A stretch of 64,000 bases of DNA from Hygrocybe punicea. Its lineage: Eukaryota; Basidiomycota; Agaricomycetes; Agaricales; Hygrophoraceae. The notes below the pieces were generated by a model that worked only from the letters and a program-made list of their open reading frames with translations, had not been told where the DNA came from and made no database searches. Positions 1 through 64,000 of this stretch are shown here, one piece after another (position 1 is the stretch's first letter; each line of letters opens with the position of its first letter). The DNA is taken from the NCBI GenBank assembly GCA_963556145.1, contig OY744462.1:1178001-1242000 (forward strand). The letters are read 5' to 3'. Position numbers and translations under genes: made by a program.

Positions 1-1696
1 GTCAAAGGGACAAAAGTGCGACTCTGGTGCCTGCAGATCCCGCTTCCCAAGATAGCACCAATCTTGGTTGCTGCATTGCCTATCCCAAACACACTTGATG
101 CCCACACGCTCCTTGGATACCTTGTCAAGATCATCGATGGTCTATACAGCCAACAGATCATAGTTGCATCATACTCCTGTGATGGTGCTGGAGTCAAACG
201 TTTGGTCCAGTGTGAATTAGTGCAAAAGCAATGCACCACACTTCTCACAATTTGAAACAAGAAGGATCCCCCAATACGGTGATCTCAGCTGCAACAACTC
301 ATACCTGGTCACTCATCATGATTCAAGACTCAAAGCATGCATTAAAGACATTCCGCAACAACCTGTTCTCCAGTGCTTGAGCATTGTGTTTTGGCAATCA
401 TATCCCCATCTACAGCACTATCCACAAGGTTGCATTCAAACCCCTCTCACCACTATACCATCGTGAAGTTGAGAAACTCGACTGGCAAGATGATAATGCT
501 GCCATGCGATTATCCTCTGCTGCAACCCTTGCCTATTTGTCTGAAAATCATCCAAACCAATGTGGCGAGATTGTTTACCTATTTGTTTTTGGTAAATTGG
601 TTGACGCTTATCAGAACTGCAGCATACCACATATTGAGCACCTAAAGCTTGCACTCTGAGCACATTACTTCCTTGATATGTGGGCAACCTATGTGGAAAA
701 GTGTGGATATAAGCATGCCAAACATTACCTCTCACACAAAGCCACTGATATTGCTCGTATCCTGATTGAAGGCCTGATAGGTCTTGTTGTGCTGTATCGG
801 GACCACATTTCACAGGATTATCCTCTTCTACCATGGCTGCACTCAACTGAAACCTGTGAGCATGTCTTTGGAGAGGCCTGACAGGTTGTCAAAGATTTCA
901 CTATGCTCGACTTTTGCTACATGGCGTCGAAACTCCGAGTCAAGCTACATGAGGTTGTTCTGTGGGTGCAGACATCAGATCCAACTGCATAAGCCAGCAG
1001 TTATTGCCACACGTATTTCGACATTCAGGGAATCGATCCATTGGCACTGGCAACATACCCCACAGACACTGAGATTAATGAGGTTGCCTTTGAAGCAGCT
1101 CAGGAAGCTGAGAGCCTTGTTATATTGTTGGGAGTGATCCCTGGACAACTTTTACATTTTCAAAGCCTCAGCATTCAGCCCACATTGCCCAACATTGCTT
1201 CATGGTACTCAGATGATGTACTTGATGTTGAGGATTCTGATGACGGCTCAGTTTATGAGTCAGATCCAGAGAATGATGCAGACAAGCTTCATCACTTACT
1301 CCATGACAACCATCCATCAGGTGAAAATGACCAAGCAATCTTGAATATCAGCTGTGGTGCACTGGCATTAGCTGCTGAGGACATGATTCGAGTGTAAGTA
1401 CTTGTAATTTCGGGTGGATTCAACAATTAGATCTGATATTCAACCACTCACAGACAAAGTATGCCAGAACCTGATGAGCAAATATTGGCCCAGTCATTGG
1501 CAGAGGATCGCCGTTTGGTTGCTAATGCAACGTCATTCAGACTTCCCACTGTTTGAATGAATCAAGTTGTGGTCCCATTTGGTTATGGTCAATTAAATCC
1601 TCAAGCCAGCAAACTCTGTTTGCATGTACTTGTTGACCTATGCAGGCATCATCAAACTCGCCAAGCAGCCCTTGGCGTGAGAACGCATGGGTCTGA
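1..1696 (+). pseudogene. Decayed transposon-type gene of an Agaricomycete-expanded family, cut at both ends
   Basis: Translation in one continuing register (with small frame jumps near 250-310) gives a protein with segments such as VASYSCDGAGV, MIQDSKHALKTFRNN, IVYLFVF, YPLLPWLHSTETCEHVFGEA and VKDFTMLDF. I recognise these as a family repeated many times in mushroom genomes and linked to transposons; its biochemical role is unknown to me. The register is broken by stops at 378-380, 657-659, 879-881 (all TGA) and 990-992 (TAA). As far as I recall the family, arginine is usual at these sites. An acidic C-terminal part (about 1200-1400) is followed by a probable intron beginning GTAAGT near 1396 and ending CACAG near 1455. 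Homology-like coding continues to about 1690, where the LTR of element A truncates it. The left end lies outside the window. Non-functional. Confidence 0.6.
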
Positions 1697-2284
1697 TGTA
1701 GAGGCTCCGGATCGTGTGGATCTGTTTCCCCTTCATATCCAACTCCGTTCCCATCCATTACCATTCCTGTATCATTGATTCCATTTGATTCCACTCATTT
1801 CCATCGATTCCGCTCCGGATTCCGCCTCCAGAATCATTCCTACTCAAGATACAATGTCCCTAATGACCCAGAATCAGTATGTTTCTAGTTATATATCATG
1901 TATCTTCATTTCCCGTCTCCTTGTACATAGCACCACTCCATCATTCCTCCACTCCACTACCCCTATCACTTACAGCCTTCGCTTGTAGTACATGGTTACT
2001 ACAGCACAGGATCCCTCACAGTAGTATAAAAGTAGTACATTTATACTACAAACAATATAGAACCATATAGAAATACTGACACCCATATAGAATCCTCTTA
2101 TCGTCCTGTCCCATATATACTTGCCTTCGTCCTTTCCCATACTCTACCTCTGAGTCCAGAACCCCTGGATTCGGGTTGGATTGACTAGACCTCCAAAAGA
2201 AACTAAATTCCTCTGATCACTTCTTAGCTGATCACCCTTTCCGTAGATTCCCATTCTGGGTCTACAACAGAACTCGCCGTCACA
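1697..2284 (+). repeat. Left (5') LTR of element A
   Basis: Starts TGTAGAGGCTCCGG and ends CGCCGTCACA. It matches 12030-12629 along its length, including the shared block around TACAGCCTTCGCTTGTAGTACAT and the following CAGTAGTATAAAAG, a plausible TATA region. A related diverged solo LTR lies at 60737-61476 on the other strand. Confidence 0.85.
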
Positions 2285-2286
2285 AC

Positions 2287-2303
2287 TGGAGCCCACTGCG
2301 AGG
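2287..2303 (+). promoter_or_regulatory. Primer binding site of element A
   Basis: TGGAGCCCACTGCGAGG begins 2 nt after the LTR and starts with the TGG expected to pair with a tRNA CCA end. Element B has the same 17-mer with one change (TGGAGCCCACCGCGAGG) in the equivalent place, so both elements probably use the same tRNA primer. The tRNA species was not identified. Confidence 0.65.
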
Positions 2304-2508
2304 AACTTAGTTCTTTTGTCTTTTCATACCCTCCCCACCGCCGGGTTTGACTTTCATGACGTTTTTCTTTTGTTCCTGACTCTAATCGCTCAGCCCCACT
2401 TACGACTTCGACCCCTTCCTCGTATCTCCCCAACCCGACCCGCTTCCCGATTTGAAAATTCCCTGACATGACGCACGGATTCATGCCTCTCCGAGGTGAT
2501 TGTTCAGC

Positions 2509-3004
2509 CCCAATGTTTCACGGTGACGAACACGACCTTCCCCGCTTCTTTGACTAAATTGACATGCTCAGCTCCGACTGTGGACTCACAGACGCTATGA
2601 AGATTCGCTACACGCTCCAGTACCTCAATAACGACGATTATGAACTTTGGTCTACCCTTCCTGCCACTTCAGCAAAAGACTTCATCGCTTTCCAACATGC
2701 CATTTTCGCCTTCTATCCCAGTGCCATGGACAGTATTCGGTATACGATCGCGGATCTCGATCAATTGATTAGACAACAATCGGCTTATGGTATAGAGAAC
2801 AAGACGGACTTAGGACAATATTTCCGGGACTTCATACACATTTCCGGAGTACTATACGACAATGGCTGTTTATCGGACAAGCAACGGAATGAGTATTTTG
2901 CCAACGGATTTGACTCAGATCTTCGTCAACATGTTGAAGAGCGACTTCATTACCTTCTTCCCAGTCATTACCACGACGATCCGTACCCGGTTATATTTTC
3001 CATG
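2509..3004 (+). pseudogene. Gag remnant of element A
   Basis: The reading frame around 2564-2990 aligns by eye with the gag of element B: NDDYELWSTLPATSAKDF against SDYELWASLPSATGVDY, then a tyrosine/aspartate-rich TIADLDQLI against TMADLDRLM, and GLGQYFRDFIHISG-type against GEYYREFIRISG-type segments. This is the N-terminal capsid-like part of a Ty3/gypsy gag. Similarity starts upstream near 2509 and is broken by a TAA near 2553. It ends at an HDDPY motif near 2990, after which the frame is lost in repetitive DNA. The zinc knuckle and protease present in element B are missing. Not functional as it stands. Confidence 0.7.
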
Positions 3005-4318
3005 ACGCCATGTTATTTTTACTTTCCAGTCACCATTCTGTTCTGGAATCCGTTGTCACTGCAGCCCCCATTGCCATTTCCAGTCCCGATTCCGGTCCTG
3101 CACCCGTACCTGTCGCAGTCATTTCACCTCCAGAACAGATCCTGTCCTCGATCCTGTCCTCGATCCCGCCCACTGTCATTCATTCCATCCCCCACATTCA
3201 TTCCGGTCCTTCATATAGTCTGTCCCTGTCATCGTGTTCCCTGTCCCTGTCCATTCTGGTGCCTGTCGAGACCGTCATTTGTTTACAGGTATTGTCGTCC
3301 AGTCCCGTGTCATCCCTGTCCGATCCCACTCCCGATTTATCGATGCCGGTCACCGATTTATCCATTTCATTTCCTATTTCGTCCATGTCGTCTCCGGATT
3401 TGACCCCTCTGCTTTCCGTCCATGAACTCGTACCGGACCCGCTCCCATTGTCCTCGGATTCTCCAGAAATAGACATTTCATCCTCGATACTGTCATCCTT
3501 TTGTCTTCCGTCTACGTCTATCGAGATTCCGTTGACCTTGGTTGAGTATTCCGTACCCGTTCCCATTCCAGACCCCATTCCACCCCTCTTATTTGATTTC
3601 GATTCCAGTTCCGATTCCGTTATGTCAACCCCTTCGTTCCTGGTACCCCTTGTCGTTTCCGCTCCCGTGTCATTCCCAGTTCTGTCTTCGCACACTTGGG
3701 GCATCCCGTCGTCTTTAGACCCATCACGCGGCGCACCCATTATATGGGATCGTGTTGGTGTCGGCACTCCGGTTCTCGATTTTATTTTATTCCTCGTTTC
3801 CGTCTTCATTCTACTTTGTCATCGCATTTTGGACCTCCGCCCCCTCGACTCATCGCTCAAATATTTGCAAGAAGTTCTCCGCCTCCTCTCATTGTTCCAC
3901 CTCCGACCTTCTTTCAGAAACTCTTGTGGGGATATAGACCCATTTCTGTCACCCATTTTTGCGTTTTCATCCTCCGTTCCACTTTCTGTTCCGTTCATGC
4001 TCCCGGTCCTCACTTATTTATATTTTCATTTCCGTTTATAGTTTTCTTTGTTTCCCGTTTGTTTCAGTCCCATTCCGTGTCCATTGTATTCCAGTCCTGC
4101 CCTCCACCTCGACCTCCAGATTCTGGCTTATGTAGTTACCCGTTTCTCCCTTTCCGTCATAGATTTTATTATGTACTCATTTTATTTTTATGTACATTGT
4201 CCTGCGGTTCATTTCCCTTCCCTTTCCATCCATTTCCCTTCTACTCCCTTCTCCTTTCGTTGAGTTTCGTGTTGGTCATGTTGAGTTGGCCGAAGATATG
4301 GGCTTGGTTCACACATAG
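3005..4318. repeat. Low-complexity pyrimidine-rich stretch inside element A
   Basis: The plus strand is built of degenerate TCCGATTCC, TCCCATTCC and GTCCCTGTCC units. It opens long frames on both strands (serine/proline-rich on plus, acidic glycine/serine/aspartate-rich 3198-3809 on minus) without domain-like segments. It occupies the place of the gag tail and pol in the intact relative. I regard the open frames as a by-product of composition. Confidence 0.55.
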
Positions 4319-6012
4319 TCAGTTCAGCTCCTTCGTCCAACAGGTTAGCTTCGAATGGACCTCCGCAATGTACTCCGAGAGGCTGTCCACGATCGTCGAT
4401 ATCTCCCTCTGCATTTCCGTTGCCATCTTGCGCACTGCCCAGATGTGGTCGTTGATTCCAGCTCTGATCCGTGGGTGCTTGAATGGATTCCCTCGTCTTC
4501 CACCATCCTGCTCCGATTCCATGTCTGGTTCAACGTCGGTCAACGTCCGCTTACTCGTCGACGCCTCTCCGGCCCGCAGCTTGGGCTTCTTCATGGGCTT
4601 CAGTATTTTCTTCACGACGATTTTCCTCTTCGGACTACCCACCTTCTAGTGTTGCCACAGCTATAGCCGATGTTTTTTGAAAAATTGCCTTTTTAGGCTA
4701 GTAAAATTAGGCAAAATTATGAAAATATTTGAGGAGATGGGTGAAGCCAAAAGCTGAGGCCTGAGGGATCACTCAAGGGTGCTAAGGATTTGGGGCTCAA
4801 TTCTCAGGGTTCTTCAGGGTTAGCTGTTGGATGGTAGCTGGCTAGGCTCAACAGCTATGGTTGAATAACTCTGAAGATTGGGCACCAAATTCTTAGCACC
4901 CTTAAGTGACCCCCCAGCTTTTGGCTTTGCCCATCTCCTCAAATATTGTCATAATTTTGCCTAATTTTACTAGCCTAAAAAGGGAATTTTTCATAAAACA
5001 TCGGCTATAGCTGTGGCAACACTACCGCCTTCACCTTCCCTTTCCTTTCCGCTTTTCTGGCTCCAGTGGCTGGTCCTTTCGTCGATAATCCACAACATTG
5101 TTTTAGCCTTTTGCACCGATCGCATGTATCCCTCAATTCCGCGACAAACCACGTTGGCGGTCACACACACATCACATTGTCAGATCCGGAACGACTGCAT
5201 GTACTATGGATTAGTTAGGCACAACGGATATACGAGTCCGCAAGATATTACTTACCCCCAGAAGCTTTCCCTTCGGTCCCATGTCCCCATTCCCGCTCAA
5301 GTTCGAAAAGTCGTCCCCGCTATTGTACTCTCCGTGAATGGTCTTGTCGTCTTGGTTGACCTTTTTGTTTTTGATCGCGTTAAGTGCTTGGAGTTTTTCG
5401 TATTTTCGTAGTTGCTGGTCAGACCAGGTGCCCTCCTCGTCCTCACTTCCATGATTGCTGGTTTGTGCGGTCTCCTCCCAGTCCCTTTCCGCAGCTGCAT
5501 CAGCCTCCCTTTTTGCTGCCTCTGCCGCCTTCACCCTTTCTGCCTCCTCAATCTGCTTCTCTGCCTCCTTGACCCGTTGTCTCCTCACTTCCTCCTCCTT
5601 TTCCTCCTGCAACCGTGACGCTTCCTCGACTTCCCAACACCTCGCCTCTTTCCATACCCGTTCGTATTCCTCCCAGCTCCGCAACCACTCCTCGACCTCC
5701 ACCTCCATCTCTCCGCCCATCGAGAAGTCCCTCGGTTCTGTCACGTCGATTCCGTTGTCCCGGATTTCCATCAATATTCCCCTGTAGTTCTGCTGCTGGG
5801 TATCGTTAGTCCATGCCGTTTACAGGAACAGGATCTCTTACAATGGCCCGTCGTCATCTCACCACCCATTGCTGTGCCTCGTTCTCGAATCCATCACGTA
5901 CAATATCGATTCCAGCCGCGTCGACTTCTAGTAACTCGGCTACGGCGCTCTTGAAGTCTTGCTGAGTTTCCGCATCGAGAGTATTGAGGAAATTGTCATA
6001 TTCCGTCGACAT
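4319..6012 (-). pseudogene. ORF3 of element A: antisense coiled-coil and paired-cysteine protein, damaged
   Basis: Lies opposite to gag, with its 5' end towards the 3' LTR. ATG at 6012 opens MSTEYDNFL and continues to AQQW, matching MSQVYDNFL and AQQW of the element B gene. Exons are about 6012-5842 (57 codons), 5789-5256 (178 codons) and 5194 onward. The introns at 5790-5841 (ends CTAACGATACCCAGCAGCAG) and 5195-5255 sit at the same positions and phase 0 as in element B. Exon 2 gives NYRGILMEIR (B: RAYNGIVAELR), VEEWL and a long Glu/Arg/Ala coiled coil. Exon 3 encodes CDVCVTANVVC and CDRCKRLKQCC, then a basic stretch and a C-terminal helix-rich part. Damage: TGA at 5854-5856 where B has Arg, TGA at 5180-5182, a 1-nt frameshift between the two cysteine clusters, and a MITE at 4649-5022. 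Confidence 0.75.
4649..5022. mobile_element. 374-bp palindromic MITE with TA target duplication
   Basis: Outer ends are GTGTTGCCACAGCTATAGCC and its exact reverse complement, flanked by TA at 4647-4648 and 5023-5024. The inverted similarity continues through TTTTTAGGCTAGTAAAATTAGGC and AGCTTTTGG blocks almost to the centre. TA duplication and the inverted ends fit a non-autonomous Tc1/mariner element. It splits the third exon of ORF3 of element A. No coding capacity. Confidence 0.9.
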
Positions 6013-6115
6013 CTGGCATTGGTATTGGTGTTTGTTGGGCTTGTTGAGGTTGCTGTCGAGATTGTTGAAGTCGCATGGAAAAGTTTTCTTATTTGTATTT
6101 GTTGCCCCGTCACGT

Positions 6116-6276
6116 TGCAGCAGGTGCTGCGAGCCCCTAGGACCCTGAGGACCCTTAGATAGTCTTTCCCTTTCCTGTTAGTAGCTTAGTCATCATCCAG
6201 GGTTTTCCCTTGCTTCCCCCTCCCTGCTGCGACTCCTCCTGAGTCTTCCCTCTGAGACCAGGAGATTCCCTCTCCA
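6116..6276 (+). repeat. Left LTR of element D
   Basis: TGCAGCAGGTGCTGCGAGCC...CTCTCCA, near-identical to 11640-11800 and related to the minus-strand solo LTR at 57512-57672. Confidence 0.9.
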
Positions 6277-6279
6277 ACG

Positions 6280-6291
6280 TGGTGATGAGAG
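6280..6291 (+). promoter_or_regulatory. Primer binding site shared by elements D, C and C'
   Basis: TGGTGATGAGAG starts 3 nt inside the LTR. The same 12-mer occurs at the equivalent site of C (8155-8166) and, on the minus strand, of C' (47199-47210). It would pair with a tRNA 3' end CTCTCATCACCA. Confidence 0.65.
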
Positions 6292-6631
6292 AGATTCGAG
6301 CCACGCACCCATAGGACCAGATCCCGAAGAGATTAAAACACGCCATTTTGAACACTGAAAAAAAAAAACACTTGTCACCAGTCACCAGGAACTTGACAGG
6401 ACACGCAAACGAAGCGCAAAAACACAACCGAATCAGCACCATTTCCCTCACCCATCTCGTTTATATCATTTCTCCTTCATTTCTCACCTTTCGTCTGCTT
6501 TCAGAATTTGGTTCAACTTTTTCCCGCGCCTGAATTACACAGTTCCCCCGCTGCTCTTTTTTCTATACATTTTGCTCTAGCTACGCGACTATACCATGGC
6601 ACCCAAGACATGAAACCACAAAATCAGGAAG

Positions 6632-6850
6632 ATGGAGAAGGAGCTCCACACGGAATGCGACGCACGCATACTCGAGCTGCAAAAACGGTTAGCGGACGAA
6701 CGCGAAATGAAGGAGAGAAACGCAGAGAAAAAGATGAAGGAGAAGATGCAACAAAGGCACGACAAGTGCTCCGCCATGCAGAAGAAGGTATGCACCTCAA
6801 AACGACGACACAGGACTCACCGCAGGCAGAAAATGGACGGCCAACAATGA
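6632..6850 (+). CDS. Short coiled-coil frame inside element D, function unknown
   Basis: 72 codons of strongly charged heptad-like sequence (KELHTECDARILELQKRLA, then repeated E/K/M residues) followed by a basic tail. A GTATGC donor-like site follows the QKK codons near 6786, so the coiled coil may be a first exon spliced onto one of the proline/threonine-rich frames downstream. It is the only protein-like segment in element D. It might be a gag-like or packaging factor, but no family was recognised and it may not be expressed. Confidence 0.3.
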   Translation: MEKELHTECDARILELQKRLADEREMKERNAEKKMKEKMQQRHDKCSAMQKKVCTSKRRHRTHRRQKMDGQQ

Positions 6851-7074
6851 ACGCGAAAACGTTCGCGTCTCTCACCCTCGCAACCACGCCCCAAGTCCCC
6901 ACAGCGTCAATGGCAACCCCGTCTACCATCTCGCAGGCCCCAACGCCATCTGCACGCGCGCCCATCATGCCCAACATGACTGCCACATCATGGCTGCTCC
7001 CAACGCTGCCACCTTCGCCTCCAATACCCAGACCATGGCCCCAGCGTCTAACCACACTCACATAGACCCAGGAA

Positions 7075-7790
7075 TGGCCAATGCAAGCACCCGCATGCCC
7101 AAACAAACCCCAGTCCAGCCCAGCTGCTGCTGCCATGTCACCAACGAACGTGAAGCACCGTGAAGCACCACCAGCACCTCAGCTGCAATCCCAACATACA
7201 GCCCCACCCCCGTTGACCCAGAAACCACAGACGCCAACGCCGGCATGCTCAGACAAACCCCAGCCCACATCAAACATGTCCACCACGTCATCACCAAAAG
7301 CAACGCCCCCACCTTCATCTGCAGCAACAAAAACACCCCTGAACCCATCATCACCAGCCCCCACACGTTGAGATACGCTCCACATCCCAGCAGTGACCCC
7401 CAACGCGTCGATAAGATCCAGACCACATCCCCGACGTCCAATGACACCACAAAATGCGCCAACCATGCCCCAAAACGCGTCGATAAGGCCCCCACCGCAT
7501 CCCCAACACCCAGCCCCATCTCTGTCGACCCAGGAACAGCCGACGCGAGCGCCTGTATGCCCAAACAAACCCCGGCTGAGCCCAACCGCGACTGACATGT
7601 CGACAACGCCCCAGAACGCGCCGCGAATGGCCCCAGAGACGCCCCAAGCCCCCTACACGCCCCAAAACGCACCGCGAGCACCCCCACACACGCCCCGTAC
7701 TCTGTATAGGCCCCAAAATACATTGCAAACGCACCCCGGCACCCCTCAACGTGATATACCACCTCCCCAAGCGCTACCATCGGCCCCCGT
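7075..7790 (+). repeat. Degenerate Pro/Thr-rich tandem repeats in element D
   Basis: The unit with core ATGCCCAAACAAACCCC recurs near 7095, 7245 and 7555, each followed by a CCCAGC-rich run and an ACATGTC or CCATGTC motif. Translation gives repeated CPNKPQ or CSDKPQ-type segments in all plus frames, so frame openness is compositional. Confidence 0.5.
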
Positions 7791-7995
7791 TTTTCTATCT
7801 CAGCTTAGTATATATAAACGCGATTTTTCAGATCTATGTACAGGTGCTCGACTGTGGAGCAGCACCCGCCACCACAACCGTCGCCTTTTACCCCAACACC
7901 GTGCCTGTTGCTCTTTCCCAAATAAGGTTGACCATGGGTGTGGGACAGGTTGGGTTTGTCAATACTGCACCCGCACCCGTGAATACCATACCCGT

Positions 7996-8151
7996 TGGAG
8001 TAGTGGGACCTGCCAGTCACGTGACCAGGCTCCCACGGTTGACCTAGTTAGTAGCCTTCCCGATGTAGTAGTCAGTCCATCATCCTATCCATCCCATCTT
8101 ACCTCTCGAGTCCTGCGTGAGTGCCCGGAGAGGTACCTCGGTACCTCTCCA
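7996..8151 (+). repeat. Left LTR of element C
   Basis: 156 bp, matches 9981-10136 with only a few changes, and contains the self-complementary block GAGAGGTACCTCGGTACCTCTC near its 3' end. Confidence 0.9.
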
Positions 8152-9980
8152 ACGTGGTGATGAGAGTGTTCTTCGACTCCATGCCTCTCTTTTTTTCTCT
8201 CGGGTTCCCACTCCTTATGACTTTCTCGCGAGACGACCTTTTTTCGGCCTCACCACCCCTGCTGCGCGACGGCGCATTTTCCCTTCATTCACGGCCGTAC
8301 CTCAGTCGTGTTACCCCCTGGCACCCTCGCTCAGTCCACCAGGGCCCCACATCGACCATCGTTGACCCAGAAACGTGGACTCAACCCTTTTGGAGCACCC
8401 AAAAGCCCCAGGCCACGCCACCCACGTTCGTGCCCCGTTTCCTCTTCTCAGACCAAGGATGGCCTCTCAAGCTTTCCTTCGACGTCTTACGGCCCCCGTT
8501 CTGCCCCACGTCGTCCCAGGAACACCATCGACGTCCATTTTTGACGCCCAACGGCCACCCGCGTACAGCCGCGTCACCACCTTTCGACCCCCCCATATTT
8601 TAGCGTTCCCTGGCCCACTCATATCCATCAAGGCCCCCGCGTTCACGCTCGATGACCCGGTGCCCACGTTCTGCTCGAAAGAACCCCCTGTTGCCGTCCA
8701 TTTTGGATACCCAAGCGCCTGCCACGTCATCACCTTCAACCCCCCGCTTTTCGTATGTCCCATTCCCAACCCACGTTCATTCAATCCCCCGCGCCCTCGT
8801 TCCATCCACCAGGGCCCCCCGTTGCCCCCCGTTGGCCCCAGACGAGCCCCCACTGTCGTTCTCGGACACCCAAGCCACGTGCCACGTCACCATCGCGCGG
8901 CCCCGTTCTGCCAGCACAACCGGCCCAGACCAACTCACCAAACTCGTGGCCCACCCCCCAGAACACCCTGTGTCTCGTTAATGCCCCGAACGAGCCCCCA
9001 CCACCGTTTTTGGTCGCACCACGGATCCATCGTGCCCACCCGTTGGACCCCCGTTCTTTCGTGTACCCCAGTCCCACACGGACCCATTCGACCACCCGTG
9101 CCCTCGTTCCACCGGCCAGGACCCCCCGTTCACCTCCATTGCGCCAAACGAGCCCCCGCCGTCGTTTTCAGACACCCGGGCCACGTGCCACGTCACCATT
9201 GCGCGGCCCCGTTCTACCAACATACCCAGCCCCAGACCGACTCACAAAGCTCGCGGCACACCCGCTCACCATCCCGGAGCACCCCACCTCACTCCAATAC
9301 CGCGAATGGACCGTCCCCGCCGTTCCCAGACCCCCACCACGTCCCGCCACGTCACCACCCCCGGCCAGTTCCTAACACCATACCTGACCCCGCGAACCCT
9401 CGTTCAGCTCCCTGCGGCATCGTTCTCGACCTGGACGAGCCACCCGATCCCTTCGCGTGATACGCCAACCCCCTTCGCGTCGGGATACTATGCCTTGTTA
9501 AGTACAACCCTATGCCCCGTCAGTATTATAGCTTTTATTATAGCCTCGTCCCCCGTTCCCCCCATACTGGATGTCAATCACAGTCTACCCACAAGCCGTC
9601 ACTACACTACATTCACGCACCCGTTTACCCGATCTCTGCCAATACAGTTATATTTTGGACCACCTGAACCTTCACACTGCGCTAAGTACTTGCTAGGACG
9701 ATTCGAGGGATCTTTGGCCTTGCGTTGTGAGCCTGAACCCTTGCGAGGGAGGCATTCGAAGAGTATTGAGTTTGAGGAGAGTCTTGTATAGTCTGGTCAT
9801 CTACCGCCCCCTGCGCGAGGACGACTTCCCACTTCATGATATAAGGCCCCGGCCTTGATTCGAGGCATTCTGAGGGACTGGGAGTTGTGGCTTGAGAGTT
9901 TTTTGGTCAGTTTTGTTTGTTTTGTGTTCTTTTCTGTAGCAGTTGGCGACGAGGGCGTCGCCATGAGGAAAAGGGGCACT

Positions 9981-10136
9981 TGGAGTAGTGGGACCTGCCA
10001 GTCACGTGACCAGGCTCCCACGGTTGACCTAGTTAGTAGCCTTCCCGATGTAGTAGTCAGTCCATCATCCTATCCATCCCGTCTTACCTCTCGAGTCCTG
10101 CGTGAGCCCCCGGAGAGGTACCTCGGTACCTCTCCA
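9981..10136 (+). repeat. Right LTR of element C
   Basis: Second 156-bp copy, followed directly by the CCGT target duplication. Confidence 0.9.
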
Positions 10137-10201
10137 CCGTGACGGGTAGCACCCGTACGACCCGCGGGTGCTATGCGGGTCTCCTTGCCACCCACTTGCA
10201 A

Positions 10202-10253
10202 CCTCGTGAATGCGGCGCCATGTCAATTGACATGGCCAATGCGGTTCACGAGG
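10202..10253. repeat. Stem-loop 1 in element D
   Basis: Outer arms CCTCGTGAA (10202-10210) and TTCACGAGG (10245-10253) enclose the perfect palindrome CCATGTCAATTGACATGG (10218-10235). A second structure of the same design follows 100 bp later. Confidence 0.7.
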
Positions 10254-10302
10254 TGGTATCACGGTGGTAGGGGCTCGTCGCCCCTCTGTCCTAGTCATTG
10301 TT

Positions 10303-10358
10303 GACCTTGCGAACACATTGCTATGTCAATTGACATGGCTGACGCGGTTCGCAAGGTC
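10303..10358. repeat. Stem-loop 2 in element D
   Basis: Outer arms GACCTTGCGAAC (10303-10314) and GTTCGCAAGGTC (10347-10358) enclose ATGTCAATTGACAT (10323-10336). The central palindrome is the same as in stem-loop 1, while the outer arms differ but keep their pairing. Confidence 0.7.
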
Positions 10359-10410
10359 ATTTAAGGGGGGCCTTCTTTATCTCCCGGCCCATTCTTCTCC
10401 CACCTCGTCC

Positions 10411-10800
10411 TCATCCTCGCCTTTCGGGTTGTGCAGTACTTGATTGTTCAGTGAGGGCGAGCAAGTGATTAAGGAGGGGACTCACCTTGGCCAAATCTAC
10501 CCCTCCGTCCTCGTCGTTGCCAACCTTGTCACCGTTAGCCAATCGGCTGGCGTCATCATGGCCATCATCATCGTGTCCATTGTCATCGTGGCCATCGTTG
10601 TCATGGCCATCGTTGTCGTGGCCATCATCGTTGTGGCTGTGTATCTCAGTCCTGGTCGTCCACATTGCCGTCGTCCACGTTGCATCCCAGCTTCGTCACT
10701 GTCTGCATCAGCCTCATCACCATCGTCGTCCTCGCTATGGGTTTCCACATTGTCTGCGTAGCCATCCTCCCCATTCTTCACATACACATCGGCTCGCATT
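10411..10800. repeat. Simple repeat, GTCATGGCCATC-type
   Basis: Units of about 18 bp (CATCGTTGTCATGGC, CATCATCGTTGTGGC) around 10550-10640 give hydrophobic frames on plus and GHDND-type acidic frames on minus. Not regarded as a gene. Confidence 0.6.
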
Positions 10801-11639
10801 TTGACGCCATTAGGCCATGGCTTGCACTTCTTTGAGTTGGTGTTGGTGCTGATTGGCTGGGCATTGGTGCCGGCGTTGTGGGATCACGGTCTGTATTGAG
10901 ACGCATCCTCTTGCACAGGCATGGGGTTTTGGATTAGCGTAGTATTGTTATTCAATATTATCTAAAAAAATATAGTCAGTTTAATGTTAAATACCAATGA
11001 AACATACCTGAGGGCACGTAGCCCTGTTGGCGTCACCAACCCATCGAAAACCGCGGTGTCGCGGGTGCAGGTTGCGGTTTGTTTGCGGGTGCCAAATTTG
11101 GCAACCGTACCCATACCCACGCCACCCGTGACCTAAAACCTGCAGGTAAACCCGTACCCGTGGTCAACCTTATTCCCAAACCCAGCCATTCAGCACCCCT
11201 GCCAACCAGTTCCCACCGAAATTATCCCACCCATCCCACCACCCCCACGACTTGTCAATGCAGGTACCCAAACGATAGAAGAGGAACCACCACCCCAGCA
11301 CTACGAACCAGCTCGAACCAGCTTTGCATTTGCCCTCAACAAGGCTCTCCCAGAGGATATGTCCCATACTTGCCAGATTGCCGAACTTGCCTGGGGATCG
11401 GAAGAAGACCCACAATTTTACAGTCTCCTCGACCTCTCCCCGAACCACAAGACCTTTTTAGGGGTGCTCACCGAGATGATGCATCCTTTGCGTGGCGACC
11501 CCGATCTGGTTTTTGGGCCTGTGCTAGCCCCGGTGATAGTGAGGATAGTAGATGATTGGGTAGAGTTTTGTGGAGGATACGGATGAGTCAGAGGCCGGAG
11601 ATGTGTGCGAGGGTGCACACCATTTCGGAGGGGGGTACC
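10801..11639. other. Rest of element D interior, no gene seen
   Basis: AT-rich near 10940-11010, then GC-rich with ACCCGTACCCGTGG-like runs and a near-perfect palindrome GGTGCCAAATTTGGCAACC around 11088. A short frame at 11359-11586 has no recognisable domain. The purine-rich tract before the right LTR is at about 11622-11636. Confidence 0.4.
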
Positions 11640-11800
11640 TGCAGCAGGTGCTGCGAGCCCCTAGGACCCCAAGGACCCTTAGATAGTCTTTCCCTTTCCT
11701 GTTAGTAGCTTAGTCATCATCCAGGGTTTTCCCTTGCTTCCCCCTCCCTGCTGCGACTCCTCCTGAGTCTTCCCTCTGAGACCAGGAGATTCCCTCTCCA
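11640..11800 (+). repeat. Right LTR of element D
   Basis: 161 bp, ends CTCTCCA, followed by the ACGT duplication. Element A sequence resumes at 11805 and runs about 225 bp to its right LTR. Confidence 0.9.
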
Positions 11801-12029
11801 ACGTGACCGTTGTTCCTTTATCCAGCCGTTTCGCCCCACCCTCTTTTAGTAGCTCCGGACCACTGCTTCCCGACACTTCGATACCCACCGGCTTTGATCT
11901 CATTCACGTTGTACCATTGTTTCCACCTGTTTTTGACATCGCCTCCACTCATTTATTCCCACGACCCCGGTATCTTCGTTATTTCATATGGATCAACCAG
12001 GGATGGTCTCTATCTGAGTCCTGACTGGA

Positions 12030-12629
12030 TGTAGAGGCTCCGGGCCATCTGGACACGAATCCTCTTCATATCCCACATCATCCCCGTCCATTCCCATTCA
12101 TGTATCGTTTATTCCGCCCGATTCCGGTCCTCTCCGTCAATTCCGCTCCGGATCCCCCTCCGGAATCGTTCATACTCAAGATGCAATGTCTATAACGACC
12201 CGGAATTACTACGTATATAGTTACATATGATATATCTTCGTTTCCTGTTACTTAGTACATAGCACCATTCCTTCTATTCTCCACTCCACTCCTCCCCTAT
12301 CAGTTACAGCCTTCGCTTGTAGTACATAGTTACTACAGCACAGGATCACTCCCAGTAGTATAAAAGATGTACCCTTATACTACAACCATATCATATTACA
12401 TCCTATCATATTACAGGTTATCACTCCCCTTCAGTTCTATTTCTTAGTCCACTATTCGTATCTAGTCTTCGTACTCCACTCCCTTCACTTCCCCTCTGAT
12501 CCGGAACCCTGGATTCAGGTTGGATTGACTAGACTACATAGAAACACTTTACTTCTTTGATCTCTTTCTAGCAGACCACCCCTTCTAGTAGATTCCTATT
12601 CCGGGTCTACAACAGAACTCGCCGTCACA
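12030..12629 (+). repeat. Right (3') LTR of element A
   Basis: Starts TGTAGAGGCTCCGGGCC and ends CGCCGTCACA. About 600 bp against 588 bp for the left copy, with many small differences, so A is older than D and C. Confidence 0.85.
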
Positions 12630-14291
12630 GCGCCAAACCAAACAATCTTTGACAGCCTGCACAACCGACACCAGGGGCACAGGTCAATCTGAACGCATGC
12701 TAAAGGTATTTAACCTACAGACATACAAGGGTCATGTGCTTGGCAATTACGTGGAAACCATCAAGCAATATGGTACCACAGACTCCTACTCTTTGGAACC
12801 AGTGAGCTTGTTGAATTCATGCTGGTTAACAGGAATGACATATCTTCAACTCAATACTAATGCAGGGTGAACTCGAGCACCGCAGACCCAAAGCTAGCTA
12901 TAAAAGAACAAGTAAAAAGAATTTCATAAAACAATTGGCTCTAATCAAGCATTGACAAAGTCGTATTAGATGTATTCATCAGAAGGTTGTGAAGGATAAC
13001 GGATCTCTGGGTGGGAGACCTAACGAATTTGTAGCCAAAAACCTGGAAGTCCATCATCATATTGGTACCTCGGAGAATTATCCCCAACATATTGGATCAT
13101 TCCTGCGGTTACATGATGGGGATCCCACTACCAAGGTAAACTTAACCACTGTGGCTTGGTGGTAATTTATCCGTTCTCCAATAGGGGTTCTGGTCAAAGC
13201 TGAAGCAACATCTATTACCCCGCCTTAGAGTGGCACTAGATGCTGAAAAGCCGGTTGGCTGGTCGCCATCATTGTCCACCAGGCCTCATGACTACATCAA
13301 TTCTGACTCCACTCAGAATGAATTGGACTCTATTATTTTCAAGGGCGATCGAATGTACCAACATAATATCCTGCGAATTAATTATACAACCTACGATGTG
13401 CGACGTGCCCAAGATACACTCAACCCCAATACCGACCACCGTGACATCATGCTACTTTCCGATTTGCGAGATCACCCCAACTCTTCCATTCACCAATATA
13501 AATATGCTCGTATTCTGGGTATATACCACGTCAATGTCATATATACTGGCCCTGGAATGCTGGATTATCGTCCTCGCCGCATGGAGTTTCTGTGGGTATG
13601 GTGGCTTGAGAATATCAGGGAAGTATCAGTGCAGACTGGCTGGGATGCTGGCCAGCTTGATCACTTACAATTTCCAAGCCTACATGATGAGGAAGCATTT
13701 GGTTTCGTTGATCCTGCCCATATTCTACGTTCATGTCATCTCATCCCACTATTTGCCAGCGGGCAATGCCACCCAGATGGAGTGGGGATCTCAGGATGCA
13801 CATGCGATGTTAATGATTGGCAAATGTACTATGTGAACTGGTGAGTGGAGTCACTGGCTTTCTTTTGTTGAGGTGGTTGAACATAGGATGGCAGCTTCGC
13901 TGATTGTGACATGGTAATGCGATACCACTGGGGTCATGCTGTGGGACATGTCTACAGCCATACATTCGCTTCCCATTCCCAGGTCGGAGAAAGACGCATG
14001 CAGGATGCAGACATGAACGAAGGTCCAACACAGGAATCTTCACGCGGTGCTGGCAACTCCGGTGTGTTGCAAGGTGATGAAAATGGTGAAGGCAATGAGG
14101 AGAGCCAGGGTGACGAGTTGTCGGCAGAGTTTGAGGAGCTGGACAACTCAGACTTCGACGAACCAGATAGCAGTGATCGTGAAGGTGGTGGTGCAACAGA
14201 GGATGATGACTCGGACATTTCTAGTGATCACCTATTAGCAATGGAGATGTATGGTGATTTACGAGAGCTAGACCTCACAAGTTATGACTGA
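12630..14291 (+). pseudogene. Decayed transposon-type gene, C-terminal half
   Basis: Begins abruptly at the LTR. The order is FNLQTYKGHVLGNY, IKQYGTTDSYSLEP, a probable intron starting GTGAGC near 12800 and ending ATGCAG near 12866, then GELEHRRPKASYKRT, KKNFIKQLALI and a frame break at a TGA near 12951. After LHDGDPTTK another probable intron (about 13136-13185) leads to KLKQHLLPRLRVALDAE, NILRINYTTYDVRRAQD, MLDYRPRRMEFLWVWW and WQMYYVNW. The acidic tail at 13911-14287 ends the family. I recognise the set as a Plavaka-associated or similar transposon family common in Agaricomycetes; the exact superfamily is uncertain. The N-terminal half is missing and is not the gene left of element A. Confidence 0.6.
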
Positions 14292-15065
14292 CCTTGATAC
14301 CGGACAAGTCTGTATTTCATAAATGAGATATATCGGGTTCTGCTCCTGTTTCCTATTATTGCCCATCGTTCTTTGTTCCCGACGTGGAAGCGCAGTCTGT
14401 GCTTGAGTTACCAGAATCAATTGTCATCAGTGTTGGGTGCATCTATCTTTCACTCCGCAAGCCCACCGGATTTTGAGGACGAGGCAATGACATGCCACGC
14501 TAGCCGGCGCCGTCACAGGTTACCTGGCGATTATATTCGAAATCATGTCCTGGAGGACTGTTGTTGATCAACAGAAGTGTGTGGAATTCTCCCTGTCTTC
14601 TTTTGTCCCCTATCCCTGAAACTGAACATCATTTTCTCAAGGCTCCTGGAATGCATTTACTACAAAGCGTAATATTCGAATTCCTCATGACAATGTTCTT
14701 GTGTTTTCTCTCGCATGTGTACTATATCCAACTCCTTGCAACAGTCGCAACCGATGTGCTCAAGGGAAATATATCATAGCTGCAGTCAAATTATGTATGG
14801 CTTCCTTCTACATCTGGACACATTGGTATGCACAACATCTGTATTCCTTACAATGTCATGGGCATGATGATTTCCAAAAAAGTGTGCAGAGCTATAGCTT
14901 ACATTGGTGGGCACATTCTTCCACACGATGTCAATGTCTTGGAGGGGGGCAACGAGTTTCTGTGGTTCATTTTACGCACCAGTTGGACCCTGACTATGGC
15001 TTGCACTATTGCTTCTTATTATCTGAACCCCAATACTAACCAATTAACTAACTGATTGCAGACTT
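14292..15065 (+). pseudogene. Fragments of a further transposon-type gene
   Basis: Short frames such as DVEAQSVLELPESIVIS (14380-14430), PETEHHFLKAPG (14618-14655), NIRIPHDN (14670-14700) and CVLYPTPCNSRNRC (14715-14760) look like protein sequence, but the register changes every 50-100 bp. No domain could be named. Confidence 0.3.
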
Positions 15066-15294
15066 GGTCAAGGTGTGAGTAAGTAATCTTGAAACCACTG
15101 CACCTGGCTCTGCCGGTCCGGGGCTGTAATGGTGGTAGGTCCCAGTGCTTGGATAAATCCACCACAGTGACCCGTTCTAGCGTCCCCAGAATCAGGCAGT
15201 TGCATCTAGAACCCGACTTGGAATCTTTCATCAGATGCGATGAGAAAAATGGTTGAAATGGCGGGAATGGTATGATACTGATCTCTAGCACCTA

Positions 15295-15715
15295 TTGACA
15301 CATTTATCCTCTTACCTATCACCTTGCTCTCCATTCACCATCTTGCTCTCGACTCACCACCTTGCTCTCAACCTTGCTACAATGCCGTCACTCTCAACTA
15401 TCCTGTGGAACGGTCTCTACAGCAGACAACTCGCTAAACGAAAATTTGCTGAAACGCGACTTCACCAACATTATGAAATACGATGCCTCTGGAAACGTGG
15501 TGTTGAAGCCGCCTCCGTCAGGTATGTTTTCTCTGTCTCTTTGGCATTGACTTACTGTTTTCAGGCCAATCGTCTGGCATGGAGAGAGCGGCCGCGATCG
15601 CTATGGTGGGCACCTCACCGTCAAATGGACTTGGAAAGATGGGACTCACGTCACTACACAACATGTATACAAGTGTGACCGAGCGTATGGCAGAGCAGGG
15701 ACTTGGAGGTAGTTA
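15295..15715 (+). CDS. Small hypothetical gene, two probable exons
   Basis: An ATG at 15382 (MPSLSTILWNGLYS) and an overlapping frame (NSLNENLLKRDFTNIMKYDASGN, shown only in part) suggest a short protein with one frameshift. A plausible intron GTATGTTTTCTC...CTGTTTTCAG lies at about 15521-15564, followed by a frame ending MAEQGLGG and a stop. No family recognised. The upstream repeats of CACCATCTTGCTCTC at 15320-15375 may be 5' UTR. Confidence 0.3.
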
Positions 15716-16851
15716 GACAGTGAAATTCATGGAGGTTGTCTATTCTTAACCGTCATTTGTCAGATGTTGAGGTGAGTACAGTTGATTTCGGTGCTGACAG
15801 ATGTAACACAGACTAGCAAGGAGTTTCTAGGGTGACACACTAGTAATTTTGAAACAATGATTCTGGTGATGAAGATGTGTATTTGTATTTTATCCTTGAA
15901 CTCTTTTGTATACAGTAACATCCCTGATCCATTTCCAGTGGTTCTGTATTCTGCTCATTGGTTGAGAATAAACCGCTCTCAGTTTCAGCACCGCAAATGA
16001 ACGGTCAAGGGTGGAGAAGGGAACATTCAGTGCTTAGTCATCTCTCGTAAATTTTGTTTTTACAATAATACCAAGTGAGTGATTATGATGTAACGCATGC
16101 ACTTTTATTATTTGTGCGTTTTCACTGGCACGTTTCGGACCAGGCCCGAAATTCCTTTTCTTTTCTTTTTATTGTCCTGTCTCATTCTTGCTCACCCCCA
16201 CTGCTGCCGCTGCAACTAGCTTCGTTCATGATTGCCACCACCACCCTACTTACACAGCAATGACGGCAATGGAGAGCAATGCCAGGAGAGTAATGCGCCC
16301 ACCTACTGGCCCAGGTACATAGCCCAACCCCCCATCTTCTGACCTGTGCTCTGCTACGATGATGACTATGAGCAGGATGACAAATGTGATGATGATGACA
16401 ACAACAACAGTGATGGTGACAAGGCCAACAACAAGGACAGATGGAACCAGGGCAACAGGAAAGGGAACGAGGGCACAAGTCCCCTCCCTCTCTTGCTGCC
16501 CAGCTCCCCTGCCTCCCCAAACCAAACACCTCGCAAATGAGTATGGCCACCTCCATTGAGGCGCACATGGTGTTCGCGAGGTGTTCAGGACTGTAAAAAA
16601 TTGGTATTTCACAAGAATAATCAGAGGTTTGTCATAATGGCTTATATTGTATGGGAAAGCTTCTACAAGACTAGGAAAACACCTTTTGACTTAACTGGTC
16701 TTAGTAGGCTTAATCTGTCTTCAAATTTTATCAGTTAATTTAGCTATTGCAAATTGGTGCCACCAAAATGCTCATCAATTATCAACTCCGCCTGGATATG
16801 ATGAGAATTATATATAAAGGATTATCAGGTTGAAGCCATTGGTCAGAGTGT

Positions 16852-17101
16852 GTAATTCTGGTAGAGCATTATACACCTTGACACACACTTGCCAATGTGG
16901 TATCAAATGAATCATATGCTACAATAATTTCAGGCTCATGATAACTATAAATAAGATGACTGTCATGCTGGCATTGACCTCGCCATGTAATTGTCAACGT
17001 GTATAATTCTGGCAGAGACATCATATACCTTGACACACATTTGCCAATGTGGTAGCCAATGGTCATTATCTGGAATAATTTCAGGCTCATTATAACTATA
17101 G
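16852..17101. repeat. Diverged tandem duplication, about 150-bp spacing
   Basis: The block with ATTCTGGTAGAGCATTATAC, CCTTGACACACACTTGCCAATG and AATAATTTCAGGCTCATGAT (16855-16949) recurs as ATTCTGGCAGAGACATCATA, CCTTGACACACATTTGCCAATG and AATAATTTCAGGCTCATTAT (17005-17101). Confidence 0.7.
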
Positions 17102-18079
17102 ATAAAACTAGGTATAGCATTGTGAGTTGCTGGCAACATGAATATCACTTATCAACTCCGCCTGGAAAAACCAGCCTCCCCCCATTTCCTGACGCCACCT
17201 ATAGTCAGACTGCCTCTTGGATAGTTTTACGCGAAACACCTAATCTGATTTTTTCTTTTTTGCCGAATAAAGGTGGCAGAAGAAATGAACAAAATATCTT
17301 TTGGCAAAGTTGAATATATCGTCGCAAATGTAGCGGTACGTCACCTAGGCCGATACAACTTCATGCATGTTCATCCTGTCATCAGTGAAGATTCACTTTG
17401 AAAACGATGTATTGAGAAGAAAAAGCTTGCAACAGCGAATCTCCTTTCCTGAATACCCTCTTCCGCGATAATTTGCTGCTTATTAGACCTCTAAAACTAG
17501 CAATGAAATATTGCGTGGAGTCTCTGCAAGCAAAGATTGTTTCCCACATCGAGAAACAACTACCTTCGACACCCGCTGCCTGGGAGAGAATGCAGAGGTC
17601 AACCCCGGCTTCTCATCGATCATCTGAATCGTTCGCCAATGCGACATTCCCCTCTGTTATTCTGAATGCCTTCTACTATCTCTCTCCATGATTCAGCTTC
17701 CGGAAGAGAGCTTTTATGAGCAAGCCGCCGCCGCTGCCGCCAATTCTCGGTCTCGAGCGGAAGTCTTGACACGCGATGACCTGGTAACCCTCATTGTAGA
17801 GGCTGACGCAAATGGCAATGGAGGCCTCCGCTATTTCATCAGTAAATTCACAAGACCTTTTTTTACACCTTGAAGCCCTTGGACTTTTTTTCAATGTTTT
17901 TTTCATCTTTTTTATTCACTTAAACCAGGTTTTCATCTTTATCAACTTGAAACTTTTGACTTGAGAAGAAAATTTTAAATTTTTTTGGTTTGATTTTTTT
18001 CTTTTTTTCTTAATATGAAGCAATCTATTAACAGAGCTAGTGTATATTATTATTAATACTCAATCATGTGTTTTCAACA

Positions 18080-18440
18080 CCGGTATTTCTGCTTGTGAAG
18101 CTCTTGCAGTACTTTAACCTGTTGCTCTACTTGACATCTTACACATCTTTTACAACTTTTAATGCACATGTCAACTTACACGTGTTAATTACCTTTTTTT
18201 AACACTTTTATATCTGCTTGTAAGATCTTAAAGCACTTTGTTGTACTTGACATCTTACACATCTTTTATTGGTTTTGCTCTCTATATCAACTTGTACACG
18301 TTAACACTTTTTTCAGCAATTTTATATTTGCTTGTAAAGCTCTTGAACAACTTTGACCCATTATTCTACTTTATATCTTTCACATGTTTTATAGCTTTTA
18401 TTCTCAATGTAATTTCACAATTGTTGAACTCTTTTTTTAG
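18080..18440. repeat. AT-rich degenerate minisatellite, period about 115-123 bp
   Basis: Three units, each with GCTTGTAA, a CTCTTG...ACTTT segment, a CTACTTGACATCTTACACATC-like segment and AACACTTTT, starting near 18092, 18215 and 18331. Confidence 0.6.
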
Positions 18441-20313
18441 AGAGCTAATTTTGATTTAAGTATCTGTAGATTTTGATCATCACATTCTTCAGCATAATCC
18501 AGCCAGTGTTCAACAAGCACCTCACTGTCACTATCTTGCTAGGCATTGAAAGGTACTTTGTAAACACTTTGAGAGGTGGAAATCATGCTCAACTGGATGT
18601 ATTGGCGCAGGTGTGATGCACCTGGGACTGGTGAGGGACATGGTGGGGCCTGTATTTTGTGTTCAACAGGTTTGAGAGGTTGCAGTGGGGGTTGTTGTTT
18701 TGTCATGAGGTGCATAATAGGGGATGGAGCTTAAGTGGGTGAATGCAAAGGAGAGCAGTGGCAGTGGCAGTGAGTGGTGATTAGATTTTGGGGATATGGC
18801 AGGGGGGAGGCTTTAGGCAATAGCACGGGTATGGGTCTGGGTTGCCTTTTTGGGACCTGTGCAAAAACCTGACCTGCACTTGTGGGTAACAGGTAACCCC
18901 TGCCTAGTCCCACAGGTCATAGTCAAGGTAAGCTTTCATTCTATTCTACTTTTACACTAACTTACAGCTATAATCCATGACTCATGAGCTCTGTTGCTTG
19001 CAAGGAGGACATCGGTGACATTGAGTCACAATGTCACCGCATTGACAATGACAACAACACAACAACATGTGATGGTGACCACAAGGAGGGACAGGATGGG
19101 CTGGGCAGGTGGTTCCACCACCTCCCCTAAAGGTACATCTTTGTCCACTTTGATTGGTCACAGCTGACATCTTGGGTCCAGCTCAAACATTGACAGGAAA
19201 ACGATGGTGACAACGATGATGACATGGGTGACAATAATGGGAGAAGCTGGGAATTGGCTGGAGGAGTGGTGCTCCCACTCCCAGCCATGTGGTACATGTC
19301 CTCAGTCTTGAATGTCATCTCTGCTCACAAAATGGGCTGTAGGGCTTGAACATCACACAACGCCAATGATGTCGATGTGCATGATGTGTCCCTCAAGGTG
19401 TGTGGTTGATTTCTGTGTCCCACAGCATGAGGATGACATCCCCTTGTCATGACATCACAGAATTGCATCTCAATCACAGGTGAGATGACTGGATGTGTTC
19501 AAGACAGCATCTATGACATGTCTCACATTGTTCGGATTGCCTGGGTGGGTTGGGACTATGTCCAAGCCTGGAAACCCCTCACATTGGTGCTGTATCACAT
19601 CACTGGACATGTGTGCAGCCCATGCAAGGTGAATCCTGTGCCAGGACCTGGACAACTCTCCCACCCATCAAAAACCTGCAGTGACCCTCTGGTACCTGCA
19701 CACAACCCATGCATGACCCATACCTATGCATGTGGGTACAGGTCAATGGTGGGTATGGGTGCAGGTCAGCCCTCAGACACCTGGGGGTTGACCCATACCA
19801 TTGCCTAGTTATGTTCAAACAGCATGCATCCAGTTAGTGTGAGTTTCACTGCATTGTTGCATTGTAAGTTCTTGACTGAAGCAATTGACCATGGTGTGTG
19901 ATCACCCATGGGTTTCCTAAAAAGGGTTCCACAAGTATGGGTTAAGGGTCTGGCAATATTAACCTGCTCCCATACCATCACCTGTCAGGACGGTGTTATG
20001 GGTGCCTGACGGATTATCTTGACTCTCTCATGTATGTCAATTGAGTCATGGCTCTCTTATCTATTGTTATGGACAGGACTCTGAATGACACTAGACTTAG
20101 TCATTTGATGGTGCACTGCCTTATTGTTCATCATGGTGATGCCACTCAAGTCAGATCCCTAGTCACACCACAGAGTCAAGTCTGGATCTTGGAGGGTATA
20201 AGGAGAGGTTCTTCTCTTGAACCTCCCAGCATCTCCCCCATACCAAAAGACACAAAGAAAACCAACTACAAAGCTGCTTAAGCTGCTCTTGTGCCAACCA
20301 GAACAAGGCAACC

Positions 20314-21354
20314 ATGGCCAAGAAGTCTCCTGCTGCAACATCAGCAAACAGTTCTGTTGTCGCAGACAATGAGTCATCTGTGATGGATATTGATGTGGAT
20401 GATCAATCTTCAAAAGCTGATACACAACTTGAAACAGCAACCGAGGTCATTCAGTGAGGCTCTGATGTACCTTGAAGAACTTCACGACCAGCTCCAGCTG
20501 AGCACCCAGAAATCAGTATCCTTATCCACGATATGGAGAGCCTTGCACCATAGTGGGCATACTATGAAAAAGGTTGGTTTCCTTTGTTTTTAGCTATTCT
20601 AACTAACGATTTTGATAATTCTACACAGCTGATGAAGGTAGCTATTGAGAGGAGCGCTCTGCTGCATGCCAAATATATACAAAGGGTTGGCCTTCAGTAT
20701 CAAGCCAAGCAGCTAGTATTTGTAGATGAGAGTGCCTGTGATCAGCATACAACGTACCAGGGCCACGCTTGGGCGATTTGGGGCCAGCGTGCTGTCAGAA
20801 AAGCCTTTTTCATTCGGGGCAAACAGTATTTTGTTTCTTTATCTATTCAAGATCAGTAACTGATACCAGTGATTCAAGATATTCCATACTTCCTGCCATT
20901 TCCTTCGATGGGATGTTGACTGTGAAGATTGTTGAAGGGTCATTCAACATGTCTCGCTTCGCCGAATTCATTGAAGAGCTGCTGGAGCGGATGAATCCTT
21001 TTCCCAAGGTCAACTCCGTCATTGTAATGGATAACTGCCACATCCACAAGTCCAATCTAATTGCCAAAATGATCGAGGAAAGGTATGTCATTGATCCTGC
21101 TTCCTTGCAGGTACTCATTGGATTATAGGGGTATGCGAAATGAATTTCTCCCCCCATACTCACCGGATTTCAACCCAATTGAACTGGCATTCTTGGCAAT
21201 CAAGTCCAACATCAGGCGGAAGGGCAACATAGTGCGTGCAGTGATGGAAGCACCTGACCAGCAGGCTGAGGTCTTTTGCCAACTGTGGGAATCGGTGCAC
21301 ACAGTGACAGCAGATGATGCGGAGTCTTTCTATCATCACTATGGATATTTGTAG
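20314..21354 (+). CDS. Tc1/mariner (DD34E) transposase, 5' part damaged
   Basis: DDE transposase of the Tc1/mariner/IS630 type, which cuts and pastes elements at TA. The three catalytic blocks are VFVDES (first Asp), IVMDNCHIH (second Asp) and PPYSPDFNPIE (Glu), with 34 residues between the second Asp and the Glu. Probable introns at 20573-20628, 20826-20878 and 21083-21128 join all blocks in frame: exons 20629-20825, 20879-21082 and 21129-21354 total 627 nt. Upstream, SVSLSTIWRALHHSGHTMKK looks like the end of the helix-turn-helix domain. The ATG at 20314 opens a frame that stops at 20457-20459 and is offset from the downstream frame, so a frameshift or missed intron lies near 20400-20450. 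Terminal inverted repeats were not located. Possibly inactive because of the 5' break. Confidence 0.75.
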
Positions 21355-21599
21355 CTACATCTGGCAAGACTGATGTAGGAATATTTTGTTGTACTTAGTA
21401 ATTGTGCAATTATCAATGTCTTTTCTTTGACATCTGTTGATGGACTTCATTGCTTGGTAACCTTTGTGGAGGGGTTGAGACCTTCATCAGCAAATCCTTA
21501 TTTTGTTTGGGTAAAATTGTACATTGATGAGGATTATTGAATATGGCTGCCTGTGGAGCTGGACCCTAGTTTGCTTGTTGAGGGGAGGAGCCAGGCACA

Positions 21600-22265
21600 A
21601 GTATCAAAAGGCATCACTGCCTTTCATTTTCAGGGAAAATGAGTTGGCACCAAGGTCTACCAGCAATACAACAACCAGTTCATCAATGGGAGTTAGTATT
21701 GCCTGGTTTGAGTGAAGTAATGGTCTACGATGGCAACACAGGATGGTCAATGAGCATCATTGCTGTTGAGATAAAAGGAGTTGGCAACAAGGCCTACCAA
21801 CAGTACAACAACCAGCTCATCAATAGGAGTCAGTATTGCCTGGTTTGAGTGAAGTAATGGTCTATGATGGCAGCACAGGATGGTCAATGGGCATCATTGC
21901 CTTTGGGATAAAAGGAGTTGGCAACAAGGCCTACCAACAGTACAACAACCAGCTCATCAATAGGAGTCAGTATTGCCTGGTTTGAGTGAAGTAATGGTCT
22001 ACGATCACAACACAGGATCATCAAAGGGCATCATTGCCATTGGGATAAAGGGAGTTGGCAACAAGGCCTACCAACAGTACAACAACCAGCTCATCAATAG
22101 GAGTTAGTATTGCCTGCTTTGAGTGAAGTAATGGTCTACGATGGCAGCACAGGATAGTCAATGGGCATCACTGCCACTCCGATAAAAGGAGTTGGCATCA
22201 AGGCCTACCAACAATACAACAACCAGCTCGTCAATGGGGGTTTGTGTTGAGTCAAGTAATGGTCC
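21600..22265. repeat. 137-bp minisatellite, about five units
   Basis: The motif GGAGTTGGCAACAAGGCC recurs at 21640 (variant), 21777, 21914, 22051 and 22188, an exact spacing of 137 bp. Units contain CAACAACCAGCTCATCAATAG and GAGTGAAGTAATGGTCTA. The period is not a multiple of three, so the short frames across it are not meaningful. Confidence 0.9.
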
Positions 22266-23416
22266 ATGATGATATCTTTGGTCTCTTCCATTGGCCTGGC
22301 TACTTTTCCACCTTGCATTATTTTATGTTTTGCATGGTCTTCCTCTCTTCACTTCACAGTCAGCTAATTGCCTCTGCTTATGACTTGTAGCCCTTACCAA
22401 TTTTCATATTCAACCGATGCACACTGTCCCATCTACATTGACATTTCATCCACCCTGCTCATCTCAGTGCAACACAGTCTCTCATCGTTCATGTTGCACC
22501 ACCCCCTGCTGCTGTAGTCACCAATCATGAAACCCCAGCCCCTTGGTCCATTTCTATGTGTCCTTCATTCATATCCTATTTTAATCCTGCTCTTAACTAA
22601 AGGAATTGAGATGAGGTGCTAGGCACAAAAATGACAGAGGAACACCCAATCCTGCTGCTGACCTTGATCGAGATGGTGGTTCACCCCTCCAAACCTGTTT
22701 ACTTCCTGTATCACTCATTGCCAGGATGGCAAGATCTACACCACTAGCAATGCACCTGCAGTGGTGTGAATGTTCCTCAATTGGTTTTTGTTGTAATACC
22801 TGCTTTCCCTCTACTCAGTCAGCCAGACTTGACTAAGATCACCATTCAGTTACAGTGAGGTCGTGGGTGATCATGGCCCATCATCTCACACATGGACCCC
22901 TCATCACGTCACAAACACAAATGGCCAACAGCTAATAACTTGAGGTAGCTGTGGCTGGTAGCTGGTCATCAGCCTTAGCTTAGCCAGACCTGGGCTAAGC
23001 TAAAACAGGCTAGGCTACTGGCTACTTGCCTTAGCTGTGGTAATACTAGAGCTGGATGTATGATTCCAGGTACTTTGTAATTCAAGGGACCCATCATTGA
23101 TGCCAACTTGTAAGGCTCCAGGTAAGAATTCCCCACCCAGGTCAGTGACATCAACACGGTAGTTGTATTCAAATTGTTTGTCCAATAATCCATAGGTCTT
23201 AACATATTGATGCTCTATGAACACTCCATCTATTCCATCCTCACCATACATAAGGCAAGCTGCCCCATGATTAGATATATTTAATTTTCAATGATCCCAA
23301 CTTTCTGCATTCTGAGAAACCAAACAGCAACACTATATTGATAACTACAAGTCTGTTGAAGACATTGTAGGACTATCTACACACATACTAGAAAGAAAAT
23401 GTTTCACTACTGCCCA
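22266..23416. other. Intergenic, nothing recognised
   Basis: No coding signal. An imperfect GCTAGC/TTAGCTTAGCC-rich self-complementary patch lies at about 22940-23045. Confidence 0.4.
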
Positions 23417-25068
23417 TTATTTCCTGTTGGCCCTCTCAGCCATCTTGATATGATCCATGTCCTTCTGCGCAAACTTGAGAATTCCTTTTGCGATTCCAAT
23501 TGGGATATTGCAAACGGTCGAGAAATGGGTGATAGTCTCATTAGCAAGGCCTTCACTGGCAAGCTCATGGATGCGCCTGAACCCATTCACCCAGATGGCA
23601 TCAGTATACTGGGAAAAATTATCTCCATCGACACCCCGAGCACTGAAGTTGAGTGCAGCAAGCCAAGTGGGGATGGCTGGGAAGACATTGGGGATGTCAT
23701 CGAAATCTACACTGTCTGAGCTGGGGATGTGCAGCCCATCACATCGGACCGAGATGATTTTTTGGGTACAGCCGATGGCGGGGTGTATGGGGAATAGTGG
23801 TGCCTCGATCCACCATATGGAGGTGGCATCTGAATGATGATCGGTTGAGCCGCACCGCTTGTAGCAGCAACTTGAGCAGGTTTTGCATTTACGTGCTGGC
23901 GAGAGGAAGCATCGCCAAGCTTCAACTGGACAGGTGGTGAGATGGTCGAATCATATGAGCCGTTTTCCTGACGTGGACTACAATGAGTCTCGTTAAGCAA
24001 TAAATAAACGAGAGACTCACGAGAAGCATGCCCCAGAGATTTAGATCAGTTATTTGTAAGGTGTAGTGATGGCCCTCTGAATATTTGACACAGGGTTTGC
24101 CATTGTGAAGAGGACATTTGAGGTTCTCCGTAATCTCGGCAATGTAATCGGCAGATGTCTTCAACATTTTCTTCCCCGATTCGGTGTTGTTCCCACTCTC
24201 CTCATCTGTGTCCGCTCATTTCTTCCTCTTGGCCTTCACCTTGTCCAAGCATGTAGTCAGTCCAGTACATAGTATTATCAATTGAAAGATTACCTTGTCC
24301 TTCTTATCATCTGCCCATCTCTTTCCACCCTTGCAAGACGTTTCACGTTGATCAATGGGAATAATCTGAAATGCCTTCTTTTTACCTTTAGCCTTAGCCA
24401 TCTGATTCAACTCTGTCCGTGTGGCATCGAATAATGCAGCAAGGTGAGTTGCTTTGGTGAGTAGGAGAGGTCGTGCCTTGGCAGTCCATGTGCTGAACTT
24501 ATAGGCCACCTCGAGTTCAGAACACCGAATATCCATCACATCGGCAACCTCACTACAAAACATACTCAAGTGATGTCGGATGAAAATTTTTGTATGTCGG
24601 ATGCGGTCCCGATAGGGATATTGAATTCGAGGCAGAGAACTTTTGTAAATTAGCGTAAGCATAGGAAATATGTGAATAAAAAACCGGAAAACCTTCGGGT
24701 TCAGAATCAGCATCAGAATCCAAACTGAAGCCTTTGACGACATCAAATTCTTCATTGCATTTTGCGTCCGCTGCCCCAGCTGGCCCAAGAAGCTCCTTGA
24801 CAAGGATGTTGACATCATTGGCATCTCACTCATTGTTGGAGCCAGGAGGTGGATTGTATACCTCGTCGCGATCTAGCACTTCGACATCCGGCTCTGAGTC
24901 GTCTAGTCTGTTGTTGTCACGCACTTTGTAGGCTGGCGTTGATTTGGGACGTGTTCGAGGACGAGGGGGTGTAGGGCTTTTGCCAGCCTCAACCGGCAGG
25001 TCCTTAGGGACAGGAGCTACCCAGTGTGCTTTGGGACCTCGGCTTTGTTTTTGTCGAGCGTTCCCCAT
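23417..25068 (-). CDS. Agaricomycete hypothetical protein with SAM-like C-terminus
   Basis: ATG at 25068 starts MGNARQKQSRGPKAHWV, a basic/proline-rich N-terminus, then an acidic DDSEPDVEVLDRDEVY stretch. The next exons are not fully resolved: they give LVKELLGPAGAADAKCNEEF (about 24835-24760), KCPLHNGKPCVKYSEGHH and TDLNLWGMLL (24130-24030). A Gln/Pro-rich linker (23990-23730) follows, with a C-terminal part FPAIPTWLAALNFSARGVDG...FSQYTDAI...GFRRIHEL (23690-23560) ending at a stop at 23417-23419. The order resembles a lineage-expanded Agaricomycete family whose last domain looks like a sterile-alpha-type helical domain. The role is unknown. It lies tail-to-tail with nothing and downstream of the Plavaka transposase on the same strand, so it may be transposon cargo. 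Several exon joins remain uncertain. Confidence 0.5.
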
Positions 25069-26090
25069 GCAAGTCGCGATGAAGGATGATCAATGATCTT
25101 TGGCCGTTTCCATGGTAACACACAATTTAATTTGACTCTCAAGCAACAAATGGATTTATGTATGTACAGTACATGTCTCATATACAAAGGATAGACCAGC
25201 CGTGCACAAACAGAACAGATAGATGTCGAGAAAAATGGCTGGAGGTAGATAGTATAGTACAGAGGTTCCAAGCCACCTGTAAAGCCAAGTACTGAGTGTG
25301 GTCAGCTTATGGCGACGCATGCACCTGGGGTAGACATACCATGAAAGGTTCCATATAGTTCCTGGACAACATCTCTCCACTAGGTAATGCAGATACGCTC
25401 ACAGCGTCAGGGCGGCATTGGGTGACATCTGGGTTTTCCTAAGGTGAAAATTCAAGTGATTCAGCACAAAAACTACATGGGCATCTGGGGAGGACATACC
25501 TGGGTTATTTCAGCCCAATTCCAGCTTGGTATCTCCCCGCGATGCACCAGAAATGTTCTCCGAGAGGGTGACAAGGCCCAAATTTTGATCGTGCCCATAC
25601 TTGAGAAATGGGGCCTGAAAGTTGGTTGTGCACCTGGAGAGGGATGAGGGGATGACAGAACAGAAAGAATTAGATGGAAATGTTGAGAATTGGATGAGAA
25701 ATGGCTCACCGATGTTTCGTGTGCCAGAGTGACAAAAGTTGTGTGTTACGTGTGATGTGACAACCTTTCTGAAAATGGCAATAAAAAGGAGATTTGTAGA
25801 AACAACTTTTAAATGTATTTTCATTAAAACAATAGATACCACATAGATAAAAAATCTGGTGCATCTTTTAATTAAGACCAAATATAAAGTTAGAACCCTG
25901 GGGGAGGACTGCACAACACCACCCAGCAAATGAAGATGGCAATAAAAGGGGACTGGTGCTTGCATGGAATAATACTATTACACTCACTAAGCACACACAA
26001 GATGAGCCCCATCTAATCAATTGGCAGTGTATTTGAAGATATTATAGTTATAAATAAGGGAGATAATTACATAGAAAGAATCATTACAAA
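25069..26090. other. Intergenic between two minus-strand genes
   Basis: AT-rich, no recognisable protein segment. Short frames at 25444-25965 on both strands lack domains. Confidence 0.4.
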
Positions 26091-29000
26091 TTAAAAAGCA
26101 ATCTCATGAGATTGATGATCAGCATATTTATTTACATAAAAAGCTTCAAATGCATCAAGAGAATCATGATGTGAAAAATCCTGAGGGAGAAAGGTTTTAT
26201 CAGCCTTTCCAATAAGGTGAGCACGACGAAGAATACAGTCTAAATGAATGACTGCCTTCGAATATGACCCATCTGGAAGAAAATCAGGCTCAACAGTCCA
26301 CATACCAGTATCCTCACAAGGTTCATTCCCAATAGGTGAAAACCAATGAACCAAGGCACAAGGATAAGTAACATCATCATAAGTAAATGAAAATAAAAGG
26401 AAAACACGTGCAGCATGCAGTCCCTGAAAGCCTTCCAAGTTTGGGTCTTTTTCAACAAATATACAATCATAGTGGCTAGGACCTTGGCGCCATGATGAAG
26501 TTGCACGAATTCGTTCACGGTGCATGCCATGAATCCCAGATAAGTCACTTGGAGCGTAGAATATTGCAATAGCAGATGGGTAGACATAGACTCCATGGCC
26601 ATCAAATTGAGGACAGTCCTGCAGATTAACATCCTGTCCAGAAACCTCTGCATGTGGGTGTAGTTGATCAAAAAGGAAGCGCCGAATAAGCTCCTGAAGA
26701 TCCAATTGACCAATGTGATAGCCCAGTTCATGGACATCTCTAGGATACCCCCGTGCTGCAATATTTTTAAGACAGCTTCCAATTGGATGAAATTGCACTC
26801 ACCTCGAGTTTTTGCAAGTTTAACCTCTCCAAGATACTTAAGCCCTTCATCAGCATCAGCATCCCCATCCTCATCCTCATCTTCAGCTTCTTCATCATCC
26901 AACTCTAATCCAAGAGCCACTGGCAACTGGTATTGTGGCCCCACAAAGCCATGGCCCTCCATCATACCACGTGAAGTAAAGTCGACTTTAGCAGCAGCAA
27001 GCTTGTCAAGGCATTGATTGGTGATAAGCATCTGACCAAGAGCTTCATAATGGCTGGAGCGGCACCATGGTTTCTTGACAGCTTTGATATGTTTGGATTC
27101 TGTGATTGATGAGCAGAGACCATTAGGAGCACCATACATCTGGATAAGGTAGAGGTAGTGAAGAAGGGAGTGCTGGCGAGGCAATGAGAATCCAGTAGGT
27201 CGCACACCAACATCACGGAATATTTCTCGGTAATGGTGAAAAGAATTAAGGGCATTTTCCAACGAAACAAGGGAATCTTCAGTAATCACTGAACGGCGTA
27301 TAATGTAGCAAAGCTCAGTGAAGGCGCTAAGAGCTCGAACCATTTCCTTTGGAACATGGCCAGTAATAGCAGGGATGAAAACCTGTGATATTATTAAAAG
27401 TGCATCTTTTTATATACAAAGTTAAAAATTACCTTCATTAGAGCTTTGGAGTCATCACCTGTCCACTGTTTGAAATCTCTACCATCATAAAAGCGACGTA
27501 AACCAGGAAATGATGGTGCAGCTGCCACTCTAGAATTTTATCAGTATTATTTATATTTTATTACCAATTACTCACCTCCTGTCAATATCTGCAAGTATTC
27601 TTTTTGCTTCTTGTGGTGGATGAGCCAGCTGGATGTATTCTACAACCCAATCAACCAGGTGATCCTTGAAACACCCTTTGATGACTTGATGGAGGATATC
27701 TGGTGATAAAAGCTCATGTATATCTGCTCGAGGAAATCCAGTTGTAAATGGCTACAATTTTATATTTACCATGATGAATATCAGGTTAATGCATGATGCT
27801 TACAATGATATCTCCAACAATTCCATAGTTGTCCCACAGCTCATGCATACTCCCAGCTTGAAGTAAGAGGTCGGTGTGCTCGTGTGAGCAACGGCCTGCT
27901 GGTTCATCAAGATCTTCACGTAAAGATGTGCAGCTATAACACAATCAGTGAAGAGACCTCAAAATATTTGGCCCTTTACATACCGTGGACACCATCCTTG
28001 TACAATACCAGGAAGTATTACCTGTTCTTGGTAGTCTGCAATATACGGGCCTAATCCATAGATAGCACGACGGAAATGCCCATCAGCACACCGTGTAACT
28101 CGAGGAACTGTCATGTGGGGGCGCAAGGGTAAAAGGATTTGGTGAAGAGATGAATGATAAAGCTGGCGACGAAACCTCCGAAAGTCAGCATCCTCAGCAT
28201 ATTCCTTTGTAGCTAAATATTTTTTTAAAACAATTAAACACAAAGACAATAAAGGCAGCATACTTTTTGGAATAGCTAAAAAGCCAATAAGCGAAAGAGC
28301 ATTTCGATGAGCTCGTTGAACACCATTGTGAACATTTCCAACCGAGGCATATAGAGGATGATACTCAGTATGGCCAGTGGCAACTGAGACGGTGGTCTTG
28401 TCACTTCCTAGAACTACTGGCACAAACATCGCTCCATGGGTCTCTTCATCTTCAGCAATCCTGTCCTATATTTTATGTCAGTCAAGAAGCAACCATAAAA
28501 ATAAGTTCACTTACTGCTTGTGCCCATGCCCAATTACCTGACATAAGATCCGTATATTGGCGCATTTTATTCTTGTCAAAAACTTGCTTTGGGGAATAGT
28601 CAAACTCATTAGCAAAATCTGGATTTCCAATCTGCTGCTCCATTGTGAGAAGTGGATCCCGAAACCATACATCGTATTTTGCTGTCATTCAAGGTGGCGC
28701 TTCACCATCCTCCAGGAGAACTCCGTTATACTCCACTGAGAAAGTCTGCCAGGGAATATCACCGACAGCAGTTTAATTGATGACAGAATACATCTCTCGA
28801 TGATTTGCAAATGGAGGTGGCTGTTCGGGGTAAAGGGCAGCAAGGTTGTTGAGAAGTTTATCGATATTACCGCCAGACATTTGTTCTTCTGCAAAAATAA
28901 AGTTTGCAAACTCAAATTCTGCCCGGGAGTTGTATGGAGAATAATCATCGAAAGCTCGTTCCTCAGGAGGGGGAGGGGGAGCACCAGGTGGGCAATCAAA

Positions 29001-29393
29001 CCCATTCACATCACAAGGAGTACCATCGAGGATGGGATGCATATTCTCAGGCTCACTGGCAGCGTCCGGCAGTGCCTGTGATGATCTCGAAGCACTACCA
29101 GTAGATGTTGCAGAAGTTGGGCTGGGGGAATTACTAGATTCTGGATGGTCTGACATTTCGACGTCTTGCAACTGTGAAGGTCCAGGTGTCAGGGATTGGC
29201 TTGAACTTCTCAATGGTGATAGCCCACTGGCGGGTGGTATAGGCTTATTAAGATGTTGATGACGAGCATGGTATCTGGGGTGCACGGCGTCCATATGCTG
29301 TGTAAGTCCACCAGTCATCTTGCATGCCTTCCGACATGTCTCGATCGGGCACACAAAGATAGCCGGCTGGAAGGTTTTACGAGGCAACACCAT
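26091..29393 (-). pseudogene. Plavaka-type transposase, nearly complete, two in-frame stops
   Basis: Starts at 29393 with a C2H2 finger (CPIETCRKACKMTGGLTQHM, then DAVH) and a Ser/Pro-rich linker. The core follows: VPVVLGSDKTTVSVATGHTE, YPLYASVGNVHNG-type segment, AHRNALSLIGFLAIPK, a conserved HQVIKGCFKDHLVDWV block, GRDFKQWTGDDSKALMK, and LPRQHSLLHY with GAPNGLCSSITESKHIKA. The C-terminus ends FYVNKYADHQSHEIAF at 26091. This is the conserved order of fungal Plavaka (CACTA-related) transposases as I know them. Introns fit at 28466-28514, 28213-28263, 27934-27983, 27752-27803, 27530-27575, 27383-27432 and 26756-26802. Damage is limited to TAA at 28773-28775 and TGA at 28689-28691; a Trp is expected at the second from the context PP-stop-M. 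Terminal repeats of the element were not found by eye. Confidence 0.8.
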
Positions 29394-29896
29394 TGAAGTG
29401 GGAAATCAAAAAATTGCTTCGCGACGAGGATTATTCGATGAACGTAAATGAGTTGAAGTACAAATATGCACTACGTGAAAAGTGGGAGGAAGGGAAATTG
29501 TTGATTTCAGAAAAGGAACTTCGTGCACAAGGTATGTGATTTGTGGGCCACGCAGAGAGCAGCACACTCAAAGCCTGTGAGTAGCAGACAATGGTTAGCT
29601 GAGAGCAATAGGCACAGAAAAATGGCAAAGACGAACACTACACAATCCCAGGTGGCCAGCAGATAGGAGGAGTCCAGATCCAATGGGCATAGATAAGGCA
29701 CAGACAGCGAGCGCCGCAGGTAGCACCGATAGCGGGCAGCGATGAGGAAGTTGGAAATGAAGTCGGAAAGCGCTGTTAATGAGCAGTAGTGGCGGACTTG
29801 GAACAAATGAGAATTGGGAGTGCGATGAGGATTTAAAAAACATACGTTTTATTTGCGTCCCGTGTTCTTAAACCACGTCACCACCATTCCGCACCA
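29394..29896. other. Divergent intergenic region between transposase and accessory gene
   Basis: About 500 bp separate the two start codons, so the genes may share a bidirectional promoter. Minus-strand frames at 29431-29843 are hydrophobic or serine-rich and not convincing as genes. Confidence 0.4.
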
Positions 29897-32209
29897 ATGG
29901 CTAAACGCACAAAATTGGTTACAGTTCCAATGACACTTCGAAAGGATTGTGCTTCCAATCCTGGAATACCTGATCAGACGAAACCGAGGCGAACGTCAGC
30001 ACAGGTCCAAGAAGAAAAGGCAAAAAAGGCAGAAGAAAGTGCTCGAAAGGAAACAGCACGCACCTCTGCTATGTTGGCTGTAGCAAGCAAAGAAAACGAG
30101 ATGGCAGAGCAAGATGAGTTGGCCAGAAAGACGGCAGACCACCCCCCGATTGGAATGGCAAAGAAGGCCCCGCGATCCTACACAAAAGTCCAGGCCCAGA
30201 CCACGGAGTTTCCAGTCGACGCAAGAGTCCCTGTTCCCTTGAGCGTTGTCAAAAATCCCCCCAAGAAAGTCACTGCAAAAGAAGCCCGTGCAATCAAGAT
30301 GGCAGAGGAAAAGTTGGATGCCTACAGGATTGATGGTAAGTCTATTGCTAATGAATCTGCTCGAGTTCTTACCTATCACAGATGGTGACTGGCGTTGGTT
30401 AGTAATGGACAACGCCCCACTAGTAAGTGCTGTGTTGAAATGGAGCGCTGAAGAAACTGACTTACATGAAGCAGGACCTTGGCAACGATGCTACAAAGGC
30501 ACCCATTAACAATGTGGACATGGACATGGACGACGGTGAACTCACCAGTGCAGCAACAATGGAGAACAGTAAGAAGAAAAAGGACAAACACGCCCTCCGG
30601 AAGGCGATCAACCTTATTGATGAATCAGATAGCGCGGAACCGAAGTCCCTAAAGAGGAAACCAAATGAACCCGAGGACTTTGATGTGGAAAGGTATGTAC
30701 TTCGTCACCATGCCCCATTCCGACTATCGCTCACATAAATGTCTCTGTGTGCGCAGGCCGGCTCCTAAGAAAACTAATAAGACCAACACTGGTGGACTTG
30801 GCGTGGACTGGGTCCAGAACAAGAAAAAACTTACCTCAACACTAGCATCCGAGTCCAAGTCCAAGCAATCTGTTGAACTTGTTCAGATAGGTTTTACTGA
30901 TTCCGAGGATGACAACGACAACGTTGAGTGAGTCGCCATGTCCCAAGACGCCACTCCTGTCCACTATTATGGGGGAGGCACGGATGCCAAGGTGGAAGCA
31001 CCAGTACGTTATTTTTTTTCGAGTATTCATTCTACTGATACCCCTTGAAATAGGTACGCTCACTTGCCAAAATCAGCATAAAGGCCAAGCCTGATTCTGC
31101 AAAGACGAAGAGCCGCGTTGTGTCAGGCCAAGTCAAGAAGGAAAATATCACCATGAATGACTTACCTGCCGATGATTGCGAGGCTTTCCGTACTCATTTC
31201 ATTCCACTACTACGAGAATATACCGGGACTTTGGCATCGTGGGAGCAACCTGACGAGATGGACATCCGAAATCTGTGGTCCCTTGCCTTTTCATATCAGC
31301 TTGACGACGATTTTATTGGTGCCGTTTCCAAACTTGTAAGTTCTTGTAAATTTAATTTCATATTACTACTAACAATTCAGTCTGAGGATCGCCTATCCGA
31401 ATGGCGGAATAAATTCGCAACGGTGGCAATGATTTGCGTGGACAAGTATTTCACTGAGGCCGACTTTACTCCCAAGGAACGTGTATTACATGTTCAATGG
31501 CTGCTGGGTGAGAGTGATAAATCGTCCCCCTTTTATTATAAGCTTTGCGAGGAGGGGGGAAAACCCATGGTACGTCTCATATTTCAATATAAACAAATTG
31601 GTATTCATTGGTTTCTAGGGAATATTCCAATCCGAAATTGTATCAACTATCCTCGCAACTCATATCTCTTCCATTTCCGGCATTCCCCTTGGTTGTCGAT
31701 TGAAGATGAAACCTGTCGGCGCCCTCGTCTACTCTCTCCAAGCTGTGAGTCCCTCTGACACCTGAACTTCCTTGGCTGACTATACATATAGTATATGTAT
31801 AGTCAGCCAAGGAAGTTCAGGTGTCAGAGGGACTCACAGCTTGGAGAGCACGTTTAGCCTGTATAGTATACAGGCTAAACGTGCTCTTCTCTGCTGGGTG
31901 AGCGGCTCGAAGAAGGCAATCCATGGCCCACCCAGCTACTTCTCGAAGTCCAATTGGGGCGACCGAATTGAGAGGCGGGATGGGAAGGAAGTACTCGTTA
32001 AAAGGACCTCGTCTCTTATGAAGTTAGCAGGAAAGCTTACCGATGTACAATGGAAGAAGATCCTCGACAGCGCATCAGCGGAAGCTAAGTATAAGAAATT
32101 GGACAGCGGCAATTCTCTTTCTACCGTGGATGACTCCTCAGACTTTGAAATCAAGGATGGCGACGAGGACCTTATTCAGGTGGACGATGACGGCGCCGGG
32201 GCCAATTAA
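29897..32209 (+). CDS. Agaricomycete hypothetical protein, possible transposon accessory gene
   Basis: Starts MAKRTKLVTVPMTLRK, followed by a charged helical stretch rich in Lys/Ala/Glu (about residues 35-75), proline/lysine-rich linkers and an acidic stretch VDMDMDDGE. The C-terminal half begins near 31120 and gives the globular pattern FRTHFIPLLREYTGTL, IRNLWSLAF, LSEWRNKFATVA, FQSEIV, GALVYSLQA, KRALLCWVSG and SNWGDRIERRDGKEV, with an acidic tail to a stop at 32207-32209. I know this combination as a multi-copy mushroom family of unknown function. Probable introns: about 30335-30381, 30424-30475, 30694-30755, 31006-31053, 31336-31380, 31570-31619 and one containing the hairpins at 31745-31871. 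A TGA at 30929-30931 interrupts one exon unless it is spliced out. It is divergent from the transposase. Confidence 0.5.
31734..31886. repeat. Two adjacent perfect hairpins in an intron
   Basis: Arms 31734-31789 and 31793-31848 are exact reverse complements (56 bp, 3-nt spacer). Next to them GAGCACGTTTAGCCTGTATA (31846-31865) pairs exactly with 31867-31886. The arms include the donor GTGAGT, the intron body and short pieces of both flanking exons. Confidence 0.95.
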
Positions 32210-33262
32210 TAATTGGTAAGTAATTCCTGTTTCTCTAATACTTTTTTACCAATCCCCTCCCTTGCCAGGCAAACCACATCCCCCGAAACAACGCAAACCC
32301 AGTTGCCCCACCACTCCCCCGTTTCACCATTCTCGTTTGCTTCTCGCTGCTCGCTCCTTGTGTTTGGACTTACTATGCTGTTTCTCGTGTCGTCTTATTA
32401 CCTGTCCCCCTCCCCCGCATCCGTTTCTCCCATGCTCCTACTTCCCCTCCCGCCTCTTCTCTCCCTTTTCTTCTCACCTTCTGGCCACTCATTGCAGCCT
32501 TTCTTATTATACCATGGACTGTAGATAGTGAAATGAAAATCGTGGCAAAAGTGACGCTTTCAGCGTCACTTTTTATTTTAACTTTTCGTGCTACTTGCCA
32601 GCCTTCCAAAGTATCAACAAGCTGAACAACTAATAAAAAGCAACTGCTTTTTGAATGGCTTTGAATGCTTTTTGACCTTTTTGCTCTTTTTTCCGAAGTT
32701 CTAAACTGCTAAAAGGTAAACGACACTAATCTACTTGAAGCCCTTTTGTGCACTTTTTTGCAGCTTGTACAAGTGAAATCACCTTTTCCAAGTCCAGCCA
32801 CCTTTTCCAAGAAAACCCACCTGGCTTTTAAAAGGTGAATCTCTTGACCCCTTTTCGAACTTTATCCTCTTGACCAAGTGTTTAAAGGTGCGAAAAAAGG
32901 TCTTGTGTATTTACTGATGTTAAATGGTTGACGGTCCGCTATTCCCATCAGGTTTGCAGCTCAGCCGTTCGAAAAAGGATCATCTACGTCCAAACCGACA
33001 TGGCGCGCTCATATGATCTTTTTACCTCTCTGCAGACGATGATAAACGACCCTCTGTGCCTTACATGCTGAGGACGTCCAGAAAAGACTGACAGATATGC
33101 GATTGGTCCTTTTCAGTAAGCTTTCTACATATTTCCCCTGATCGAGTTTAGAGCTGTCGTTACTGTGCTGAGCATCAAACCTATTTCCTTTCAAAATAAA
33201 ACATATTATTTCTACATAACTACAAGACATCTAAGTCGTCGGCAAAATTTGATCGGAGGTGA
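32210..33262. other. Intergenic, AT-rich
   Basis: Pyrimidine-rich at 32260-32520, then a run of CTTTT-rich motifs such as ACCTTTTCCAAG repeated at 32780-32830. No gene seen. This separates the mobile cluster from the host-gene island. Confidence 0.45.
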
Positions 33263-35159
33263 TCAACAATTCGAAGATGAAGTCAATGAACGATTCTGGT
33301 AGTCTCCGTACTCCCAATTGAAGCAATCCTGCATATAAAGCATGGGTGGTGGATGGATCAAATTAGTTTTGGAACACAGCAACATCACGACAAATTCAAG
33401 GGAGGGGGGGATAAAACTCACGACGCAATTCATTCTGCTCCTCTAGCTCCGGCACCTCTCGTCTGGTGCCATCAGCAGCCGGTGGCTCCCACTCCTCATT
33501 CAAAACATTCTCGATAACTTTTACCGAATGGGTGCGGACGTCGACCTTCCAGCCGCGCTTCGTCACGGTATCATACCAAGCGACTTTACCAAGGTGGCAC
33601 CTACGGTAGTCAACAACGTATGGTTATAATGAATGAATGAGTGAGTGAGTGAACGCAATATCTGTCACTACGAACCGAGACTCCATGGCATATCCTGCCA
33701 GGGCGCATGTTGACGTGATGCCGTTACAAGTTCCCATTGCGATGGGATCGGCCGTATGGATAACATGGGTGATGTGGTGCATCGAGGGCTAAACAAGTGG
33801 CATAAGCCAAAAACCGACAAAAGTTGTCAAAACATATATATCATTGGACGGACCGGTGACGGCAGACGAAGGCGCGCAGCTGCGAGCTTCTCGCCCGGTG
33901 CCTGAAACGCAACGACCGGCACCCCAAACGTGACACCAATAAGAGAAGCCAATGATCCCCCCAAGGAGTGACCTGGGAAATCATTCGATAAATGTATGAT
34001 TCGCGCACATGTGAACGACCGCGGACTGACCAGTCATCCAGATAGTTGCATCAGGATATATGTACGAGACGTTATTATATAAATTCTATAATAATAAAAA
34101 AAGGGGGAACGAGAAGTCGGGTCAGTAAACCAAAACTTGGGAACCGTTTTTTCAAATAAAAAAAATATCTGTACAATGCCGACGGGATAGAAGAGACTAT
34201 CTTCGATGAGGGCCTCCTGGACACAACTCTGGTCGCACTTGTATCCTCCAGAGTGACATGTGCAGACAGGGGTCCATGTCGGCCCCACCTTCGCGCAACA
34301 ACAAGAGAAGAGGAGGTTGTCGTTGAGTATATCTTTCTTGATCGTAGGACCACTACCGCCTGCGATCCACCCTGCGGATGTACCCTTGACAGAGACCACG
34401 ACGGTCGAATTATCGTCAGACACAAAAACATGGCCGCGAAATCCGTCAGCGTCAGGTTCCCATCCAAACGGGTAGTCCTAAGAAAAGAAAAGAAAATGTT
34501 TTTAAACGGAAATGACAACGACGACGATAGCGAACCGCGTGCCCAAGTCATACCATTCCTGATGGCCTGTCTCGTAGTATGAATTAAAAGTCATCTTGGC
34601 CAGCTCTAGCAGTGTTTCGCGGCTTTGTACTCGTGGCCCGAGAATTTCAACGCCCTCCCAGAGAAGCTGCTCGCCTTGCACGTTCCTCATGGACCGCAGC
34701 CGTGCACGAGAGAAATCAGAGTACGAGGACGGTCGATGTCTCTAAACTCCGGGCAGTGCGTATGTCTCTGCAGTAAAGGAAGGCGCGATGTCGGAAACAA
34801 GTAGACGAGAACCATTGGAGGCTGCAAGCTGGTGACGCAGCTGAAATCTGAGTGGAGTGGCACCATCATCGAGGAGATTCGGAGGTCCTTTGTTCCACCG
34901 GAGGGAGGCCAGTAACAGACGTAAAGTGGTTTGCAGAAGGAAGAACATTGCTGAGAATGCACCAAGTCGTAGTCAGTGGGAGAAAGCTCTGTAAGTAAAC
35001 TGGATGGCACTCTGGTGACCAGAGTGCCATCCAGTTTACTTACATTGTCCACTAGTAACTTATCAGCCCGACTTCGTCCAACACATCCGTTGAACACCAA
35101 CGACACGCACAAGAGTAAGCCAAGCTCATTGCTGTACTGATGTTTTTTCTTCTTGACAT
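33263..35159 (-). CDS. ATG15: ATG15-type autophagy lipase, possible in-frame stop
   Basis: A membrane-anchored phospholipase delivered to the vacuole, where it breaks down autophagic bodies. Family signatures in order on the minus strand: [102 protein letters not shown], the lipase nucleophile motif GHSLGGS (split by an intron, about 33953-34033), [42 protein letters not shown] and [15 protein letters not shown]. The C-terminus [11 protein letters not shown] ends with a stop at 33263. At least five introns fit GT-AG. A TAG at 34742-34744 lies in frame between LPG-V and [10 protein letters not shown], with no obvious intron to remove it. The start is unresolved: candidate ATGs are at 34948 and 35159, the latter only 8 bp from the upstream gene's stop. 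Confidence 0.85.
34991..35043. repeat. Perfect 26-bp hairpin, 1-nt spacer, near ATG15 5' end
   Basis: Arm GTAAGTAAACTGGATGGCAC followed by TCTGGT is repeated exactly inverted after a single G. On the minus strand it begins GTAAGT and is followed by AG, so the whole hairpin could be one 55-nt intron. Confidence 0.95.
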
Positions 35160-35166
35160 TTGCCGA

Positions 35167-36262
35167 TTAGTGTCTCATGCGGTCGCCGTACTGGGTTAAG
35201 TCATCCAGATTGAGAGGCACGATTTCATGGACGAGAATCTCGCCCTTCAAGAATTTTTGAGGCACGAACAATTTGTCCACCGTCTCCTTCGTCCGCGCCG
35301 CTCGGGAAAGACAACCCTGCTGGATATATTTCGGTGAGGGCTTTCATATTCATCGCAACTTCAGGTCCATCCACTGTAACTGACCTTGGTCCACGAAAAA
35401 CTCGGTGGCATGCACAAGTAAGAGCGGTACTTACGTTGCGATGCTGATGAACTTGGAGATATTAGGGTTATAATCCACGAAGTCTAGGGTAGTTGAAGTT
35501 TTATCTAGGATGAGCTGTAGTTCCTGCCAGTGAGGGTCGGTGACCCGTCCATCGCCTTCGACAAAGTCACAGATGGTCGACGCCCTCGGATGAAAAAGTC
35601 CTGCTGCGTGTGTCTCCTTGGTAATATCGGCCGGTGTAGGCCATTTCGCTGGCTATGTCCGACCATAAGGCGCTACCGAGAATTAGTGGCGGAACAACTC
35701 TTTGATACATCGCAACAGCGTTCGAATCATCGATGTCGAGTGGTTTTTCCAAGATTCGAGGCTTGTCGTGAAATGCGTAACGTATTCTGGGGGTTCGTCT
35801 GACTGTGATCAGAATATTAATAAATGGAGGGCAGGACTACACGCAAATTATATCACACATTATACGCAGAGATTTGAGAAACGTGCAACCTATCAGTTTG
35901 AACAAGGTCTATTTGTCGCGGACCCTCGACTTGTGCTTTGGCTTGGGGCTCAGCAGTTGCAAAATTAAAGACATTAACACGGAGAGTGAGATGGCATCGG
36001 GCCTCTTGCTGGGCAGGCGCAGGAAGTAGATATCATGATCTTGATGTGTGTGAGAGCATCATGGGAAAAACGGGAATGCTCACCTGCATCATCCCCGTTG
36101 GAAATCGAGAAGGTTCTCGCAATCTGAAGTGAGGCGACGGTGTTTGAAGAATTGGAAATAAATAACGGACGTCGGTGGACTTCCTTGCATTGTTGAACCA
36201 GACAGCGGACCGAATGGCACACAGTGAAGAACAGAAAGATAAATTATCTTGGCCTAACAAAG
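35167..36262 (-). CDS. Unresolved host gene, product not recognised
   Basis: The last exon is convincing: a frame with KLFVPQKFLKGEILVHEIVP and LNLDDLTQYGDRMRH ends at a stop at 35167-35169, about 8 bp from a possible ATG15 start. Upstream, WQELQLILDKTS and LDFVDYNPNISKFISIAT (35530-35430) are followed by a donor GTAAGT. Further upstream are DIDDSNAVAMYQRVVPPLILGS-like (35740-35680), SDIASEMAYTGRYYQGD and a possible first part near 36230-36100 with a donor GTGAGC. The exon joins conflict in frame at two places, so there may be missed introns or a frameshift. I cannot name a family. Confidence 0.4.
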
Positions 36263-36597
36263 CAACGTTGTTGAGTTAGGGCTTTGGGTCTCGTCAGTTG
36301 TGAATGTAAGCGACCACCTACCACGTTCAAAGCATGAACAGATTTTTCGCCAGCTCTTTCTGCTTTAGTGTCTTCTGAACCTTGGAGAAGCACAGAATCG
36401 AGGGCGAATTGAGGCAACTCCTAGCGAAGGCGAAGAGAGATAAGATAAGATAAACATGATTGACACACGGTTGTCACGTCACGACCGCACTTCGTCACGC
36501 GTTTCCACTTCACGCGACGAAAATTGGGTATCAAAATCTATTTGAGATCATTCTATTTATCTATGGACGCCAGGCCCTGACAATTTTGTAATCAACA

Positions 36598-37541
36598 TTA
36601 GTTGGAATCGAAGTTGACCCACAGCTCGGGAATCCAGACATTCCGATAATAATTCAGCGACACGATCCTCACATTCTTGTAACTGATATTCCCCTTTTCA
36701 ATGGACCAGGCTTCGTGCCTAGGATGTTGATGTACCGATTTCTGGAGGGGGAATATATCAATGACCCGGCATGGACTCAGGGGGAAGTAGAAAGCGCGTA
36801 CATACGCTTTATTACACGCTTTATTCATGAATAGCACGATCTGGGTGCAAATTTGCCTTGCGAGGACGAGTCGGGTCATGTATCTTCCCGACGCGTCCCG
36901 CACGATCAATTGCTCCGCAGTCTTGGAGCAGTCGAACCCAGGCCACTGTAGGAACGGAAAAAAGCGATATTATATGATGAGAGACGAGCAAAAAAAAATG
37001 AAATGAAATTACGCACATAAAGCGCACACTTGGTTGCCCTCCATCCATGTTGAGCGAATACGAGATCATTCGCGTCATCAAGGACAACCTTGTTGTCGAG
37101 GATATCCTTGAGGTAAGGTCCAGGAATTCCGCACACTGTGAATGTAATTGGGTTATTAAAGCTCGGCTGGCCTAGGTTGTACCGAGGGAGAGGTTTCCAG
37201 ACCGATTCCCTGATAAAAGAAGTAGTGTTGTGGAAAATAGATTTCGGTGGAAGACAGCAGATGGGGCTGGGAGCAGAGTATGGTGGCTCTTGGAATATTT
37301 GATTTGGCTGTGTGATTTGTGGAGGGAGGCTTGGGGAGGAGGGAGAATAGGGAGTATGGACATAGTCTGAATTCCACATGGGCCCGCCGTAGACCTAATA
37401 CGAAGAGTTAATTCGCTTGAGGTGAGTTTCAAAAAGCGTCACACTCACGTCTTGGCCATCGCTGTCATGAGGGGTGAGCATGACCTCTTTAGGAGAGACG
37501 TATAGATAGGGAGTATACTGGGGAGAGGGGTATGTGGTCAT
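36598..37541 (-). CDS. Basidiomycete hypothetical protein, 243 residues
   Basis: Four exons (37541-37449, 37394-37017, 36945-36806, 36718-36598) total 732 nt and join in frame. The N-terminal 90 residues are rich in Pro, Ser and Tyr (MTTYPSPQYTPYLYVSP) and probably unstructured. The C-terminal part has WKPLPRYNLGQPSF, FTVCGIPGPYLKDIL, WPGFDCSKTAEQLIVRDASG, RYMTRLVLARQICTQI and KNVRIVSLNYYRNVWIPELW. The order disordered N-terminus plus compact domain is common to many copies in Agaricomycetes (I believe a DUF family), role unknown. It is divergent from eIF2A with 577 bp between start codons. Confidence 0.7.
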
Positions 37542-38118
37542 TTCTCGAGCGGCGGGGATGAGGGAAGTGTTGGTGAGATGTGAGACGCATTGTTACAGCC
37601 AACTGTAGGGGGTTTAAATATGAAAGGTGAATGGCCAAAGCAACCGCACTGGACCGGCGAAAGTGGAAACTGAGAGAAACAAACGGATCTGCAAACTGTG
37701 GTAACGTCATAACAAGCCCGCTGAGGTTTACGCGTAAACACCGGGTAGGCAGATTTGGACTTGATAGAGACATGGAGTTCACGACCACCCGCGACCCGAC
37801 ATAACCGTCAGAGCATGTTCTTGCGCAACCAGAGGGTATTTCAAGACAGATCCGCGATCTTAAAGCATAGAGAAACCCAGAGTAGAAGATAAATCGGACA
37901 GTGGACGGCCAAGGACTCGGTGCATGGCCCAGGAAGAAAGCAGAGATTTCGTATGAGGAAACACACAACTCTAACGGCTCACGTGCCGTGCTCCCACGTG
38001 ACTGTGTGAGCAGATCCTTCAAGTTTTGGTCGCCCGTTCACCTTGACTTCAGACTCCCATTGTTCGAAGCATTAGTTTGCTTCAGCTCAGCCTCGACCGG
38101 CGCTCAATCTGGTTCGTT
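37542..38118. promoter_or_regulatory. Shared divergent promoter region
   Basis: 577 bp between the minus-strand hypothetical gene and eIF2A. It holds no convincing gene. The minus frame across 37489-38022 is a chance open frame. Confidence 0.4.
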
Positions 38119-40605
38119 ATGGCCACCCAGTTTTCACAGCAATACGCATGTCAGTACCCTTTTTGCACCCAAGTCATTGAAACATTCTTCACCCTCGTCC
38201 TCGCACACTTGGCGATGTGGAGAGCGAGCAAAATACATTTCTCCAACTGATCTCGCTCTTCAACTCGATGAGTTGGCGGCGACCGGTCGTGGCTGTGAAG
38301 GCACAGCCATGTAATATGTCTTTTGTTTGAAATTCATCGCTTTCACCTCTAGACCGTGCACAAAAGGCTCTCGGCCTCGTTGGCGGTACTCCAGATTACA
38401 TTCCTGCTCCCGGGTTCGACCTGCCAGATGTTCCTGCTAGGACCCACCGATACAGCGCTGACGGTCGACTGTACGCTTATGCACTGCCCTCCGTGTAAAC
38501 CACCCGTTCATACCCAAAATCCTATTCAAACCCTAACAATTTTCACATCTGCAGGGTACGGATATTCCAAGCGGAAGGCGCGCAGCTGCTCCAGGAATTG
38601 GCCATTCCAAGCGTCATAGAGCTTGAGTTCTCCCCCCGAGGGACGTATATATCCACGTGGGAACGGCCAGGTATACAGTCTATGTCCTCGTTGCGATTCC
38701 CAACTCCGCTTACACATTGTTTCCAGTAAAGTTGGAGGACGGCGCTCAACACAAAAACCTCCGAATTTTTTCTGCGTCAACTGGCGAAGAACTTGTGTGC
38801 TTCTCACAAAAATCTCAAGAGGGTTGGAACGTCCAATACACCATTTCAGAATCCCACGCCGTCCGACTGGTAGGCCAAGATATTCAGGTATTCCGCCCTG
38901 TGGAGTGGTCGAAAGGTATCGTAGACAAACTCAAGGTTGAGGGTGCCACTAGTGTTTCTTTGAGCCCGGGGTTGAATCCCTCGATTGCTGTGTTCGTGGC
39001 TGAAAAGAAGGTATGTGTATTGTATGTATGCTGGTATTATCATTTACTCCCAACCCAATTTCAGGGCGCTCCGGCTAGCATCAAAATCTTCGGTCTCGTG
39101 ACACTGAACAGCCCTCCTACATGCCAAAAGTCGTTCTACAAAGCCGACCGGTCGCTGATAAAGTGGAACATCCTTGGCACGCAGGTGCTTCTCTTGACAC
39201 AAACCGAGGTCGACAACTCCAACAAGAGCTACTACGGCGAAACGGGTATGTATCTCCTGAGTGCCGCCGGCAATTTTGATTGCCGCGTGGCCCTTGACAA
39301 GGAGGGTCCAATTCACGATTTTGCGTGGAGTCCTAACTCAAAGGAGTTTGGTGTGGTGTACGGATGTAAACATCCCTTCATTCCCTTTTATGCCCACGAA
39401 AAGCTGATCATCGTGAAACTCTAATAGATATGCCCGCCAAGACCATGCTGTTCGACCAGCGCGTGAGAACCCTGCATGACTTTGGCTCCTCTCCTCACAA
39501 TTTCATATCCTTCAACCCTCAAGGACGGCTCATCGCGCTCGCTGGGTTCGGCAACCTCGCCGGTAAAATCGACATCATCGACCGGCGGGTTCTCACCAAG
39601 GTCTGCACTATCGACGCCCCGAACACCTCTCATTGCGAGTGGTCCCCCGACGGGCGGTTCCTTCTCACTGCAACACTCTCACCGCGCTTGCGCGTCGACA
39701 ACGGAATCAAGATCTGGCACTGTTCAGGCCCCCTGATGCACATCCAGCCCGTCGATGAGCTGTACCAGGTATCATGGCGTCCGACGCCGGTCGATGGCGT
39801 GTCGGCCTTTGGACCAAACATGCCGCCGGCACCCGAGCCGAGTGAAAGCGTGCAAAATAATGTAGAGGCGCAGAAGCAGCTGGCACCGACGAAGCCCGCT
39901 GGGGCGTACAGGCCGCCTGGCGCGCGTGGCCTCGCCACGCCGGCGGTGTACAAGAGGGAGGATGAAGGGGGTGCGCCGAGGATTCCTACCAATGGCGCTG
40001 CGACACCGCCTCGCACGTACACCAAAAGCCCGGCGCCTGGGAATGGAGGCAGCCCGAACGGGCACGGGCATGGGCATCATCCGAATGGGAATTCGGGGAG
40101 ACGGCTCGTGCCGGGCGCTGCGCATCTACCTGCTGCTCCGACGGGAGCCGAGGGGGAGAAGAAGAATAACCGGAAGCGCAGGACGGGGAAGGAGTGGAAG
40201 AAAGACGGCGGCGAGGAGGAGAAATCGGGGAAGAGTGAGGCTGGAGTGAGGCTGGAGATTGAAGTTCGGTGTGTCAAAGAAGGGGCGGACGAGAGCGGGG
40301 ATGTTACTGTAAACGGTGTCCCGTGTTTGGCTGATGGGGCATCGATTCCGCCCACACCTGGGGTTGATGGTGCGCTAGATCCAGTCGCGAAGAAGGTTCG
40401 GAATTTAAGCAAGAAGGTAAGGGTGGAATGAAATACTAACAACAAATATGAGCTTGTGACCTGACAACTTTTTTTATTTTGGCAGCTCAAGGCTATTGAG
40501 GAGTTGAAGGAGAAGGCAAAGAGGGGGGAACGGCTCGAGGCAACGCAATTGAAGAAGATGGATGGGGAGGCTGAGATTCGGAAAGAGCTTTCGCTTCTCG
40601 CTTGA
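38119..40605 (+). CDS. eIF2A: Eukaryotic translation initiation factor 2A
   Basis: WD40-type initiation factor that can deliver initiator Met-tRNA to the 40S ribosome for alternative initiation; cytoplasmic. Exons 38119-38149, 38353-38494, 38555-38670, 38727-39010, 39065-39365, 39428-40416 and 40486-40605 sum to 1983 nt (660 residues plus stop) with every junction in frame. Diagnostic segments: QKALGLVGGTPDYIPAPGFD, FSPRGTYISTWERP, YTISESHAVRLVGQ, GATSVSLSPGLNPSIAVFV, YYGETGMYLLSAAGNFDCRV, GPIHDFAWSPNSKEFGVVYG, MPAKTMLFDQRV, GSSPHNFISFNPQGRLIALA, NTSHCEWSPDGRFLLTATLS and VDNGIKIWHCSG. A Pro/Gly/Lys-rich disordered region (about 450-600) and a C-terminal Lys/Glu helix follow, as usual for the family. 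Single-copy, intact, no stops. Confidence 0.97.
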
Positions 40606-41088
40606 GCTTGAGACTTGCTTAGCATTCTATTAGAATTATTGTCGCATGCTTATGCGCACGATATTGAGCGTGGGCAAATTATTGCAAAATTATTGGAACT
40701 TGTTATAATTCTTGCAGCTAGATTTAGTGAGCTGCAAAATTCAATCAACATTTAAATTTCTTTTGTTCACTTGGCAGGAGGCCTGTTTTTGTGGGTTTTG
40801 CAGGTGAAAAATCATAACAAGCTGTCAAAGATTTTGCGAGTGAACAAAAAGCAATATAAAGGATGTATTTTACAGCAGTTTTAGTAATTCATGGCACTAG
40901 CTGCACTTTTTTTCATCAATTGAGAAATGTGGACTTAGTGGAATTGCCAGTGCTGAATTTTGTATCTCATGAGCTACTGCATGTTGAGATGGTTATAGAG
41001 GGAAAGTTGTACTATTCTTTATAGGCTATGTATTCCTGTAATTACATTTGGACAATATTTAGTAGATGGTGAGTTGTGAGTATATATG
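40606..41088. other. Intergenic, AT-rich
   Basis: No gene. Repeated TTATTG, GCAAAATT and CTGCAAAATTC-like motifs at 40660-40760. Confidence 0.4.
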
Positions 41089-41115
41089 AAACAGGTAGTA
41101 AGTAGTACTACTACT
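41089..41115 (+). repeat. 27-bp repeat, inverted copy at 57113-57139
   Basis: Begins AAACAGGTAGTAAGTAGTAC and is the exact reverse complement of 57113-57139. It marks the possible left end of a composite mobile region. Confidence 0.75.
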
Positions 41116-41199
41116 AGGCCACAGGGAGTACTACTTTTACCATACAATGTACAATGTGGGTGCCCACGTGGATAGTCATGTGATCGAGCATGCCCAAAC

Positions 41200-41896
41200 A
41201 AGTCTTGTCGTGCTCTTTTCGATGAGACTGTTCGAGAGAAGATTCAATGAGCAAATGATACTGGAATCCTTCCCAATCATCTCAACTCGGAATCCAAACA
41301 GCTTCATAAGAATCGGCTCCGTAAAGAGAGCAAGATGCATCAAGCATCGGCTCATCGTACAGCAATCACTCAATATGCCAGGGGGACAGGTATCCTAGGA
41401 TTCTACTTCGCCGTGTATGTGCTCACTTATTTGTTACATACAGACACTACCGAATCGAGCAACAACGACCATGATGACTATTTAGATGGAGACGATGACA
41501 CCCTCAGCATCCTTGGCCAGATATTCAATAAGGCCATGACACCACCACCTTACTCACCATCGGGAGATTCTGGACAGCCTGGGCCTTTGGAATTGGGTGC
41601 TGAATCTGGACATGTAGACACTGGCGATGCGAATGTAAACAATGGCAACATGCACATGAACAATGGTGACGCGTCTGCTGAACCAGATCCTGATCTGCCA
41701 GTGGCATCCAATGGTGACGCGTCTCCTGAACCAGATCCAGATCTGCCAGTAGCATCACCTCCAAAGGGGCATGGGCACCAGTATGTTACATGTAGCCTAA
41801 CTCGGTCGCCACTAACCCTTTTTGTGCAGCAAAATCAAGACCAGAGTTGTGTATGCACTGGAGATCAGCCCACCCAAAAGGAGACGTTGTAAATAG
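41200..41896 (+). CDS. Hypothetical transposon-type gene, C-terminal part
   Basis: A basic segment SVKRARCIKHRLIVQQ or, in the alternative frame, MHQASAHRTAITQYARGT is followed by an intron at about 41390-41444 and an acidic region DHDDYLDGDDDTLSILGQIF. A 48-bp coding repeat occurs twice (41662-41709 and 41710-41757), giving NGDAS-EPDPDLPVAS. A last intron (about 41780-41829) joins in frame to KIKTRVVYALEISPPKRRRCK, a probable nuclear-localisation tail, with the stop at 41894-41896. The 5' end is unclear. I think this is the acidic tail of a DNA-transposon protein because of its position inside the inverted 27-bp repeats, but the family is not certain. Confidence 0.4.
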
Positions 41897-41938
41897 TTGT
41901 TACATTTTCCAACTCCGCAACTCCGATTCTGACTCCGT

Positions 41939-42733
41939 TGTAAAGGCGAGGTCGGGGTGGCTGCGGAATAATAATCCTAAGCCTGTGGGGTCAGCGTAGA
42001 AGTGACTAGGAATAGTCTAACAAGCTTCAGTAAGATAATAGGATATAAAGAGTAAGAAGCCGCCGAGTAAACTACTGAAATCTATCGAGACCGATCGAAG
42101 CCGACGAAGCCGACGATGTCGGGTACGGCGGGTCGGGTGTCGGGTGACAAGAAACGTAGAGATAAAGGCGGTAGAACGACGGGGAGGGCGTCGAGGAATC
42201 CGATGAGCAATGTGTGCGATGGAATTTACTGAGAGACTTAATTCTCAGAGAGAGGAAATGGGGGAACTGGTTTCTTATTTTGAGACGGCGCTTGGGCACC
42301 GTTTTTATACTACAAATTTGTGTACCTAGATTCGGACGAGAGTCCTCGGCCGATGAGAGGAGACAAAGGAGAATAAAAATGGGGAAGTAGGAAGAGCGTT
42401 GCGAGGCGACGATGACAGGGAAAATGGGTGGAAGATATAAAAAACCGTAAAAGATGCAATATACTTTACTATATCCCCATAAGGGAGACGCTAGGCGTGA
42501 ATAAGGCAAGTCCGATGTCAGGATCCCAGTCCGATGAGATCTATCTTCGATATTTGAAGTTCCGTGAATTTATGAGATAGACCGACCAGGTACGTGAGCG
42601 GCCGTGCTAGTCGGTATGCATCGGGTTGCGTCGGGTTACGTCGGGTTCGAGCGTAGATTGCTAGAGACGTCGGGTTCGAGCGGATTCGCTAGATATCGAT
42701 GTTACGGCCTCAGAGGGTCGAGGACCCTCTACA
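41939..42733 (-). repeat. 3' LTR of element B
   Basis: 795 bp. ORF3 starts 171 bp beyond it on the plus strand, so an antisense promoter in or near this LTR would be needed to express that gene. Confidence 0.9.
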
Positions 42734-42903
42734 TCTCCTTGGGTCTTCTAATAGAGACCATCCGTGGTCGAGAATATGGGGTCTCCGAATGCGGGTCGCG
42801 AATGTGGCCAATCACGTGAGCGGCCAAACAACGGCAAAGTAAAAAAAAGAAAAATTTTCTCGTTGTTGATCCGACCTTTCCTCTACACCATCACACGTTC
42901 ACA

Positions 42904-44300
42904 ATGTCCCAAGTCTACGACAACTTCCTCGCTTTCGTCGAAAGCATCGAACCCGATGTCCGGGCGGACTACGAAGAGGCCGTCAACGCGGTCACCGTGT
43001 TTCATAGCGACGACCTTGTAACGATGGTGGACGGCAACGAGGGGATGGCCCAACAATGGTTAAGCGGCCGCAAGAAGGCGCTGGTGAGTTTCCTTATTGA
43101 CTACGCGTGTCCTAAGATAGCTCATGCCGTCCCGCCAGCGTGCTTACAATGGAATCGTCGCGGAACTCCGAGCTGGTGGTACGAGGCCAGTAACGCCACC
43201 GTTATGGGCCAACCGCCAATCGTACGCCAACGATGTCGAAGAGTGGCTGAAAGAAGCGGCGGACCGGGAGAGGCAGGAACAGGAAGAAGCCAGACGGCGG
43301 GCGGATGAAGAAGCGGCTACGCGGGAAGAGGAGGCCAGACGGATGGCAGAGGCAAATGCACGAGCGGAGGCGGAGAAAAGGCGAAAGGCGGCAGAGGAAA
43401 GGCGGGAGCGGCTTAGAATAGAACAACACGAGCAGCACTGGCATCAAGAAGCGGACCGGGTTGAAAGGGATGGAGCCGCGTATCGGCGGCGGCTCAGCGA
43501 AGAACGGCGAGCTGAAGCAAACGCATCGGTCGCGGGTGAACCAAGGACTGAGTCGATTCCGGAGGGCGAAGCCGCAGTTGAGCCAGAGGAAGGCCCCGTC
43601 GACCCGGCACCAGAGACACCGGCCGATGTAGAAGACGTAGATACGCCGGGCGTAGAGACCGGAGACCTGGCTGGTACGACGGTGAGTTCATGTGTCGGTT
43701 CCTTTGTTCTTCAGTCACTGATCCTGGTAATAGTTCACCGGGCCGTTTCCCCTACAACCCTGCACCAACTGCGTCAAGGCGCAAGAGGCGTGTTGAGGCG
43801 TCACGGGCTACGTGTGCGAACGATGCCGGAGGCTGAAGAAGAGATGTACTAACGCTACACACCGGACGGGCGGGGGTCGGCGCAAGGTGGATACCGGAAA
43901 GGGCAAAGAGGTCGCGGTCGGCACGAGGAAGCCGTTGTCATTCACGACAAAGCCCATCCGCAGTAGGCCTGCCCGGGCCTCAACGAGCAAACCGCGGGTC
44001 GAGGACGTGGAGTCGGTCGAGGACGATGACGAAGACGAGGAGGAGTCGGAGGAAGAGCGGCCGACGAAAAGGCTTAGGACGGCCTCGGCAGCGAACCCGT
44101 TCGTTTTGACGATGGAGAATTACGAGCAAGTGTCGGCGCGGCTAGCGGTCCTTATGGAGGAGCTGGGAGCCCTGGGCACCAACGTCAACTGTCACCTCGT
44201 CCACTTCGGTCAAGAGTTCCAGCGGCTTCGCGTCGATCTCGAACGGTCGACCTCAAGGTTGGCGATGTTGAAGCGGGATTACGAGACCGGCCGCCTGTAA
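42904..44300 (+). CDS. ORF3 of element B: antisense coiled-coil and paired-cysteine protein
   Basis: Unknown function; not a shadow, because pol ends at 44509 and nothing is coded opposite it. Exons 42904-43083, 43139-43681 and 43734-44300 join at phase 0 and give 429 residues plus stop if one TGA is ignored. Residues 1-60 form a compact start (MSQVYDNFLAFVES, AQQWLSGRKKAL). From about 61 come RAYNGIVAELRAG, VEEWL and a long Glu/Arg/Ala coiled coil (about 100-190), then a Pro/Glu-rich linker. Exon 3 has CTNCVKAQEAC and CERCRRLKKRC, two CX2CX6C clusters like those seen in many mushroom proteins, separated by the TGA at 43794-43796. A basic region, an acidic run EDDDEDEEESEEE and a C-terminal amphipathic helix follow. 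It may bind nucleic acid and oligomerise. ORF3 and pol converge on AT-rich DNA at 44300-44370 that may end both transcripts. Confidence 0.75.
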
Positions 44301-44508
44301 AATATATATATAAAATAACGAGCCCATTGTATATATAAAAAAAATATATCGTGTACATAAAAGACGTGTCAGCTTGTTCACCCAGCTAAGGAAAGCCGAT
44401 CGGCTCCCGAAGACATAGGACTATTCGCATCATTCGTCATATCGTTGGAAAACTAAGAGGAACTAAATAAAATGGGGGTATAACGTGGACAGAATATAAA
44501 TGAAATGC

Positions 44509-47500
44509 TTAATCGTCGTCGGGTGAGGAGTCTATAGAGGGCGGGTACGTCGGATCATCAAGATCGTTTGAATCGGTATCGTCGGCATCGGGGTATTGTA
44601 AGAAATCGTCCAACGGTATCAATATTTTTGAGCGGGCGTGGTAGGGTACGACTCGGAAAGCGGCAAATCGAGATTTAGAAACCGCACCGTCGAGTTCGGC
44701 GAGTATGTAGGATCCGCCTTCTGTTTTCCTGATGACAACCATGGGTCCAAAGTACCGCGGTTTTGCTTTACGATCGAGAGACATTTCGATACGTGAATTT
44801 CGGACGAGAACGAGGTTACCGGGTTCGAAGTCGTAAACTTTGATCGTGTTGGCGTATTTCTGCTCGAATTGCCGGGCAGATGCGAGCCGAGATTTGGTAA
44901 GCTTTTCTTTGACCCGATCGAGGTCGGCTTCTCGTTTACGAAGTTGTCGGGCGCGGATGACTATGAGGTCGGTCGTAGACATCGTATCTTGCGTCGGAAC
45001 CATGTACGTAGCTTCAGCAAAATCGAATGGAAAAAGCGGTTCTACTCCGTGTGCGATGTAGTAGGACGAGTATCCGAGGCTCTTGTGTGTCGTGACCCGT
45101 TCGGCCCAAAATACGGAGTGGGTTACGGTGTGCCATTTCTTTTCATCTCCATCACAACTTTTCATAATGGCCTCCCGGACATCTAGGTGGCGACGCTCAA
45201 CGGGTCCATTCGCTTGTGAGTTATAGGGCGAAATGCGGATGTGGCGGATACCGTAGCGGGAGGCGAGATAGTCGAGCGCTTCTACGAACGGCTTGCCGTT
45301 GTCGGTGACGATTTCTTCGAGAGCGCCCCAACGGCATAAGATGTCTTCGAACAAGAACGTGCCGATGGTGGAGCCGGTGGAGTGGTACCGAGGTACCACT
45401 CCGGGGGCTCACGCAGGACTCGAGGGAAAGGTCGACTGGATAGGAAGGATGCACTGACTACTACATCTGGAAGGCTACTGACTAGGTCAAACCGTGGGAA
45501 CCTGATCACGTGACTGACCAGGCACAACTACTACAAGTGCCCCTCCTCCTCATGGTGACGTCCTCGTCACCATACCGCTACTAAAAGAAAACAAAAAGCA
45601 AAACAAAACTGACCAAGAAAAAAACTCTCCAGTCACGACTCCCAGTCCCTCACGATGCCCCGGGCCTTACACGTGAGGCGGGACCATATCGTCCTCCAAG
45701 ATCGTTGGGGGTGGTAGATGACCAAACTGTAACTCTGCTCTGCTCCTCCATCCTCGAATGCCTCTGGGACTCACATCGCAGGGTAGGATAAAAACGTTCA
45801 AAACCATAAGTTCTTGTAGCCCAGGGTGTGAGTTCTTGTGATCCGAAAATAGACTGGGTGGTTCGTGCGAAAGTAAATAGGTACGGTGCTGTCAAGCAGT
45901 GATGGTTCGTAGATAGGTCGAATATCCAATAAATGTCGAGGGTGGGGAAAGGGGATAGGACGGGACAAGGTACGGTGTAAACGGGGGAAAGGGAAAGCAT
46001 ACGGGTGCATTGGGCCATGCGGTGGCATCGGGGATTCTCGATACGAGGGGACTAGCGCTGGGGTGCTAAGTGGTCGCGGCGGTGACTCGTTTGGGTCCCT
46101 ACGGGTCGGGGAAGTCGCCAGGGTCGAGAACGAGGTTGCGGGGAGCTGAACGAGGGCTCGAGGAGCCGGGTATGGTGCAAGAATCCGGCCAAGAGATGGT
46201 GACGTGGCGGAACGCGGTGGGGGTCTGGGAACGGTGGGCACGGTGGTATTGGATCGAGGTGGGGTGCTCCGGGATGGTGAACGGGTGGGCCGCGAGCTTC
46301 GTGAGTCGATCCGGGGCTGGGTATGTTGGCAGAACGGGGCCGTGCGATGGTGACGTGGCGCGTGGCCCGGGTGTCTGAAAACAACGGCGGGGGCTCGTTT
46401 GGCGCAATGGAGGTGAACGGGGTGTCCTGGCCGGTGGCACGAGGGCACGGGTGGTCGAATGGGTCCGTGTGGGGCTGGGGTACACGAAAGAACGGGGGGG
46501 CGCGACGGATCCGTGGTGTGACCAAAAACGGCGGTGGGGGCTCGTTCAGGGCGTTAGCGAGACGCAGGGTGCTCTGGGGGGTGGGCCGCGAGATTGGTGA
46601 GCTGGTCTGGGGCCGGTTGTGCTGGCAGAACGGGGCCGCGCGATGGTGACGTGGCGCGTGGCTCGGGTGTCCGAAAACGACGGTGGGGGTTCGTTTGGCA
46701 CAATGGAGGGAAACGGGGGGTCCTGGCCGGTGGGACGAGTGTGCGGGGAGTCGAATGGGTTCGTGTAGGGGTGGGGGTGACGAGAAACGGGGTCTAACAA
46801 TGGTGACGTGGCAGATCCATGGGGCGACCAAAAGGTGCGGGGCGGTTCGTTTGAGACGACGAGGCGCGACGGGGGGTTCTGGCAGATGAGCCAAGGGTGC
46901 GGGGAGTCGAACGCGTGCATTTTGGGTCCGGGGTGCATGAAAAAAACGGGGTCCGCGCGGCGGCGATGCGATTTTCGTTGGGTTGTCCAAAACTCGCAGT
47001 AGCGGGCCATGTGGGATCCTGATGGGGAACGCGGGGCTCCGGAACGTCGAACGAAGTTGCGGGGGGTCGTGTGGACATAGCTGGGTCTAGGGAAAGTGAA
47101 AATTTGGGGGGTGGTGAGGCCGGAAAAAGTTGTCTCGCAAGAAAAAATGTAAGAAGTGGGAAAACCATGAGAAAAAGAGAAGCGTGGGTCGAAGAACACT
47201 CTCATCACCACGTTGGAGTGGTACCGAGGTACCACTCCGGGGGCTCACGCAGGACTCGAGGGAAAGGTCGACTGGATAGGAAGGATGCACTGACTACTAC
47301 ATCTGGAAGGCTACTGACTAGGTCAAACCGTGGGAACCTGATCACGTGACTGACCAGGCACAACTACTACACCGGTCTCGCGGCGTAACATGCGGAACTC
47401 AGGGTAGGCGGACAGGGAGCAACGGGCTTGGACGATGTATCGATAGCCGCCGGATCGTGGCATAAACATTGTGTCGACATACGCTTTACGAAATAGCGAG

Positions 47501-50120
47501 GCCGGTGTAGCGACGGTGGGCGGAATGTGATGATAACGCATTTGCCGTACTTGGCACTGATGGCAAGACTGGACGTACCACTTAACGTCGTGGTCGAGGT
47601 GCGGCCACCAGAAACGATCGAGTAGCCGAGCGCGGACGGAGAATATACCCTTGTGGCCGAGAGAGTCGTGAGCGTCTTTGAGTAACTGAAGCCGGCGGTC
47701 GGGCGGTATGACGAGTTTGTGTTTTCCGTGACGGTCTTTGCGCCAAAGCTTGTTATCGGTGACGAAGAATTCAAGGGCGTATCGTAGGAACAGACGGTAT
47801 TCTTCGTCCGTGAAGTTCGCGGGTCGGGTTAGATCTTGTAACCAAGTCTCGACGAGGGCAAGACGAGCGTCGGCCGCGCGGGCTTTATCGGATCGTGGTA
47901 TGTCAGATACGGCTTCCTGATTTGTGTAGACGAGGACGGCGGGTAATTCTTGGAGTCGGTCGGCTGTGGCACGGCAGCGGCCGCATACGGCAATCGGCTT
48001 AGACGGTATGGGGACGGGTCGGTAGTTGACGACTTCCATAAAGAAACCGTAGGAGTGGTCGAGCCAATCGTCGGAATCGTTGATCTCCTCGGGGTCTTCT
48101 GCAGCGCGGGGACGTCGGGAGAGTCCGTCGGGTGCACCGTGTGCGGAAGCGGGTACGTGAACGAGTCTAAAGTCAAATAAGAGCACACCGGCTATCCATC
48201 GGTTGATCGTTGCATTGGGCTGAATGTCGGGGTTGTTGAGCATCCCTTTTATGTACTTCGCGTCGACTTCAACGGTGAGGTTGCGGACGCCGATAATGAA
48301 AATCCGATAGGCGCGGAGGGCCCTGAAGAGGCCGTAGAGTTCGAGCTTGGACTGGGAGTATCGGGCTTCGTGTTCGTTCCACGATATTGAACCAAAGCGA
48401 TTCGGATAGCGCTTTCCGTCGGCGCGGATTTGCATAAGAACGAAGCCGACTCCAAGAACGGATGAATCGACGGCGAGAATCACTTCCCATTCACGCGTGT
48501 AGTCGATAGCGCGCAGCGCTGGCAACGTAATGACGGCGTTTTTGAGGTAGTCGACGGCGGTCTCTTCTTCTTCACCAAATTCGAAGGGTATACCTTTGCG
48601 GGTAAGGCAGACGAGGGGTCGGGAGTGAAGCGAGAAGTCCTTGATAAAAATACGCAAGACGCCGCAGATACCGAGAAAGGCGCGAACTTCGGTGAGGTTG
48701 GTCGGCAGTGGCCAATCGCGAATCTTCTGTACTTTGGAGTCGTCGGCTACTCTTCCTTCGTATGTGCATCGGTGGCCAACAACGATGACTGAGGGTCGAC
48801 ACAACTCGAGTTTTTTGCCGTTGAAGGTACCGCCAACATAGCGGAAACGCTGGATGACGCGGTTGACACCTTGGAAGTGTTCCCAAATGAAACGTCGGAT
48901 TGCCGGGTTCTCGGGTATAGTCTTGTAGGTACTGTCGGGTTGCTCGTAGCGGGTTGGAGGCCCTTTGACGGGAATATCGTCCATATACGGAATGGCAAGA
49001 TGAGGGATTTCGTCACGGAGGATGTACGTAGAGTCACCGTGTAGGATCTGCGGGGAATTTGTGTATCCCATAGCAATCCGCGTAAGTCGAAGCGTTCCGA
49101 GTGGAGACTGAAAGGTCATATAGTCACGAGACGAGGGGTGGACGAGGCGTTGGTCGAAAGAGACGAAGAGGTCGAAGGAAGCGTAGCAAGAGTGGCCGCC
49201 AAAGGCCTCGGCCAAGTGCTCGGTCATGGGCGGTACGGCGGGATCGCGGATAGTGACGGCGTTAAGCGGCTGTAGATCGTGGACAATTCGAAGAGACTTC
49301 CCATCCTTTTTCAAAACGCAGAACCAGCGGGAGCGGTATGACGAATTCGAGGGTTCATAGGTACCGGCGTTAATTTTGTCTTTGATGATGCCGATGACTT
49401 CGTTAAGGATGCCGGGTGGGATTGGGATATTGTGATGGACCCACGGGTCGTGCGGTACGGTGGGAATGTGGATCGGCGGGAAGTAGTCCGTATTGAACTG
49501 GCCTTTCTCGGATTCGTTCCAGGCGAAGGCGGCTTCTTGCGTTTTGATGATATGGTGGCCGAGTTTTTCTTCCTCAGGCCAAAGGAATCCATCCGGGTTC
49601 ATCGGCATTGCGTCGTGTCGTTCCTGGGTATAGCGGGTGCCGGGTGTAAAGTCGGGCGGGTGAGTCGGGAGCGTGGGTAAATCGGCTAGCGGGTCGCCGG
49701 TGATCTCGCGTATGATACGGTATTCGTCGGGGAGAGTGGTAGAAATTGGGCGGATACGATCGGCTACCTTCTTATACTTTTTCTTGGTAACGACTCCTTT
49801 TAGGTCCCTGGTAGGGGGGGTGGTATACGAGATATAGGTAGCGTGTTCAGTAGAGGCCTTGTTACAAATATTCGAAGAAGAAATATGTGACGCAGGAGCG
49901 GAGACGGAACAAGACGAAGGAAGGGTATCGGTAGTACGTAGCTGATTTTGTACATCGGTCAACAATGAAATGTACTGGGCGGCAGTCTGAGGCCGAGACG
50001 AAGAGAAATCTAAATCGATAGAAAAACATAAGTCCTCTTCTAGGGGAAACAGCAAAAGGGAAGCATAGTTCGTGGTATAGGTGTGGTCACTTTCGAGTGG
50101 CGGCTTCTCATCTCCCGGTG
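44509..50120 (-). CDS. pol: Pol of element B: reverse transcriptase, RNase H, integrase (split by C')
   Basis: Makes and inserts the DNA copy of the element. In order: RT with [30 protein letters not shown] and the catalytic PYMDDI (48976-48987); RNase H with [34 protein letters not shown] and [15 protein letters not shown]; integrase zinc region HDSLGHKGI...CHQC (about 47660-47550); catalytic core [15 protein letters not shown] and [16 protein letters not shown]; and a C-terminal [15 protein letters not shown] and [20 protein letters not shown]. No chromodomain. The frame runs from just after a TGA near 50180 to 47372, is interrupted by element C' and resumes at 45377. Pol is in the -1 frame relative to gag with about 20 nt of overlap. 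Tyr-Met-Asp-Asp replaces the Tyr-Leu-Asp-Asp seen in many gypsy elements. Confidence 0.92.
45378..47371 (-). mobile_element. Element C': second TRIM-like copy, inserted in integrase of element B
   Basis: LTRs of 158 bp at 45378-45535 and 47214-47371, target duplication CCGG at 45374-45377 and 47372-47375, primer-site complement CTCTCATCACCA at 47199-47210. The interior is related to element C, with the same Pro/His-rich frames (now on minus) and tandem units around CACGTCACCATCGCGCGGCC. It is one of the youngest insertions because it breaks an otherwise open pol. Confidence 0.9.
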
Positions 50121-50156
50121 CGTCCTTTCCGAGAGGTATCTCTGGGTCCTTGACTT

Positions 50157-52487
50157 CTAAAAATCCGGCTTTCCGGTGTCAGACCGCTCTCGTCGGTTCT
50201 TTTGGTTGTGCTCGATGGTGGGCAAGGTGACGACGGCACCGGTGTTTGGGTCCGTGATCGTGACTTGTTGTTCTCCGTTTTTATAATCCTTCGTAAGGGC
50301 CTCGGAAAGCGTGAAGAACGGGCGGCCGATGAGGATCTCGTAGGGGGCGTCGTCGACGACTTGGACTTGGAGGAAAAGATCGACGTCGCCGAAGGTGAAT
50401 TTTAGGTTGGCGATCCGGCCAAGGGTGTCGTTGTCGCTTTTATTTGCCGACTGCATCCGCATCTTCATATTTTGGAGGCCGTAACCGAGTTTCTCCCAAA
50501 TATCGCGCCGCATGCCGATGATCATGGAACCGTTGTCGAGGACGCACTCGAATACGAATTTGCCGTTGATGAGCGGGTAGACCGCACGGAGAGGGACTGA
50601 GTCGCGGCCGACGACGAGCGGGACGTTTTCCTGACAGTGTTGACAGGCACGAGTGGGGATTTTGGGTGCGTGAAAGTGGAAGACCTCGACGTTGTTACTT
50701 TCGGCGGTGACCTTTTTCGACGTAGTGAGGTCCTTCATGTGACGGCGGGCGTCGGACGACATGGCTAAAAGTTCTCGCTGCGAAATGCAGACTTGAGAAT
50801 CGAGCGCGCGGTCGATGACGGATTTGGCGATACCGGGATCTTCGATGGGGGCTTGGTAGCGGTATTGGGGGTGCGATGTGGGAAGGTTCTGGGGAGTGCG
50901 CGGTACAAGGGCGGTCGGCTCGGTCGGCCGCGTGTTCGAAGGAGGGACTATGGTGATCGGCTGCTCGTTGATAGGTCTGGCCGTTTTCTCGGCGGGTTTC
51001 GCGGCGGGGACAGACGTGGAAGTGGTGGGCAGATTGGGAAATGTTTCTCTAGACTTGCCTTTCGTCTTTGATGGGATTTCTACACCGTCGAATCTAACCC
51101 GTTTACGAAGCCGCTGCACTTCGGCTTCCAGAACCTTAATCTGTTCGTTGTCGTTGTCGATGTCGGACGTCGTGGACTGAAAGATGTCGGCGTACTCGGT
51201 GGTGACCTCTGGTTCGTAGGTGGGTACTTCGACGGCGGAGACGAAGTTAGCTTTTACATGAGGCGGCGGGTCGCGTTGGAACGGTTCTGTGGGGTTGCGG
51301 GCAGGGGGAGCGCGGTTGCCGGGGTTCTGTGCGTGCCACGCGTCGAAGCGTTCCCTCATATTTTTGCCGACGATAGCCTTTGGAAGATACATTCCGTTAG
51401 GTAACACGATGCGGCCGTGCTCGTTCTTGCGGCATATCCCGTCTCGAGTGTACTGCTCGCAAATAGGACAATCGCATATACAATGGAACGGGTCGTCGCA
51501 AAAGAGGCAGTTGAAATTGGTGAAACCCTGTCCCGCGGTGGTCGGCTCAGCCCTATTTGCACACGGCTTTGGGGGGTTGTTGCGTTCGGTGAGGGCTTGC
51601 GTGAGGACGGCGAGTTGTTGCGAAACGAGACGAAATAGGTCGGATACGTTAGGTTCGACCGGTTCCGCTTTAGGAATGACCGGGTCATAGCGAGCGGGTG
51701 GCGGGTAGCGGGTGGCGGGTTCCATTGGAGTCGAGTACCGGATGGCGGCAGGCGACGTTGACGATAGACGAGAGACGGTGGACGGTTCGGCCGCGGTTCT
51801 GGCCAGCAAGAAGTGGGCGCAATTGTGGAAATCCTGGAAGTCGTAAGGGTCGCTATGGAAATGGTTCGGCTTTTGGTACTGCAGACGGGTTTTGATGTCC
51901 TTTTTAAGCTCGACATGGAAGCCGTTCTCGTACGCGATGTTGCGTTCTCGGGGAGAGATTCGACCCTTGTCTAAGAGGAATCCCGAGATCCGGATGAACT
52001 CGCGGTAATATTCGCCAAGTTCAGCGCGGGTACAGATACCGTAAGCGGTTTGGGTGTGCATAAGACGGTCGAGATCCGCCATAGTGTACCGGTGATCGTC
52101 TTCCGTACCCGGGTATAGCACGAGTACGCTCTTTTTGAATGCGGCATAATCGACGCCGGTCGCACTAGGTAAACTTGCCCAAAGCTCATAGTCGCTAAGC
52201 GACGCGTAGCGCAGACTATGCTTGATGCATCCTGCGTCGTCGAGAGCGGCATCGGCAGCAAGTATCTCGACTTCTTCGAAGAAGCGGTTTAAATTGAGCG
52301 GGTTCCCGTCGAAGGTCGGGGCCGTGGAGTGACCGCGAGCGGGCATTTGTCGTGGAGTAACATGGGGAGCGGTGACGTGGGGAGCGGTCGAAGATCCAGA
52401 GGTCGAAGTCATTGTAGGTGGAAGGAGCTGAGATGTCGATGAAGCGGTTGTCGGGTGTACGATGAGCGGGTCGGGTAACGTGGGCAA
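50157..52487 (-). CDS. gag: Gag and protease of element B, 776 residues
   Basis: Forms the virus-like particle and carries the protease. The N-terminal 60 residues are Thr/Ser/Pro-rich. The capsid-like region has PTFDGNPLNLNRFFEEVEIL, LSDYELWASLPSATG, YTMADLDRLM and YREFIRISGFLLDKG. The zinc knuckle is CLFCDDPFHCICDC, a CX2CX4HX4C pattern near residue 335. The C-terminal part holds a retropepsin-like domain: CVLDNGSMIIGM, with Asp-Asn-Gly in place of Asp-Ser/Thr-Gly, and YEILIGRPFF. The frame ends GKPDF at 50157; pol follows in another frame. About 430 bp of leader separate the start from the 5' LTR. Confidence 0.92.
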   Translation of the reverse strand: MPTLPDPLIVHPTTASSTSQLLPPTMTSTSGSSTAPHVTAPHVTPRQMPARGHSTAPTFDGNPLNLNRFFEEVEILAADAALDDAGCIKHSLRYASLSDYELWASLPSATGVDYAAFKKSVLVLYPGTEDDHRYTMADLDRLMHTQTAYGICTRAELGEYYREFIRISGFLLDKGRISPRERNIAYENGFHVELKKDIKTRLQYQKPNHFHSDPYDFQDFHNCAHFLLARTAAEPSTVSRLSSTSPAAIRYSTPMEPATRYPPPARYDPVIPKAEPVEPNVSDLFRLVSQQLAVLTQALTERNNPPKPCANRAEPTTAGQGFTNFNCLFCDDPFHCICDCPICEQYTRDGICRKNEHGRIVLPNGMYLPKAIVGKNMRERFDAWHAQNPGNRAPPARNPTEPFQRDPPPHVKANFVSAVEVPTYEPEVTTEYADIFQSTTSDIDNDNEQIKVLEAEVQRLRKRVRFDGVEIPSKTKGKSRETFPNLPTTSTSVPAAKPAEKTARPINEQPITIVPPSNTRPTEPTALVPRTPQNLPTSHPQYRYQAPIEDPGIAKSVIDRALDSQVCISQRELLAMSSDARRHMKDLTTSKKVTAESNNVEVFHFHAPKIPTRACQHCQENVPLVVGRDSVPLRAVYPLINGKFVFECVLDNGSMIIGMRRDIWEKLGYGLQNMKMRMQSANKSDNDTLGRIANLKFTFGDVDLFLQVQVVDDAPYEILIGRPFFTLSEALTKDYKNGEQQVTITDPNTGAVVTLPTIEHNQKNRRERSDTGKPDF

Positions 52488-52894
52488 TGACGGCGTGGAC
52501 GAAGACGAAGATGGGGACGATGACGATGACGGAGTTTTCGATGTCGAGAGCGAAGACGTGGACGGGGGTTCTAGCGAGGTCGAAGTCGGGGACGTAGGCG
52601 ATGCGGGTGTCGAACTGAGATCGGATGAGTCGGGTGTAATGGTAATTATCGGTATATCGACCGATTCGAGACTGTCGGATGAAAGATATAGGGGGGTGTT
52701 TGACCCTGAGACGAGCGGGAGATTGTTATGTCGAGCGAGGTGGTCGGGTACTAGCTGGAAGAAGTCGTCGTCGATTGTCGGGTCGAGGGCGGCTAAAGAT
52801 AGTTCTTGTTGAAGAGTTCTTCGAGGAAGTTCTCGAAGACGACGGTCAGAGGGAGGGATACGGGAAGAGGAAGCTATGGTGGTGCTAGACTATT

Positions 52895-52911
52895 CCTCGC
52901 GGTGGGCTCCA
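52895..52911 (-). promoter_or_regulatory. Primer binding site of element B
   Basis: Minus strand TGGAGCCCACCGCGAGG, 2 nt inside the 5' LTR; one base different from element A. Confidence 0.65.
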
Positions 52912-52913
52912 GA

Positions 52914-53737
52914 TGTAAAGGCGAGGTCGGGGTGGCTGCGGAATAATAATCCTAAGCCTGTGGGGTCAGTGTAGAAGTGACTAGGAATAGTCTAACAAGC
53001 TTCAGTAAGATAATAGGATATAAAGAGTAAGAAGCCGCCGAGTAAACTACTGAAATCTATCAAGACCGATCGAAGCCGACGAAGCTGACGATGTCGGATA
53101 CAGCGGGTCGGGTGTCGGGTGACGAGAAATGTAGAGATAAAGGCGGTAGAACGACGGGGAGGGCGTCGAGGAATCCGACGAGCAATGTGTGCGATGGAAT
53201 TTACTGAGAGACTTAATTCTCAGAGAGAGGAAATGGGGGAACTGGTTTCTTATTTTGAGATGGCGCTTGGGCACCGTTTTTATACTACAAATTTGTGTAC
53301 CTAGATTCGGACGAGAGTCCTCGGCCGATGAGAGGAGACAAAGGAGAATAAAAATGGGGAAGTAGGAAGAGCGTTGCGAGGCGACGATGACAGGGAAAAT
53401 GGGTGGAAGATATAAAAAACCGTAAAAGATGCAATATACTTTACTATATCCCCATAAGGGAGACGCTAGGCGTGAATAAGGCAAGTCCGATGTCGGGATC
53501 CCAGTCCGATGAGATCTATCTTCGATATTTGAAGTTCCGTGAATTTATGAGATAGACCGACCAGGTACGTGAGCGGCCGTGCTAGTCGGTATGCATCGGG
53601 TTGCATCGGGTTACGTCGGGTTCGAGCGTAGATTGCTAGAGACGTCGGGTTCGAGCGTAGATTGCTAGAGACGTCGGGTTCGAGCGGATTCGCTAGATAT
53701 CGATGTTACGGCCTCAGAGGGTCGAGGACCCTCTACA
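52914..53737 (-). repeat. 5' LTR of element B
   Basis: 824 bp, matches 41939-42733 with few substitutions and one extra tandem unit (CGAGCGTAGATTGCTAGAGA type). Confidence 0.9.
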
Positions 53738-54003
53738 CCGTTACCCACCATGACAATTCCGCTTTATCACACCTTCCTTTTTCGTTTCCTTTTACCTTTT
53801 GTCTTCTTTTGGACATCATTGTTTCTTCTTGTCCTTGTTCTCTTTTCTTCCTTTCTTCTAGAACAATCCAGACCGACCATGGACACATCCCCACGTTACC
53901 TTGCTGTACCCGAATAGTTCCCTTGCCGATGGACATCATTGCTGTTGTCTTTTCCCTCGCCCTGACATATTGTTGACTTCATCCCATGACAAACCGATTC
54001 ACA

Positions 54004-54114
54004 ATGGCTGTACTCCCAACACAGCTAATTACCATAATCATCATTGGCAGCATCGCCATCACCTTCCTTATTGGTTTCTACCTTGTTATGATCTATCTTT
54101 GGCATCAGCACTGA
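54004..54114 (+). CDS. Tiny single-pass membrane ORF in module X, copy 1
   Basis: 36 residues: MAVLPTQLIT, then an uninterrupted Ile/Leu/Phe-rich segment of about 24 residues, ending MIYLWHQH. Copy 2 is at 55672-55842. It lies in the unit split by element B. No family recognised. The conserved start and hydrophobic length suggest a real membrane peptide, but expression is unproven. Confidence 0.4.
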   Translation: MAVLPTQLITIIIIGSIAITFLIGFYLVMIYLWHQH

Positions 54115-54965
54115 AACCCTTCCACCATTGATACTTCTGACTTCCACCTCAACAATATCTCACCACGTAATTGACAATTGCCATTCTTGGATATATGGTT
54201 TCCACTTTCGTATTCCGTGCCTACCATTATCCTCCCTGACGATCCGACGACATTTCTCACCTGCACGCATGCCCTGAACAATCCTTGATCACAGGACATT
54301 TCACTGTTCTCTCTAATCCAACCATCGCCGAAGCACATTCTTTCAGACTTCGACCACAGACCATACGACTTCCCAAACAGTGAACCAACCCCTATCGCAT
54401 ATTGTTCACACAACATCGCTTCAGTGCAGCACCCGACATCTTATTCTCACAGCTTGTCACTCATGCCATGACTCGAAACCTGGACCCACGTTCATTTATT
54501 GTTACGGATCGCTTCTGCAGCGGGCTCCGGCAACAATCAACTTAAATAGGGATTGGATTCCAGAGGAGAGGAGAGCAGCTTTCATTGTTGCTTACAGCTA
54601 AGACAACACTGCTAAGAGGGGGGGTCAAGGTCTATGTCATTGCGAGCCGTGGGGGTTACCCAAAACAAGATGAGTCTGCCCCAAGAACCAGACTAAACGT
54701 AAGGAAAGGAAAGAAGAAAAAGTCCGAACCAACAACAAGAACAGTATATATAGTGACTGGTCTTGAGGGGAGGTAAATAGAAATACAACCATGAAGCCAT
54801 AACCTGTCCAACTCTACCATGTGTTCACCATGAGGCGTACATGAGGCGTCCTCATGTCGATGTTCTCACGATCCAACTGGAGGCCTGGGTGTTGTTGAGG
54901 AATAGAGGGGTCCGGATGACTCGGATGATTTGTCATCGGATCATGTGATGTGCAGAATTGCCTAT

Positions 54966-55328
54966 TCAGGGTCTACACTTGCTGTAACAGGCAAGTGCGC
55001 AGTCTGGCAAGTGCATTGCACGGTTGGGTCGAAGATGGGTATCGTCTAGTGTAGGATTGGTGATGAGAGTGTCTTGAGGTAGCGGGGACATAGCGACAAG
55101 GTCGGTATAAAGGAAAACAAAGGAATGTATGGAGGGAAAACCAACTAGGATGGTGGGATAGTCAAGGTCAGACATGTGAACAGCATAAGCTGTACCGGAT
55201 GATGATGTCTGTGTCGATGACGTATCGAGGAGCAATGTCTTGTCCTGTCTGTGGAACAATGCGGTCCACCTGATGTCGGTATTCGTCCAAGAAAGGGTAT
55301 TGTTGTAAACGAGTGTGGGAGATATCAA
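54966..55328 (-). CDS. ORF in arm Y, unknown
   Basis: 120 codons with LVYNNTLSWTNTDIRWTALF, a Thr/Ser-rich stretch and AYAVHMSDLDYPTILVGF. The inverted arm encodes a near-identical first half (56190-56354, ending in a stop after SDLD) and then diverges. The similarity simply follows from the inverted repeat, so coding status is uncertain. Confidence 0.3.
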   Translation of the reverse strand: MISPTLVYNNTLSWTNTDIRWTALFHRQDKTLLLDTSSTQTSSSGTAYAVHMSDLDYPTILVGFPSIHSFVFLYTDLVAMSPLPQDTLITNPTLDDTHLRPNRAMHLPDCALACYSKCRP

Positions 55329-55671
55329 GGTTATAGATGGAAAAGGTTAAATGAATGTGGGTCCAGGTTTCGAGTCATGGCACGAGTGACAAGCTGTGGG
55401 AATAAGATGTCGGGTACTGCAATGAAGCAATGTCGTGTGAACAATATGCGATAGGGGTTGGTTCACTGTTTGGGAAGTCGTATGGTCTGTGGTCGAAGTC
55501 CAAAAGAGTATGCTCCGGCGATGGTCGGATTAGAGAGAACAGTGAAATGTCTCGTGATCGGGGATTGTTCAGAGTTCACATGCAGGTGAGGAATGTCGTC
55601 GGATCATCAGGGAGGATAATGGTGGGCACAGGGTATGAATATGGAAACCAAATATCCGGGAATGGCAATTG

Positions 55672-55842
55672 TCAATTACGTGTCGATATATTGTTGAGGT
55701 GGAAGTCAGAAGTATCAATGGCAGAAGGGTTTCGGTGCCGATGCCAAAGATAGATCATAACAAGGTAGAAACCGATCAGGAAGGTGATGGCAATGCTGCC
55801 AATAACAATTATGGTAATGAGCTGTGTCGGGAGTACAGCCAT
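55672..55842 (-). CDS. Tiny single-pass membrane ORF in module X, copy 2
   Basis: 56 residues. The first 35 match copy 1 except for one Ile to Val change; residue 35 is Arg instead of Gln, and a polar tail NPSAIDTSDFHLNNIS follows. Of eight differing codons in the shared part, six are synonymous. Confidence 0.45.
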   Translation of the reverse strand: MAVLPTQLITIIVIGSIAITFLIGFYLVMIYLWHRHRNPSAIDTSDFHLNNISTRN

Positions 55843-57112
55843 TGTGATCGGTTTATCGTGGGATAGCGTAAACAAGATATCGAAGGGAAAAGACAATGTC
55901 GGTGACGTCCATCGGCAAGGAGACTATTTGGGTACAACAAGGTCACGTGGGATATGTCCATGGTCGGTCTGGATTGTTCTAGAAGAAGGGACAAAAAGAG
56001 AACAAGAATAAGAAAATACAAGGATGTCCAAATGAAGAAACAATGACGTTGAAAGGAAGACAAAGGACAAAAAAAAATGAAAAAGGAAGGTGTGCAGTGC
56101 AGAATCGTCATGGTGAATATCGGAATGGGCATCGGGGTTGGAAGCAGAGTTGGAAACGTAACATTTATCCTTTTCCATCTATAATCTTGATACCTCCCAC
56201 ACTCGTTTACAATGATACCTTTTCTTGGACAAATACCGACATCAGGTGGACCGCGTTGTTCCACACACAGGACAAGACACCACCCCTCGATACATCATTG
56301 ACACAGACATCGTCATCCAGTACAGCTTATGCTGTTCACATGTCTGACCTCGACTAGCCCACTGTCCTAGTTGGTTTTTTCCTCTATACATTCCTTCATT
56401 TTCTTTCATACCAACCTTGCCGCTATATCCACGCTACCTCAAGACACTCTCATCACCAACCTCACACTGGACAATACCCATCTTCGACCTGACTGTGCAA
56501 TGTACTTGCCAAACTGCGCACTTGCCCATTACAGCAAGTGTAGACCCTGAATTGGCAATTCTGCATGTCACATGATCCGATGACAAATCATCCGAGTCAT
56601 CCGGACCTCTTCTATCCTCAATGACACCCGGGCCTCCAGTTGGATCACGAGAACATCGACATGAGGACGCCTCATGTATGCCTCATGGTGAACACATGGT
56701 AGAGTTGGACATGTTGTGGCTTCATGGTTGTATTTCTATTTACCTCCCCTCAAGACCAGTCACTATATATACTGTTCTTGTTGTTGGTTCGGACTTTTTC
56801 TTCTTTTCCTTTCTTTATGTTTAGTCTGGTTCTTGGGGCAGACTTATCTTGTTTTGCGTAACCCCCACAGCTCGCAATGACACTAGACCTTGACCCTCCC
56901 CTGTTAGCAGTGTTGTCTTAGCTGTAAGCAACAATGAAAACTGCTCTCCTCTCCTCTGGAATCTGATCCCTAGTTAAGTTGATTGTTGCCAGAGCCCGCT
57001 GCAGAAGCGATCCGTAACAATAGTTTTTAAAAAGAAATTTGTTGCAGTACATTTCAATTTGGCCACTCGGAACTAAGTGGCCGAGTAATACTCACTACTA
57101 CTACCTCAGTGG

Positions 57113-57139
57113 AGTAGTAGTACTACTTACTACCTGTTT
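57113..57139 (-). repeat. Inverted 27-bp repeat, right copy
   Basis: Exact reverse complement of 41089-41115, ending TACTACTTACTACCTGTTT. Confidence 0.75.
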
Positions 57140-57255
57140 GGTCACCCCTTGTGAGTTGTGGATGAAGTAAAAGATAAAGTAGTATGTTTTGACACTGAAA
57201 GTGATATTGTCAAATTATGCTATAAAATGAAGACCTGTGAAGAAGATTGTAGGGG

Positions 57256-57456
57256 GAAACTTGTTTAGTTTTTCAAGGGCTATAAGTACATAGTGTTTTT
57301 CTTTATTTTGATCCTTTGGACCAATATTTAGAATTCAAGTGACATTTCAAGCCTAATGCAGACAAACATAGTGCAGGTGTAATACTGGTTCAAAGGACCA
57401 AATAAAGAAAAACATGGTATATATACTTCTAGCCCTTGAAAAACTAAACAAGTTTC
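57256..57456. repeat. 201-bp palindromic repeat, MITE-like
   Basis: Arms of about 80 bp: GAAACTTGTTTAGTTTTTCA at the left and its reverse complement at the right, then a weaker match through GTGTTTTTCTTTATTT and CCTTTGGACCA. No clear target duplication. Confidence 0.75.
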
Positions 57457-57511
57457 TCTCCTTTGTGACTGTGGGCAGCACCTTGGTTGGACCCTTAAGG
57501 ATTGAATGTGG

Positions 57512-57672
57512 TGGAGAACAGCTCTCTGGTCCTCAAGGAGAATGGCTCAAGTGGAGCCACAGTGGGAAGAGGGAAGCTGGGGAGAAACCTCTGTTAGCTG
57601 ACTAAGCTACTACAGGAAAGGGAAACTGGCTAAGGGTCCTCAGGGTCCTAGGGGCTGGATGAACCTGCCGCA
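57512..57672 (-). repeat. Solo LTR of the element D family
   Basis: 161 bp, minus strand, TGCGGCAGG...GTTCTCCA, sharing AGCCCCTAGGACCCTGAGGA and TAGTAGCTTAGTCA with element D LTRs but clearly older. Flanked by GTGG on both sides (57508-57511 and 57673-57676). Confidence 0.85.
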
Positions 57673-58140
57673 GTGGTCATACATCTTGTAGGCTGGTAGA
57701 GTGTTATGATTTCTTACCTAAGACGTGCTCATCTTTTCTTTTTCCTTCTTCCTTCCCTTTTCCAATTCCTTTAGTCATTCCTTTCACCTATGCACTGCCT
57801 TTATCCTCCACTTAGTCATATATTATAACAAATACTGTATGTTATCCCCTTTCATATATGTTTCACCTTCATCACAATATGCTCTGGTGCATAGCCTTCA
57901 TCCCTTTCTTTATAACATAGCCACATTGCTAGAGTATATAAGTAATCTACTTCCACTATGTATTACTTTAAATTTCATAGACACTTGCATTTCAATTGCT
58001 CCTCTCATCTTCAGATTACTTGCCTTTGGAAACTAAGCCCTTTCCTCTTAAACCATCTTTTGTGAAGTAAAACCTTCAGCTTACTCTATCACATTACATT
58101 ACCAACCACATCCCCACCAGCTTATCATCAAAACCTTGAG
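57673..58140. other. Intergenic, nothing recognised
   Basis: Pyrimidine-rich and AT-rich; frame 57725-58036 is hydrophobic and compositionally driven. Confidence 0.4.
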
Positions 58141-58149
58141 TGTGTCATT

Positions 58150-59130
58150 CAGTCTCTGAACCAAATACAATACACATTGCAATGCCATGAATGTGGGATC
58201 TGCAAACCCATCATTGTTGATGGCCTTCATCATACACTCCTGATCCCTAGCAGTTTCCCAGGTGATGTGGTGCATCATACCAGCCCTATCATTCCTGACA
58301 TAAAGCTTGGTCTCTTACATGGTGTAATACATTGTGACCAGACAGATGATAAATCTACATGGGATTGGGCTACACTACAGGGAGATATATGGAAACAACA
58401 TGGCCAGGCCATTGCTGCCGCTGAGTACATCCATAGCCATTATACCCCTCACAATTCTGCTGAAAAGATCTCAAGTGGATATAAAGCTTCAGAATTCCTC
58501 ATCTATATTTATGGACTTGGTCCCAGTCCCCTCTATGAAATCTTGCCATTGCCCTATTGGCAACACTTCTGCAGGTGTATGTCTACTTCTTCAATGATAA
58601 ATATCCAAGTCTGATTTTGTGCTCACCCATCAATATCTTCTCAAATATGCAGTTGAATTAGAGGCCCTCTATTGTCAACAATGGGCTGACAGACTTCATT
58701 TTGGCCACCAAAGTATTCATTGTCTCACTCATTTTGCACCTGAAACATGCTGAGTCAGGCTGTTGGCACTATTGGCACAATGGGTCATGAACAAACAATT
58801 GGAAATCTTAGCCTGAGCTATGTCAACCCTGCAATCCATATGCCAACCTCTCCCAACATGGTCTCCTTTGTTCACAAATCAATGTACTCAAGGCCATGTT
58901 TCCTGATCTCAAACCTGATAAAACTACAATTCCCTGTGGTTCTCTTGATATCAGCAATAAATATATTCTACTCCAAAAAAGAGATACATTTGCCCATTCC
59001 ATCCAACAATGCGAAGCACTTGCTATCTGGACATATTTTGAGAGGTCCTTTGGTGAATTGGTTCCTGGCCTATGGACTGGAATGGTAATGGAAGTAAATC
59101 CACAGCCCAAATCCGAAACCATGACCTAGA
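58150..59130 (+). pseudogene. Decayed transposon-type gene
   Basis: IIPDIKLGLLHGVIHCDQTDD, TWDWATLQGDIWKQHGQAI, SSGYKASEFLIYIYGLGP and LPLPYWQHFCR in one frame (58280-58595) are followed, with frame changes, by VELEALYCQQWADRLHFG, SIHCLTHFAPET, EQTIGNL (58790) and LDISNKYILLQKRD (58940). I know this order from a common Agaricomycete transposon-encoded family; exact class not certain. Stops at about 58612 and 58750 and several frameshifts show decay. Confidence 0.5.
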
Positions 59131-60736
59131 TATGACCCTTTCTGGGTTTTAAAAACACAACTGGACTTAGGTTAATGCAACAGCCTAAACCGCAGGCCGA
59201 TTTCTAGCATTATTGTTACCCTAGTTATACCTACCTACAATAATGTACAATGACAGCAAGCACCATCCTCCTCATGTTGATGGTGCATTCCTACTCCTTG
59301 GGCTGATGAAGACATGCCGGTGACAGATACTTCTAGAGAGCAAATGATGAATGAGACAATGAGAGAGAGAGGGAATGAGTCGGATGGGGGCTGTTTATAT
59401 GGCCTCTGGAGGGCCATAAATGAGAGCGGTCATAACAGTCAAAGTGTGTGATGGCACCTGTACCTGTTTGAGGTCTAAGGGAGGATGCAGCTCAGGTGGG
59501 GAGGGACATCGACAACGAGCATGCATGCAGAAAAATTGCCGGGAGATAGCCTGGCCAAATTGGGACCTACCCTGGCCAAAAACAGATGTCTGAGCTCAAA
59601 AATCTGGTTTGGAATGGATTTTTAGTCTGGATGGGGGTCGAGTCGACCCCCCTCTTCAGACTAAAGTTTTAAAATGTTGACTGATCACTCATGGACCCTT
59701 GATGCACCAGCACTTTGGCTCGGCAACTCAGCATCTTACATTATGGCTCAGTTTTATGTCTAGGACCCATCCCAAAAGCTATGGATTTACTTCCAATAAG
59801 ATGGGCTTGACTCAGTTTGCCTAATGGATAAAATGTAAGATCACTATGGAGCAAGGCCAGTGTTAAACAAACACCTCAGTGAACGAGAAATATAACAGTG
59901 GGTCAAATACCTCTTTCTCTCATAGATGTTGCTGATCTTTACTTTTTAGGTTGCAATTGACAATGCAATTCAAGTTGGAGAAGACTTATTTTATTTAACA
60001 TTTCAGTTGAGCAGAATTTGAAATGGGTTCCCTGGACCTCACTGTGTGACCCCATAGGTCCTGACCTCCACAATGCCTTGCATGGGGTGCTGGCTGTCAG
60101 CAAATACCAAGGTGACAACAACCTTGCAGTCATTGACATCAAGTCAATTCAGTCCAGCATATCTACCCCCTCCAGTTTGTGATCTTTTTTGTTTTGTTTG
60201 AAGACTTGGGCTGTGATGTTGGGAAATGGATATTGATGTTGATTAGAATGTTTGTATTATACACACTGATCAAATACATCTATGTCACTTTCTCTCTGAG
60301 TGGTTTTCTCTCTGGATTCATCTCTGTCACTTTCTGTCACTTTCTCCCCAACACTCTCCTTCTTCTATGTCACTGCTCTCTCCCTTTCCTTTTGACATCT
60401 TGCCTGATTCCTCTGAATTGAGTCTTTCATGTTTCCCATCTGCAAACCAGCTTCTGAGCCTGAGGTCTCTACCATCTGAGTTCACTTATTCCAATGCTCT
60501 GTGACTTCCTGCTGGACTTGGACTATCTCCTGGACTATCCTCTTGGCTATCTTCAAACTGGAATTTTTAATGCAGACAATCAGATCAGGGTGTTTTAGCC
60601 ACTGCATTGCACAACAATCTCATAACAGCAAAGAACCCTGCATATATATGCACCTTATCCAACACTCTGCAATTCTTGGCAGGAAGCATGGCATATTGCA
60701 AGCCAAGTATGCTGTGGTAGAGTATGTTGTTGTCAC
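59131..60736. other. Intergenic, nothing recognised
   Basis: No domain-like frames. GAGAGAGAGAGGG simple run near 59350 and TCTCTGTCACTTTCT repeats near 60285-60345. Confidence 0.4.
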
Positions 60737-61476
60737 TGTGATGGCAAGTGTCAGTGTAGATCCAGATAGGAATCTACTGTAAAGTGATCTGAGGAGCTTC
60801 TAGGTTTGTATAGGGTTGTCATAATCAATCCGACCCAGATCTGGGGGTTGCAGAACAGAGGAGGAGTATGGGAAGAGGATGAAGAAGGATATGGAAGATG
60901 TGAAGAGGGAACTAAACTGTAGATGTGAGGTGTGATGATAACATGTATTTTGTAGTGTAAAAGTACATCCTTTATACTACTGGAATGAGTCCTGTGCTGT
61001 AGTAACTATGTACCACAAGCGAAGGCTGTAAATGATAGGGGTCAAGTGGAGAGGGAGATGGGAGTAGAGTGTTATGTACTGGGAGATGAGAAATGAAGAT
61101 ATATGATATACAAGTATATATGTACTGATTTTGGGTCGTTAGGGACATTGCTTCATTGATAGGAACAATTCTGCAGTTGGATTCCAGAGTGGTGATACAC
61201 AGAGAGGGTCTCTAAGTGTGGGGTGCGAGTGCTGATCCAAGGGAGGCTCCGAGCTCTACTGTGATGGGGGAAAAGGGGAATCCAATCCTTTTTATTTGTA
61301 CTTGTTGTACTACAATAAGTACATAACAACAACTAACTAATAAAAATAGTTAAAATATGTGAATCAGACCTCAGACATGCAGCATGCGTATCAGCAGAAT
61401 CAGTGAAAAGGACCAGGAATTGATAATGTTGGAGTGGAAATGGAACAGTATGGGGATATGGTTCTGAGCCTCTACA
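60737..61476 (-). repeat. Solo LTR related to element A
   Basis: Minus strand; begins TGTAGAGGCTC (61476) and ends GCCATCACA (60737). Shares the TAC(A)GCCTTCGCTTGTGGTACAT block and TACTACAGCACAGGA. About 150 bp longer than the LTRs of A because of extra AT-rich DNA near 61270-61400. Flanks TCAC and TCAT suggest a decayed 4-bp duplication. Confidence 0.75.
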
Positions 61477-61489
61477 TCATTCTCTCACA

Positions 61490-62830
61490 TTGTTTTTGTG
61501 CATGAATAGACAGTTTTATCAGCTCCTTCTACAGGCAGACCTGCAAGCTGGGTCACATAGTATAAAAGATTCTGAGTTGTCTTCTACACCTGAATCATCT
61601 TTCATGCAAGTCATCCTGATAACTGCTCCTGTAGAACCTTTGGAAGCATCACAGCACCCTTGGGTCCACTGGTGGACAAAAAATCTTGGTTGAATCAAGT
61701 CAATAATGATGATGAAATCATGAGTTTGGACCAAGATGATGACTTGGAGGCATTGGGTGGTATCAAATCAACTGATTATCTTGAGACAGAATCAGGTTGT
61801 CCCATCAACAAAGCTGATTGCCAACAATTATATGCACACACACAACTGATTTGGGCCTCATTCACCAAGGCAAGCAAGCAGGGCCCTCCAGCTGGATTCA
61901 AGATGACAGACATCCAGCATCTAACACAGTATCACAATGAGATGGAAATGGAAATTCCCATCCTGTGCCTTTGTGCTCACTGCTGGAAGTCCAACTAGGT
62001 CTGGATTCTCAACTATCCATCTTGGCTGCAAAACTGTGAGATCAAGGTCCAGTGTGCTGAAGAGAAGCACATTAAAACTGAAATTAAGATAGTTTCCAGT
62101 GAACAGCACAAGCATAAAGATGAAGATTCAGCTGCTCAGAAGAAATAGAAGGAAGCTCACAAAATGAAGTCCAATGATGTTGAGAAGGCCAAACAGGCAC
62201 CACAAATCTTGATCATAAATACAGTGATCTTCTGCCATTGCACCTGACTCAAGATATGTCTCTACAGCCCTTGAACCCACTGTTTGTACCAAGTCTTCCA
62301 GACAGCTCAGACTCAGAGTGGATATTTCACTGACTTGGATGTTTGCAGAACAACTGTTCAGTTTACCACTCCTGTACATGCCACTTCAATGACACCTCAA
62401 CCCATTGTATCAACCAGCACCACATCAGCTGAACAACTGGTGGAAGAAACTCCATGACCATGATCCATTCTAATTGCAGCTATGACCTTGGAGTCTGCAC
62501 CCAAGCCAAATGCTGCCCTCAACATGATGTCTCAAACTGAGCAGACTGTGGAGGAAAGCACTGTTGTCAATGTGAACATTTCAGATGGCTTCAGTGAAAG
62601 AATCGTCATCTGCCAGTGCCACATTACCTCAAGAACATCTGATCCTATCCACATATGCAGAACTACACAGATCCCTGCACCTGCTTCTGAGTCCCTCAGG
62701 ATACACCCACAAATTCCAGCTCCAGTCCAAGCATCACCTGCACTTGTGACCATTCCTTGTTTGCTGGAAACAGACATTGAAGGTATTCTCATAAAAACTT
62801 TCATAATGCTGCAAAATTTGACATGATTTA
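61490..62830 (+). pseudogene. Fragments of an unrecognised gene
   Basis: Frame 61660-61998 (DQDDDLEALGGIKSTDYLET, then ADCQQLYAHTQLIWASFTKA and IPILCLCAHCWKSN) looks protein-like and continues past a stop as VWILNYPSWLQNCEIK. A second frame, 62482-62826, is Thr/Pro-rich. No family recognised. Confidence 0.3.
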
Positions 62831-62839
62831 TCTTACAAG

Positions 62840-64000
62840 CCACTGCTACCAGTGGTAGTATTACTGGTTACAGTGCCAATTTTGATGGCATGTTTGAAGG
62901 TTCCAATGGAAATGTGGCCAAGGATGCAGTGGGCTTTGTTGAGGGAGAGTTTTGTCCTAGCAATATTGGCCGATGTGTTTGGTGGGTGAAAGGTTGAGAA
63001 TTTGTAAATATGGTGTGTCTTAGGTTTATTCTGCCATCTGAGAACATTATTTGACATGTTCCATTGCCAAATTTGACAGTGAAGTTCACATTGTCATGAC
63101 AAGTGATGGATATTAGGGTGAAAACCATGTCAGGGTAAATGGCATTTTCAGTGGAATGCACATTGAATGTGCACTGTTTGGCATTGACATATAGATATTG
63201 CCTTGTCCAGTTGCTCTCAAGGTTCATCCATCTGCTCCCTCAATTGGGGAATCTTCAATGGCATGAAATTGATGAATTGTTTGCAATCAGGTGAGAAGTG
63301 GTCACTTGCACCACTGTTGATGATAGCATGAGTCTCTTTATACATATGAATGTCTTTATTGGCTGTGTGGACATAGTCAGAGGTGCAAATGAATGCAAAA
63401 AGTTTGTTGTCATTTGTTGAGTTCATATCTATGTTAGCTTATTGCTTTTTCTTCTGCATGAGTTGCTGGGCTTACCCTCCATAGGTCCACCAGGCCCATA
63501 GCATATGCATTTGTTATGACCTTTCTTCCTGCAGTTTCCACAGATCTTGTTGGAGATTTTCTTTTTCTTTTTGCATGAGAATTTGGGCTTAACTGCTGAA
63601 ACAGCTGCATCACCATATGTGTGGTTCTCTCCACAATTGAATGACAGTCCATTTCTTTGAGAATAATTTGGATGAGGTCATTTGGGTCAATCAATATGCC
63701 ATTGATTGTTGCCACAACTGTAATGGATGATAATAAGGTGTGATAGGATAGAGGGAGTAAGCCTAGGATTATTGGATTGAGGTCATCATCACTGATTATA
63801 CTCCCATGCCTGAGAATTCATTTCTGAGTTTGATGATGTTATTCAGGTGTGTTTTCATGTCACCATCTTTGTCACTGTAGTTTTCACCTCATGTCAACTT
63901 TGTGTAGTTGGGTTTACTTGTTGCATCCTTTTTGATTTCAATCCACATCATGTTTGCATTTCTGAGTGATCTGATGAGAGCAGAGAGTCAGGGAGAGACT
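62840..64000 (-). pseudogene. Ty1/copia retrotransposon fragment: gag, zinc knuckle, protease start
   Basis: On the minus strand from the right edge: a UBN2/gag-like segment NNIIKLRNEFSGMG (about 63830), the zinc knuckle CGNCRKKGHNKCIC (CX2CX4HX4C, about 63535-63495), a protease-like INSGASDHF with Asn for Asp (about 63325), and a GAG-pre-integrase-like AHCILGHISIGTFKHAIKIG (about 62935-62880). Frames shift and stops occur (for example near 63217 and 63434), so the copy is dead. Integrase and RT would lie below 62840 but are absent. Continues beyond the window. Confidence 0.75.

Follow-up and report, generated by a model that had tools for sequence, protein, structure and literature searches.

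Antisense accessory open reading frames are known in Gypsy elements of plants and in the fungal element Boty (PMC7264820). In plant Ty3/Gypsy elements, gene23 of Grande, RIRE2 and TRP28 of Retand are examples of aORF-3R, and some Retand elements are non-autonomous (PMC7264820; PMC11963269). A settled role has yet to be assigned to such accessory genes in LTR retrotransposons (PMC7264820). Boty from the ascomycete Botrytis cinerea encodes brtn as an additional antisense gene (PMC8365987; PMC7264820). The main text of a survey of Laccaria transposable elements contains no mention of antisense, ORF or zinc (PMC3411680), and among the best-ranked matches in the open PMC literature none described a zinc-cluster antisense gene for a Gypsy element of a basidiomycete. 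The gene analyzed here, ORF3, shares with the plant aORF-3R the antisense position between pol and the 3' LTR in most copies, but it differs in its Zn2Cys6-like module, its two predicted introns and its fungal host, and neither PF04195 (TRP28) nor SMC was matched in Pfam scans of ORF3. Like brtn, it is an additional antisense gene of a fungal Gypsy element, although Boty is an ascomycete element and the two are likened by their descriptions.

The window, i.e., the whole stretch of 64,000 nucleotides of Hygrocybe punicea DNA that was analyzed, contains two elements with ORF3, termed A and B. Element B lies on the minus strand and belongs to Ty3/Gypsy, with a reverse transcriptase (RT) of the Ty3 type and with RNase H followed by integrase; the Ty3 Gag-Pol chain matches its RT with E=8.4e-30. 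Its gag-pol runs on the minus strand from 52889 to 44509 and is composed of gag (50160..52889, minus; DUF4100, one CCHC-pattern match and a weak aspartic-protease match), pol (47372..50178, minus; RT, RNase H, integrase H2C2) and a C-terminal part of pol (44509..45374, minus), which has a weak integrase-core match and is convergent with ORF3. The Pfam scan placed RNase H at 535-663 and H2C2 at 824-879. DUF4100 is linked with basidiomycetes and, taken with the short introns and the zinc-cluster similarity, points to a fungal and probably basidiomycete genome. The 3' LTR (41939..42733, minus) has TGTA..TACA ends and an ACCCGA array in U3, and the 5' LTR lies at 52914..53737 (minus). Between the two LTRs 12 transitions and 0 transversions were counted in 796 compared bases, with the edges taken 1-3 bases wider on the inner or outer side. 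The paired LTRs show TG..CA ends and a target-site duplication, with CCGT at both outer edges. Two further structures were observed in and near element B. An insertion of about 2 kb splits pol at about 45375-47371; it has 161-bp direct repeats at its ends that are 99% alike, internal repeats and possibly TG..CA ends with CCGG flanks and was read as a small LTR-type element. Near the 5' LTR, a long inverted-repeat structure at 53890-55951 consists of 500-bp arms that are 90% complementary and of 68-bp outer arms.

In element B, ORF3 occupies 42904-44300 of the plus strand; it is flanked by the 3' LTR and by pol, to which it runs antisense and whose end is 208 bp away. The gene model consists of exon 1 (42904..43083, plus; 60 codons), predicted intron 1 (43084..43138, plus; GTGAGT..CAG), exon 2 (43139..43681, plus; 181 codons with a charged stretch and an acidic region), predicted intron 2 (43682..43733, plus; GTGAGT..TAG) and exon 3 (43734..44300, plus), which encodes a CX2CX6CX7CX2CX6C module and a C-terminal long helix. 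The copy in the window is broken by an in-frame TGA within the cysteine module. Both predicted introns are in phase 0 in A and in B, as the original prediction had proposed, and their ends are GT..AG in 24/24 aligned B copies and 17/17 aligned A copies. An ORF3 whose exons all lack stops and keep the frame is found in 16 of the 24 B copies and in 4 of the 17 A copies, whereby the choice of copies by protein match biases the sample to intact frames, mainly in the query exon (B exon 1, A exon 2).

For element A, a homologous gene had been proposed at 4319-6012 on the minus strand. Homology, place and strand of this gene were upheld, and its stop was corrected from 4319 to 4241. In the new model exon 1 is found at 5842..6012 (minus; 57 codons, one in-frame TGA), exon 2 at 5256..5792 (minus; 179 codons) and exon 3 at 4241..5203 (minus), the latter being broken by stops and by a 378-bp inverted-repeat insertion at 4647-5024. 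The exon sizes given earlier, 60 and 181 codons in B and 57 in A, thus remain, and the 178 codons of A exon 2 are replaced by 179. The insertion in exon 3 is MITE-like, with 113-bp arms that are 95% complementary. The element furthermore contains a 5' LTR (1697..2289, plus; LTR match, ends approximate) and a decayed gag (2468..4128, plus), for which longer open frames exist in other copies. In the window a single LTR of element A is seen, and its partner next to ORF3 is present in other A copies.

The layout of the A family is LTR, gag ORF, antisense ORF3 and LTR within roughly 5 kb. All of the 10 fetched A loci have an LTR match on the 5' side of ORF3, and a gag match is present in 7 of the 10, six times antisense to ORF3 and once, at the rearranged locus L052, in the same orientation. 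None of the 10 fetched loci matches B pol at E <= 1e-4, in line with the absence of pol claimed for element A. The complete copy L057 has LTRs that differ at 6 of 618 sites and a gag ORF of 568 aa ending about 80 bp from the stop of ORF3, whose own exon 1 is interrupted by a single in-frame stop. Gag frames that stay open for around 590 aa are met repeatedly in the family, and the two A gag copies scanned against Pfam gave no match. With LTRs, a gag frame and antisense ORF3 but without detected pol, the A family is a non-autonomous one. The earlier description of an element that had lost pol and kept ORF3 is therefore right as to the retention of ORF3 and incomplete in that a gag frame of about 570 aa was retained as well. 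TR-GAG are non-autonomous LTR elements that contain a gag frame and lack pol. The A family resembles these in its LTR pair, its gag frame and the lack of a pol match (L057; 0/10 loci), and differs from them by the antisense gene that is retained besides. The motif TGGAGCCCAC[CT]GCGAGG adjoins the 5' LTR in both A and B and is likely their primer-binding site. At one locus (G000:C35:1851467-1871561) five A-type ORF3 matches are spaced at exactly 4,334 bp and five gag matches likewise, suggesting that A elements are arrayed in tandem there.

The genome searched comprises 92.2 Mb on 42 contigs. B exon 1 has at least 150 genomic matches (best 150 of 361 candidates scored), all with E <= 2.8e-32, and A exon 2 has at least 275 (best 150 of 289 candidates scored); these match counts argue that ORF3 is not a chance reading frame. 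For B exon 3 there are at least 150 matches (best 150 of 485 candidates scored, all matched) and for the C-terminus of pol at least 131 (best 131 of 675 candidates scored, all matched). Among the matches listed, an antisense exon 3 lies within 5 kb of 124 of the 131 scored pol C-termini, the listed distances spanning 763-1101 bp apart from a single one of 2409 bp, as anticipated by the original prediction that other Gypsy copies would carry the gene. Four of the seven remaining pol C-termini have exon 1 where it would be expected or close by (C1:1932842, C2:7150130, C36:1329732, C6:5104879), the one at C6:967348 has exon 3 about 8 kb away, suggesting an insert, and for those at C3:5234071 and C7:362439 no ORF3 exon is nearby among the matches listed. 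The order of 3' LTR, ORF3 and antisense pol was confirmed in 17/20 fetched B loci, the other three being stretches without a pol C-terminus.

Splice sites and coding constraint were analyzed in 24 B copies (L001, L003-L008, L031-L046 and the window copy) and 17 A copies (L010-L016, L018-L023, L025, L026, L028, L057), of which L013 was included minus the beginning of exon 1; 13 copies of pol served as control for constraint. On the B side L002, L047 and L048 (truncated or interrupted) and L029 and L030 (which duplicate L003 and L004) were left out, and on the A side the window copy (identical with L009) as well as L017, L024, L027 and L058 (interrupted, short or diverged). A comparison of dN/dS between ORF3 copies had been proposed as a check, and all pairs were found to be below 1, with medians of 0.25 in A (136 pairs) and 0.28 in B (271 of 276 pairs, five pairs with dS <= 0.01 being left out). 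Because of heavy CpG decay, N/S counts were additionally set against the expectation from the mutation spectrum. For shared variants the observed/expected N/S was 0.51 in A (P=3e-10), 0.61 in B (P=6e-4) and 0.24 in the pol control, with P values that, as related copies share history, do not refer to independent events; ORF3 is thus under weaker constraint than pol. Resolved by exon, the shared-variant ratios were 0.24, 0.90 (P=0.31) and 0.55 (P=0.01) for exons 1, 2 and 3 of B and 0.64 (P=0.11), 0.61 (P=0.002) and 0.42 (P=2e-8) for those of A, so that neither exon 2 of B nor exon 1 of A shows significant constraint on shared variants. Singletons gave 0.47 in A, 0.64 in B and 0.52 in pol and, as they are depleted as well, old variants contrast only weakly with new ones. 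In both A and B, CpG to TpG changes outnumber every other class of shared variants, which suggests cytosine methylation or a RIP-like process. The view that ORF3 is useful to the element agrees with its being a regular part of the element, with the depletion of amino-acid changes and with its retention by a family without detected pol.

These data also bear on two explanations in which ORF3 is of little account as a protein of the element. According to one of them, the antisense transcript matters and not the protein, and double-stranded RNA formed with gag-pol RNA tunes silencing. ORF3 is indeed convergent with gag or pol and the possibility was raised for antisense ORFs (PMC7264820), yet the depleted amino-acid changes, the many open frames and the cysteines that are invariant at 26-30% identity point to a protein, and we consider this explanation very improbable. 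Equally improbable is that ORF3 is a captured host gene or a hitchhiking passenger, as its predicted introns and promoter-like motifs of its own might suggest, since both families have it, with introns at matching positions and with amino-acid changes depleted in each, and no homologue was found in a public protein collection that may not cover fungi.

The paired CX2CX6C module that had been proposed as common to the A and B proteins was verified: with exon 3 of A and B being 26-30% identical, the six cysteines of CX2CX6CX7CX2CX6C are invariant in 11 aligned copies of A and B, and in the ORF3 protein of the B copy L003 they are the only cysteines. A C-terminal helix is likewise kept by both proteins. 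Basic stretches are found inside and after the module. In the Zn2Cys6 pattern (PF00172) six cysteines are arranged as CX2CX6CX5-12CX2CX6-8C. The six-cysteine spacing of ORF3 falls within this pattern and we take it to be that of Zn2Cys6. The isolated module is matched by the Pfam profile Zn_clus with E=0.0011 and 19.4 bits for B and with E=0.00057 and 20.4 bits for A, the latter being the best score and not reaching the gathering score of 21; full-length B ORF3 gave E=0.4. Taken by itself, the second half of the module reaches 15.1 (B) and 19.3 (A) bits and aligns with profile positions 1-15, and the first half alone does not match Zn_clus. In canonical Zn2Cys6 clusters the basic knuckle is located in the first half. 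In ORF3 the basic knuckle C-x2-C-RRLKKR-C forms the second half and, as the first half is without match, the halves of the module look swapped. ORF3 therefore resembles the fungal Zn2Cys6 (Zn_clus, PF00172) regulators in the CX2CX6CX7CX2CX6C spacing and in a predicted long helix downstream, but differs from them in scoring below the gathering score, in the basic knuckle coming second and in having the module in the C-terminal half. The nucleic-acid-binding factor that had been suggested can be narrowed to what, judged from the sequence, is likely a Zn2Cys6-like cluster just below the Pfam cut-off.

AF2 modeling of exon 3 predicted helices over residues 12-20, 30-46 and 123-185, of which the C-terminal one mostly has pLDDT above 90, at a low overall pTM of 0.28 and with pLDDT of about 64-73 for the cysteine module. 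Foldseek against the PDB gave no match to this model, and the three weak sequence matches of exon 3 in the PDB (best E=0.018) were read as coiled-coil or acidic chance similarity. No ORF3 homologue was found in the public protein collection, which may not cover fungi, at E <= 0.01 or at E <= 10. An envelope-like nature of ORF3 was rejected since hydropathy over 19 residues peaks at 0.80 (B) and 1.06 (A), and for B a substitute for nucleocapsid is made less plausible by gag already having a CCHC-pattern match.

Between the LTR and the ATG of ORF3 two motifs are common to B and the A family. The dyad GACCATCCGTGGTC (42756..42769, plus) and the edge of the LTR are about 20 bp apart, and the E-box TCACGTGA (42812..42819, plus) precedes the start codon of ORF3 by 92 bp. 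The dyad core GACCA-N4-TGGTC is exact in 19/19 B and 15/19 A copies, and TCACGTGA lies 90-125 bp ahead of ORF3 in 15/19 B and 16/19 A copies. Genome-wide, the GAGACCATCCNTGGTC dyad has 367 sites compared with 0 for the reversed control, and on contigs C1 and C2 60 of 74 dyad sites are linked to an A or B copy among the matches listed. The 14 other sites on these contigs, without an A or B copy among the matches listed, may belong to decayed copies, to copies outside the lists or to further ORF3 families. The dyad was also considered as RNA hairpin; its folding is no better than that of shuffles on either strand in A or B, which leads to a weak preference for a DNA site. Dyad and E-box together suggest, from their sequence and position, an internal promoter for ORF3.

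The U3 arrays differ between the families. In B, ACCCGAC occurs six times, a 7-mer count that was matched by 0/300 shuffles, and ACCCGA is partly spaced at 10 bp; for other word lengths the window B array gave P=0.01 (6-mers), 0.16 (8-mers) and 0.59 (10-mers), and in the diverged B copy L041 the array is not significant. The LTR array of window A is not significant at any word length. Of six other A loci tested, four have CGGAATC as their most frequent 7-mer (four to five times). Among the other A loci, P is 0.13-0.15 for 6-mers in L052 and L056 and 0.74 for 7-mers in L056, and the conservation of the A U3 array is not above that of the rest of the LTR. The triplet CGG, which is the half-site of Zn2Cys6 proteins, is contained in both the A and the B array, and as sequence motifs these arrays are suggestive of Zn2Cys6 targets.

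Taken as a whole, we hold with about even confidence that ORF3 is a conserved antisense gene of high-copy Ty3/Gypsy-type elements that likely encodes a Zn2Cys6-like coiled-coil DNA-binding regulator of the element's own LTR/leader DNA. ORF3 would be expressed from its own promoter between LTR and ATG, its cysteine module would hold two zinc ions and the protein would dimerise through the long C-terminal helix. It may bind the CGG-containing U3 arrays and/or the dyad and would thereby activate expression of the element, perhaps by countering methylation-based silencing. The A family, with gag and no detected pol, would be supplied with reverse transcriptase and integrase in trans, and it retains its own, very different ORF3. 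Such retention of a private ORF3 is expected if ORF3 recognises family-specific DNA: pol can be borrowed, whereas a regulator cannot if recognition is family-specific, and therefore the non-autonomous A family would keep it. A more specific form of this reading remains tentative, namely that ORF3 is a self-recognising zinc-cluster regulator with swapped Zn2Cys6 halves and its own antisense promoter, that it co-evolved family-wise with the CGG-containing U3 arrays and that it is vital even to a borrower of pol that has gag alone.

An explanation close to this one, which we nevertheless regard as unlikely, is that ORF3 acts in a VANC-like manner, binding family-specific arrays and stripping methylation or silencing off its own element, and is not a classical activator. 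VANDAL transposons are, to our knowledge, not LTR elements. VANC from Arabidopsis VANDAL resembles ORF3 in the proposed logic alone, as an element-encoded recogniser of family-specific arrays, and the targets of VANC are often tandem repeats that vary between related elements (PMC5735166). The predominance of CpG to TpG among shared variants, which suggests that A and B copies are methylated, the different U3 arrays of the two families and the diverged proteins are consistent with such a role; the weakness of the A arrays argues against it.

Somewhat less probable still is a role as accessory factor of the life cycle, in which ORF3 would bind RNA, cDNA or the pre-integration complex and help in nuclear import or in the choice of targets. 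The basic stretches in and after the cysteine module would fit, a family without detected pol would need that step too, and such roles are discussed for plant antisense ORFs (PMC7264820). However, the gag of B already has a CCHC-pattern knuckle. Fungal Zn2Cys6 modules are moreover DNA-binding by precedent, which also speaks against this role.

One genome provides two very divergent versions of ORF3 in hundreds of copies, with measurable selection, shared cis-sites and a module of a metal-binding type. The A family, which has gag and ORF3 and no detected pol, constitutes a natural experiment on the function of antisense genes. Together, the divergent proteins, the selection, the cis-sites, the module and the A family make the role of an antisense gene of LTR retrotransposons directly testable.
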